Of a stretch of 38,212 nt of DNA, positions 1 through 38,212 are shown piece by piece. The DNA is from Thermoplasmata archaeon (GTDB lineage: Archaea > Thermoplasmatota > Thermoplasmata > Methanomassiliicoccales > Methanomethylophilaceae). The translations under genes and the position numbers were made by a program. The notes under the pieces are model-generated. The model saw only the letters and a program-made list of their open reading frames with translations, ran no database searches and was not told where the DNA came from. The DNA lies in assembly GCA_015063165.1 (NCBI GenBank), contig SUSZ01000021.1, positions 1 through 38,212 on the forward strand, in the 5' to 3' direction. How positions within the stretch are numbered: the first letter of the stretch is position 1; every line of letters starts with the position of its first letter.

Positions 1-87
1 AGATGACGGGTCCGATAGGAGCCGGATGTAAGCGCCGAGGTTCGCCGAGGCGTTCAGTCCGGGCTCACTAAAGTCCTCAGCGCCGCT
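1..87 (+). rRNA. 23S ribosomal RNA, 3' end (partial)
   Basis: The first ~75 bases follow the conserved 3' end of archaeal large-subunit rRNA: a GATAGG element, the CCGG..TGTAAGCGC strand, the CGAGGT..CGAGGCGTT hairpin, and the closing CACTAA a little before the mature end. The order matches what I recall of the E. coli and Haloarcula 23S 3' ends. The mature 3' end is estimated at about 80-90 from the usual distance after CACTAA and is not exact. The rest of the gene lies left of the window. No 5S rRNA or tRNA is visible in the following 165 bases, which fits the unlinked rRNA genes known from Thermoplasmata. Confidence 0.75.
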
Positions 88-253
88 GGGGTGTGGTCTA
101 GCCGTCATACAGGTTTCGTATGTGTATTTCTCATCCTCGGATTTCCCCTTTTATGAATTGCTGTACCACTGTTCCAAGCTTATCTTTGCGTTCACGTTTA
201 TGCATAAAAAACTAGGTAGAATCTGTTTTATAGTATCATTAAATCGTCGTTTT
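88..253. other. 23S-to-hydrolase spacer
   Basis: This spacer holds no gene I can support. An ATG at 122 opens a reading frame that runs into the hydrolase, but the 44 codons it adds do not resemble the family. A pyrimidine-rich stretch around 135-152 may end the rRNA transcript. The right part is AT-rich and carries the promoter of the next gene. Confidence 0.5.
226..233 (+). promoter_or_regulatory. TATA box for the hydrolase gene
   Basis: TTTTATAG is centred about 25 bp before the ATG at 254. That is the distance at which archaeal transcription starts, so the mRNA would be leaderless or nearly so. This supports 254 rather than 122 as the start. Confidence 0.6.
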
Positions 254-910
254 ATGGCAATCGTGAGTTTAGGCATACTAGACCCCCGGGACTCCAACGT
301 CTACCTTCTCAAAGGCGACAGGAACGTTCTCGTGGACTCTGGGCTGGGGCTCTACACGGATGCGCTTGCAGCGAAGGTCGCGTCCGCCTTGGGTGGATCC
401 AGCTTGGACATGATCGTCCTCACTCACTGCCATGTCGACCATATCGGCGGCCTTAAAGCCCTGGCCAAGAGGTTCGGATGCGCTGCGTTCGCCCATGAGG
501 CGGATGCCGTTCACATCAGGAATGGGGATTCCAAGTATACTCTGGACAAGTACTTCGGAATGGACCTGGGGCCCATGGACGTCGGAGACCTTGACGATGG
601 CCAGATCATCGACATCGGTGATCATAGACTCGAAGTGATACATACGCCAGGCCATACCGAAGGGTGCATATGCCTTTACGATCAAGTTACGAAGTCCCTC
701 GTGTCGGGAGATACTGTGTTCCTCTACGGCTGGGGGCGGACCGATTTCCCCGGTGGTTCGTCCGAGAAGATGGTGGCCTCCTTGAGGCGCCTTAGCAAGT
801 TGGATATTCTCGGCGTCTATCCGGGTCATGGAGATTACAGCCCTGACCAAGGGCATGACAGCATAGTTTATGCATTAAGGAGTGTAGGTGTGGACATTGA
901 AGATTATTAA
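254..910 (+). CDS. metallo-beta-lactamase-fold hydrolase
   Basis: A 218-residue single-domain metallo-beta-lactamase-fold protein of the glyoxalase II-like type. The metal-binding motif HCHVDH lies at residues 58-63, and further ligands are H134 (in HTPGHT), D153 (in SGDT) and H192 (in PGHG). Together these make a complete two-metal site, so an active hydrolase is expected. The family includes hydroxyacylglutathione hydrolases and other thioester or phosphoester hydrolases; the substrate cannot be told from sequence. The start at 254 was chosen because homology begins there (MAIVSLG...) and a TATA box sits 25 bp upstream. The stop overlaps the start of the YrdC-family gene, so the two are probably cotranscribed. 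It is cytoplasmic, with no signal peptide. Confidence 0.85.
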   Translation: MAIVSLGILDPRDSNVYLLKGDRNVLVDSGLGLYTDALAAKVASALGGSSLDMIVLTHCHVDHIGGLKALAKRFGCAAFAHEADAVHIRNGDSKYTLDKYFGMDLGPMDVGDLDDGQIIDIGDHRLEVIHTPGHTEGCICLYDQVTKSLVSGDTVFLYGWGRTDFPGGSSEKMVASLRRLSKLDILGVYPGHGDYSPDQGHDSIVYALRSVGVDIEDY

Positions 911-1535
911 GTGCGATCTGTCCAACGGCTTCGGAGTCAAGTGCGACGAGGCCGTTATGGCCGCCGCCGAAGATATCGCGGCAGGCAAGCTGATAGTCTA
1001 TCCTACCGAGACCGTCTACGGTATCGGTGCAGATATTTACAACGAATCTGCGATAAAGAACCTTTACGTGGCCAAGAACAGGCCTTTCGACATGCCGCTT
1101 TCCGTTGCGGTGTCCGATAAGGCGATGCTCGAGCGCGTGGCGGTCCTCAACGAGAATGCGGACAAGCTGATCAAGGCGTTCCTCCCCGGGCCGCTGACGA
1201 TCATCATCAAGAAGCAGCCGGACGTCCCCGACATAGTGACATCTTCGTCGCAGAAGGTAGGCATACGCATACCCGACAACAGGTTCGCCCTGGAGCTCAT
1301 AAGGCGCACGGGGCCCATCGTCGCCACGTCCGCCAACCTTCATTCGCACCCTGATTCCATCGACGTCAACACGGCGGTCAGTGATCTGGGAGATGCGATA
1401 GACACTTACATTGATGCGGGCAAGTGCAACCTGGGAATGCCGTCGACCATAGTCTGGCTGGCGGGCAAGGACGTGGAGATCGTCCGCCAGGGAGCCATAC
1501 CTGAGAAGAAGATACTAGAGGCGCTGAAATGCTGA
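897..1535 (+). CDS. Sua5/YciO/YrdC-family threonylcarbamoyl-AMP synthase
   Basis: About 212 residues with the Sua5/YrdC fold. The family makes L-threonylcarbamoyladenylate from threonine, bicarbonate and ATP, the first step toward the t6A37 modification of ANN-decoding tRNAs. Visible motifs are YPTETVYGIGAD near the N terminus, KNRPFDMPLSV in the substrate-binding lysine/arginine region, LLPGPLT-like FLPGPLTII, GIRIPDN, and a TSAN element. The length fits the short YrdC form without the extra C-terminal Sua5 domain. I prefer a TTG start at 897 (MKIIKCD...); a GTG at 888 in the same frame is possible. Either start overlaps the end of the hydrolase gene, and the 3' end overlaps the MetAP start, so the three genes form a tight operon. 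Confidence 0.88.
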   Translation: MKIIKCDLSNGFGVKCDEAVMAAAEDIAAGKLIVYPTETVYGIGADIYNESAIKNLYVAKNRPFDMPLSVAVSDKAMLERVAVLNENADKLIKAFLPGPLTIIIKKQPDVPDIVTSSSQKVGIRIPDNRFALELIRRTGPIVATSANLHSHPDSIDVNTAVSDLGDAIDTYIDAGKCNLGMPSTIVWLAGKDVEIVRQGAIPEKKILEALKC

Positions 1536-2419
1536 CAGAGGATCAGTTAGCGAAGCTCCGCACCGCAGGAAAGGTGTCCGGAGCAGCAAGAGAGCTAGGA
1601 TTGTCGATGGTAAAGGAGGGCGTCAAGCTGTACGACGTCGCCCAGGAGGTCGAGGGATACATCCGCGATCATGGATGCGGTCTCGCATTCCCCTGCAACA
1701 TAAGCATAAACGATGTCGCCGCGCACTACACGCCCAGCTGCAACGACAAGAGGGTGTTCGAACTCGGAGACGTCGTCAAAGTCGACTGCGGAGCAGAGCT
1801 TGACGGTTACGTCGGAGACACCGCCGGAACCGTCGAGGTGGGAACGAACGCCTACAAGGACCTCGTGGAGATCTCCAAGACCGCAAGGAACACCGTCGCG
1901 GAATTCATCGGAGACGGGATACCTCTCGGAGAGATCGGAAAGGCCGTCGAGATGACCATAACCAACGCGGGATTCACGCCTATCACGAACCTCTGCGGGC
2001 ACCAGATCGAGCCCTACAACCTCCACGCCGGACTCTCCGTCCCCAGCTACGCCAACGGGTCCGATGTCAAGATCCAGTCCGGAATGGTCGTCGCCATCGA
2101 GCCCTTCGCCACCAACGGCGCAGGAGAGGTCAGGAACGGCAAGCCCGGCAACATAGTGCGCATCGCTAGGGAGAGGAAGATCGCCGACCCCAAGGCCGCA
2201 GAGTTCTTCGAGTACGTGAAAGGGGAGTTCAAGACATTCCCCTTCTGCGCCAGGAGCTGCGACTTCCCCGATGCCGAGAAGCACGTGAAGGACCTCGTCC
2301 GCCACGGGGTCCTTTCCAGCTACGCGGAGCTCGTCGAGGTCAAAGGAGGCATCGTATCCCAGCACGAGTACACCTTCTACATAGACGGCAACCGCGGAGA
2401 GGTCACTACGCTCCCATAA
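1529..2419 (+). CDS. map: methionine aminopeptidase, type II
   Basis: A 296-residue methionine aminopeptidase that removes the initiator methionine from new proteins. All expected residues of the pita-bread fold are visible: substrate-side H66, the two-metal ligands D86, D97, H158, E191 and E280, and the motif DGYVGDTAGTVEVG. The insert typical of type II enzymes, found in archaea and eukaryotes, lies between H158 and the last glutamate (roughly residues 195-260). The ATG overlaps the TGA of the YrdC-family gene by a few bases, indicating translational coupling. The gene ends in TAA. Confidence 0.93.
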   Translation: MLTEDQLAKLRTAGKVSGAARELGLSMVKEGVKLYDVAQEVEGYIRDHGCGLAFPCNISINDVAAHYTPSCNDKRVFELGDVVKVDCGAELDGYVGDTAGTVEVGTNAYKDLVEISKTARNTVAEFIGDGIPLGEIGKAVEMTITNAGFTPITNLCGHQIEPYNLHAGLSVPSYANGSDVKIQSGMVVAIEPFATNGAGEVRNGKPGNIVRIARERKIADPKAAEFFEYVKGEFKTFPFCARSCDFPDAEKHVKDLVRHGVLSSYAELVEVKGGIVSQHEYTFYIDGNRGEVTTLP

Positions 2420-2422
2420 ACA

Positions 2423-2430
2423 TTATTAAT
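2423..2430 (+). promoter_or_regulatory. TATA box for tRNA-Leu
   Basis: The AT-rich element TTATTAAT is centred close to 28 bp before the first base of the mature tRNA at 2455, in the short gap after map. This is consistent with a separate tRNA promoter. Confidence 0.5.
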
Positions 2431-2454
2431 CAAACCCCTTCTACCCACATCCGC

Positions 2455-2542
2455 GCCGGAGTTGCCAAGCCTGGTCAAAGGCGATGGACTCAAGATCCAT
2501 TCTCGTAGGAGTTCGCCGGTTCGAATCCGGCCTCCGGCACCA
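2455..2542 (+). tRNA. tRNA-Leu (anticodon CAA)
   Basis: A class II tRNA that folds cleanly. The acceptor GCCGGAG pairs with CTCCGGC (2532-2538), followed by discriminator A2539 and an encoded CCA at 2540-2542. The anticodon stem ATGGA/TCCAT encloses the seven-base loop CTCAAGA, giving anticodon CAA, which reads leucine UUG. A long variable arm (CTC/GAG stem) and discriminator A are as expected for leucine. The T arm is GCCGG-TTCGAAT-CCGGC. No intron is seen. Confidence 0.95.
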
Positions 2543-2568
2543 TTTATACTTTGTGCGAGAGTATATTA
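2543..2568 (+). promoter_or_regulatory. promoter region of the rps13 operon
   Basis: Two TATA-like elements follow the tRNA: TTTATAC at 2543-2549 and GTATATTA at 2561-2568. The second would start transcription near 2590 and give a ~115-base leader before rps13. The first would start at about 2572, exactly at an ATG that opens a 21-codon frame. The sequence alone does not decide which is used. Confidence 0.45.
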
Positions 2569-2571
2569 AGA

Positions 2572-2637
2572 ATGACTTCTTCCGCCGTTCTGCGTAAACT
2601 CAGGACCCGTTCCTCCCTCGGGAAGAACAACAACTGA
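2572..2637 (+). other. possible 21-residue basic leader peptide ahead of rps13
   Basis: A short frame (ATG 2572, TGA 2635-2637) encodes a peptide rich in Ser, Arg, Lys and Asn. Its ATG lies 25 bp downstream of a TATA-like element, the leaderless distance seen for other genes here. No family is recognised and chance is a real possibility. If translated it would lie just before the structured part of the ribosomal-protein leader. Confidence 0.25.
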
Positions 2638-2700
2638 GAGCTCCTCCCTGTAAGGAACCGGAGCTTGGTTACTCCCCTTCTGGGGATCATTTACGGAGGT
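2638..2700 (+). promoter_or_regulatory. structured leader and RBS of rps13
   Basis: The leader contains an inverted repeat AGCTCC...GGAGCT (about 2639-2665) and a hairpin CCCC-TTCT-GGGG (about 2675-2687). A good Shine-Dalgarno GGAGGT sits at 2695-2700, seven bases before the ATG. Stems this close to the ribosome site could serve autoregulation by a ribosomal protein; that role is an inference. Confidence 0.4.
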
Positions 2701-2707
2701 CATTTAT

Positions 2708-3184
2708 ATGGCAAAAGCAAAGAAAGAACAGAAGACGGAGGACGAGAACTTCAACTTCATCGTCCGTATCGTCAACTCCGATATCGACGGTCAGAAGAGG
2801 ACCGTCATCGGGCTGCAGAGCATCAAAGGCGTCGGAAAGAGGGTCGCTCAGATCGTCGCCAAGAAAGCCAACGTGGACCCCACCGTCAGGATGGGATCCC
2901 TCCCCGATGAGAAGGTCAAAGAGATCGAGGATCTCGTCAAGTCCTATGTCGAGTACGCCCCCAACTGGGCCATCAACAGGCAGATGGATTACGAGTCCGG
3001 AGCGGACATGCATCTTTTCGGAAACGACCTGGACATCATCCAGAAGGATGACATCAACAGGATGAAGATGATCCGCTGCTACCGCGGTATCAGGCACGAA
3101 GGACGCCACAAGGTCAGAGGACAGAGGACCCGCTCGAACGGCAGGCACGGACTCACCATGGGAGTCCAGAGGAAATCCTCCTGA
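2708..3184 (+). CDS. rps13: 30S ribosomal protein S13 (uS13)
   Basis: A 158-residue archaeal S13 of the 30S head, contacting P-site tRNA and 16S rRNA. Diagnostic stretches are RTVIGLQSIKGVGKRVAQIV (helix-hairpin-helix region) and the C-terminal GIRHEGRHKVRGQRTRSNGR motif. It is longer than bacterial S13, as usual in archaea, and opens with a charged N-terminal extension (MAKAKKEQKTEDEN). It is the first gene of the operon, preceded by a strong GGAGGT, and rps4 follows after 10 bases. This order is the standard archaeal S13-S4-S11-RpoD cluster. Confidence 0.97.
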   Translation: MAKAKKEQKTEDENFNFIVRIVNSDIDGQKRTVIGLQSIKGVGKRVAQIVAKKANVDPTVRMGSLPDEKVKEIEDLVKSYVEYAPNWAINRQMDYESGADMHLFGNDLDIIQKDDINRMKMIRCYRGIRHEGRHKVRGQRTRSNGRHGLTMGVQRKSS

Positions 3185-3194
3185 GGTGATTTGA

Positions 3195-3842
3195 ATGGGA
3201 GATCCTAAATTCTCAAGGAAGACATACGACACGCCCTCCCACCCCTGGCAGGGCGAGAGGATCAAGGCCGAGGTCGAGGTCGTCCGCGCGTTCGGACTCA
3301 AGAACAAGACCGAGGTCTGGAAGGCCGAGACCATCCTCAGGAACCTGAGGAAGCAGTCCAGGGACCTGCAGGCACGCCTCAGGCTCGACGATGCTCAGGC
3401 CAAGATCGAGGCGGACGCTCTTCTCGCCAAGTGCGGACGTCTCGGATACCTCACCGTCGGAGCAACCCTCAACGACATCCTTACCCTCAAGAACGAGGAC
3501 GTCCTGTCCCGCCGTCTCCAGACCATCGTCTACGAGAAGGGCTACGCCAGCACCATAAAGCAGGCAAGGCAGATGATCACCCACGGACACATTTTCATGA
3601 ACGGCCACAAGGTCACCGTTCCCGGTTACATCGTGACCAGGCTTGAGGAGTCCACCATCGAGTTCAACCCCGCTTCCCCCTTCACCGACGAGATGCACCC
3701 CATGAGGATCTCTTCGGAGCAGGCTGCCGCTAACGCGGCCGTGAGGGCTAAGGCAGAGGCCGACAGGGCTGCAGCGGACGCCGCAGCGGCAAGGGCCGAC
3801 GCTGCAGAGGCAGGAATCACAGCAGAGGACGGTGTTAACTGA
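3195..3842 (+). CDS. rps4: 30S ribosomal protein S4 (uS4)
   Basis: A 215-residue uS4, a primary 16S-binding protein at the mRNA entry tunnel. The S4 RNA-binding domain spans about residues 105-165 ([20 protein letters not shown], then [20 protein letters not shown]). The start ([14 protein letters not shown]) is typical of archaeal S4. The C-terminal ~40 residues form an Ala/Arg/Asp/Glu-rich low-complexity tail beyond the conserved core. It sits between rps13 and rps11, and its stop overlaps the rps11 start. Confidence 0.96.
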
Positions 3843-4228
3843 TGACAGCAAAATGGGGAATCGCCAACATATACGCCAGCTACAACAACGTCATGATCAC
3901 CCTCACCGATATCACCGGAGCCGAGACCATCACCAAGGCCACCGGCGGAATGGTCGTCAAGCAGGCCAAGGACGAGTCCTCTCCGTACGCGGCACAGAAG
4001 GCAGCCGAGAAGGTCGCCGAAGTCGCCAAGGAGAAGGAGTTCGTCGGAATCCACGTGAGGGTCCGCGCACCCGGAGGAAACAAGTCCGTTTCCCCTGGAC
4101 CCGGTGCCCAGGCCGCCATCCGTGCTCTCACCAGGGCCGGGCTCAAGATCGGTCGCATCGAGGACGTCACACCCATACCGCACGACGGTACCAAGAAGAA
4201 AGGCGGACGCAGGGGACGCAGGGTCTGA
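3842..4228 (+). CDS. rps11: 30S ribosomal protein S11 (uS11)
   Basis: A 128-residue archaeal uS11 of the 30S platform. Recognisable stretches are [20 protein letters not shown], the SSPYAAQ segment, [11 protein letters not shown], and the basic C terminus [20 protein letters not shown] typical of archaeal and eukaryotic S11. The ATG overlaps the last bases of rps4, and rpoD follows 12 bases after the stop. The length is normal. Confidence 0.97.
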
Positions 4229-4240
4229 GGGGGCGTCCTC

Positions 4241-5185
4241 ATGGACATTGAGATACTCGAAATGGCTGACAGGAAGGCCAAGTTCCTCCTGAAGAACTCT
4301 TCCCCGGCCATGGCTAACGCGCTCAGGAGGACCCTCCTGTCCGACCTTCCTAAGATGGCCATCCACAAGGTGGACTTCCATCTGGGACCCTTGACCGACG
4401 ACACCGGCAAGGAGTACGAGAGCGCCACGCCCCTGTTCGACGAGATCATAGCCCACAGGCTCGGAATGGTCCCTATCCCCACCTTCCTCGACGAGTTCGT
4501 CTTCCAGGACGAATGCACATGCGGAGGGGAGGGCTGCTCCAGCTGCAGCATAGAGTACTTCCTGCAGAAGTACGGGCCCTGCACCGTCTATTCCGGAGAT
4601 CTCCTTCCCATGGTCGGACCCGACCAGAGGGAGGCGTTCAAGGTCAAGGACGAGTTCATACCCATAGTGGAGCTCGTCAACGGCCAGGGTATCAGCGTCA
4701 TCGCCACAGCTGTCATGGGAACCGCCAAGAAGCACGTCAAATGGCAGGTCTGCAACGGAGTGGGGTACAAGTACCTCCCCAAGGTCACCATCGACCCCAA
4801 GGCGGCTTCCAGGGACGACGTGCTCGAGTGCGCCGCCCTATGCCCCAAGAATGTATTCGATATCGTCGACGGAAAGCTCGTCGTCGCCAACGAGCACGAG
4901 TGCGGCCTGTGCAAGACCTGCATCGAGCATATCAGAGACGGCGAAGGCATAACCGTCGAAGGCGACGACACCTGCTTCCTCTTCAAGTTCGAGACCGACG
5001 GCTCCTACACCGCCCAGGACGCTCTGGACGAGGCTCTCAAGATCCTCAAGAAAGAAGCGGAGGAGTTCGAGGACCAGATAGAGAACATCGGTCCCGAGTC
5101 CGATCTCCTGCCTCCGGAGCCTGAGCCCGAACCCGAGCCCGAACCCGAACTCGAAGAAGAGTCCGAAGAACAGTCTGAGTACTGA
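4241..5185 (+). CDS. rpoD: DNA-directed RNA polymerase subunit D (Rpb3-like) with 4Fe-4S site
   Basis: A 314-residue RpoD, which pairs with RpoL to nucleate RNA polymerase assembly. The alpha-like dimerisation part is clear (ANALRRTLLSDLPKMAI, HRLGMVPIP). A ferredoxin-like insert at about residues 185-245 carries CP at C201-P202 and CGLCKTC at C221, C224 and C227. These are the four ligands of one [4Fe-4S] cluster, as described for Sulfolobus RpoD; the cysteines needed for a second cluster are missing. An extra cysteine-rich loop (C92, C94, C99, C102) lies at 91-102. The protein ends in an unusual Pro-Glu repeat and acidic tail (about 290-314). It is the last gene of the operon, followed by a terminator. 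Confidence 0.95.
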   Translation: MDIEILEMADRKAKFLLKNSSPAMANALRRTLLSDLPKMAIHKVDFHLGPLTDDTGKEYESATPLFDEIIAHRLGMVPIPTFLDEFVFQDECTCGGEGCSSCSIEYFLQKYGPCTVYSGDLLPMVGPDQREAFKVKDEFIPIVELVNGQGISVIATAVMGTAKKHVKWQVCNGVGYKYLPKVTIDPKAASRDDVLECAALCPKNVFDIVDGKLVVANEHECGLCKTCIEHIRDGEGITVEGDDTCFLFKFETDGSYTAQDALDEALKILKKEAEEFEDQIENIGPESDLLPPEPEPEPEPEPELEEESEEQSEY

Positions 5186-5200
5186 AAATCCTTATCTCCA

Positions 5201-5225
5201 CGCCCCTACGGGGGCTGGAGTTTTT
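5201..5225 (+). terminator. terminator of the rps13-rpoD operon
   Basis: The stem GCCCC (5202-5206) pairs with GGGGC (5211-5215) around a TACG loop. A TTTTT run at 5221-5225 follows about 36 bases after the rpoD stop. Confidence 0.6.
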
Positions 5226-5291
5226 AACATCTTACATTCTGTACGATTCTATCCAATTTTGTTTTAATTTATTAGGAAACAATCAGCATGG

Positions 5292-5299
5292 TTTAAATC
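5292..5299 (+). promoter_or_regulatory. TATA box for winged-helix regulator
   Basis: TTTAAATC is centred about 25 bp before the ATG at 5320, implying a leaderless transcript. No Shine-Dalgarno is seen before that ATG. Confidence 0.55.
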
Positions 5300-5319
5300 A
5301 GCAATCGCAATCTATCTGT

Positions 5320-5652
5320 ATGAACCCTAACGGTATCTTTTACAGGACCGGCAGCATCCGCGGTCGTGTAGTCATCCCATATGCAGGCCTGGATGTATTG
5401 GAGAGGAAGCACGCCATGAAAGTGCTGATGTCCGTACGTGAGAACGGATGTATGAACAAGACCGAGCTGGTCGAATCCATATCGGTCGGAGCCAGCTCGG
5501 TCAGCACCCGCATCGACGAGCTATCGGAAGCGGGGCTGTTCCATGTGGAAGAGGAGGAGGTTCCTCCCTTCCGCAAGATGATATCGCTTACCGACACGGG
5601 CGAGCAGGTCGCCGAGCTGATATCCTCTATCCATGGCAAGCTCTCCGATTGA
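5320..5652 (+). CDS. small winged-helix transcriptional regulator
   Basis: A 110-residue winged helix-turn-helix protein. The recognition segment is roughly residues 40-75 (NKTELVESISVGASSVSTRI, then DELSEAGLFHVEEEE), followed by a beta wing (FRKMISLTDTGEQVAELI). The pattern resembles the MarR/ArsR-like single-domain repressors common in archaea, but no specific family or ligand can be assigned. It has its own leaderless promoter and converges on the DP2 polymerase gene, with two bases between the stops. No membrane or metal-binding segment is seen. Confidence 0.75.
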   Translation: MNPNGIFYRTGSIRGRVVIPYAGLDVLERKHAMKVLMSVRENGCMNKTELVESISVGASSVSTRIDELSEAGLFHVEEEEVPPFRKMISLTDTGEQVAELISSIHGKLSD

Positions 5653-5654
5653 CC

Positions 5655-8600
5655 TCAGAAGAAGTCGGACAGCTTGCATTTCTTGACCTTGTCGTTGTTG
5701 AAGACGGAGTCCATGCTCATCTCGAGTATGTCTATCCTTTCGCGAGTGTAGGTGTCCAAGCTGTACTTCTCTCCGATGGTCTTTGAAACCTCGAGGTACT
5801 TCTTCACGCTGGCTTCGTGAACGGTCAGGGTGAGGTCGTTGCCGCATGCGGTGCACTTGCCCATCAAGGGCACCCTGCGGTACTTCTCTCCGCATTTGGT
5901 GCACCTGACAGTCTGTGTGGAGAACGACCTGAGGTTTCCGATCATGTCAGGCAGAAAGTGCTTGTTCAGAACCCTTCTAGCCACATCGACCTCGTCCACG
6001 GCGCGGATCTTCTTCCCCAGAGACAGCTGCGCGTCCATCTTGTCCATCATGGTCTCCAGCGTGGTGTAAGCGGAGTACTTCGGACCGTAGGAGATGTCGT
6101 TGGTGTCGTGGGTGAATCCCATGTGCTCGTACTGGTCGGGCGTTCCGATCCTCCCGGCGATGAGGTCCATGATCTTCTCGATCTCCTTGGGATCCCTCAT
6201 CTCCATGGCTGCGCGGTACAGCTCCAGAGGATACTCGCGGAGGCAGTCCACGTTGTGGGCCTCCTTGTCGATCTCGTTCGGGTCCAGTTTCGTGGTCAGA
6301 ACCAGAGGGGCGTCCATGAGGCCTCCGCGCCTGTCGGGCAGGAAGGTCCTCGAGAAGTTCAGCAGGCCGTCCATGGCCAGGATGATGCAGTCTTCGTCAC
6401 CGTCGCAGTTCCTCCTCTTGGCGGCGTGGAAGAACGGGTGGCCGTAGCATCCGCGGACGTTCGCATAGCCTATGATGCGGCAGAGGATGCATCCTGAAGT
6501 GTGAGGGGCCAGTCCGAAGGTGACCTGTCCGATCAGGTCCTCCTTCTTCTCGGCGTTGTAGAAGCGGTCGAGGTGGTAGAACTCCTCCAGCTCGTCGTCG
6601 ATGTACTTGGAGATTTTGACCATATAGTTCCCGCAGTCGGTCGAAGGGATTATGTCCTGGACCTTCAGCTCGCAGATCTGCTCGGGGTCGGTCAGAGGGT
6701 CTCCGTTCCAGTCGTGGGTGTACCCGAGCTCGTGGGCCTTCTCGATGCTGAGGCCTATCTCCCTCGGCCTGAAGTGGGTGAGGGGGATGTCGGTCATGTC
6801 GAAACGGATGGTCCCGTCCTTGAAGGTCGAGACGTTGTTCTTGCGCCTGAGGATCCCTTTCTCCACGGCTTCGGTGGTCTTCGTCCTGGATATCAGCGCG
6901 TCCAGGCTCTTCAGTTCGACAGGAGGCTTCTCGCCGAGAGACTCGCAGGCGGCCTTGAACTCGGCTTCCAGGTCTATCTCCAACTCCGCCGGGCCTTTTC
7001 CGCCGAAGCTGTTGGCCACGGGGACGTATACCGTGTGCTGGTTGCAGGTCCTGCACCAGTTGCGGAAGGTCTTCTCGTGGCACACGGGGCAGACCCTGTT
7101 GGCCACCTCGGTGCGTATGACTGCTCTGCCGGCATGGGTGGGGATAGATTTGGCGGCGGCGATGGCGGAGACGAACTCCTTTCCGGCGTCGGCGTCCTTC
7201 CCGACCGGGAAGAGCGAGAACACCTTGGGCGTCATGTCCCTCTCCTTGGCCTTCTCAGGGCGGCCCATACGCGTCCCTATGCGGGTCATCGCCCTCGCGC
7301 GGACCTCGTAACCAGCCGCCTTGCTTATCGCTTCCAGAGTGTCCTTCCCGTCCAGTTCCGGGCCTGCGGAGAGTTTCCCTCCATCGTGCTCTATGCCGAG
7401 GCAGTCGAGCATGGGCTCGGAGTACTTCCTGTCTATGATGATCCTCTTTTCGCGGAGGATGTGGAGGGCGCCCAGGTCCTCGAGCATGCGCTTCTGGACG
7501 GGGTCGTTGGGCATGGACAGGACGTCGTCCTTGAACTCGCCCTTCTCGAGTATATATTCTCTCAGCGATTTGATCCTGTCCAGCGGCCAGTCGGACCAGA
7601 ACAGGTTGAATTTGGGGTGCAGAGGGACTCCGAGCTCCGCGCTCATCTGCTTCGCCCTCTCGTAGGTGGGGTCTTTCCAGTCCTCCGGAAGCTCTCCCTT
7701 CTCGCGGATCTCGAGCTTGTGCCATTCCACAGGGTATCCGCCCGGGACGAGGACGTGGTTGTTCTCGCAGAACTCGCCGAACGGTACCAGGATCTCGCCG
7801 TTGTCGACGATCTCCGCTATGTCGTTCTTGATGGCCATGACGTCGTCCTTGTCGTGGCAGTAGACCAGGTCCCCGTTCTTCAGAAGGAGCGTTGGGCCTT
7901 CGAGGCTGTCGCACGGCGTCACGACGCAGGCCTTTCCCGGCCTCTCGATCTTGAGCTGGGTTCCAAGCGCCATGAACTCGTCCATGGCGTACATGCTGCC
8001 GGTGTTGTAAGCCAAGGACGCCAGTCCGGACGTCCTCGCCCTCCCGTATCTGAGCCTGAACCCGCCGACGCGGCAAGGGTGCCCGAATATGGGACGGCCC
8101 GCGACGATGTCCTTCAGATACTTCTCCAGGGGCTGGACGGTCTTCGGGGCATCCGCGTCCCCCTTCTTGTCCACGGTCTTGTGGGCGTCCAGGAACTTGC
8201 CTATGAATTCCCATCCGGGAAGTCCGAGCTTGTCGACGTGCTTCTTCAGCTTGGCGGCCTTCTGGCACATTCCTTCCGCAATGACGAGGCACGCTCCTCC
8301 CCTGACCTGGTTCGTGTCGATACGGGGGAGGTCTCTGAATCCCGAGATCTCCACCCTTTCGGTCCCTTCTCCGTCGACGCAGACGGGGCAGTTCCTCACG
8401 ATCAGGTCTATCTCCTCGCTGGTAGGGGTGTACTGGAGGTGCTGGTTCTGCTTGTAGAGAGGTATCTCCTCGTCGAATCTGCCTATCTCCTGTTCCGTGG
8501 GGATGTATTTTCCGATTCCGAGCTCGGTCCTGACGACGTCCGCTATGAGGACGCTCATCGCCTGTCCGGTTCCTCCGGCGGCACGGATAGGTCCTGCGAA

Positions 8601-9032
8601 GACGAGGTCGACGTAATCCGACCCGTCGGCGTTTTTGCGTATCCTGGTGTAGGCGATACCTTCCAGGGGAGCGACCAGGATACCTTCGGTGAGGACCGCG
8701 AGCCCCACCCTGGTGGCCCTGTCCAGAGCCTCTTCGAGACTTGCTGCGGGCCTTTTCGCCATCTTCTTGGCCACCATCAGGGCGACCAGCTCACGGTTCC
8801 CGTATTCCTTAGTCAGCTCCCTGATGTCCTCGGCCACGCCTTCCACGTGATACTCGTCCAGAAGCTTCTCCACACGCGATGCGAGGTCCGACGCCTGGGG
8901 TATCTCGACGCTGGTCTCAGGGTCGTATCCCATGGCGCGGGCCTTCTCCGCGATCTCGTAGCATCTGTCCTTCATGGATAGGAGACGGTCGAAATACTCC
9001 TCCATCTCGGGGCTGGCTGCTGGATTCGCCAT
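5655..9032 (-). CDS. polC: DNA polymerase D (family D) large subunit DP2
   Basis: A 1125-residue catalytic large subunit of the archaeal replicative DNA polymerase D. The N terminus (ASPEMEEYFDRLLSM) is typical of DP2. The active-site region of the double-psi beta-barrel core is visible at about residues 874-882 (NCDGDEDC). Cysteine clusters lie near 645-662 (CPVC...CRTC) and 1042-1065 (CTKCGEKY...CTACG). The length is normal and no intein interrupts it, although DP2 genes often carry inteins. The start at 9032 lies inside the end of the NOG1 gene, a 61-base overlap; ATG 9005 would shorten the overlap to 34. Open frame upstream of 9032 is only a shadow of NOG1. The small subunit DP1 is not in this window. 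Confidence 0.95.
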   Translation of the reverse strand: MANPAASPEMEEYFDRLLSMKDRCYEIAEKARAMGYDPETSVEIPQASDLASRVEKLLDEYHVEGVAEDIRELTKEYGNRELVALMVAKKMAKRPAASLEEALDRATRVGLAVLTEGILVAPLEGIAYTRIRKNADGSDYVDLVFAGPIRAAGGTGQAMSVLIADVVRTELGIGKYIPTEQEIGRFDEEIPLYKQNQHLQYTPTSEEIDLIVRNCPVCVDGEGTERVEISGFRDLPRIDTNQVRGGACLVIAEGMCQKAAKLKKHVDKLGLPGWEFIGKFLDAHKTVDKKGDADAPKTVQPLEKYLKDIVAGRPIFGHPCRVGGFRLRYGRARTSGLASLAYNTGSMYAMDEFMALGTQLKIERPGKACVVTPCDSLEGPTLLLKNGDLVYCHDKDDVMAIKNDIAEIVDNGEILVPFGEFCENNHVLVPGGYPVEWHKLEIREKGELPEDWKDPTYERAKQMSAELGVPLHPKFNLFWSDWPLDRIKSLREYILEKGEFKDDVLSMPNDPVQKRMLEDLGALHILREKRIIIDRKYSEPMLDCLGIEHDGGKLSAGPELDGKDTLEAISKAAGYEVRARAMTRIGTRMGRPEKAKERDMTPKVFSLFPVGKDADAGKEFVSAIAAAKSIPTHAGRAVIRTEVANRVCPVCHEKTFRNWCRTCNQHTVYVPVANSFGGKGPAELEIDLEAEFKAACESLGEKPPVELKSLDALISRTKTTEAVEKGILRRKNNVSTFKDGTIRFDMTDIPLTHFRPREIGLSIEKAHELGYTHDWNGDPLTDPEQICELKVQDIIPSTDCGNYMVKISKYIDDELEEFYHLDRFYNAEKKEDLIGQVTFGLAPHTSGCILCRIIGYANVRGCYGHPFFHAAKRRNCDGDEDCIILAMDGLLNFSRTFLPDRRGGLMDAPLVLTTKLDPNEIDKEAHNVDCLREYPLELYRAAMEMRDPKEIEKIMDLIAGRIGTPDQYEHMGFTHDTNDISYGPKYSAYTTLETMMDKMDAQLSLGKKIRAVDEVDVARRVLNKHFLPDMIGNLRSFSTQTVRCTKCGEKYRRVPLMGKCTACGNDLTLTVHEASVKKYLEVSKTIGEKYSLDTYTRERIDILEMSMDSVFNNDKVKKCKLSDFF

Positions 9033-10036
9033 CGCTCCACTTCCGTCTCGGCCTCGGCAGCCTTTCTGCGGAAGACGACCCTCATCTCTTCGAGGATCCT
9101 GGACCTGAGCTCCTCCATGTTCTCTCCGGTCTGGGCGGAGAAGCACATGCGTCCGCTGTCGGTCTTCAGGACGTCGCACTTGCTCTCGGCGACTATGATC
9201 GGGACTCCTACGAATCCCTCTTCTATGTTCTTCAGGAGCTTCTCCTGGACATCCTTGCTGAATCCGCAGGTCTCGGAGGGGTCGATGACGAACAGCATGA
9301 CGTCGGTGAGGTATCTCAGCGCGAGGACGGCCTGCTTCTCGATGTCGTTTCTCTCGTCGAAGGTCCTGTCGAGGAGTCCAGGGGTGTCGACCACCTGGTA
9401 CTTCCTCCACTCGTCCTGCATGTGGCCCACGATGATCCCCTTGGTGGTGAAGGGGTACGGGGCGATCTGGGGAGCGGCGCTGGAGAGCACGGTGACCAGG
9501 TTGCTCTTCCCGACGTTGGGGAATCCTGCGACCACGAGGGTGGGAGCGGCGGAGTCGATCGCGGGAATCCTCTTCAGCTTCTCCCTGGCTTCCTGCAGGA
9601 ACTCCAGGTCGTCGGAGATCCTGTCCACGTAGGACTTCATCCTTCCGTAGAAGCTCTTGCGCAGGGACTCTATGATCGCGGGGTCTTTGGTCTTCCTGAT
9701 GTCCCTCAGGCTGTCGTTCTTCAGCTTGTCGACCCTGCTGGCGCACCAGTTGACGGCGCCGAGGGCCTTCTTGTATCTGTCTATGCCTATGACTATGTCC
9801 ACCAGCTCGGGGAAGAAGTCGTCCCTCTTGTCCATCCTGGGGAATCTCTGAACGTATGCGGCGAGCGCTGTGACGACTATGTCTCCCGAAGCGGTGACCT
9901 TCGCCAGCGCGGTCTTCTTGCGCGTGTCCATCGCGTTGGTGCCGTTCTTGGAGATCTTGGATGCCCTGTGGAACGCCTTTTCCATGAGCTCATCAGCCGA
10001 CAGCACAGTGGGTACCTTGTAATCCATTCCGGCCAT
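8972..10036 (-). CDS. NOG1-type GTP-binding protein
   Basis: A 354-residue GTPase of the NOG1 branch of the OBG-HflX superfamily, implicated in large ribosomal subunit assembly. An N-terminal helical NOG1 domain covers about residues 1-160. The G domain has P-loop GFPNVGKS (171-178), a switch region with YPFTTKG, G3 DTPG (217-220), and SKCD in the G4 position where NKxD is usual. The start at 10036 is preceded by a GGAGA-like site and a TTTAAT TATA element at a near-leaderless distance. The 3' end overlaps the start of DP2 on the same strand, so the two are likely cotranscribed. Confidence 0.9.
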   Translation of the reverse strand: MAGMDYKVPTVLSADELMEKAFHRASKISKNGTNAMDTRKKTALAKVTASGDIVVTALAAYVQRFPRMDKRDDFFPELVDIVIGIDRYKKALGAVNWCASRVDKLKNDSLRDIRKTKDPAIIESLRKSFYGRMKSYVDRISDDLEFLQEAREKLKRIPAIDSAAPTLVVAGFPNVGKSNLVTVLSSAAPQIAPYPFTTKGIIVGHMQDEWRKYQVVDTPGLLDRTFDERNDIEKQAVLALRYLTDVMLFVIDPSETCGFSKDVQEKLLKNIEEGFVGVPIIVAESKCDVLKTDSGRMCFSAQTGENMEELRSRILEEMRVVFRRKAAEAETEVERWRIQQPAPRWRSISTVSYP

Positions 10037-10085
10037 GCGTTCTCCATCTTGTTCTTGGATTAAACCTTTGGTGGTCGAAGGCTCG

Positions 10086-13000
10086 TCACCACTTCACGGT
10101 AGCCTTCATCAGCCACAAGTCGTGCTTCATTTTCGAGTCCGCCTTAAGGACCGAAGGTATCCCGGCCATGGGGCAGTCGCGGATCACGATCCCGAACATC
10201 GTCTCCGGCCTTCCGATGTCCTCGCCGAAGAGCCCCGAGATGGATGCCAGGTTGGTGCGGAACACTCCTTCCAGGTTCGCATTCGGGAGGTCTATGCCCT
10301 CCTTCAGGAACTCCGGGAACCCGACCTGGACATGCACTCCGACCTCCAGGTCGATGTTCTCCATGAACGACTTCCCCAGGGAGATGGAGTACGGGTTGTC
10401 GATGTCCAGCAGGAGTGCTTCCAGCTTCCCGGCGATGAATTTGAGGCAGTCCTCGGCCAGCTGGGAATCCGTGCGGAGAGCCACCCTGAACCCGCTCTTC
10501 GCGGACGACGTCAGGTCGGTCATGTCCACGGATACGTACACCGAAGCCTCCACCACGAACCCTGTGACCTGGTCTATGACGCCGTCCACGGTGTGGTACA
10601 CCAGCCTTTCGGTGAACTTCTCCAGGGAATCGGCGTCGGTGATGGCCCCGATGTCGTCGAAAGCTTCCTGGACTGCTGTCCAAGCTATGTCCTTCAGGTC
10701 ACCTGCTGATATCACGGCCTGGGCTCTCCCTCCGTTGCTGGACCCTCTGGTCCCCTCGGAGAACACCCATTCCGTAGAGCCGTCGAAATCTCTGTGCCAG
10801 GTCTTGGAATCGTTGTCGCCGTCCTTCAGCGTGGGCGTCTTGTCGATTATGTTCCCGTCCGGATCCTTCAGCGTGACGGCCTCTCCGGAGCGGGTGTACT
10901 TCCCGGAGGAGTTGACCATGACGAAGGTGGGCTCGATGTCCAGGGTCTCTCCTGGAGCTATGGTTCCCGACAGGGTCATGACCTTGGTCTTCCAGTCCGA
11001 GGAAGCCGTCAGCGTGTACCCGTCAAGGTCGATCGTGGATTCAGAGTTGTTCAGCAGCTCTATCCATTCGTTTCCCTTGTCGTCCCCGGCCGGGTTGGTC
11101 TCCAGCTCGTTTATGATCAGGCCGAACTTGAGCGGAGCGCTGTACTTCAGGCTGAATCCAGCATCCACCTCGGCCTTGACGCCGATGAGTGGCAGAGGTA
11201 TGTTCGAGAGCACATCTCCGATCCCGGGGACGTCGGAGAGCCTCAGGCCCAGCTCGTGGTATTCGATCATGTCCGGGAGGATCAGGTTGATGCTGGTGCG
11301 GCCGGCGCGTCCGTCCACGGTGATGAGGTGCTTCCCGTTCCTAAGGAGCGGATCCATCCTGAGCTTGACCTTCCAGGGCGTCCTGTTCTCGTCCCCGGGG
11401 TCGACGATGCTTCCGTAGGCGATGAAGCGGATGTCGTCCGCTTCTATTCCGCCGGAGGTCTTGAGGGTGACCCCGACCGTGACCGTGCGCCCTTCGGTGA
11501 CCTTGGACAGCTCCAACGTGAACAGGGTCTTGGTCTTCCCGGCGAGGGATACTGCGTTCGTGATGATCTTCAGGTCGTATCCCAAGAGGCTCATGGAAAC
11601 CGATTGCTCTCCGAATCCTATGCTTACGCCTATGCTGCTCGCCAGCTCTTCGAACACTTCCTCCAGGCTCTCCTTCGCCCATTCGGCTATGGCCTTCAGG
11701 GGAACGATGATGTCGTTGTAGAGCTCCTCGAGATACGAGGACGCGTACATGGCGGCTTCGGATATCCTGTCCCCGACGGCGGCCATGATCTTCTTGAGGA
11801 TCTCCATGACCTTCTTCAGAGGCTCCAGGATGGGCTCCATCATCGGCAGGACCTTCTCCCAGAGGTCGGTCAGGACCGTGCAGCTGGGGCTGTACTCGAC
11901 GCCGGCCAGGGCCCATCCGCTGGATACTACGACCTCGAACGATACGGATACAGGGAACCCTCCGGAGACGGTGCACGATCTCGAGCCCATGGATGAGGAC
12001 ATTGCGCCGGTCCCGGTCAGCTCGTATCTGACGGTGTCGGTGAGGGATACGCTGAAGACGGTGGTGTATCCAGCGAGGTAGTCCTCGTCGAATCCGATCG
12101 CATGGACGCATTTCTTCTCGACTATCTTCGGAGCGGACGTCACAGGCGATATGGATACGTCAGCGACCAGCCTCTCGTAGGAGACGCCTCCCTCCTCCCT
12201 CTCAACGTCGAACGAGCTCTCTCCGTGGAGCTCCAGGACCTCTCCGCAGGAGTTCATGTCCGAGGTCGAGACCATCTCCTGGCACATCAGCATGATCCTC
12301 TCGCCCACATACTTCGACACCCCGGAGGTCCCTAATCCGACCGAGCAGACCTCGCTGAGCGTCCATTCCAGGAAACCGTTGCGCCAGGAGGGCATCTTCT
12401 CCGGGTCCTCGAACACCTCCAGGTCGGAATACACCTCCGCGCGGTAGGATTCCAGCGCGTCCGTGTACTGCTCGCTCGACAGGAAGGCCTCGATCTCCTT
12501 TTCCGACATGCTTGACGACAGGGCCTTCCTCGTCCTCGATTCGAACTCCTTCTCAAGGACGTACGAATCCCTGTTCTCGTACACCGCGTCGCAGACGGCT
12601 CCGTAGAGCGGGTCGGTGACGCCGGATTCCAGTATCGCCGAAGGGAGGGACGACCTGAAGTTGCTCTCGCAGGCCTCCAGCATCCTCTCTATCGATGCTC
12701 TCAGAGCATCCCCGAACCTGGTCTCATCGAAGGGATCCGCATCGACGACTATCGTGGCGAGGCCGTGCTGCTCTCCCATCTTGACCGACGCCATCCTCAG
12801 AAGGGTCCCTATCTGCTCGAGGAGCCACTTCCTCTCGTTCTCGTAGCTGAGCCTGAAGCTCTTGATCCATTTCGTCTTGAGGATGTCCACGGACGGGTTC
12901 TTGATCTCGAACTCCTGTCCGTACGCCGTGAACACGGTGGTGCCCGATCCCGGGTACCTGTACTCGTCCTCGGATATCCCGTTCAGGTCCATCACGGCTT

Positions 13001-13994
13001 TCAGGTACGGGGAGGCGTCGAACGGGCTCTGGCCCTTCATGAACGACACCATCGCGAGCTGGGCGTTCCTGTAGATCCACCTGGTGTTCTGGATCGCGTC
13101 CAGGAAGGTGTTCCCGTACATGTAGTCGTACCATTTGATGGCGATGTCGTCCGCCAGGCTGGCTACTGCCTGGGAATAGACCGCCTGGAGGTCGATGGTG
13201 ACCTTCCCCTCGTCCGATACCGCGATGTTCGCAGGGTCCACGAACGACTCCTCTGAGTATTTTCCGTCGCGGAAGCAGAGCGCCTTCAGGATCTCCATCG
13301 ACGACTTGTACGCGTCAAGGACGTCCTGCTTGGTGAGGATCTTGTCCGTGCTGTGGCCTCCGTACGCGTTCAATGCGCCGTAGCCGTTCATCACGCGCGT
13401 CTGCGCCAGGCTGGTCAGCTGGTACGACATCATCTCGGACAGGGATACGGAACCCTCGGCCGCCATCCTCTCGAAAAGGGAGCCCTGCTCGGCCGCCAGA
13501 GGAAGGGTGCAGCTCCCGTCGGTGGATATCTCGAGATCGGCCTTCGCGCCGTCGAACCCTGTGCTGACGACGACCTTCACCGTTCCGGTCGCCTTCAGAT
13601 ATGTCGGTACGTACCCGTCCTCGGAAGCGAGCTTAAGCGGCTGGGCTCCGAGCTCTATCTCGAACGAGTCCAGCTCCGCATGGGCCCCGTTGTCGACCAT
13701 GGGGAACTGGTACCGAAGCCAGCTGTCCGCCCTGGTGTTGAATTGCTCCTTTCTATCCTCCAGGCCTCCGCTGCCGTTGACCGAGACGTCCCTAATAATC
13801 TCGGCGAGGCCTCTGTTCACGAACGATTCCATCCCTTCCAGGGCCGCGTCCATCGATTCGGCGTCCTCCTCGATGTTGTGCGCCTCCTGCGAGGCCCTCT
13901 CGTAGTTGGCTGCTACAGCTCCGCAGGCAACGGACGCTACCAGTATCATCACCGCGATGACCGCGAAAGGCATCGCGCCGCGTTTGTCTCTCAT
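10086..13994 (-). CDS. large anchored surface protein with lamin-tail domain
   Basis: A 1302-residue protein with a short positively charged N terminus and one hydrophobic segment (about residues 8-29, after MRDKRGAMPF). This resembles the anchors of archaeal pilin-like and TadE-like proteins and suggests an extracytoplasmic body. Residues ~700-790 are strongly helical and likely coiled-coil (LKKVMEILKKIMAAVGDRIS). A lamin-tail (LTD) beta-sandwich lies at about 956-1088 (IINELETNPAG, EWIELLNN, TIDLDGYTL). A further ~200-residue mixed domain follows. The rest is Ser-rich with no family I can name, though the general form recalls uncharacterised large proteins of Thermoplasmata and halophiles. 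It is transcribed from its own leaderless promoter, divergent from tes. Function is unknown; a role in envelope structure is inference. Confidence 0.8.
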   Translation of the reverse strand: MRDKRGAMPFAVIAVMILVASVACGAVAANYERASQEAHNIEEDAESMDAALEGMESFVNRGLAEIIRDVSVNGSGGLEDRKEQFNTRADSWLRYQFPMVDNGAHAELDSFEIELGAQPLKLASEDGYVPTYLKATGTVKVVVSTGFDGAKADLEISTDGSCTLPLAAEQGSLFERMAAEGSVSLSEMMSYQLTSLAQTRVMNGYGALNAYGGHSTDKILTKQDVLDAYKSSMEILKALCFRDGKYSEESFVDPANIAVSDEGKVTIDLQAVYSQAVASLADDIAIKWYDYMYGNTFLDAIQNTRWIYRNAQLAMVSFMKGQSPFDASPYLKAVMDLNGISEDEYRYPGSGTTVFTAYGQEFEIKNPSVDILKTKWIKSFRLSYENERKWLLEQIGTLLRMASVKMGEQHGLATIVVDADPFDETRFGDALRASIERMLEACESNFRSSLPSAILESGVTDPLYGAVCDAVYENRDSYVLEKEFESRTRKALSSSMSEKEIEAFLSSEQYTDALESYRAEVYSDLEVFEDPEKMPSWRNGFLEWTLSEVCSVGLGTSGVSKYVGERIMLMCQEMVSTSDMNSCGEVLELHGESSFDVEREEGGVSYERLVADVSISPVTSAPKIVEKKCVHAIGFDEDYLAGYTTVFSVSLTDTVRYELTGTGAMSSSMGSRSCTVSGGFPVSVSFEVVVSSGWALAGVEYSPSCTVLTDLWEKVLPMMEPILEPLKKVMEILKKIMAAVGDRISEAAMYASSYLEELYNDIIVPLKAIAEWAKESLEEVFEELASSIGVSIGFGEQSVSMSLLGYDLKIITNAVSLAGKTKTLFTLELSKVTEGRTVTVGVTLKTSGGIEADDIRFIAYGSIVDPGDENRTPWKVKLRMDPLLRNGKHLITVDGRAGRTSINLILPDMIEYHELGLRLSDVPGIGDVLSNIPLPLIGVKAEVDAGFSLKYSAPLKFGLIINELETNPAGDDKGNEWIELLNNSESTIDLDGYTLTASSDWKTKVMTLSGTIAPGETLDIEPTFVMVNSSGKYTRSGEAVTLKDPDGNIIDKTPTLKDGDNDSKTWHRDFDGSTEWVFSEGTRGSSNGGRAQAVISAGDLKDIAWTAVQEAFDDIGAITDADSLEKFTERLVYHTVDGVIDQVTGFVVEASVYVSVDMTDLTSSAKSGFRVALRTDSQLAEDCLKFIAGKLEALLLDIDNPYSISLGKSFMENIDLEVGVHVQVGFPEFLKEGIDLPNANLEGVFRTNLASISGLFGEDIGRPETMFGIVIRDCPMAGIPSVLKADSKMKHDLWLMKATVKW

Positions 13995-14015
13995 GAGTTC
14001 GTTTTAGCTCAGAGG

Positions 14016-14025
14016 GATAATAATC
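14016..14025 (-). promoter_or_regulatory. TATA box for the lamin-tail protein
   Basis: On the minus strand GATTATTATC is centred about 26 bp before the ATG at 13994, again at the leaderless distance. The 165-bp gap from 13995 to 14158 is a divergent promoter region with no gene I can support. Confidence 0.5.
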
Positions 14026-14116
14026 GCGGGCTGTGCATGCACGTCTACGACGGGAACGTGGATATGCCAGATTTACTTCGGATAAACCGAAGAATCCCTG
14101 TTTCTGTGGTCCTACC

Positions 14117-14127
14117 TTTTTTTATAG
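14117..14127 (+). promoter_or_regulatory. TATA box for the lipid operon
   Basis: A T-rich TATA element ending TTTATAG predicts a start near 14148. An AAAGGT ribosome site lies at 14150-14155, just before the ATG at 14159. Confidence 0.55.
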
Positions 14128-14158
14128 AATCAGAACAGTCGTAGTTCTGAAAGGTACC

Positions 14159-15781
14159 ATGTCAATCACTTCAAGAGATTATGCTGGTGGGACTGGACTC
14201 CCGAAAAAGACGAGGTCCCTCTGTCCTGAGTGCGGAAAGATCCTGGAGGCGAACATATTCGCCAAGGATGGAAAGGTCATCATGGAGAAGGAGTGCCCTG
14301 TCCACGGCAAGTTCAGCGACACCTACTGGTCCGATGTGGACTACTATCTCAAAGCGGAGAAGTTCGCCCATGACGGAGTCGGACTCCACAACCCCTGCGA
14401 CAAGACTGTCCCGAAGGGTGGGGACGACACCGTGCACATAGTGATCGACGGAAACAGGATCGACATGCTCTCCTGCACCGCCATCGCCAATGTGGATCTG
14501 ACCAACAGATGCAACATGAACTGCCCCATCTGCTTCGCGAACGCGAACCACCAGGGGTATGTCTACGAGCCTACCTTCGAGCAGGTCCACGACATGCTGG
14601 TCACCCTGAGGTCCGAGGAGCCCATCAAATGCACCGCGGTCCAGTTCGCGGGCGGAGAGCCTACCGTCTACGACAGGTTCATCGACGTCATCGCCGACGC
14701 CAAATCGCTCAAGTTCGCTCAGATCCAGGTGGCCACCAACGGAATCAAGTTCGCCAAGGATTACGAGTTCCTCAAGGCCGCCAAGATGGCAGGAATGAAC
14801 ACCATCTACCTCCAGTTCGACAGCCTCAGGGAGGAGGTCTATCTCCGCTCCAGGGCCAGGAAGATGCTGGACGTCAAGATGAAGGTCATCGAGAACTGCA
14901 GAAGGCTCAACGAGGAGGGACTGCACAGCCCCTCGATCGTCCTGGTCCCCGTCGTCGTCACCGGAATGAACGACAACGAGATAGGAGACATCGTGAAGTT
15001 CGCCTTCGAGAACTCGGATGTCATCAGAGGAGTCAACTTCCAGCCCGTCGCGTTCACCGGACGTGTCACCCAGGAGGAGGTCTCCAAGGGAAGGTTCACC
15101 CTGCCCGACCTCATCAGGTGCGTCGAGGAGCAGACCGGATACGCCAACAGGGAGGACTGGTACCCCGTCCCTGTCGTCGCGCCCATATCCAAATTCGCTT
15201 CCGCGTTCCTCGGCGAGAACAAAGTCACCTTTACGACCCACCCCCACTGCGGTATCGCCACATACCTGTTCCAGGACGAGAAAGGGAACGTCGTTCCTTT
15301 CCCCAGGTTCGTCGACGTCGAGAGGTTCTCCAGAGAGCTCGACAAGATCGCCGACAAGGCTGACGATTCCAAGTTCAAGAAGCTGTACGCCGTGAAGCTC
15401 CTCAAGCTGCTCAACTCCTGCGTGGACGAGAGCAAGATGCCCGAGGGCCTCACCAAGATGAAGTTTGTCAAGATGATCTCCGGAGTCATGGGAGACAAGT
15501 CAAAGGAGACGCTCGCCGCGTTCTCCTGGAAGATGATGCTCATCTGCGGAATGCACTTCCAGGACAGCTACAACTACGATGTGGAGAGGGTCAGGCGCTG
15601 TGGAGTCCACTACGTGACCCCCGACTGCCGCATCATCCCCTTCTGCGCCTACAACAGCGGACCCGAGTTCCGCAAGGCCGTGGAGGACAAGTTCTCCGTT
15701 CCTCTCGAGGAGTGGAAGAAAACCCACCAGGATCAGGCCAAAGAGCTTGCCGAAGCCCTTATAGTTCCCAAGGACGAGTGA
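14159..15781 (+). CDS. tes: radical SAM tetraether lipid synthase (Tes family)
   Basis: A 540-residue radical SAM enzyme of the family typified by M. jannaschii MJ0619. Members shown to be tetraether synthases join the phytanyl tails of two archaeol lipids through sp3 C-C bonds to give GDGT membrane-spanning lipids. The radical SAM cluster motif CNMNCPIC has ligands C118, C122 and C125. An N-terminal rubredoxin-like metal site is visible (LCPECG at 21-26, ECPVHG at 45-50), and the C-terminal region contains HYVTPDCRIIPFCAYN, typical of the family. The start at 14159 is chosen because the family N terminus begins here and AAAGGT precedes it; the frame is open upstream to 14033 only through promoter sequence. 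It leads an operon with a ferredoxin and geranylgeranyl reductase, which supports the lipid assignment. Confidence 0.85.
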   Translation: MSITSRDYAGGTGLPKKTRSLCPECGKILEANIFAKDGKVIMEKECPVHGKFSDTYWSDVDYYLKAEKFAHDGVGLHNPCDKTVPKGGDDTVHIVIDGNRIDMLSCTAIANVDLTNRCNMNCPICFANANHQGYVYEPTFEQVHDMLVTLRSEEPIKCTAVQFAGGEPTVYDRFIDVIADAKSLKFAQIQVATNGIKFAKDYEFLKAAKMAGMNTIYLQFDSLREEVYLRSRARKMLDVKMKVIENCRRLNEEGLHSPSIVLVPVVVTGMNDNEIGDIVKFAFENSDVIRGVNFQPVAFTGRVTQEEVSKGRFTLPDLIRCVEEQTGYANREDWYPVPVVAPISKFASAFLGENKVTFTTHPHCGIATYLFQDEKGNVVPFPRFVDVERFSRELDKIADKADDSKFKKLYAVKLLKLLNSCVDESKMPEGLTKMKFVKMISGVMGDKSKETLAAFSWKMMLICGMHFQDSYNYDVERVRRCGVHYVTPDCRIIPFCAYNSGPEFRKAVEDKFSVPLEEWKKTHQDQAKELAEALIVPKDE

Positions 15782-15786
15782 GTAAA

Positions 15787-15951
15787 ATGATAGTTGACGT
15801 GAACAAATGTTTGCACTGTGGCGGTTGCGTGGGCTCCTGCCCCAAGAACGCCATATTCCTAAACGACTTTGTTCTGGAATTCAACGACGACTGCATCAAG
15901 TGCGGAATCTGCGTGAAGCTCTGTCCCGTAGCCGCGCTCTCCATGGAGTGA
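15787..15951 (+). CDS. 2[4Fe-4S] ferredoxin
   Basis: A 54-residue bacterial-type ferredoxin with two full cluster motifs, CLHCGGCVGSCP (about residues 8-19) and CIKCGICVKLCP (about 36-47), and almost nothing else. It would carry low-potential electrons. It lies between a radical SAM enzyme and geranylgeranyl reductase, 5 bases after the first and 4 before the second. It is therefore the likely electron donor for one or both: radical SAM enzymes need a reductant, and a neighbouring ferredoxin has been reported to drive GGR in Methanosarcina. The ATG at 15787 comes directly after the tes stop. Confidence 0.9.
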   Translation: MIVDVNKCLHCGGCVGSCPKNAIFLNDFVLEFNDDCIKCGICVKLCPVAALSME

Positions 15952-15955
15952 TCGC

Positions 15956-17149
15956 ATGAAGACATACCAGTGCGACATCGTCATCGTGGGAGCAGGTCCC
16001 GGCGGAAGCATGGCGGCCAAGTTCTGTGCTGCAGGAGGCCTCGACACCATCCTCATAGAGAAGAAAGCCGAGATCGGAGCTCCTCTCAGGTGCGCCGAAG
16101 GCGTATCGAAGAAATGGCTCACGGAGGTCGGCATCGAGCCCGATCCCACCTGGATCCGCGCCGATATGAAAGGAGCGATCATCAAATCTACCCAGGGAAC
16201 CGCGTTCCAGCTGGACGAGTCCAAGGCCGGGAACGAGGTCGGGTACGTCCTCGAGAGGCATCTGTTCGACAAAGCTCTCGCCAGGGATGCTGCCGAAGCC
16301 GGCGCCAAGATCATGATGCGCACCTCCGCCACCGGAATCATCCGCGGAGCCGACGGAAAGATCGCCGGAGTCAAAGCCAAGTGCATGGGAGAGGAGATTG
16401 AGATCCGCGCCAAGGCCGTCGTGGCCGCGGACGGATACGAGAGCCAGGTCGGAAGGTGGGCCGGAATCGACACCACCCTCAAGCTGTCCGATATCGACTC
16501 CTGCATCCAGTACAGGATGTGCAACCTCGACGTTGCCCCCGATTTCTGCGAGTTCATCATCGGATCCGCCGCTCCCGGAGGATACGTCTGGATCTTCCCT
16601 AAGGGCAACGGGGTCGCCAATGTCGGAATAGGCGTCATGGGGTCCCTCTGCAAGAAGGGCGCCGACGCGAAGTACTATCTCGACAAGTTCATCGCAGAGG
16701 ACCCCAGGTTCGCCAAGGCCCAGATCCTCGAGATCATGGGAGGATTCGTGTCCACCTGCCCCGGTCTCGACTGCGCCGTGGACGACAACATCGTCCTGGT
16801 CGGAGATGCCGCGAGGATCATCGATCCGATTACCGGCGGAGGAATCTGCCACGCATGCAGGACCGGAATGTACGCCGGAAAGGTCCTCACCGAGTGCGCC
16901 AAGAAGAACGACTTCTCCAAGGAGGCTCTGATGCCCTATGAGAAGATGTGGCGCGACAGGATGGAGGACAAGCTGTTCAGGAACTGGATGGCGAAGGAGA
17001 AGCTCGCCACCCTCACCGACGACGTCATCGACGACCTGATCAAGATGATCTCCGGCTCGGATATCAAGGAAGTCAACGTCTACAATCTCCTGAAGGTAGT
17101 GAAAGAGAAGTATCCTCAGGTCGTAGAAGGCTTCGAGGACCTCATCTGA
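15956..17149 (+). CDS. geranylgeranyl reductase family FAD enzyme (digeranylgeranylglycerophospholipid reductase)
   Basis: A 397-residue flavoprotein that hydrogenates the isoprenoid double bonds of archaeal lipids to give saturated archaeol. The N-terminal Rossmann FAD motif is DIVIVGAGPGGSMAAK (about residues 6-21), followed by the RCAEGVS segment characteristic of archaeal GGR, and the second FAD motif VLVGDAARIIDPITGGGI near residue 280. The length is normal and the protein is likely membrane-associated. It is the last gene of the apparent operon, directly after a ferredoxin, and is followed by a terminator. Substrate assignment rests on family and context. Confidence 0.92.
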   Translation: MKTYQCDIVIVGAGPGGSMAAKFCAAGGLDTILIEKKAEIGAPLRCAEGVSKKWLTEVGIEPDPTWIRADMKGAIIKSTQGTAFQLDESKAGNEVGYVLERHLFDKALARDAAEAGAKIMMRTSATGIIRGADGKIAGVKAKCMGEEIEIRAKAVVAADGYESQVGRWAGIDTTLKLSDIDSCIQYRMCNLDVAPDFCEFIIGSAAPGGYVWIFPKGNGVANVGIGVMGSLCKKGADAKYYLDKFIAEDPRFAKAQILEIMGGFVSTCPGLDCAVDDNIVLVGDAARIIDPITGGGICHACRTGMYAGKVLTECAKKNDFSKEALMPYEKMWRDRMEDKLFRNWMAKEKLATLTDDVIDDLIKMISGSDIKEVNVYNLLKVVKEKYPQVVEGFEDLI

Positions 17150-17156
17150 ATAAACA

Positions 17157-17187
17157 ACGGGGATGGAGCACCCATCCTCGTTCTTTT
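17157..17187 (+). terminator. terminator of the lipid operon
   Basis: An inverted repeat GGATGG...CCATCC with a short loop begins about 8 bases after the ggr stop and is followed by the pyrimidine run TTCTTTT. Confidence 0.6.
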
Positions 17188-17218
17188 ACCAATAATATCT
17201 TTCGTTTTCAATCGTCGG

Positions 17219-17227
17219 TAATATATC
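17219..17227 (+). promoter_or_regulatory. TATA box for the cohesin-like protein
   Basis: TAATATATC predicts a start near 17248 and a ~40-base leader that carries a GGAGG ribosome site at 17279-17283. Confidence 0.5.
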
Positions 17228-17289
17228 CCTTTAGCGAATACTCGGCGTACGAAGACATACTGGTGCGGACAACGCACCGGAGGACGATC

Positions 17290-18666
17290 ATGATGAAGAA
17301 GACAGGAGTAATGGTCCTCGCGCTCGTCGCGGTTCTCGCTTGCTCTCTTGCTATGGTCTCCGAACCCGCTGATGCGGTGGACAGGGACATTCAGCTGAGC
17401 ATCGGCACCGTCAACTCGCAGCCTGGGGCCACATCCGTAGCCGTGGATCTCACGATCGACAAGAACGTCGGATTCTTCGGCACCCAGATCAGTATCGATT
17501 ACGACAGCCACCTCACGCTCACCAGTGTGGTTCCTAACAGCATAATCGATGTCACTTACAACATCGGCGATGGAACATGCGACATCTATCTCGAGAGCAA
17601 GGATCTTGCCGACTCCACTGCCATCGGCACGGTTCTGACCCTCTATTTCACCGTGTCATCCTCGGCAACCGACGAGATGCCGATCGCATTCGACAAGGTC
17701 ACGATGCACAACTGCGACGAGATCGAGCTGTTCCCTCTGACCGTCGACGGGAAGATCGTCATCGGAGAGGGCAGCATCCCTGTGACCGGCGTCACCCTTG
17801 ACAAGAGGGAAGCGACCCTGGACATCGGAGAGTCCATCACCCTTACACCTGTCGTCGCTCCTTCCAACGCCACCAACAAGAACGTGACCTGGTCATCCAC
17901 CGACAGCAGCGTGGCCACCGTCTCCAACGGAGTCGTCAAGGCCGTCAAGTACGGTTCAGCCATCATCATCGCCACCACGGTGGACGGAGGAAAGGCGGCG
18001 GCATGCACCGTCACAGTCGCAGAGCCCACGACCCATGTCACCGGAGTCACCCTTAACAAGAGTTCGATGACCATCACAGCAGGAACCTCCGATTCCCTCG
18101 TGGCCACCGTCAGCCCTGACAACGCGAGCAACAAGAGCATCAACTGGACCTCCACCGACTCGTCCGTCGTCGTGGTCAACAACGGGGTCGTCACCGGAGT
18201 GAAAGAGGGAAGCGCGGTCGTCATCGCCACCACCGTGGATGGGGGAAAGACCGCAGCCTGTACCGTCACCGTCGAGAAGGCCCCTGATGTGCCTGTGCCG
18301 GTCACCGGAATATCGCTCAACACCAGCTCCGTCACCCTCGACAAGGGAAAGACCCAGACCCTCGTGGCCACCGTCAGCCCTGACAACGCTACCAACAAGG
18401 GAGTCGTCTGGTCCTCCAACAATACAAGCGTCGTCACCGTCAACAACGGAGTCGTCACTGCTGTTGCAGAGGGATCCGCGACCATTACCGCCACTTCCGT
18501 CAGCGGAGGACAGGCAGCGAGCTGCTCCGTTACTGTCAAGGAGTCCGGTTCCCCCAGTGGAGACACCGGCGGCGACAACACCATGCTCTACCTGGGCATA
18601 GTGATCGTCATCATCCTCGTGCTCCTGGTTCTCCTCCTCGTTCTGAGGAAGTCGGGCAAGATCTGA
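17290..18666 (+). CDS. anchored surface protein: cohesin-like domain plus three BIG2 Ig-like repeats
   Basis: A 458-residue secreted, membrane-anchored protein. A signal peptide (residues 1-29, ending ADA) is followed by a cohesin-like beta-sandwich (about 33-160: LSIGTVNSQPGATSVAVDLT, then FFGTQISIDYDS). Three bacterial Ig-like BIG2 repeats follow at about 162-246, 248-330 and 336-418; each opens with VTGVTL or VTGISL and contains a WSS/WTS strand. A Ser/Gly/Asp linker leads to a C-terminal transmembrane helix (432-452) and a short basic tail. Such adhesin-like proteins are common in gut methanogens and may bind other cells, host material or dockerin-bearing partners; the ligand is unknown. 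ATG 17290 and the next codon ATG 17293 both suit the GGAGG at 17279. The gene has its own promoter and terminator. Confidence 0.85.
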   Translation: MMKKTGVMVLALVAVLACSLAMVSEPADAVDRDIQLSIGTVNSQPGATSVAVDLTIDKNVGFFGTQISIDYDSHLTLTSVVPNSIIDVTYNIGDGTCDIYLESKDLADSTAIGTVLTLYFTVSSSATDEMPIAFDKVTMHNCDEIELFPLTVDGKIVIGEGSIPVTGVTLDKREATLDIGESITLTPVVAPSNATNKNVTWSSTDSSVATVSNGVVKAVKYGSAIIIATTVDGGKAAACTVTVAEPTTHVTGVTLNKSSMTITAGTSDSLVATVSPDNASNKSINWTSTDSSVVVVNNGVVTGVKEGSAVVIATTVDGGKTAACTVTVEKAPDVPVPVTGISLNTSSVTLDKGKTQTLVATVSPDNATNKGVVWSSNNTSVVTVNNGVVTAVAEGSATITATSVSGGQAASCSVTVKESGSPSGDTGGDNTMLYLGIVIVIILVLLVLLLVLRKSGKI

Positions 18667-18670
18667 AACC

Positions 18671-18719
18671 GAGGGGCAACCCCCTCGCTTCCCCGAAAGG
18701 GGAGGCTCTTCTCTCTTTT
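18671..18719 (+). terminator. double-hairpin terminator after the cohesin-like gene
   Basis: Two hairpins in series, GAGGGG/CCCCTC (18671-18686) and CCCC-GAAA-GGGG (18691-18702), are followed by the pyrimidine tract CTCTTCTCTCTTTT. Confidence 0.65.
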
Positions 18720-18725
18720 GGTACC

Positions 18726-19556
18726 ATGAAAGGCCTCTTGATGTCCAAGTTCTATCTCGACGAGATATTGGACGGTAAGAAATCCTTCGATGCTCGCCTG
18801 TATCCGGCTCCTGTACGCGGAACGATAGCTATCGTGGACTCGGGTACATTTCGTGTCTACGGCCTCGCAGAGCTCGTCTCCGTGCGGGAGATAAGCTACG
18901 AGGAGTTCGTGGAGTGGCATAGGGTTGGACCGTTCAAGGACTCGCCCATAGCCCCGTACCACGAGGGGAAGGTCTGTTACGCGTACGACCTGGAGAACGC
19001 TAGAAGGCTGGTCCTCCCGGTCAGATTGGAAAGGGAGGAGACCGCGAGGATGTGGGTGGACATCCCCGACAGGGTCTCCAGATCGTTCGGTTCCCAGAAG
19101 ACCCTGTTCCGATCAGTCCGTTATTATCTCCACTCTGCTGCCGCCGTTCTTCTTCTTGGTGACGCAGATCTTCTTGGACAGGCGCTCCTTGAACAGGTCG
19201 ACGTGCGAGATCACTCCGACCATCACATCGCCTTCGGAGAGGCTTTCCAGGACTGTTATGGCCTGTTCCAGCGACTCGCTGTCCAGAGAGCCGAACCCCT
19301 CGTCTATGAACAGGGTCTCGACCCTCAGGCCTCCTGCGGTGTACTGGACCATGTCCGAGAGTCCCAGCGCCAGCGACAGGGCGGCCTTGAACGATTCTCC
19401 GCCAGAGAGGGTCTTCACGCTTCTCTGTATCCCGGTGTAGTTGTCCATGACGTCTATGTCCAGGGCGGTCTGGCTCCTTCTGTCGCCTTCCTTTTTGCGG
19501 ATGAGCTCGTATCTGCCGCCGGACATGTTCGTGAGCCTCTTGTTGGCCAGCAGTAG
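18726..19556 (+). CDS. ASCH-domain protein with an anomalous 3' extension
   Basis: The first ~125 residues resemble a small ASCH domain, a PUA-like RNA-binding fold: an N-terminal KGLLMSKFYLDEILDGKKSF, the strand GTIAIVDSGTFRVYGLAELV, then a terminal VLPVRL...ARMWVDI. ASCH proteins of this size usually end there, near 19100. Here the frame stays open for a further 444 bases antisense to the end of sbcC and closes with TAG at 19554-19556, giving 276 residues. The extension resembles no protein and reads like a sbcC shadow. Either the natural stop was lost or the gene truly overlaps. The role of the ASCH part is unknown. Confidence 0.5.
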   Translation: MKGLLMSKFYLDEILDGKKSFDARLYPAPVRGTIAIVDSGTFRVYGLAELVSVREISYEEFVEWHRVGPFKDSPIAPYHEGKVCYAYDLENARRLVLPVRLEREETARMWVDIPDRVSRSFGSQKTLFRSVRYYLHSAAAVLLLGDADLLGQALLEQVDVRDHSDHHIAFGEAFQDCYGLFQRLAVQRAEPLVYEQGLDPQASCGVLDHVRESQRQRQGGLERFSAREGLHASLYPGVVVHDVYVQGGLAPSVAFLFADELVSAAGHVREPLVGQQ

Positions 19557-22175
19557 GATGCTGTCGAAGAATACGGTCTGGATGTACTGGTCGAACGGGA
19601 CCTTCGCCTCTCCCTGTACCTTTCCGCTCGCGGCGTCGGCCAGAAGCCTGAGCTCTTCTGCTTCTCCTCTGAGCTTCTCCCACCGAGGAATCCTCTCCCT
19701 CATCTTCACCTCGACATCGGTGTTGTGACTCAGCCTGTTGGATAAGGCGGTCCTTTTCTCGACGGATTCGTCGACAGCGGCTTTGGCATCTACGACCTCT
19801 TTTCTGGCCGCTTCGGCGTCGGGCTTCTCCTTTCCGTCCACCCTGGTTCTGAGGTCCTCCAGCAGGGCGTTGTTGGTTCTGACAGCGCCATCGTATCTGT
19901 CGATCTCCGACTTCAGTGCTCCGCTGTCTATCAGCAGGATGCCGTCCAGGTCAGTCTCGCTGATTCCGACGGACGCCAGCATCGCGACGACCTCTTCGGA
20001 CTTCGCCTCGAAGGTCTCCTTCTCCCTCCTTACGTTGGCCTCCTCGGATTCGATCGAGCTCTTCAGCGAGGCTTCCCTGTTGGTCGCTTCCTTCATCCTA
20101 TTCTCCACCTCGTCGATGAGCGCAGAGAGCTTCTCGGAATTCTCCTTAGTGGCGGCGATGTCAGCATTTATCGAATCCTTCTCCGCCCCTTCGCATGCGT
20201 CGATGGCCGCTCTCAGCCTCTCCGCAAGGGTGGCCTCCTTCGCCTTCGCGTCGGAGATCCTCCCTCCCAGGGATTCCAGGGACTTCTTTAGCTCCTCTAG
20301 TCTGGCCGAGGCTTTGTTGTCCTGCGCCCTGGCATCTTCAAGTCTCTTCTTGTCGGCCATCCTGGATTCCAGCTCCGATTCCAGCTCGGATGCTTCTCCA
20401 TTAAGGCTCGCGAGACGATCCGCGATCATCGTTTCGATAGCCTCGATGGAATCGCCGTATCCGGACAGGCTCTCGATCATGCTGTCGCGCTCGCCGGCGA
20501 TCCTGGTCAGATTTCCGTTGACGTCATCCCTCTTCTTTCTGGCGATCTCCACTTGGGATTCCATGCCCTTTATGGACTCCTCGGTGGGCACGTCTTCGGG
20601 AACGGTGGCGGGCGAGGGATGATCCGTGGATCCGCACACGGGACAGGGGGCGCCTGGGATCAGGCTCTTGGCGATTATGCCGGCCTGCGACAGGAGGAAC
20701 CTGTGGCTCATGTCCGCTCTCCGGATGTCCAGGTTGGTGAACTCGGATGACTTTCTGGCGAGCTCCTCCTTGACGCTCTCGATCTCCGCGCATCTGGATT
20801 TGATGTTCTCGAGCGTTCTGCTGTCCTTCTCCAGGCCCCCTAGGTCTTTCCTGATGCCATCCAGGCGGACTTTGCAGACGTCCGCTTCCGCGGCGGATTT
20901 CGCGAGCGCTTCGAGGGTGCTGGCGATTTCCTTTCTGGATTCTTCCAGCTCTTTCTGTTCGGCCTGCTGGGTGTTGCTGGCGGATTCAAGCTCCTCCAGC
21001 TCTTTCCTGCAGCCGTCTAGGTCGGAGCGGATGTTAGTGGCGTTGCAGCAGGCCTCCAGCTTCTTGTTAAGATCGTCCAGGCGGGTTCCGAGGTTCTTCA
21101 GCTCCTCTCTGCGTCCCGGCAGGGCCTCGTATTCGGGCCTGAGCCCTTCGAGGGCCGCATCGTTGTCCTTTTTCCTCTGTTCGAAAGCTTCGAGCCTCTT
21201 GGAGGCTTCCTATGCGGCCATCCTATGGGATTCGCGGTCCCTACGGACTGCGTCGATCGCAACGGACCTGCTGGCGAGGTCGAGGTCGGTCCTCTTCCTC
21301 TCCATCTGCTCCTTCTGCTCCTGGAGGGACTTCCATTTCTCGCTCTCCTCGTCCAGCTTGGAGAAGTCCTTCGCCAGGGCCTCGGCCTCGCCGTCCTTCT
21401 GGAGGGCTATGGCGTACGCCTTCTCGAGCTCCACGTGGGATTCTTCAAGGCTCTTGAGCTCGGCCTCGTCCCTCCTGTTGTACGATTCCAGCTTGGCGGC
21501 CATCTCTTCGAACGTCATCGAAGAAACGTCGTCCTCGGGGTCCCAGAAAGCTGATCTGGCGATCCAGTTCAGGTCGTTCTCGCTGTTGCTGTACTCCTCG
21601 TCCTTGTCCTTGCTCCTGCGTTTGAGCTCTTCGATCAGGAAAGTGAACCTCCCGGTCTTGAACAGCCTGCCGAGTATCTCGGAGCGTTCGGCGCTGTTCG
21701 AGTCCAGAAGCTTGACGAACTCCCCCTGTGCGATCATCGATATCTGCCCCCACTGCTCGGGGCCGATGCCGAGGATATCCGTGATCGCTTTGGTCACATC
21801 CGTGTTCTTGGTGCAGAGGCATTCGTCGCCCATGTACAGCTCGGACGAAGCCGACTTCTTGGATACCGTGCCGTTGCGGGTCGTGTATGTGTACGAGGGC
21901 TCCCTGTAGACGCTGTAGCTGATGCCGTCGTGGACGAAATCGAGGAGAACGTAGGGCTTCTTGTCGGTGAAGTCGCTCTTCAGCGAATCAACGCCTCTTC
22001 TGCTGCCGGTGGTCTCCCCGTACAGGGCATACGACATCGCATCGAATATCATGGTCTTCCCGGACCCGGTCTCCCCGGTCACCAGGAACAGGCCATGGTC
22101 CATCTCCTCGAACTCTATGACGGTCTTCTCGTCGTAAGGGCCGAACGCCTGCATCTCCAGTCTGATGGGCTTCAT
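19113..22175 (-). CDS. sbcC: SbcC/Rad50-type ATPase with an in-frame TAG (codon 322)
   Basis: Large subunit of the SbcCD (Rad50-Mre11) nuclease complex, which processes DNA ends and hairpins. The frame from ATG 22175 to TGA 19113 is 1021 codons and unbroken except for TAG at 21212-21210. With TAG read as an amino acid the product has 1020 residues, the usual SbcC length. The N-terminal half-ATPase (FGPYDEKT, Walker A GETGSGKT) lies before the TAG. After it come coiled coil, the zinc-hook CPVCG (C511, C514), more coiled coil, the signature LSGGES and Walker B LFIDEGFGSLD. Neither part alone would be a working ATPase. The motifs are bacterial SbcC-like rather than archaeal Rad50-like. The start overlaps the sbcD stop (ATGA). 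UAG as pyrrolysine is the favoured reading; a pseudogene or sequencing error is the alternative. Confidence 0.88.
21193..21212 (-). promoter_or_regulatory. in-frame TAG and downstream stem-loop in sbcC
   Basis: On the minus strand TAG (21212-21210) is followed after two bases by the perfect stem AGCCTC/GAGGCT (six pairs, loop CAA, 21207-21193). A stem directly behind a recoded UAG recalls the proposed PYLIS elements of methylamine methyltransferase mRNAs, although PYLIS is not strictly required for pyrrolysine insertion. The stem could also be a chance result of coding sequence. Confidence 0.5.
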
Positions 22176-23335
22176 AGCCTCCCTCCTTCGCCGGAGATTA
22201 TGTCGTCGATGGTCTCCCTCTGGTATACGGTGAGGTCGCGTCCGGTGTACTTGCTGTAGAACTCTTCGAAGAGGGCCTGCGGGGTCTTGTTGTTAATGAC
22301 GTCTATGGTCATCTCTCCCGAGTCGCTCCTCTTGTTGGCGACCTCGAACTGGATGCTCACGATGCGGTCGAACAGGAGTCTGAGCTGTTTCTCCGGCTCG
22401 AACACGTGCTCTGTAAGGACCACTCCGACGTACATGTCCTTCAGCTCCGGCCTCTCGGCCATCTGTTCGCGTATGGACTCCATGGTCCCCTTCACCCTCG
22501 CGACGTCTCTGAGTGGGACTATAGGGATACTATCGATCTCCACATGGTTCTTCTCATAGATGCTCACTATAGTGACACTCTTGTCGTCGTTGACCTCGGA
22601 GAGGGAGTACTTCAGCGGAGTGCCACAGTACCTAACGGTCTCCCTGCCGACCTTCTGGGCAGTGTGTAAGTGCCCCAACGCAACGTAATCGAAAGGATCC
22701 AGAAGGCTCGCCGAGATGCAGTCCAGCCCGCCGACGCAGGCGTGGGACGTCTCGGATTCGCACTGTTTGGGGAGGACGTCCGAGTTCAGGTAGAACTGGT
22801 GCGACACCAGGAGGTTCCTCGCACAGGGGTCCACCTTCGTCCTGTCCAGTATCAGCCGCATGGCCTCGTCAGGGCTTTCGATCTCCTCGTCGAAGTAAGG
22901 CCTCACCAGCGAGGGCTTGATGTACGGAAGCATGTAGATGTTCAGGTCGCCGAACCCGTCGTGGACGACTATGCGGTCCATGTCCCCTTTGAACGCTCCG
23001 GCGATGTGTATGTTCCTTTTCTTGAGGATGGCATCGCCGAAATCCAGCCTCCTGCCGGAGTCGTGGTTCCCTCCTATCATGTAAACAGGACAGCCTCTGG
23101 ACTCGACCTCGGCCAGGAAGTAGCTGAACATGGTGACGGCATCCTCGCGCGGAACGCTCTTGTCGTAGACGTCTCCGGCGATTATGAGGCCATCAGGATG
23201 CACTTTATCGATTATCGACAGAATCTGTCCCAGCATATCCTCCTGTTCCTCTATCAGAGGGAAGCCACGGAGGCTTTTTCCTAGATGCAGATCAGAAATA
23301 TGAAGAAGCCGAGTTGGCTGTGCCGATTCTCCCAT
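22172..23335 (-). CDS. sbcD: SbcD/Mre11-type exonuclease subunit
   Basis: A 387-residue metallophosphoesterase nuclease subunit that pairs with SbcC. Phosphoesterase motifs are in order: HISDLHLGKSL (residues ~10-20), AGDVYDKSVP, GGNHDSGRRL, SHQFYL, and GLDCI...ALGHLHTAQ. These supply the two-metal (Mn) site. The motif context (LHLGK...EEQEDML) resembles SbcD of Firmicutes more than archaeal Mre11. Its TGA overlaps the sbcC ATG. A TATA box at 23354-23363 gives a leaderless start at 23335. The promoter region is shared with a divergent HTH gene and contains inverted repeats. Confidence 0.92.
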   Translation of the reverse strand: MGESAQPTRLLHISDLHLGKSLRGFPLIEEQEDMLGQILSIIDKVHPDGLIIAGDVYDKSVPREDAVTMFSYFLAEVESRGCPVYMIGGNHDSGRRLDFGDAILKKRNIHIAGAFKGDMDRIVVHDGFGDLNIYMLPYIKPSLVRPYFDEEIESPDEAMRLILDRTKVDPCARNLLVSHQFYLNSDVLPKQCESETSHACVGGLDCISASLLDPFDYVALGHLHTAQKVGRETVRYCGTPLKYSLSEVNDDKSVTIVSIYEKNHVEIDSIPIVPLRDVARVKGTMESIREQMAERPELKDMYVGVVLTEHVFEPEKQLRLLFDRIVSIQFEVANKRSDSGEMTIDVINNKTPQALFEEFYSKYTGRDLTVYQRETIDDIISGEGGRL

Positions 23336-23353
23336 GGTTGGTCATAGGGTGCC

Positions 23354-23363
23354 GATTATAAAG
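23354..23363 (-). promoter_or_regulatory. TATA box for sbcD
   Basis: Minus-strand CTTTATAATC is centred about 24 bp before the sbcD ATG at 23335, the leaderless distance. Confidence 0.55.
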
Positions 23364-23365
23364 AC

Positions 23366-23433
23366 TTTACACTTATTGGAAACTAATGAACAGATTTATT
23401 TACAATAAATGTAAGATATTTATATTGTGTAAA
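23366..23433. promoter_or_regulatory. nested inverted repeats between sbcD and HTH gene (candidate operators)
   Basis: TTTACAC at 23366-23372 has its reverse complement GTGTAAA at 23427-23433. Between them lies a second palindrome, TTACA-N5-TGTAA, at 23400-23414. The outer copy on the left abuts the sbcD TATA box; the right copy sits between the TATA element of the HTH gene (23416-23427) and its start. This is the layout of repressor sites, plausibly for the adjacent HTH protein; binding is inferred. Confidence 0.5.
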
Positions 23434-23446
23434 CTTTATCACGATC

Positions 23447-24001
23447 ATGGAATCCGGCCAAAGCCTGTTGGACACCCTGAAGAGGGCGTCCTCCATCTCC
23501 TACGTTTCATCGAAGCTAGGAGTCTCCAGGCCCACGCTCTACAGGTACGTGGATCTCTACGAATCCGGAGACAAGGAAAAAGTTCCTGAGGTTGCGAGGG
23601 AGTTCTTCATCTATTGCTGCAAGGACAATCTCAGCGAGGACGACGTCTCCAGGTATTTCCTTGTAAACAGGAGCGAGGATGCGAGCTGGGGCGAGGAGTC
23701 TGGAGGGAGCGCCTGCCTGATCGGCGGCGACCGCGTGATGATTATCGTCCGCAATCCCAAGAAGGACCGTGCCGTAGAGATTTCGACCGAGATATCTGGT
23801 GAGACTATAGTGATAGGTACTTACCATCTATCAGACGAGAAGAACTTCGTCACGATCGACGATCTCGTCCCAGGACATTCGTTCAAGTACAGGTTGGTAG
23901 GAACCGATGGGAAGAGGTCCAAGTGGGAGTCCTTCACGGTTGAATTTCACGTATCGGGCCCAGGTAGGAGAAATCGAGGCGATCTTCGCCGAACGCTTTG
24001 A
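23447..24001 (+). CDS. helix-turn-helix protein, divergent from sbcDC
   Basis: A 184-residue protein with an N-terminal HTH (about residues 10-40: RASSISYVSSKLGVSRPTLY, then RYVDLYE), of the kind found in transposon-related and Fis/resolvase-like regulators. A mixed alpha/beta region of no recognised family follows. The start has no Shine-Dalgarno; a TATA element 26 bp upstream implies a leaderless mRNA. The last 68 bases run antisense to the end of the helicase gene. Autoregulation and control of sbcDC are plausible from the operator-like repeats but not shown. Confidence 0.65.
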   Translation: MESGQSLLDTLKRASSISYVSSKLGVSRPTLYRYVDLYESGDKEKVPEVAREFFIYCCKDNLSEDDVSRYFLVNRSEDASWGEESGGSACLIGGDRVMIIVRNPKKDRAVEISTEISGETIVIGTYHLSDEKNFVTIDDLVPGHSFKYRLVGTDGKRSKWESFTVEFHVSGPGRRNRGDLRRTL

Positions 24002-26084
24002 CCAGGAGGTCCTCCGGGACGTACCTGTCGTATTTTCCGAATACCAGCCTGTCGTCGCCGATGAGGTCGTAGGCGAACCTCTGGCTCGAATAGCGCTCTA
24101 TGGTCTCCTGCAGCTCTCCCCAGTCCAGCTCCGTGAGGACGTCCACGTAGTAGGGCGGCCTTTCCAGGACCTTGTCGCATATCTGCCTCAGGACCCTGCA
24201 TAGGGTGTCGAATGCGGTGGTCCCGACCCAGGGGAATATCCTGAACCAGCCGTTTATCTCGACCACGCCTTCCAGCATGCCGCATTCCCTGGCGGCCTGT
24301 CTGCATCTGCGGAGCTCGTCGTGGGCGGATGCATCTAGGAAACTATAGTCTTCTTCGGATTCCAGGACCTCCCTCATGCGCTCCATGACCTTGTTGTGGG
24401 TTCCAGGGACCCCGGATTTCCAGAGGGTGTTGGCGGACCCCTCGGTCTCCTCCACGTCGATGCTCATGGCCTTGGGATCGGTCTTCACGACGGTCCAGAT
24501 CCTTCCTGCCAGCTGTATGAGCTCCCCTATGTCCGGCATCTCCTGGATGGAGCCGACCTGCTTGCCCTCGCTCTTGACCTCTATCTCCTTCTTCACGGTG
24601 AACACCGAGCAGAACGACCTGTCCGAGGACACCCTTTCGCCGTTATCCGTCAGCAGTAGCGTCCCATCCTCCATCTTCATCAGGAGACCGGAGGAGATCA
24701 TGTCCTTGACCAGAATGGCGTAGTCCTCCTTGGGGATGAAGCGGAACGGGTGCATGGACAGCACGTCGGATACCAGGCGGGAGAAGCGGGTCCCTGTCCC
24801 GCATCTGATGTACTCCATCGTCTGGTGGAACAGCAGCCCATACGGGAGTTTCGGGATCCTCACAGGCTCGGTCCATCCGTCGCGGAGGACCAGCGTCGAC
24901 ATCGCTATGCCCTTGATCAGGTCTATCGAGACCCCTTCTATGGAGGCCCACCATTCGGTCAGGTCCTCGCGGCAGAACATCCTCATGGTCTGAGCCCCTC
25001 CGCGCCTTCCTGAGCGTCCCATCCTCTGCACGAGGCTGGAGCAGGTGTACGGGGTGTCCACCTGGACCACGGCATCCAAGGAGCCGACGTCTATCCCCAG
25101 CTCAAGGGTGACCGTGGAGACTGTCACCGTCTTCCTGTTCCTGTCCTTCAGGTTGTCCTCCGCGGCCTTCCTCAGGTCCTTGGATATGCTTCCGTGATGT
25201 ACGTACACCACATCCTCGTCCTTCATCGCTTTGGCGATCTTCGACAGGGAGCGTCCGGTCCTCTCGGCTATGACCCTGCTGTTGGTGAAAACTATGCAGC
25301 TCTTGCCGCGGACCTCCTCGTAGAGGCGGCGGTAGTACCTGTTGGCGGCGACGACCCTCTCCTGATGGGTCTCGAAGCTGTCCATGGGGAAGCGATAGAA
25401 CAGGATTCCCAGGTCCCTCTCGCCGATCCCGGGGTCGGAGACAACCTCCGTCCTCCTTCCGGTGCCCGCGGAGAGCCATTCCGCCGCGGATTGGGTGTCC
25501 GCTATGGTCGCTGACAGGCCTATGCGCCTGGGCTCGCATCCGGCCAGCATCTCCAGCCTCTCCAGGCAGCAGAGGAGCTGCAACCCTCTGTCCGAGCCCA
25601 TGAAGGCGTGGACCTCGTCGATTATAACGAATCTCAGGTCCCCGAACAGCCTCTCCAGGTCCTCAGGGCGGGAGGCCACGATGTTCTGTAGGGACTCGGG
25701 GGTGATCTGGAGTATCCCGGAGGGCACGTCCAGCAGCTTCTTCTTGGACTCCGGGCCGATGTCCCCGTGCCATCCGGTGACCTCGATGTACGAGTCCTTC
25801 AGCATGGGCTCCAGCCTCTGGAACTGGTCGTCGATCAGGGCCTTCAGAGGCCCCACGTAAAGTGCCCCGATGCTCCTGGGAGGGTTGCTGTAGATGGATG
25901 AGACCGCCGGGAAGAGGGCGGCCTCGGTCTTCCCGCTGGAGGTCCCGGAGGATATCAGGAGATGGCTGTCCCTTCCGAAGAGGACATCGAACGCGCGCTC
26001 CTGGATGCCCCTGAAGCCTTCCCATCTGTTCTCATGGATGTACTCTCTGAGGAACCAGGGGAGGCTGTTGAACCTGTCCGTCAT
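23934..26084 (-). CDS. brxHI: BrxHI-like / Lhr-like superfamily II DEAD/DEAH helicase
   Basis: A 716-residue SF2 helicase. Motif I is SGTSSGKTEA (about residues 46-55), followed by the box IIDEVHAFM, motif III LSATIAD, the DNA-binding and strand motifs of domain 2 (TVTLELGIDVGSLDAVVQVD) and motif VI QRMGRSGRRGG. The C-terminal ~300 residues form an Lhr-like accessory region. It resembles the helicase BrxHI of type 2 BREX. Its ATG overlaps the TGA of the BrxD-like gene (ATGA), and it is the last of four same-strand genes. The start at 26084 is preferred because frame upstream is only a shadow of the ATPase gene. Expected role: ATP-driven remodelling of DNA, in a complex or pathway with BrxD. 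Confidence 0.85.
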   Translation of the reverse strand: MTDRFNSLPWFLREYIHENRWEGFRGIQERAFDVLFGRDSHLLISSGTSSGKTEAALFPAVSSIYSNPPRSIGALYVGPLKALIDDQFQRLEPMLKDSYIEVTGWHGDIGPESKKKLLDVPSGILQITPESLQNIVASRPEDLERLFGDLRFVIIDEVHAFMGSDRGLQLLCCLERLEMLAGCEPRRIGLSATIADTQSAAEWLSAGTGRRTEVVSDPGIGERDLGILFYRFPMDSFETHQERVVAANRYYRRLYEEVRGKSCIVFTNSRVIAERTGRSLSKIAKAMKDEDVVYVHHGSISKDLRKAAEDNLKDRNRKTVTVSTVTLELGIDVGSLDAVVQVDTPYTCSSLVQRMGRSGRRGGAQTMRMFCREDLTEWWASIEGVSIDLIKGIAMSTLVLRDGWTEPVRIPKLPYGLLFHQTMEYIRCGTGTRFSRLVSDVLSMHPFRFIPKEDYAILVKDMISSGLLMKMEDGTLLLTDNGERVSSDRSFCSVFTVKKEIEVKSEGKQVGSIQEMPDIGELIQLAGRIWTVVKTDPKAMSIDVEETEGSANTLWKSGVPGTHNKVMERMREVLESEEDYSFLDASAHDELRRCRQAARECGMLEGVVEINGWFRIFPWVGTTAFDTLCRVLRQICDKVLERPPYYVDVLTELDWGELQETIERYSSQRFAYDLIGDDRLVFGKYDRYVPEDLLVKAFGEDRLDFSYLGPIREIQP

Positions 26085-27364
26085 ATCTCGAGGTCCTCGA
26101 TGAGGTCGTCGTCGGGGTTCCTGTCGGCATCCACCGTCCTTCCGATGACGAGGTCCTCGAAGGTGGCGTCGGGGTTCTGATGTAGGGTGTCCAGCAGGCT
26201 GATCAGGTCCCTGGTGATCTCCCTGGGCGTGACCATCGACGAGGAGACGGACGAGAGCACGGTTCCGAGATATATCTGGAGCTTCTCGTCGTCCATGCCG
26301 GAGGTGTAGCCGTACCTCTGCTCGTGGAGGTCCCTTATGGTCCTCAGGAGGACGTAGATCTCCTCCTTGGTGAGGGGCCTGAGGTTGATGACCGGGCCGA
26401 GGTAGTTGTCGTACCCGTTCTCGTATTTGCCCTGGATGAGCCTGGATTTGAGGGCTTCGTAGCTGAAGAGCCCGCGGTTGGGGTCCTCGATGAACTCGGG
26501 GGTGCCGCAGACGTACATCGAAAGGTATGACGACTTGCCCTGCATGATGTCGTTGAACATCGTGAGCAGGCGCTCGTAGTTGTTGGACCTGGAAGCCCTG
26601 TTCTGCAGCTTGTACAGCACCACGGCCTCGTCCAGGAACACCACGAGTCCCTTGTACCCGAGGCCGACCACGAACTCCGCCCAGATCTTGATGAATCCGT
26701 ACCAGTTGGAGTCGTTGATCACGGAGTCGATGCCCAGCTTGGACCTGACGTCCCTCTTGAGTTCCATCTCTCCGCGGAGCCATCTGAGCGCGGGGATGTC
26801 CTCCACGCCGTCGCGGGAGTCCCTGTAGTAGCTCATGACGACCTTCAGGAAGTCGTTGTAGTACGGAAGGGTGCTGAGCCCGGAGACGGATTTCTTGAGC
26901 CTGGCCTCTATCTCTGCGTCGTTCGGATCCCTTCCGAGCTCCTTCCTGGCGGCTTCCTCGGCCGAGTCTATCCACTCCTGGAGGAGGGGCTCCAGCGCTC
27001 CGTTGTCCGGACGGGTGCGTATGGACATGTTCTTGACCAGCTCGACGTAGGTGTTCAGGCCTTCTTTCCTGGATCCCGTGAGCCTGCGGTCTATGGAGAG
27101 ATCGGCATCCATCACGACGAACCCCTTGTCCATCGCGTAGTTGCGGATCATCTGGATCATGAAGCTCTTACCGTTACCGAAGCGTCCCGAGATGAATCTG
27201 AAAGCGCCGCCTCCTGCAGCGGTGTCGTCGAGGTCGCGTACGAAGGTCTCCGTCTCCTTCCTCCTTCCTACCGCTATGTATTCCAGTCCACGGCGTGGCA
27301 CCACGCCGGATGACAGTGCGTTCATCATCGTGATGAGGGTCCTCTTCGGTACGTTGGATGTCAT
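26081..27364 (-). CDS. brxD: BrxD-like P-loop ATPase (DUF2791 family)
   Basis: A 427-residue ATPase of the BrxC/BrxD (DUF2791) family. The N-terminal signature ALSSGVVPRRGLEYIAVGR is typical, Walker A is GRFGNGKS (60-67), and the Walker B region is GLVVFLDEAVVLYK. Family members are ORC/AAA-like and work with BrxHI in type 2 BREX and in related gene sets. A GGAGGAG ribosome site lies directly before the ATG, 26 bases after the second TerB gene, and the stop overlaps the helicase start. Because BREX methylase, PglZ and BrxL are absent nearby, BREX activity itself should not be assumed. Confidence 0.87.
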   Translation of the reverse strand: MTSNVPKRTLITMMNALSSGVVPRRGLEYIAVGRRKETETFVRDLDDTAAGGGAFRFISGRFGNGKSFMIQMIRNYAMDKGFVVMDADLSIDRRLTGSRKEGLNTYVELVKNMSIRTRPDNGALEPLLQEWIDSAEEAARKELGRDPNDAEIEARLKKSVSGLSTLPYYNDFLKVVMSYYRDSRDGVEDIPALRWLRGEMELKRDVRSKLGIDSVINDSNWYGFIKIWAEFVVGLGYKGLVVFLDEAVVLYKLQNRASRSNNYERLLTMFNDIMQGKSSYLSMYVCGTPEFIEDPNRGLFSYEALKSRLIQGKYENGYDNYLGPVINLRPLTKEEIYVLLRTIRDLHEQRYGYTSGMDDEKLQIYLGTVLSSVSSSMVTPREITRDLISLLDTLHQNPDATFEDLVIGRTVDADRNPDDDLIEDLEI

Positions 27365-27390
27365 CTCTCCTCCATTGCTCCTTTCATATT

Positions 27391-29538
27391 TTATTCGTTT
27401 TCCAAGTAGTTTTTCGTGATCCTTTCGATCTGCTCGGAGTAATCCTCCACAGCCTGACCGTCCTCGACGACTATGTCGCCCACCGTGTCCATGGCGGCCT
27501 CGTTCACGGCCTTCTCCTTCCTCCTGTCGGCGCGGGTCCCCTTCAGGGATCCATGCAGGTATCCCAAGAGCTCCCGGTCCAGCCTGGAGGCGAGCTCCTC
27601 CCAGGGGTTGTCGTGACGGGTCTTCTCCTGCACGGGCTCTTCGATCGTCGGCGTCGGCTCCTCGTCGGCTCCGGAGTACATCAGGCCGGTGACAGCATCC
27701 AGGTCCTCGACGGCCGAGTTGACGGCGTCCATGTCCAGCTTCACGTCCTTCGACATGGACCTGATCCTCGCGACCCTCTTCTTCTCCATGGTCTTCAGGG
27801 AGACCTCGCGGACGATGTCGCGGTTCCTGGTGCCGAACCCGAACGGGCAGCGAGGGCTCTCTTCTCCGTTCTGGACCGAGCAGACTATGGTGCCGACGTT
27901 CACCAGGAACTTGGTGACGCTCCCTAGGTCAGAGAAGGTGTCCATCTGCATCGATATGGGCATGCAGGCGCATTCCTCGAAGATCCTGACGTTCGATGTG
28001 GACAGCGAGGCGTTGAACATCTCCGCCAGGGTGTTGTTGTGATAGCGGTACAGCATCGCTACGGAGGCGTTCACGAGGTCCATGTCGGCGTCCCCCACGC
28101 TCTGGTCCAGGCGTTTCAGCATGCCGTCGTTCAGGCATCCGGGCGGGTCGGATGCCAGCGCGCGGACCAGGAACGCTCCCAGGCGTATGCTGTCGCAGAA
28201 GAGCTCGGACATGTCCGCATCGATGCCCTTCAGGAGGCACCAGTCCGCCATCACAGACTCGACCCTGACGCGGACCTGTCCCATGGAAGCCTTCCTGCAG
28301 GCTCTAAGAGCCTCCAGAGCAGATTCCGGGTCCAGGGTATCGTCGTGGATGATCTCGTTGACCAGGAGCCACATGGCCCCCTCCGAGACCTCAGGCCTCT
28401 CCCCTTTCAGGACGGATTCCTTCCACGACTGGTAGTACGCGAACTCGTCGAGGGTCATCTTCGAGTAGCACGGGCGAGGTTTGTCCATGCGCACCGATGC
28501 TGGGGCGAACGGCATGTAGATGCCCCCGTAGTCCCTCATCCTCGTCCTGAAGCGGTAGCTCGGCCAGGTCCCATCCTTGGTGTTGTTCAGGATCATCTCC
28601 TCGTACGTTACGGCCAGATGGTTCATGACGGCGATGGGCGACTCCAGCTTCGCATAGGGGGTGGTGATCTCATCGAGCCTGCCCTCCTTCCACGCGGTGA
28701 TGCATTTCTCCAGCGTCCCCTGGTATTTCCTGAGGTTCGCCGGAAGGTTCTCATCCCTTCCCGCCAGCCTGAGGATGCAGGTCTTCTGGAGGTTCTTCAC
28801 CAGCTCGACGAATGGCTCCGACCTCTTCAGATCCCGGCATCTCAGGTTGAGCGGAGCTATCAGCCTGTCGAACATAGCATCCCTGAAAGGCATCTCGATC
28901 AGGACGTCCATCGGGCGGCTGCAGAGCTCCAGGATGCCCCTCCCGACGTACATCCTGCCTATCTCGTGGAGGGCCGCGCTCACTATGACGGCGGCGGGCT
29001 CGGCGTATCTGTCGATTGTCTTGCCCTTGAATCCTGTTATGAGCCTGACATCCCTCGCTGAGAGGGGAACGAACCTGTCGGATGACAGGGCCCTGCACAT
29101 CCTGACCATCCTGTAGGACCTGTCCAGGCTCTCGGTGTCCCTTATCTCGAGGCCGTGCATGGCCTCGAAGTAGCAGCAGGCCTGGTCCAGCATGGCGTCC
29201 ACGCTCTCGTTCTGCCCCCTGTACGCGTCGCGCATCCTCAGAAGGCATTCGTGGTTCTCTATCGGGTCGTCGTCTACCACCAGCAGCTCGATCATGTGAA
29301 GCCAGATGTATCCGGCGTCGGTGTCGAGGCACACGCCCTCGTACAGGCTGCGCCTCCAGTAGAAGAAGTAGCGGAGGCGTTTCCAGACGATGTCCTTATG
29401 CCACGGGTGGAGCAGGCGGCTGGCCATGTACTCGCATTCCTCGCCGTCGAACGTCCAGTACGCTCTGATGCTATCGACGGATGTCGTCGTGGCGCGGTCC
29501 CTCCTGAAGCCCTCGTCGGGGAGTATCCTTCCGGTCAT
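27391..29538 (-). CDS. TerB-N/TerB-C domain protein, second copy
   Basis: A 715-residue protein. The N-terminal TerB-N region (about residues 40-130) has the motif YFFYWRRSLYEG followed by LDTDAGYIWLHMIELL, the aromatic-WR plus acidic-GYIWL pattern of TerB-N. The C-terminal ~120 residues are TerB-C-like and end with the signature AAMDTVGDIVVEDG near 682-695. The middle is helical and unassigned. TerB-related domains occur in Ter stress-response systems and in predicted DNA-processing operons with helicases. The ATG overlaps the TGA of the first TerB gene. It is paralogous to that gene at both ends. The stop is TAA. No signal peptide or membrane helix is seen. Confidence 0.75.
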   Translation of the reverse strand: MTGRILPDEGFRRDRATTTSVDSIRAYWTFDGEECEYMASRLLHPWHKDIVWKRLRYFFYWRRSLYEGVCLDTDAGYIWLHMIELLVVDDDPIENHECLLRMRDAYRGQNESVDAMLDQACCYFEAMHGLEIRDTESLDRSYRMVRMCRALSSDRFVPLSARDVRLITGFKGKTIDRYAEPAAVIVSAALHEIGRMYVGRGILELCSRPMDVLIEMPFRDAMFDRLIAPLNLRCRDLKRSEPFVELVKNLQKTCILRLAGRDENLPANLRKYQGTLEKCITAWKEGRLDEITTPYAKLESPIAVMNHLAVTYEEMILNNTKDGTWPSYRFRTRMRDYGGIYMPFAPASVRMDKPRPCYSKMTLDEFAYYQSWKESVLKGERPEVSEGAMWLLVNEIIHDDTLDPESALEALRACRKASMGQVRVRVESVMADWCLLKGIDADMSELFCDSIRLGAFLVRALASDPPGCLNDGMLKRLDQSVGDADMDLVNASVAMLYRYHNNTLAEMFNASLSTSNVRIFEECACMPISMQMDTFSDLGSVTKFLVNVGTIVCSVQNGEESPRCPFGFGTRNRDIVREVSLKTMEKKRVARIRSMSKDVKLDMDAVNSAVEDLDAVTGLMYSGADEEPTPTIEEPVQEKTRHDNPWEELASRLDRELLGYLHGSLKGTRADRRKEKAVNEAAMDTVGDIVVEDGQAVEDYSEQIERITKNYLENE

Positions 29539-31619
29539 TCCGGACCCCCTACGGCTCTCCGGACGTCCTCCATGTAGTCCTCGATGACCACTCCGTCCTG
29601 GACCACCACGTCCCCGACGGTGTCCATCGCCAGGGAGTTGATCGCCTTCTCGGCCTTGAAGTCGGACCGGCAGCCCTCGCAGGCTCTGGAGAGGTATTCC
29701 TTCTGGTCGTCGTCCAGCCCTTCGGAGAACGCCACCCAGGGATCCATGGGAGCCTCTGCGACCTCCTCTTCCTCTTCGGCCGTCTCCTCCTCTTCCTCCA
29801 CCTGCATCATGCTGGTGACGTCCTTGAGGTCGGATTCGGCCTGGTTGATGGCGTCCTTGTTGAGATTGACTTTCATCGGGCCCTTGTCCCACGACTTCCT
29901 GTCGGCGACGCTTCCCGTCAGCAGGAACTCCACGAGCTTCTCCTCGCGGATGCCGAAGACCTCTATCCCGACTCTCGGTAGGCCGGACGAGATCCTCCTG
30001 GACTCCTCCACGATGTATGTGGCCAGCTCGGAGAACGTCGACCTCATGTCGGGGTCTCCGGCGAAGTCCGTGAACTGTATCTTGGCCACGAGGTCCTCGC
30101 GGTCCGAGCGGTAGTACGCCAGGCCCTCGTACAGCTTCCTCGTGTGGATCGATTTCTTACAGAGAGCTACCGCGTCCTTCTTCTTGGCCCTTAGGAGCTC
30201 GGAGCTGGCGTTCATCAGGGTCCTGCGCATGGCTTCGGCCATCGTCGGGTCGAAGAAGTCGTCGGTGCTGGTCCCGAGAAGCCCTGCTATGCGCAGAAGC
30301 ACGTCCTTGTCCGGCTTGGCGTCCATGCATCCGCTCAGGTACTGGCCCATGACCATCCCTGCCTCGTCGTCGCTGTTCGCCAGGGAGGAGTCGGGGATGT
30401 GGATCTTGTTCTTCAGGACGAAGTCCATGCAGGTCTTCCTGATCAGGGCGGAGGCTATGCTGTCGCTATACGCGCGATGCATAGACATCAAGCGCTTGAG
30501 GATCGTCGTATGGTCCTCGGTGGAGTTCACCAGCCCGCACAGGCGCATCCAGATGTATCCGGTGTCGGTGTCGTGAAGCTTCCCGGCGTCGGCTTCGGAG
30601 GACCATCTCGCATAGAATGCCTTTTGCTTGTCGGAGAGCTTCCTGTAGTCCGGGCAGCTGCTGTCCGATCCGATGAAGTCGCCCAAGGGGCCTTCGGGGC
30701 CGCGTACGACGACGCTGTCCGTCCCTCTCCTGCCGGTTGGGGGCTCTTCTCCGAACAGATCGGTGCCCATGTCCATCAGGTCGACATCCCTCTTCGACAC
30801 AGGGACGCGGATGGAGCCGTTCTTGGTTCTCTTCACGACACTGCGTCTCTCGACGTTCTCATCCATCCTCTCGCGGAAGGACCTGGAAGGGGCGCCTTCG
30901 CCTGTGATGTGGGAGCAGATGTCCTCCAGAAGATGGAACAGATCGTCGGAGTACACGTCGTAGGTGACCATGTACATGGAAGACTCGAACCTGACATGAT
31001 TGGGGAACAGCACCCTTATGGACGTCTCGGTCCCGAGGAGGTATTCGTCCGTTCCTACGGATTCCAGGAGCCTCACGAACTCGCTCAGGCCATCGGGGGT
31101 ACCGGACAGACTGTCGGCCTTCCCGTCGCCTATGAGGGCTCTCAGGCGGCTCCTGTCGATGCATGAAGGGTCCCACAGGGTCTCCGATATCAGGATGCCC
31201 CTGGCGACATCGTCCTTTCCGTAGTCCGCAGGAGGGACCCGCAGGCCGTTCGCGATGCAGACGTCGGCGGCGACCCTGTCCAGATGCTCAGGGAACACGT
31301 CTATATCCTCCGCGTGGTCCTTCAGCATGGCGATTTCGCGAAGAGCCTCCTCCGGCTCGGACATGTTGATGATCTCGCACAGGCGGAGCCACACGTAGCC
31401 CCTGTCGGACTGCAGAAGCCTCCCCTCGGCCAGGTTCTTCCTCCACCAGAGGTAGTAGTTGAGCTGTGGCTTCTCAAGAAGGGAATAGTCCGGAGTCAGC
31501 AGGTCGCAGGGCACGAAAGCGCATTCGATCCCGGGGTAGCTCTGGTACCACCTCATCATGGATTCGAACTCGTCGCTGGGGTCGCATCTTCTGTAGCGCT
31601 TGCGCGGTGATTCCGCCAT
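29535..31619 (-). CDS. TerB-N/TerB-C domain protein, first gene of the operon
   Basis: A 694-residue protein (710 if ATG 31667 is used). Two TerB-N-like units are visible: YYLWWRKNLAEG then SDRGYVWLRLCEIIN (about residues 50-86), and FYARWSSEADAGKLHDTDTG then YIWMRLCGLVN (about 335-365). An acidic linker (about 605-624) leads to a TerB-C end with AMDTVGDVVVQDG, nearly the same as in its neighbour. ATG 31619 is preferred because a TATA-like CATATC sits 26 bp upstream; 31667 remains possible. It follows htpG on the same strand, beyond that gene's terminator, so it probably begins the four-gene operon. Confidence 0.75.
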   Translation of the reverse strand: MAESPRKRYRRCDPSDEFESMMRWYQSYPGIECAFVPCDLLTPDYSLLEKPQLNYYLWWRKNLAEGRLLQSDRGYVWLRLCEIINMSEPEEALREIAMLKDHAEDIDVFPEHLDRVAADVCIANGLRVPPADYGKDDVARGILISETLWDPSCIDRSRLRALIGDGKADSLSGTPDGLSEFVRLLESVGTDEYLLGTETSIRVLFPNHVRFESSMYMVTYDVYSDDLFHLLEDICSHITGEGAPSRSFRERMDENVERRSVVKRTKNGSIRVPVSKRDVDLMDMGTDLFGEEPPTGRRGTDSVVVRGPEGPLGDFIGSDSSCPDYRKLSDKQKAFYARWSSEADAGKLHDTDTGYIWMRLCGLVNSTEDHTTILKRLMSMHRAYSDSIASALIRKTCMDFVLKNKIHIPDSSLANSDDEAGMVMGQYLSGCMDAKPDKDVLLRIAGLLGTSTDDFFDPTMAEAMRRTLMNASSELLRAKKKDAVALCKKSIHTRKLYEGLAYYRSDREDLVAKIQFTDFAGDPDMRSTFSELATYIVEESRRISSGLPRVGIEVFGIREEKLVEFLLTGSVADRKSWDKGPMKVNLNKDAINQAESDLKDVTSMMQVEEEEETAEEEEEVAEAPMDPWVAFSEGLDDDQKEYLSRACEGCRSDFKAEKAINSLAMDTVGDVVVQDGVVIEDYMEDVRRAVGGPE

Positions 31620-31689
31620 CCCCAGGGTATGCACGTTCTGACGGATATGTGTTCCCACTGGCGGCATGTCGGCGTTCTGATAATGGAAA

Positions 31690-31712
31690 GGGCCGGGGGA
31701 GACCCGGCCAGA
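31690..31712 (-). terminator. terminator after htpG
   Basis: On the minus strand GGCCGGG (31709-31703) pairs with CCCGGCC (31697-31691) around TCTCC, followed by a short CTTTCC tract, directly behind the htpG stop. It separates htpG from the TerB operon. Confidence 0.5.
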
Positions 31713-31716
31713 TGTT

Positions 31717-33624
31717 TCAGAAAAGCTTGAAGACCATGTCGGAGTAGTCCATGATGTCGTCCACGGGCATTCCGGCGATGAGCAGGGCCTGGGTGTACAT
31801 GATCTTCGCCATGTTCGCGGCCTTGTCCTTGTCCTCGGCGTAGGCCTTCTTCAGGGCCTCGTAGGCGGGGTGGGACCCGTTGATCTCCAGCACGCGCTGG
31901 GCCTTCACCTGGTTCATCTCGGAGGCTCCGGGGATGCTCGAGAAGTACTTCTCCATCTCGAGGGAGACGTCTCCTTCGGTGCTCAGGCAGACCGCGTGGG
32001 TCTTGAGCTTGCGGGACAGCTTCACCGCGGACACCTTGTCGCCGATCGTCTCCTTCACGAAGTCGAGGATCTCCTTCTCCTCCTCTTCCTTGGCGTCGGC
32101 CTCCTTCTTCTCCTCTTCGGTCTCGAGCCCGAGGTCGTTGCCTGCTATGTCGCAGAACTCCTTCTCTTCGTACTCCCTGAGGGTGCGGATGGCGAACTCG
32201 TCGACGTCCTCGGTCATGCACAGGATGTCGTATCCCTTGTCCCTGACCTGCTCGGTCTGGGGGAGCTGCTTGGCGCGGGCGACGCTCTCGGCGGAGGCGT
32301 AGTAGATCTTGGCCTGGCCTTCGGGCATGCCCTCGACGTACTCCTTGAGGGTGATGAGCCTGTCCTGGGCCATGGAGTGGAAGAGGACGAGGTCCTTGAC
32401 GAGGTCGGCTTTGGCTCCGTATCCTTCGACGATGCCGTATTTCACCTGGGTTCCGAAGCTCTTGTAGAACTCGAGGTATCTGTCGCGCTCGTCGGAGAGC
32501 AGGCGTTCGAGCTCGTTCTTGATCTTCTTCTCTATGTTGTTCTTGATTTTGTTGAGCTGGCGGTCGTGCTGGAGCATCTCCCTGGAGATGTTCAGGGAGA
32601 GGTCGGGGGAGTCCACGACTCCCCTGACGAACCTGAAGCAGTCGGGCAGGACGTCCTTGCACTTGTCCATGATCATGACTCCGGAGGAGTAGAGCTGGAG
32701 TCCGGGCTCGAAGTCGCGGCTGTAGAAGTTGTAGGGCGCTACTTTCGGGATGAAGAGCATGGCCTTGTAGCTCACGGTGCCCTCGGCGTTGACTCTGATG
32801 ACGGAGATGGGGTCCTCGAAGTCGTGGAACTTCTCCTTGTAGAACTTCTTGCAGTCCTCGTCGGAGGCGTCCTCCTTGGAGCGCTGCCAGATCGGCACCA
32901 TGCTGTTGACGACGGTGTCCTCGAGGTGGGTCTTCCACTCCTTCTTTGGGTTGCCCTCTTCGTCCTTCTCTCCGGTCTCCTCCATGGCGCCCTTCTCGAG
33001 CATCATGTGGATAGGCCATCTGACATAGTCGGAGTACTTCTTGATAAGCTCCTTGATCCTGTACTCGTCAATGAAGTCGCTGTAGTTCTCGCCGTCCTCG
33101 TCGGGCTTGATGTGCATCTCGACCTCGGTTCCGTAGTCGGGCTTGTCGCACTCCTTGACGGTGTATCCGTCGGTGCCCTCGCTGGTCCACTCCCAGGCGG
33201 TGTCCTCTCCGTAGGCTTTGGACCTTACGGTGACCTTGTCGGATACGAGGAAGGCGGAATAGAATCCGACACCGAACTGTCCGATGATATCCACGTCGGG
33301 GTTCTCCTCCATGGCCTTCTTGAAGTCCAGGGAGCCGCTGTGGGCGATGACTCCGAGGTTGGAGTCCATGTCCTCCTTGTTCATTCCGATACCGTTGTCG
33401 GAGACGGTGATGGTGCGGGCGTCCTCGTCCCAGGAGACGTTGATTTTGAAGTCCTCTCTGGCCACCGGGAGGCTCTCGGTTATCGCCTTGTAGTGGAGCT
33501 TGTCGATGGCATCCGATGCGTTGGATATGATCTCCCTCAGGAAAATCTCCTTGTGGGTGTAGATCGAGTTGATCATAAGGTTGAGGAGTTGCTTCGACTC
33601 TGTTTTGAATTGTTTCTTAGCCAT
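31717..33624 (-). CDS. htpG: molecular chaperone HtpG (Hsp90 family)
   Basis: A 635-residue, full-length bacterial-type Hsp90. GHKL ATPase motifs are present: EIISNASDAIDKL, the VSDNGIGM box and GQFGVGFYSAF. The middle domain includes FEPGLQLYSSGVMIMDKC and LSLNISREMLQ, and the C-terminal dimerisation domain is complete. It helps fold and activate client proteins in the cytosol. Hsp90 is missing from most archaea, so lateral acquisition from bacteria is likely. ATG 33624 follows the ribosome site AAGAAGGT with good spacing and a TATA element at 33672-33687. It stands alone, with its own promoter and terminator. Confidence 0.95.
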   Translation of the reverse strand: MAKKQFKTESKQLLNLMINSIYTHKEIFLREIISNASDAIDKLHYKAITESLPVAREDFKINVSWDEDARTITVSDNGIGMNKEDMDSNLGVIAHSGSLDFKKAMEENPDVDIIGQFGVGFYSAFLVSDKVTVRSKAYGEDTAWEWTSEGTDGYTVKECDKPDYGTEVEMHIKPDEDGENYSDFIDEYRIKELIKKYSDYVRWPIHMMLEKGAMEETGEKDEEGNPKKEWKTHLEDTVVNSMVPIWQRSKEDASDEDCKKFYKEKFHDFEDPISVIRVNAEGTVSYKAMLFIPKVAPYNFYSRDFEPGLQLYSSGVMIMDKCKDVLPDCFRFVRGVVDSPDLSLNISREMLQHDRQLNKIKNNIEKKIKNELERLLSDERDRYLEFYKSFGTQVKYGIVEGYGAKADLVKDLVLFHSMAQDRLITLKEYVEGMPEGQAKIYYASAESVARAKQLPQTEQVRDKGYDILCMTEDVDEFAIRTLREYEEKEFCDIAGNDLGLETEEEKKEADAKEEEEKEILDFVKETIGDKVSAVKLSRKLKTHAVCLSTEGDVSLEMEKYFSSIPGASEMNQVKAQRVLEINGSHPAYEALKKAYAEDKDKAANMAKIMYTQALLIAGMPVDDIMDYSDMVFKLF

Positions 33625-33671
33625 TGTCCAACCTTCTTTCTGCTTTGCAGATTATGTGCGAAGTACTAACA

Positions 33672-33687
33672 GATATAATATTTATAC
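33672..33687 (-). promoter_or_regulatory. TATA element for htpG
   Basis: The minus-strand AT-rich segment containing TATAAATATTATATC would start transcription near 33650, giving a ~25-base leader that carries AAGAAGGT (33631-33638). Confidence 0.55.
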
Positions 33688-33853
33688 TTTTATATAGAGA
33701 GTACAGGAATGATGAATGTAATGCAGCGATGTTGTCTTTTTATCGCAGGCATCTGGCTCTTCAGACGACAGTCCTCGTGTGTCGACAGTTAAAGACGATC
33801 TTCAAAACAAGGCTGCCAGGGAATCTTGAACGAAGCAACCGGGAGAATGGGAA

Positions 33854-33883
33854 GGGAGAAAGAAGGGCCCGCCCGAAGGCGGG
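33854..33883 (-). terminator. terminator of the ABC importer operon
   Basis: On the minus strand CCCGCC (33883-33878) pairs with GGCGGG (33873-33868) around TTCG, a very stable tetraloop, followed by the pyrimidine tract CCCTTCTTTCTCCC. Confidence 0.65.
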
Positions 33884-33889
33884 TCGGTT

Positions 33890-34654
33890 TCAATCGTTTA
33901 TAGGTCCTAGCACGATGAGATGCATGTCGCCGTTTTCATCGGTAACTATGTTCGATCTCACACGGTAGACGTCCTCGAGCATCTTCGTGGTGAAGACCTT
34001 CGAAGGAGGTCCTTCGGCGTATATGCCATGGTCATGGACTATGACCATGTTGTCCGAGTACTTGCACGCCACATCCAGATGATGGAGCGTCATTATGGTG
34101 GTGCATTTCCTCTCCTTGGTGATCCTGCTCATGAATTCCACCAGGTTGAACTGGTGGTACAGGTCCAGAGCGCTGGTTGGCTCGTCCAGGATGATCACGG
34201 AGGGGTTCTTCACGAGCGCCTGGGCGATGAACACGAGCTGTCTCTGCCCTCCGCTCAGCTCGCCTATCTTGCGGCTCGCGAATTCGGTGATGTTCATGAG
34301 CTTGAGGACCTCGTAGACCTCCTCCATGTCCTCCTCGGATACGTAGAATCCCAGGGACTGTATCTTGCCCAGCAGCACGATCTCGAACACGTTGAGGTCG
34401 ATGTCCAGGTCCGTGTTCTGCTCCATGTAGCTCATGAAGGTGAACAGCTCCTCCTTCGGGACCTCCCTGCCGTCGAAGGTCACCTTTCCCTCATGCTTGC
34501 TGAGGTCGGCGATGCATTTCAGGAGGGTGGTCTTGCCCGCCCCGTTGGCTCCGATTATGGTGGTGACCTCTCCGGGACGGGCGGTGAAGCCCAGGGAATC
34601 CAGGATCTTTATGCTCCCGTATCCGAACGACAATCCTTCAACGTTCACGATCAT
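33890..34654 (-). CDS. iron/corrinoid-type ABC transporter, ATP-binding protein
   Basis: A 254-residue ABC ATPase of the FecE/BtuD group. Walker A is GANGAGKTT (35-43), the Q-loop region is MSYMEQNTD, the signature is LSGGQRQ, Walker B is VIILDEPTSALD and the switch histidine lies in LHHLD. It powers uptake through the permease encoded just upstream. Its ATG overlaps the permease TGA (ATGA), and the operon order is binding protein, permease, ATPase. The start at 34654 begins at the family N terminus; frame upstream is a shadow of the permease gene. Substrate is an iron chelate, haem or a corrinoid; sequence does not settle which. Confidence 0.9.
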   Translation of the reverse strand: MIVNVEGLSFGYGSIKILDSLGFTARPGEVTTIIGANGAGKTTLLKCIADLSKHEGKVTFDGREVPKEELFTFMSYMEQNTDLDIDLNVFEIVLLGKIQSLGFYVSEEDMEEVYEVLKLMNITEFASRKIGELSGGQRQLVFIAQALVKNPSVIILDEPTSALDLYHQFNLVEFMSRITKERKCTTIMTLHHLDVACKYSDNMVIVHDHGIYAEGPPSKVFTTKMLEDVYRVRSNIVTDENGDMHLIVLGPIND

Positions 34655-35703
34655 GATTTCACCGACTTTTTCTTCATCAGCAGATAGAAGAAGAACGGGA
34701 CTCCGACTATCGATGTGAATATTCCGATCGGGTATTCCATTCCGGAGGTTATGGTTCCGCACAGTATGTCTGCGGTCTCCAGGATTATGGCTCCGCACAC
34801 GCAGGACATGGGGATGAGGTATCTCTGGTCCTCGCCGAGTATCATGCGCGCCACGTGCGGCCCCACGATGCCTATGAAACCTATGCAGCCTACGAACGCG
34901 ACGCATGTCGACGTCAGCAGCGCGATGAGCACGAACATCCATTTCCTCATCCTCTGCGTGTTGATCCCGAGGGCTTCTGCTCTCCTGTCCCCCAGCCTCA
35001 TGGCGGTCAGCGCCCAGCATTTCCTGTATATCAGTATGAACGCTGCCAGGAACAGGACCAGTATTATCCCGACCTCCATCCATTCAACCCCGTTCAGGCT
35101 TCCGAACGTCCAGAACACGATCCCGGAGAGGGCATCGGGGGATGCGAGATACTGCATCATCGACTGGAGGGCTTGGAACAGGAAGACCAGGCCGATTCCC
35201 GCCAGGACCATGATATCTGCGGAGAACCCTTTGGCTTTGGCTATCATGAAGATGCCGCCGGTCGCCAGCATGGCGAAGAGGAAGGCTCCCGCCGGGACCA
35301 TGTAGGTCCCAAGCAGGGTGAGCCCTCCCAACCCGACGACCATCGTCAGGGACGCTCCGAATCCCGCTCCTGCGGATATTCCCAGGGTGTACGGGCTGGC
35401 AAGAGGATTGTTGAGCAGCGTCTGCATTATCGCTCCTGCGAATCCGAACGAGGCTCCGCACAAGATCCCTGCGCACACCGTGGGCATCTGCAGGTCCCAC
35501 AGGATGGTATGCATGACGTCCTTGGATTCGGGGTGCAGGAACGCGTTTATGAGCACCGAGGGCTGTATGTAGGGTATGCTGAAAAACAGGTCCACGAAGA
35601 ACACGGTCAGGGCTATAGCTATGCCTGCCAGCAGTATCAGGTACTTGCGGCGGGTGTATCTCCCGTACTGGAACGCTTCCTGGATTTTCACCTTTTCAGT
35701 CAT
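34651..35703 (-). CDS. iron/corrinoid-type ABC transporter permease (FecCD/BtuC family)
   Basis: A 350-residue polytopic membrane protein of the FecCD/BtuC permease family with many hydrophobic segments. Family landmarks are the N-terminal region followed by LRMP-like LQMPTVCAGILCGASFGFAG, NNPLASPYTLGISAGAGFGA, and the C-terminal GCIGFIGIVGPHVARMILG coupling helix. The length is typical. It starts 7 bases after the binding-protein stop and overlaps the ATPase gene, so the three genes are one operon. Confidence 0.93.
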   Translation of the reverse strand: MTEKVKIQEAFQYGRYTRRKYLILLAGIAIALTVFFVDLFFSIPYIQPSVLINAFLHPESKDVMHTILWDLQMPTVCAGILCGASFGFAGAIMQTLLNNPLASPYTLGISAGAGFGASLTMVVGLGGLTLLGTYMVPAGAFLFAMLATGGIFMIAKAKGFSADIMVLAGIGLVFLFQALQSMMQYLASPDALSGIVFWTFGSLNGVEWMEVGIILVLFLAAFILIYRKCWALTAMRLGDRRAEALGINTQRMRKWMFVLIALLTSTCVAFVGCIGFIGIVGPHVARMILGEDQRYLIPMSCVCGAIILETADILCGTITSGMEYPIGIFTSIVGVPFFFYLLMKKKSVKS

Positions 35704-35710
35704 ATGAACC

Positions 35711-36751
35711 TCAGGACTTGTAGTCGTAGAACCATAGTCCGCTGTACTTGACGGGCATGAACTTGTCGTAGAACGTCTTGAGGTCTCCCTCGTAGTCGAA
35801 GCTCATCTTGTCGGGGAACAGGCTGGAGGACACGTACTCGAAGGCAGCGAAGTCCCAGACGTCGCGGGACAGGACGAATCCGACGGAGTACACTTCGCCG
35901 CTCTTGTAGGCGCCGAGCTGGTTGTATCCCTTCCTGTTGTCGAACACGGACTGTATGACGCGCTGTGCCTCCGATTCGGACCCTTCGAACCCGAGCTTGA
36001 GGAAGTCGGCGTCGCTGGCCCACTTCGTACCGAGGAACAGGATCGCATCGGGGTCGGAAGCGAGGATGGTGATGTCGTCGAGGGTGTTGTTTCCGTTGGG
36101 GCTGATGCTGTTCCCTCCGCAGAGGTAGACGATCTTTCCCTGTTCGGTGTCGTTGCCTCTGGACGTTCCGTTCTTGCTCCATCCGTACTGGATAGGCTCG
36201 ATGTAGACGTCCTTCCTGGTGATCTCGCCGCTGCTGAGCAGGGACTGCACCTTGGAGGTCACAGCGCCGACCTTCTCGGCGTAGTAGTCCGCGATCTCCT
36301 CGGCGCGGGCCTCCTTTCCGAAGAGCTTTCCGAGGTTGGTTATGGACTGCCTGGCCTTCTCGATGTCCTCGTCGATGTAGCTGATGTAGATCGTGGGGAT
36401 CCCGACCTTGGCGAGGTCGGCGTCCACGTTGTTCGCCTGAACGGTGGACTTGTGGTGTATGGAGGTGATGAACGCCTGGGGCTGGAGGGTTATTATCTTC
36501 TTGGTGTCCCAGTCGGAGCCGATCCCTCCCACCTGGGGGAGGTCCTTGAATCCGGGGACCTCGTTGCAGAACGCGCTGTAGATGTCGTCGCGGAACTTGT
36601 ACAGCGAGTTGTCGATGCCCACGAGGTAGTCGGGGAGGTCGCTTCCGAGCAGAGCGGCGAGGGTGGTGAACGGCCCTCCGGATCCGCTGTATCCGAGAAC
36701 AACCTTGTCGAGGGGCTCGTCGAAGGTGTATGTCTTTCCATCGGCGTCAAT
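35711..36751. repeat. direct repeat, second copy of the duplicated binding-protein domain
   Basis: Partner of the 36782-37822 repeat. The two lie in frame with no stop between, joined by a ~10-residue linker. Boundaries are approximate. Confidence 0.75.
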
Positions 36752-37957
36752 GATCTTTATCTCGGAGGAGACAGGCTCGGAGTTGTCGGAGTAGTTGAAG
36801 AACCACAGTCCGTTATACTTGACAGGCATGAACCTGTCGAAGAAGCTCTTCATCTCCTGGTTCGCGTCGAATTTGCAGACGTCCGGATTGAGGCAGGTGG
36901 CTATGTAGCTGAAGGACGAGAAGTCCCAGACCTCGCGGGAGATGGTCATCGCGAGCGAGTAGACCTCCCCGTTCTTGTAGGCGCTAAGGCCGTCGTATCC
37001 GGGCCTGTCGGTGAAGACGGTGTCGATGACGCGCTTCGCTTCAGACTCGGTGCCGTTGAATCCGAGGTTGAGGTAGTCGTTGCCGTTCTTCCAGTCGGAT
37101 CCGAGGAAGAATATGACCTCGGGGTCGGCGGCCAGAACGGCCGTGTCGTTCAAGGCCTGGCTGTCTACAGGGCAGATGCTCTTGCCTCCGCACATGTAGA
37201 TGACCTTGCCCTGCAGGTAGTTGTCTCCGCATGACTTGCCGTACTGCGAGGCTCCGAACTGCAAGGGCTCGTTGTAGACGGTCTTCCTGGTTATCTTCCC
37301 GTCCTCGATGAGCTTGGAGACGCTGCTGACGACGGAGTTGACCCTGTCGGCGTAGTAGTCGGCGACCTCTTTGGCGCGGGCCTCCTTTCCGAAGAGCTTT
37401 CCGAGCATGTTGATGGACGATGTCGCCTTGTCGACATCCTCGTCCACGTAGTTGATGTAGATCGTGGGGATTCCGACCTTGGCGAGGTCGGCGTCCACGT
37501 TGTTCGCCTGGACGGTGGACTTGTGATGGATGGAGGTTATGAGCGCCTGGGGCTTGAGGGTGATCACGTATTTAGTGTCCCAGTCGGCTCCGATCCCTCC
37601 CACCTGGGGCAGGTCCTTGAATCCGGGGACCTGGTTGCAGAATGCGTTGTAGATGTCGGTGCGGTATTTGTAGATCGAGTTGTCCACGCCTACGAGATGG
37701 TTGGGAAGGTCGTTCCCGAAGATGGCCGCCATGGTCATCAGAGGGCCGCCTGAGGTGCTGTATCCGCAGACCACCTTGTCGAGGGGTTTGTCGAAGGTGT
37801 ACGTCTTCCCGTCGGCGTCGGTGATGGAGAAGCTTGTGGATGGGACGGGTTCGTCCTTCTTATCATCGCTTCCGCCGTTCATTAATAGTATGGCTGCAGC
37901 AGCCACCGCGATTACGATGGCTATCGCAGCTACTATTGCGATAACTTTGGTGTTCAA
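35711..37957 (-). CDS. tandemly duplicated periplasmic-type substrate-binding protein
   Basis: A 748-residue lipoprotein-like or membrane-anchored binding protein. A hydrophobic N-terminal segment (about residues 4-27) is followed by an acidic linker and two complete Fe/B12-type binding domains (about 42-395 and 400-748). The copies are offset by exactly 357 codons (1071 bp), with long identical stretches such as IHHKSTVQANNVDADLAKVG. Each copy starts DADGKTYTF and ends in FMPVKY.GLWF. The start is TTG 37957, the only one that keeps the whole membrane segment; GTGAT five bases upstream may be the ribosome site. It heads the importer operon. Fused double binding domains are uncommon and may give two binding sites per transporter. 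Confidence 0.9.
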   Translation of the reverse strand: MNTKVIAIVAAIAIVIAVAAAAILLMNGGSDDKKDEPVPSTSFSITDADGKTYTFDKPLDKVVCGYSTSGGPLMTMAAIFGNDLPNHLVGVDNSIYKYRTDIYNAFCNQVPGFKDLPQVGGIGADWDTKYVITLKPQALITSIHHKSTVQANNVDADLAKVGIPTIYINYVDEDVDKATSSINMLGKLFGKEARAKEVADYYADRVNSVVSSVSKLIEDGKITRKTVYNEPLQFGASQYGKSCGDNYLQGKVIYMCGGKSICPVDSQALNDTAVLAADPEVIFFLGSDWKNGNDYLNLGFNGTESEAKRVIDTVFTDRPGYDGLSAYKNGEVYSLAMTISREVWDFSSFSYIATCLNPDVCKFDANQEMKSFFDRFMPVKYNGLWFFNYSDNSEPVSSEIKIIDADGKTYTFDEPLDKVVLGYSGSGGPFTTLAALLGSDLPDYLVGIDNSLYKFRDDIYSAFCNEVPGFKDLPQVGGIGSDWDTKKIITLQPQAFITSIHHKSTVQANNVDADLAKVGIPTIYISYIDEDIEKARQSITNLGKLFGKEARAEEIADYYAEKVGAVTSKVQSLLSSGEITRKDVYIEPIQYGWSKNGTSRGNDTEQGKIVYLCGGNSISPNGNNTLDDITILASDPDAILFLGTKWASDADFLKLGFEGSESEAQRVIQSVFDNRKGYNQLGAYKSGEVYSVGFVLSRDVWDFAAFEYVSSSLFPDKMSFDYEGDLKTFYDKFMPVKYSGLWFYDYKS
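36782..37822. repeat. direct repeat, first copy of the duplicated binding-protein domain
   Basis: DNA encoding the first binding domain repeats the segment at about 35711-36751 with a constant offset of 1071 bp. I checked the offset at two points (36404/37475 and 36725/37796). Parts are nearly identical at the base level. Boundaries are approximate. Confidence 0.75.
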
Positions 37958-38103
37958 TTATATCACTTGGAATATGTATCCAATGCTAACATAGTAAGAC
38001 TGTATTTAACGGTATTGACAAGTTTTTTATTTTTTTATCTCTATATTTCAACAAAAAATCATCAAAAAATGTTAGATAATTTCGTTTGGTGATGTTATAT
38101 TTT
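37958..38103. other. AT-rich spacer with binding-protein promoter
   Basis: This spacer is strongly AT-rich compared with the rest of the window. A minus-strand TTAAATA element near 38003-38011 could be the TATA box of the binding-protein gene. The right half, with poly-T and poly-A tracts, may be the end of the insertion element whose transposase lies beyond. No terminal inverted repeat could be defined. Confidence 0.4.
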
Positions 38104-38212
38104 TTAGTTGATATTTTGTCTATAAAGAAAAGACATGACCTCGCCGATACTCCAAACATGATCTGTCAGACCAATTTCCATGGCAGGAGTTACAGCCTTG
38201 CGCTTTCCGTTG
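38104..38212 (-). mobile_element. transposase C terminus (partial)
   Basis: Read on the minus strand, the last 36 codons give NGKRKAVTPAMEIGLTDHVW and a short tail ending in TAA at 38106-38104. The pattern K/R-TPAM..GLTDH.W is typical of the C-terminal end of DDE transposases of IS elements; an IS1-like family is my best guess. The gene continues outside the window, so whether the element is intact cannot be told. Confidence 0.65.

Follow-up and report, generated by a model that had tools for sequence, protein, structure and literature searches.

An in-frame TAG at codon 322 of sbcC, in the genome of a Thermoplasmata archaeon of the family Methanomethylophilaceae, is very probably a sense codon that is translated as pyrrolysine (Pyl). 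The gene lies in a contig stretch of 38,212 nucleotides (the window). A first-pass annotation, made from the letters of the window, had already proposed a probable pyrrolysine codon at this site, and the proposal is borne out by the pyrrolysine genes found on another contig (C34) of the same genome and by comparisons within the clade that point to TAG as a sense codon. That annotation also implied that sbcC was a special case, which it is not: TAG also interrupts the genes for SMC, citrate synthase and other proteins of this genome. The in-frame TAG of sbcC is real but not unusual here, being one of dozens of such genes, core genes included.

The sbcC frame runs on the minus strand from an ATG at 22175 to a TGA at 19113 and comprises 321 codons, the TAG, a further 698 codons and the TGA, giving a translation of 1020 residues that is free of frameshifts and of any second internal stop (Table 1). 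The earlier description of a single TAG in an unshifted frame was exact on retranslation. Residues 1-1000 of the read-through protein match the NCBIfam family sbcc_Staph (NF041751; E=2.6e-112), and each half, searched singly, matches its own portion of that family only. ABC ATPase lobes with Walker A, signature and Walker B motifs are found at the two ends, and between them an alignment and an AlphaFold model indicate a long coiled coil with the CPVC hook between long helices. In an alignment of the full frame with homologues (17 sequences), as the first-pass annotation had advised, every catalytic motif is intact and conserved, as is the zinc hook, invariant motifs lie both 5′ and 3′ of the TAG, and the Q-loop glutamine (residue 150) and H991 are also present. 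Pfam AAA_23 and SbcC_Walker_B both score above cutoff, although the protein falls below the curated NCBIfam cutoffs (TIGR00618, 274.9 bits against a cutoff of 478.5; NF041751, 376.6 bits). The homologue in the nearest sampled relative (G026) is full-length, uninterrupted and 60% identical. As judged from its sequence, the frame in its entirety encodes a single SbcC-type ATPase, of a divergent kind.

Table 1. Features of the sbcC region (window coordinates) and of other TAG-containing genes (locus or genome and contig coordinates). G000 is the genome under study; other G numbers are genomes of the same genus.
Feature	Position	Strand	Evidence or remark
sbcC 5′ part, from the ATG through the TAG; encodes residues 1-321, with the N-terminal ATPase lobe and the first portion of the coiled coil	21210..22175	-	AAA_23 PF13476, E=1e-20
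In-frame TAG at codon 322, probably read as pyrrolysine	21210..21212	-	aligned codon GAA in G026, GAC in G025, GAA in G001
166 codons 3′ of TAG without ATG, GTG or TTG, coding in frame	20712..21209	-	log-odds +69.8; 36% identity to G026
sbcC 3′ part, residues 323-1020 and TGA (remaining coiled coil, zinc hook, signature, Walker B)	19113..21209	-	SbcC_Walker_B PF13558, E=1.5e-10; no lineage acceleration
Walker A GETGSGKT, SbcC residues 34-41	22053..22076	-	translation and alignment
Zinc hook CPVC, SbcC residues 511-514	20634..20645	-	invariant in 17 sequences
ABC signature LSGGES, SbcC residues 923-928	19392..19409	-	translation and alignment
Walker B LFIDEG, SbcC residues 955-960	19296..19313	-	translation and alignment
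sbcD (Mre11-type nuclease), 4-base overlap with sbcC start	22172..23335	-	Metallophos E=1.1e-11; SbcD_C E=3.1e-8; TIGR00619 141 bits, above cutoff
SngC	23934-26084	-	PADLOC
SngB	26081-27364	-	PADLOC
SngA-like, two genes	27391-29538; 29535-31634	-	PADLOC
SMC with in-frame TAG at about codon 865	L064:4446-8057 (G000 contig C46)	-	
Citrate synthase with in-frame TAG	L077:5959-7320 (G000 contig C24)	-	
DNA polymerase D large subunit with TAG	G001:C10:79814-83161		
DNA polymerase D large subunit with TAG	G002:C209:2455-5802		
DNA polymerase D large subunit with TAG	G011:C103:1377-4733		

Standard ORF finding yields two pieces from this frame (22175-21210 and 20711-19113), just as the first-pass annotation had expected of a gene that would be annotated as two. 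These pieces would correspond to two real products if translation stopped at the TAG and began again internally at the ATG at 20711, which has a GGAG about 7 bases upstream. We regard such a split SbcC as hardly conceivable. The 166 start-free codons that precede this ATG belong to the coiled-coil arm and carry a coding signal, which is in fact the highest among the 639 predicted gene ends in our genome sample (see below), and sbcC is one frame in 16 full-length relatives, except that G009 has a TAG at a different position.

The genome is equipped to decode UAG as pyrrolysine. Profile search identified pylS on contig C34 (255 bits, E=4.4e-76, above cutoff); a tRNA-Pyl gene with a CTA anticodon adjoins it, and pylB, pylC and pylD lie directly downstream, all above curated NCBIfam cutoffs (profile matches TIGR03910, 431.5 bits; TIGR03909, 311.6 bits; TIGR03911, 203.2 bits). 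The genes that the first-pass annotation had called for, pylT, pylS and pylBCD, are therefore all present. The same genome has two mtmB genes with one in-frame TAG apiece, and matches to the PYLIS families of mtbB and mttB. A PylS-family match occurs in 31 of 31 genomes of the genus, above the curated cutoff in 27 of them. The PylS of this genome is the short single-domain form, for which the closest solved PylS chains have 273-276 residues (8ifj, 7r6o), and the genome can probably be placed near the gut Methanomassiliicoccales. At its edge, contig C34 also shows a partial group II intron match (RF02012, 43 bits; L044:1-71, minus strand). UAG322 might alternatively be read by near-cognate tRNAs that insert a standard amino acid, which seems exceedingly improbable to us given that the cognate tRNA-Pyl(CUA) and PylS are encoded and that no second tRNA with a CTA anticodon occurs among the 14 tRNAs of the genome sample.

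That sample consists of stretches totalling 729 kb (32% of the genome), in which we compared what follows each of the three stop codons. Coding potential was scored with an iteratively trained codon model, which replaced an earlier model built from the longest ORFs that separated coding from non-coding sequence poorly, and we asked how often a stop is followed by a frame that lacks start codons for at least 20 codons yet is still coding. The 639 predicted gene ends comprise 535 TGA, 68 TAA and 36 TAG. Start-free coding stretches of this kind follow 10 of the 36 TAG codons, but none of the 603 TAA and TGA codons (Fisher's exact test, 8.7e-14), and the stretch in sbcC, at 166 codons, is by far the longest after any TAG in the sample. 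Coding sequence continues immediately beyond about 20 of the 36 TAG ends. The remaining TAG ends, about 2% of all predicted ends, resemble true stops, several having a further stop a few codons on. By this measure TAG appears to behave as a sense codon through most of the genome and only rarely as an ordinary stop, and rough extrapolation by proportion suggests that the whole genome may hold about 50 TAG-containing genes. Reading through TAG also restores a complete SMC of 1203 residues, with both ATPase halves and the hinge, a complete citrate synthase, a PhzF-like protein, a nitroreductase and Sel1-repeat proteins. One frame of about 944 residues on contig C17 (L055:4981-7815, minus strand) contains two in-frame TAG codons and has no Pfam match.

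The restriction to TAG argues against pseudogenes and sequencing errors in general, since both would affect TAA and TGA as well. A one-base sequencing or assembly error at the sbcC TAG could in principle be suspected, as the genome is a single draft consensus sequence, but it is barely credible: errors would show no preference for TAG, and in-frame TAG recurs in independent genomes and genes. It is also very unlikely that sbcC is a young pseudogene, in which a recent nonsense mutation has left the 3′ half as yet undecayed. The TAG at codon 322 is indeed private to this genome, being shared by no relative, and sbcC is dispensable in the genus, both of which would suit this explanation. However, pseudogenes predict interruptions by TAA and TGA too, the genome has the means to decode UAG, and the 3′ half of the gene is not evolving faster than in G026. 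Its identity to the G025 homologue is 42.5% (43.6% for G026's own 3′ half) and to the G001 homologue 40.5% (39.8% for G026's own), and in the C-terminal ATPase lobe dN is 0.07 and dS 0.61 relative to G026. The first-pass annotation had named decay of the downstream half as evidence that would count against pyrrolysine; these comparisons point to no decay, that is, to no relaxed constraint on the 3′ half relative to G026.

Reading of UAG322 as pyrrolysine would proceed as follows. PylB, PylC and PylD would synthesize pyrrolysine from lysine, PylS would charge tRNA-Pyl(CUA) with it, and the ribosome would decode UAG322 in competition with release factor. The product would be a 1020-residue SbcC in which a helix of the coiled coil's ascending arm carries Pyl322, and some truncated SbcC of 321 residues would probably also be made. 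The codons aligned with the TAG in the three relatives of Table 1 specify acidic residues, other relatives have assorted residues there, and UAG322 was most likely derived by drift from a Glu codon, a mutation that constant decoding of UAG would make tolerable. The sequences themselves show the genes, the intact frame, the read-through signature peculiar to TAG in genome and genus, and the TAG kept in citrate synthase; we infer that Pyl rather than another residue is inserted at codon 322, and likewise the efficiency and the neutrality of its insertion.

The position of the codon suits a tolerated change. AlphaFold predicts, with moderate confidence, that residue 322 lies some 190 residues N-terminal of the hook, in a long helix (residues 305-350) that forms part of the coiled-coil arm; the model of the whole protein has a pTM of 0.41, and a Foldseek search with that model gives large rmsd values and is uninformative for the long coil, although the ATPase head locally matches E. 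coli SbcCD. No RNA structure beyond that of shuffled sequences was found 3′ of the sbcC TAG (z=-0.07), nor after the TAG of mtmB in the same genome (z=-0.09). Because the site is variable and lies in a predicted coiled coil, Pyl322 looks tolerated rather than regulatory.

The genes around sbcC nonetheless raise the question of a regulatory role. The sbcD and sbcC genes overlap and probably form one operon. Upstream of sbcD, PADLOC reports matches to SngC (E=3e-198), SngB (E=7e-144) and, twice, SngA (E=5e-21 and 7e-24), so that adjacent components of a Shango-like system (23934-31634, minus strand) stand beside sbcDC (19113-23335). The gene order SngA-SngB-SngC-SbcD-SbcC is also found in G026, G025 and G001. 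A SngB match occurs in 31 of 31 genomes of the genus, and a search of 29 other relatives gave none. Within the genus, however, SngB is frequently apart from sbcC, so the linkage between Shango and sbcC is partial. In this genome, sbcDC may serve a putative defence role besides repair. UAG322 might then be a selected read-through switch, by which SbcC of full length, together with the Shango-like defence genes linked to it, follows the supply of pyrrolysine. A product ratio that depends on supply is mechanistically possible, and if such a switch existed, full-length SbcC and the defence-like Shango-SbcDC cassette would be available only when pyrrolysine is plentiful. We consider it highly improbable, as codon 322 is variable and its TAG unconserved, TAG codons are scattered among unrelated genes, and RNA structure downstream is lacking.

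Nor does repair as such appear to hang on this codon. The first-pass annotation had tied repair capacity to pyrrolysine supply, which was an overstatement: an sbcC match is lacking in 12 of the 31 genomes of the genus, several of them 98-99% complete, and the genome under study has a second, TAG-free Mre11/Rad50-like pair on contig C24. (Another ATPase, on contig C46, was considered as a possible intact Rad50 and rejected, as it is the SMC protein, itself interrupted by TAG.) Judging from these gene contents, sbcC is accessory in the genus. A selected dependence on Pyl is unsupported because the site of TAG322 is variable and unconserved, and any dependence on Pyl would be better sought in SMC and citrate synthase than in sbcC.

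In full-length homologues of SbcC, SMC, DNA polymerase D and citrate synthase across the genus, the only internal stop codon is TAG. Two SbcC genes have one, at codon 322 in G000 and at a different site, codon 709, in G009. Two SMC genes, those of G000 and G016, are also interrupted at different sites, and the G016 site is occupied mostly by Tyr or Phe codons in other genomes. TGA codons that seemed to lie inside the SMC genes of G002, G014 and G029 are natural gene ends. The large subunit of DNA polymerase D has one internal TAG in three genomes (Table 1, positions as reported by the search). In citrate synthase, five species or more (G000, G026, G025, G029 and G006) have the TAG at the identical codon, with pairwise dS of about 0.4-2.1 among the carriers; elsewhere in the genus the codon is AGG, AAG, GAG or AAC (R, K, E or N). 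For so central an enzyme, the best explanation of a stop codon that survives this much divergence is that UAG is stably decoded. Citrate synthase, the strongest case in the genus, is a strong candidate for a central enzyme whose pyrrolysine has been stably inherited.

In the methylamine methyltransferases MtmB, MtbB and MttB, pyrrolysine is catalytic. These genes are present here and would draw on the same Pyl machinery as sbcC, but the Pyl of SbcC would lie on a predicted coiled coil, where a catalytic role is unexpected. A report of 2025 is said to describe an archaeal genetic code in which all TAG codons are read as pyrrolysine; it resembles our case in the proteome-wide equation of TAG with Pyl in archaea, and may already list these genes. 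A tRNA-His guanylyltransferase, reportedly from Methanosarcina, is likewise encoded by a non-methyltransferase gene with an in-frame TAG, there a single gene in another order. The title of the study describing pyrrolysine in that enzyme credits neutral evolution (Heinemann et al. 2009, cited in PMC4153887). ‘Ca. Methanomethylophilus alvus’ has 16 amber-containing genes besides those for methyltransferases, among them Cas1 and MtxX, whose homologues lack the TAG, and TAG makes up 1.6% of its stops (Borrel et al. 2014, PMC4153887). Like that organism, the present one is a methanogen with pylTSBCD, in which TAG is rare as a stop (about 2% in our sample) and occurs in assorted conserved genes. It differs in the genes concerned (SbcC, SMC and citrate synthase, with DNA polymerase D in relatives), in the larger number of TAG genes per genome that the sample implies, and in the TAG at the same citrate synthase codon across species. 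Amber codons outside methyltransferases were thus already known in the Methanomassiliicoccales (PMC4153887), and sbcC is a further case. Borrel et al. (2014, PMC4153887) had also proposed that amber codons in such genes could make Pyl decoding essential.

Taken alone, the sbcC case adds little, and the citrate synthase TAG of five species is the stronger test object. For the genus as a whole, gene callers that use the standard code will break up or cut short the genes for SbcC, SMC, citrate synthase and DNA polymerase D, and annotation of pathways and defence systems in these methanogens should take TAG as sense. The genus may also be a natural setting in which to ask whether pyrrolysine supply can limit growth through core proteins, beyond the use of methylamines.

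Follow-up and report, generated by a model that had tools for sequence, protein, structure and literature searches.

A probable Shango operon with two SngA subunits in a Thermoplasmata archaeon

Our analysis points to the four-gene operon at positions 23934-31667 of the window (the whole stretch of DNA analysed here, 38,212 nt of contig SUSZ01000021.1 from a Thermoplasmata archaeon) as an archaeal Shango system with two SngA subunits, and we consider this reading, antiviral role included, to be quite probable. An earlier note on this DNA had described four same-strand genes forming a candidate defence or DNA-processing operon. The four genes are indeed present, on the minus strand, and the description fits a Shango gene set, reported to protect Pseudomonas aeruginosa against phage (PMC10250203). 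Shango as such is known from bacteria; the new points are the two-SngA archaeal form, the presence of the system across a genus and a detached SngA'-SngB' pair. A search of titles and abstracts, with subscription journals mostly outside its coverage, returned no paper on two-SngA Shango and none on genus-wide Shango in Methanomethylophilaceae.

Gene content of the operon and its surroundings

The first two genes encode SngA-like proteins: sngA1 (29535..31667, minus strand; 710 aa from the ATG at 31667, or 694 aa from a second ATG at 31619) and sngA2 (27391..29538, minus strand; 715 aa), an ORF that matches the SngA profile and has the same architecture. They are followed by sngB (26081..27364, minus strand), which encodes a 427-aa BrxD-like AAA+ ATPase recognised by the PADLOC SngB profile, PF10923 and its motifs, and by sngC (23934..26084, minus strand), which encodes a 716-aa SF2 helicase of the Lhr/BrxHI type recognised by the PADLOC SngC profile and its motifs. 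Three junctions with overlaps of about four bases had been claimed; two are present, a 4-nt overlap (ATGA, read from the sequence) between sngA1 and sngA2 and a 4-nt overlap between sngB and sngC, while the sngA2/sngB junction is a 26-nt gap containing a GGAGGAG-like stretch. Long antisense ORFs occur throughout the window, which is GC-rich.

All three Shango profiles were matched in order and contiguously on one strand, with PADLOC E-values of 4.7e-24 (sngA1) and 5.1e-21 (sngA2) for SngA, 6.5e-144 for SngB and 3.1e-198 for SngC. The two window SngA score low, at 84 and 74 bits versus 342-360 bits for bacterial SngA. Their naming as TerB-N/TerB-C proteins holds for the first domain, Pfam TerB_N matching sngA1 in two stretches above the cut-off (1.5e-8) and sngA2 just below it (7.7e-5, 23 bits, cut-off 25), and does not hold at the cut-off for TerB_C (0.018 in sngA1 and 0.066 in sngA2, both under it). 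The motor genes are clearer: BrxC_BrxD (PF10923) matches the sngB product at 3.2e-132 and DEAD and Helicase_C match the sngC product strongly, which, together with the BrxD and BrxHI profiles, agrees with the DUF2791/BrxD-like ATPase and Lhr/BrxHI-like helicase proposed before. Motor motifs are intact in both proteins, with Walker A (GRFGNGKS, residue 60) and Walker B (FLDEA, residue 243) in SngB, and GTSSGKT (47), DEVH (156), SAT (191) and QRMGRSGR (353) in SngC. SngC also resembles PDB entries 5v9x and 7lhl, both entered as ATP-dependent DNA helicase, which we take to be Lhr. A nuclease domain was seen in none of the four proteins.

Because the Shango profiles outscore the BREX profiles and PglZ is missing, we assign the operon to Shango and not to a set of BREX parts: the sngB product scores 478 bits with SngB versus 154 bits with BrxD, and the sngC product 659 bits with SngC versus 400 bits with BrxHI. 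Bacterial Shango comparators from Paenibacillus and Sulfitobacter gave the same pattern of SngB and SngC above their BREX counterparts.

The neighbours sbcCD and hsp90 had been named correctly, as a Pfam scan of flanking ORFs showed. The Hsp90/HtpG gene (31717..33624, minus strand; PF00183, 6.6e-110) is a conserved upstream neighbour, separated from sngA1 by a terminator-like hairpin (31691..31709, minus strand; from a scan, a consensus match only) found as two overlapping sites versus 0.4 in shuffles, which suggests that hsp90 is a separate transcript. Considered as an operon part, Hsp90 was ruled out by this hairpin and by the gap between Hsp90 and SngA, which in relatives often holds other ORFs. 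SbcCD was likewise ruled out, by distance (sbcD, 22172..23335, minus strand, begins about 600 nt beyond sngC) and by an adjacency limited in lineage to three of the fetched relatives (G083, G090 and G092). The sbcC-like gene (19113..22175, minus strand), noted here as context, is a frame of 1020 codons with a single in-frame TAG at 21210-21212 (minus strand), a codon absent in frame from its orthologues in G092, G090 and G083; since the genome has PylS and tRNA-Pyl, the TAG may code for pyrrolysine here, in which case the gene could be intact. The other neighbours are of a housekeeping kind: PolD large subunit, GGR, a radical SAM protein, Sua5, an M24 peptidase and an ABC transporter. A defence island was considered and rejected, as no second system was recognised when ten neighbours were compared with PADLOC; the matches were shared-domain ones of ATPase, SMC and phosphoesterase type, the best being mad3 (5.1e-28, 97 bits) for an ABC transporter ATPase. 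Separately, two plus-strand tRNA-Ala (GGC) genes are predicted (36379-36451 and 37450-37522), both antisense within a predicted periplasmic-binding-protein ORF (35711-37957), which is probably annotated too long or is two genes merged.

SngA modules, divergence and doubling

Each window SngA consists of two similar TerB_N-like modules in tandem followed by a TerB_C-like C-terminus. In local alignments of module against module, six of six pairs exceeded all 200 shuffles; the similarity of the sngA1 modules has a Z of 21.5, and that between the C-terminal ends of SngA1 and SngA2 a Z of 26. AlphaFold models (AF2 pLDDT 85 for SngA1, from an alignment of the two window proteins with 50 of the 58 eligible proteins from the loci, and 75 for SngA2) likewise contain two alpha-plus-hairpin modules each, followed by a small helical C-terminal domain that includes a short hairpin. 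A fold search with both models gave no PDB match at E <= 0.001, and a PDB sequence search gave none for SngA1 or SngB; the best VIA-align result, a 75-residue match to a spliceosome protein (Z 5.8), is uninformative by the tool's own note, with good coverage limited to stretches 369-402 and 449-582.

PF05099, the TerB core, is listed as a SngA domain for Shango (PMC10952713), and a Pfam search with E-values as high as 1 did not find it in either SngA of the window. Among five bacterial SngA scanned, each with one TerB_N stretch, it was present in two, so it seems unnecessary for a match to the SngA profile. The archaeal SngA of locus L121 also has two TerB_N stretches, and SngA length ranges from about 434 aa in the g12 genomes to about 750 aa in most of the genus.

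Comparison of the window genome (G000) with its relative G092 shows that all four genes are under purifying selection and that SngA diverges much faster than the SngB-SngC motor. The dN/dS values are 0.299/0.79 for sngA1 and 0.414/0.926 for sngA2 (ratios of about 0.38 and 0.45), against 0.115/0.681 for SngB and 0.084/0.682 for SngC (ratios of 0.17 and 0.12); protein identities are 60.1% for SngA1, 51.7% for SngA2, 82.4% for SngB and 86.9% for SngC.

Of the 36 core-type loci whose SngA ORF was usable, 6 carry a second sngA: besides the window, the same order of two sngA, sngB and sngC occurs in G092, G089, G096, G037 and G041, as expected if these four genes belong together. No two-SngA locus occurs among the 63 bacterial loci having at least one SngA match (six further loci in the bacterial set of the named collection had no such match). 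On a Mesorhizobium huakuii plasmid (L117), an IS256 transposase separates two TerB_N genes ahead of sngB, and this could be either a second two-SngA case or a single interrupted gene. In a tree of the last 420 residues of SngA (excluding rows shorter than 350 aa, G101_A1, the C34-type proteins described below, G034 and G040), the doubled genes are spread over separate branches, with moderate support and several long branches, and sngA2 groups with the lone SngA of G083, G090, G091 and G093. Because the pairs are on separate branches, sngA doubling seems to have happened repeatedly, that is, more than once.

The genome of the window has, on contig C34 (L081:9035-11642), a detached SngA'-SngB' pair made up of a SngB paralogue and a protein of SngA C-terminal type; sngC had no match there. 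SngB' is 43% identical to SngB and keeps an intact Walker A, with DQ in place of the Walker B DE in all five copies (G000, G083, G090, G091 and G092), while every other SngB complete enough for the motif has DE. SngA' (365-451 aa) lies ahead of SngB', and its likeness to SngA is confined to the C-terminal region; as the only part of SngA kept beside SngB', this region is a candidate for the SngB contact. The N-terminal part of SngA' had no Pfam match and, judged by eye, resembles extracellular beta-repeats. In this genome the pair adjoins tRNA-Pyl, PylS and methylamine methyltransferase genes (the latter named by eye).

Distribution, inheritance and alternative readings

SngB is present in all 31 species genomes of the genus, and in 30 of them it is of the core type (G084 has a bacterial-type copy only). 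Strong SngC matches (398 bits or more) were found in 30 of the 31; the contig of G088 ends within sngC, and G084 and G093 have SngC matches of the bacterial type. The survey took one genome per species, so that presence here means presence across species and not fixation within them. Beyond the genus, SngB occurs in 42 of 147 genomes of the order and, in a sample of the phylum, in 17 of 389 genomes and 2 of 155 genera. The named loci are from Candidatus Methanomethylophilaceae and similar Thermoplasmata MAGs, mostly of the ruminant gut; Shango has also been reported from rumen MAGs (PMC13356809) and as enriched in Asgard archaea (PMC11291487). Defence systems are usually gained and lost, and it is unusual to meet one in all the sampled species of an archaeal genus; this suggests that these ruminant-gut methanogens either are under constant viral attack or use the system for a second function in the cell.

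Inheritance is not purely vertical. Trees of SngB (without G100, which is split over contigs, and short pieces) and of SngC (without rows under 500 aa, namely G088, G084, G046 and G079) recover rpoB clades A and B and disagree elsewhere; in the SngC tree G074 is placed with the g12 genome G114, and G076, G095-G100 and G102 with g12. Such conflicts with rpoB, and the occurrence of bacterial-type loci, leave a purely vertical history across the genus not fully supported. Core archaeal SngB, including the C34-type paralogues, forms one group against 67 mainly bacterial rows, with a support of 99 in a quick tree with long branches. Bacterial-type Shango was seen in the archaeal family at L069 (G034), L071 (G040), L050 (G084) and L085 (G093), and the SngB of the first three genomes nests among gut bacterial sequences, which suggests an independent transfer at a later date. 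As to genomic site, Hsp90 is adjacent or near in 17 loci (the window counted), and the window and clade A genomes have the same downstream GGR gene; because these flanks are common, much of the genus appears to keep the operon at one site. G074, G076, G097 and G099 have a common site of their own, different from the Hsp90/GGR site. A link between C34-type and g12 loci in the clustering of flanks was discarded, having come from an ABC exporter pair on opposite sides.

A defence system would not usually be present genus-wide or have housekeeping flanks, and a cellular role is possible: the operon could descend from Shango and have been domesticated as a genome-maintenance machine (processing forks or breaks, possibly with SbcCD) that is no longer mainly antiviral. 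In the same 31 genomes in which SngB is universal and a strong SngC match nearly so, the rpoB domain was found in only 25, the misses being incomplete drafts, and Cas1 (11/31) and HsdR_N (10/31) are patchy; the operon lies beside PolD large subunit, GGR and Sua5, commonly with Hsp90 upstream and GGR downstream, and sbcCD adjoins it in the window clade. Even so, we regard domestication as unlikely, as a maintenance protein would not be expected to evolve as fast as SngA or to be duplicated time and again, as at least two genomic sites and the tree conflicts indicate relocation or exchange, and as sbcCD adjoins the operon in few relatives only.

Far less probable is a reduced BREX system of type 2 (Pgl) or a BREX remnant, close to the distinct minimal system of BREX parts that the earlier note had favoured. 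The BrxD (2.1e-45) and BrxHI (6.5e-120) profiles do match, but the Shango profiles score far higher and PglZ was found in none of the 31 genus genomes, the window's own genome among them, and these two results rule out a BREX remnant for the window. The absence of Pgl and Brx partners had been foreseen correctly, PglX, PglW/Y and BrxL being unrecognised among the window proteins scanned. To our knowledge, TerB proteins are no part of BREX. PMC12839542 reports BREX type 2 from 1309 taxa, archaea not among them. Resistance to tellurite or stress as the function of the operon, which the TerB name and the TerB_N and TerB_C domains might suggest, is hardly credible, given that the scan of window proteins revealed no gene of terC/terD type, that PF05099 was undetected in both window SngA and that the same three-gene set is antiphage in bacteria (PMC10250203).

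A possible mechanism and the relation to known systems

If the operon is a Shango system, its parts suggest how it might work, in a system whose mechanism a 2026 review gives as unknown (PMC12926258). SngB, an ORC/Cdc6-type AAA+ ATPase similar to BrxD, would most likely load or clamp SngC onto DNA, much as BrxD has been proposed to load BrxHI (PMC12839542), and SngC, placed with BrxHI, DruE and DpdJ in one helicase clade (PMC12278908), would be the Lhr/Ski2-like helicase of the motor. The conserved TerB_C-like end of SngA may dock on SngB, its variable TerB_N modules perhaps sensing a feature of invading or replicating foreign DNA, and the assembled helicase would then block or unwind the invader. 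As the four proteins have no nuclease domain, killing might come from replication stalling or a host nuclease. Docking and sensing are guesses, since nothing among the solved structures matched the SngA models. A motor served by two SngA could have a wider or a combined recognition. Taken by itself, this mechanism of a loader-helicase motor with SngA recognition is tentative, and we would not give it even chances.

SngA is the candidate recognition part because the motor stays nearly constant whereas this TerB subunit is variable, divergent and at times doubled, a contrast that amounts to a natural experiment pointing the same way. A review of Ter domains reportedly proposed links of TerB with DNA processing. 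We can go one step further, to a picture that is slightly more doubtful again, in which Shango would be a modular immune machine with a conserved motor and interchangeable SngA docking through TerB_C, a near-fixed core immunity in the genus, with sngA doubling giving two specificities and SngA'-SngB' acting as a regulator or decoy.

Among known systems, BREX type 2 shares a related ATPase (BrxD) and helicase (BrxHI), a linked pair there also (PMC12839542), while the window operon differs in its TerB proteins, its lower BREX profile scores, and the lack of PglZ in the genus and of recognised PglX, PglW/Y and BrxL among the window proteins scanned. Hachiman (HamAB) likewise has an SF2 helicase in a compact antiphage operon, where it is described as the DNA sensor, but that helicase belongs to a different group (PMC12278908), and Hachiman has the HamA nuclease effector, unlike the window operon, in which no nuclease was recognised. 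The closest likeness is to bacterial Shango (P. aeruginosa PA14, E. coli and the Paenibacillus cellulositrophicus plasmid locus L116), which has the same order of TerB protein, ATPase and helicase on one strand, with genes overlapping or nearly touching and with matching profiles, Walker motifs and helicase motifs. Compared with these bacterial systems, the window operon has two SngA genes instead of one and two TerB_N-like modules in each (four per operon, versus one stretch in each of the five bacterial SngA), its SngA are without detectable PF05099 (present in two of those five), and it is chromosomal in an archaeon and found across the whole sampled genus.
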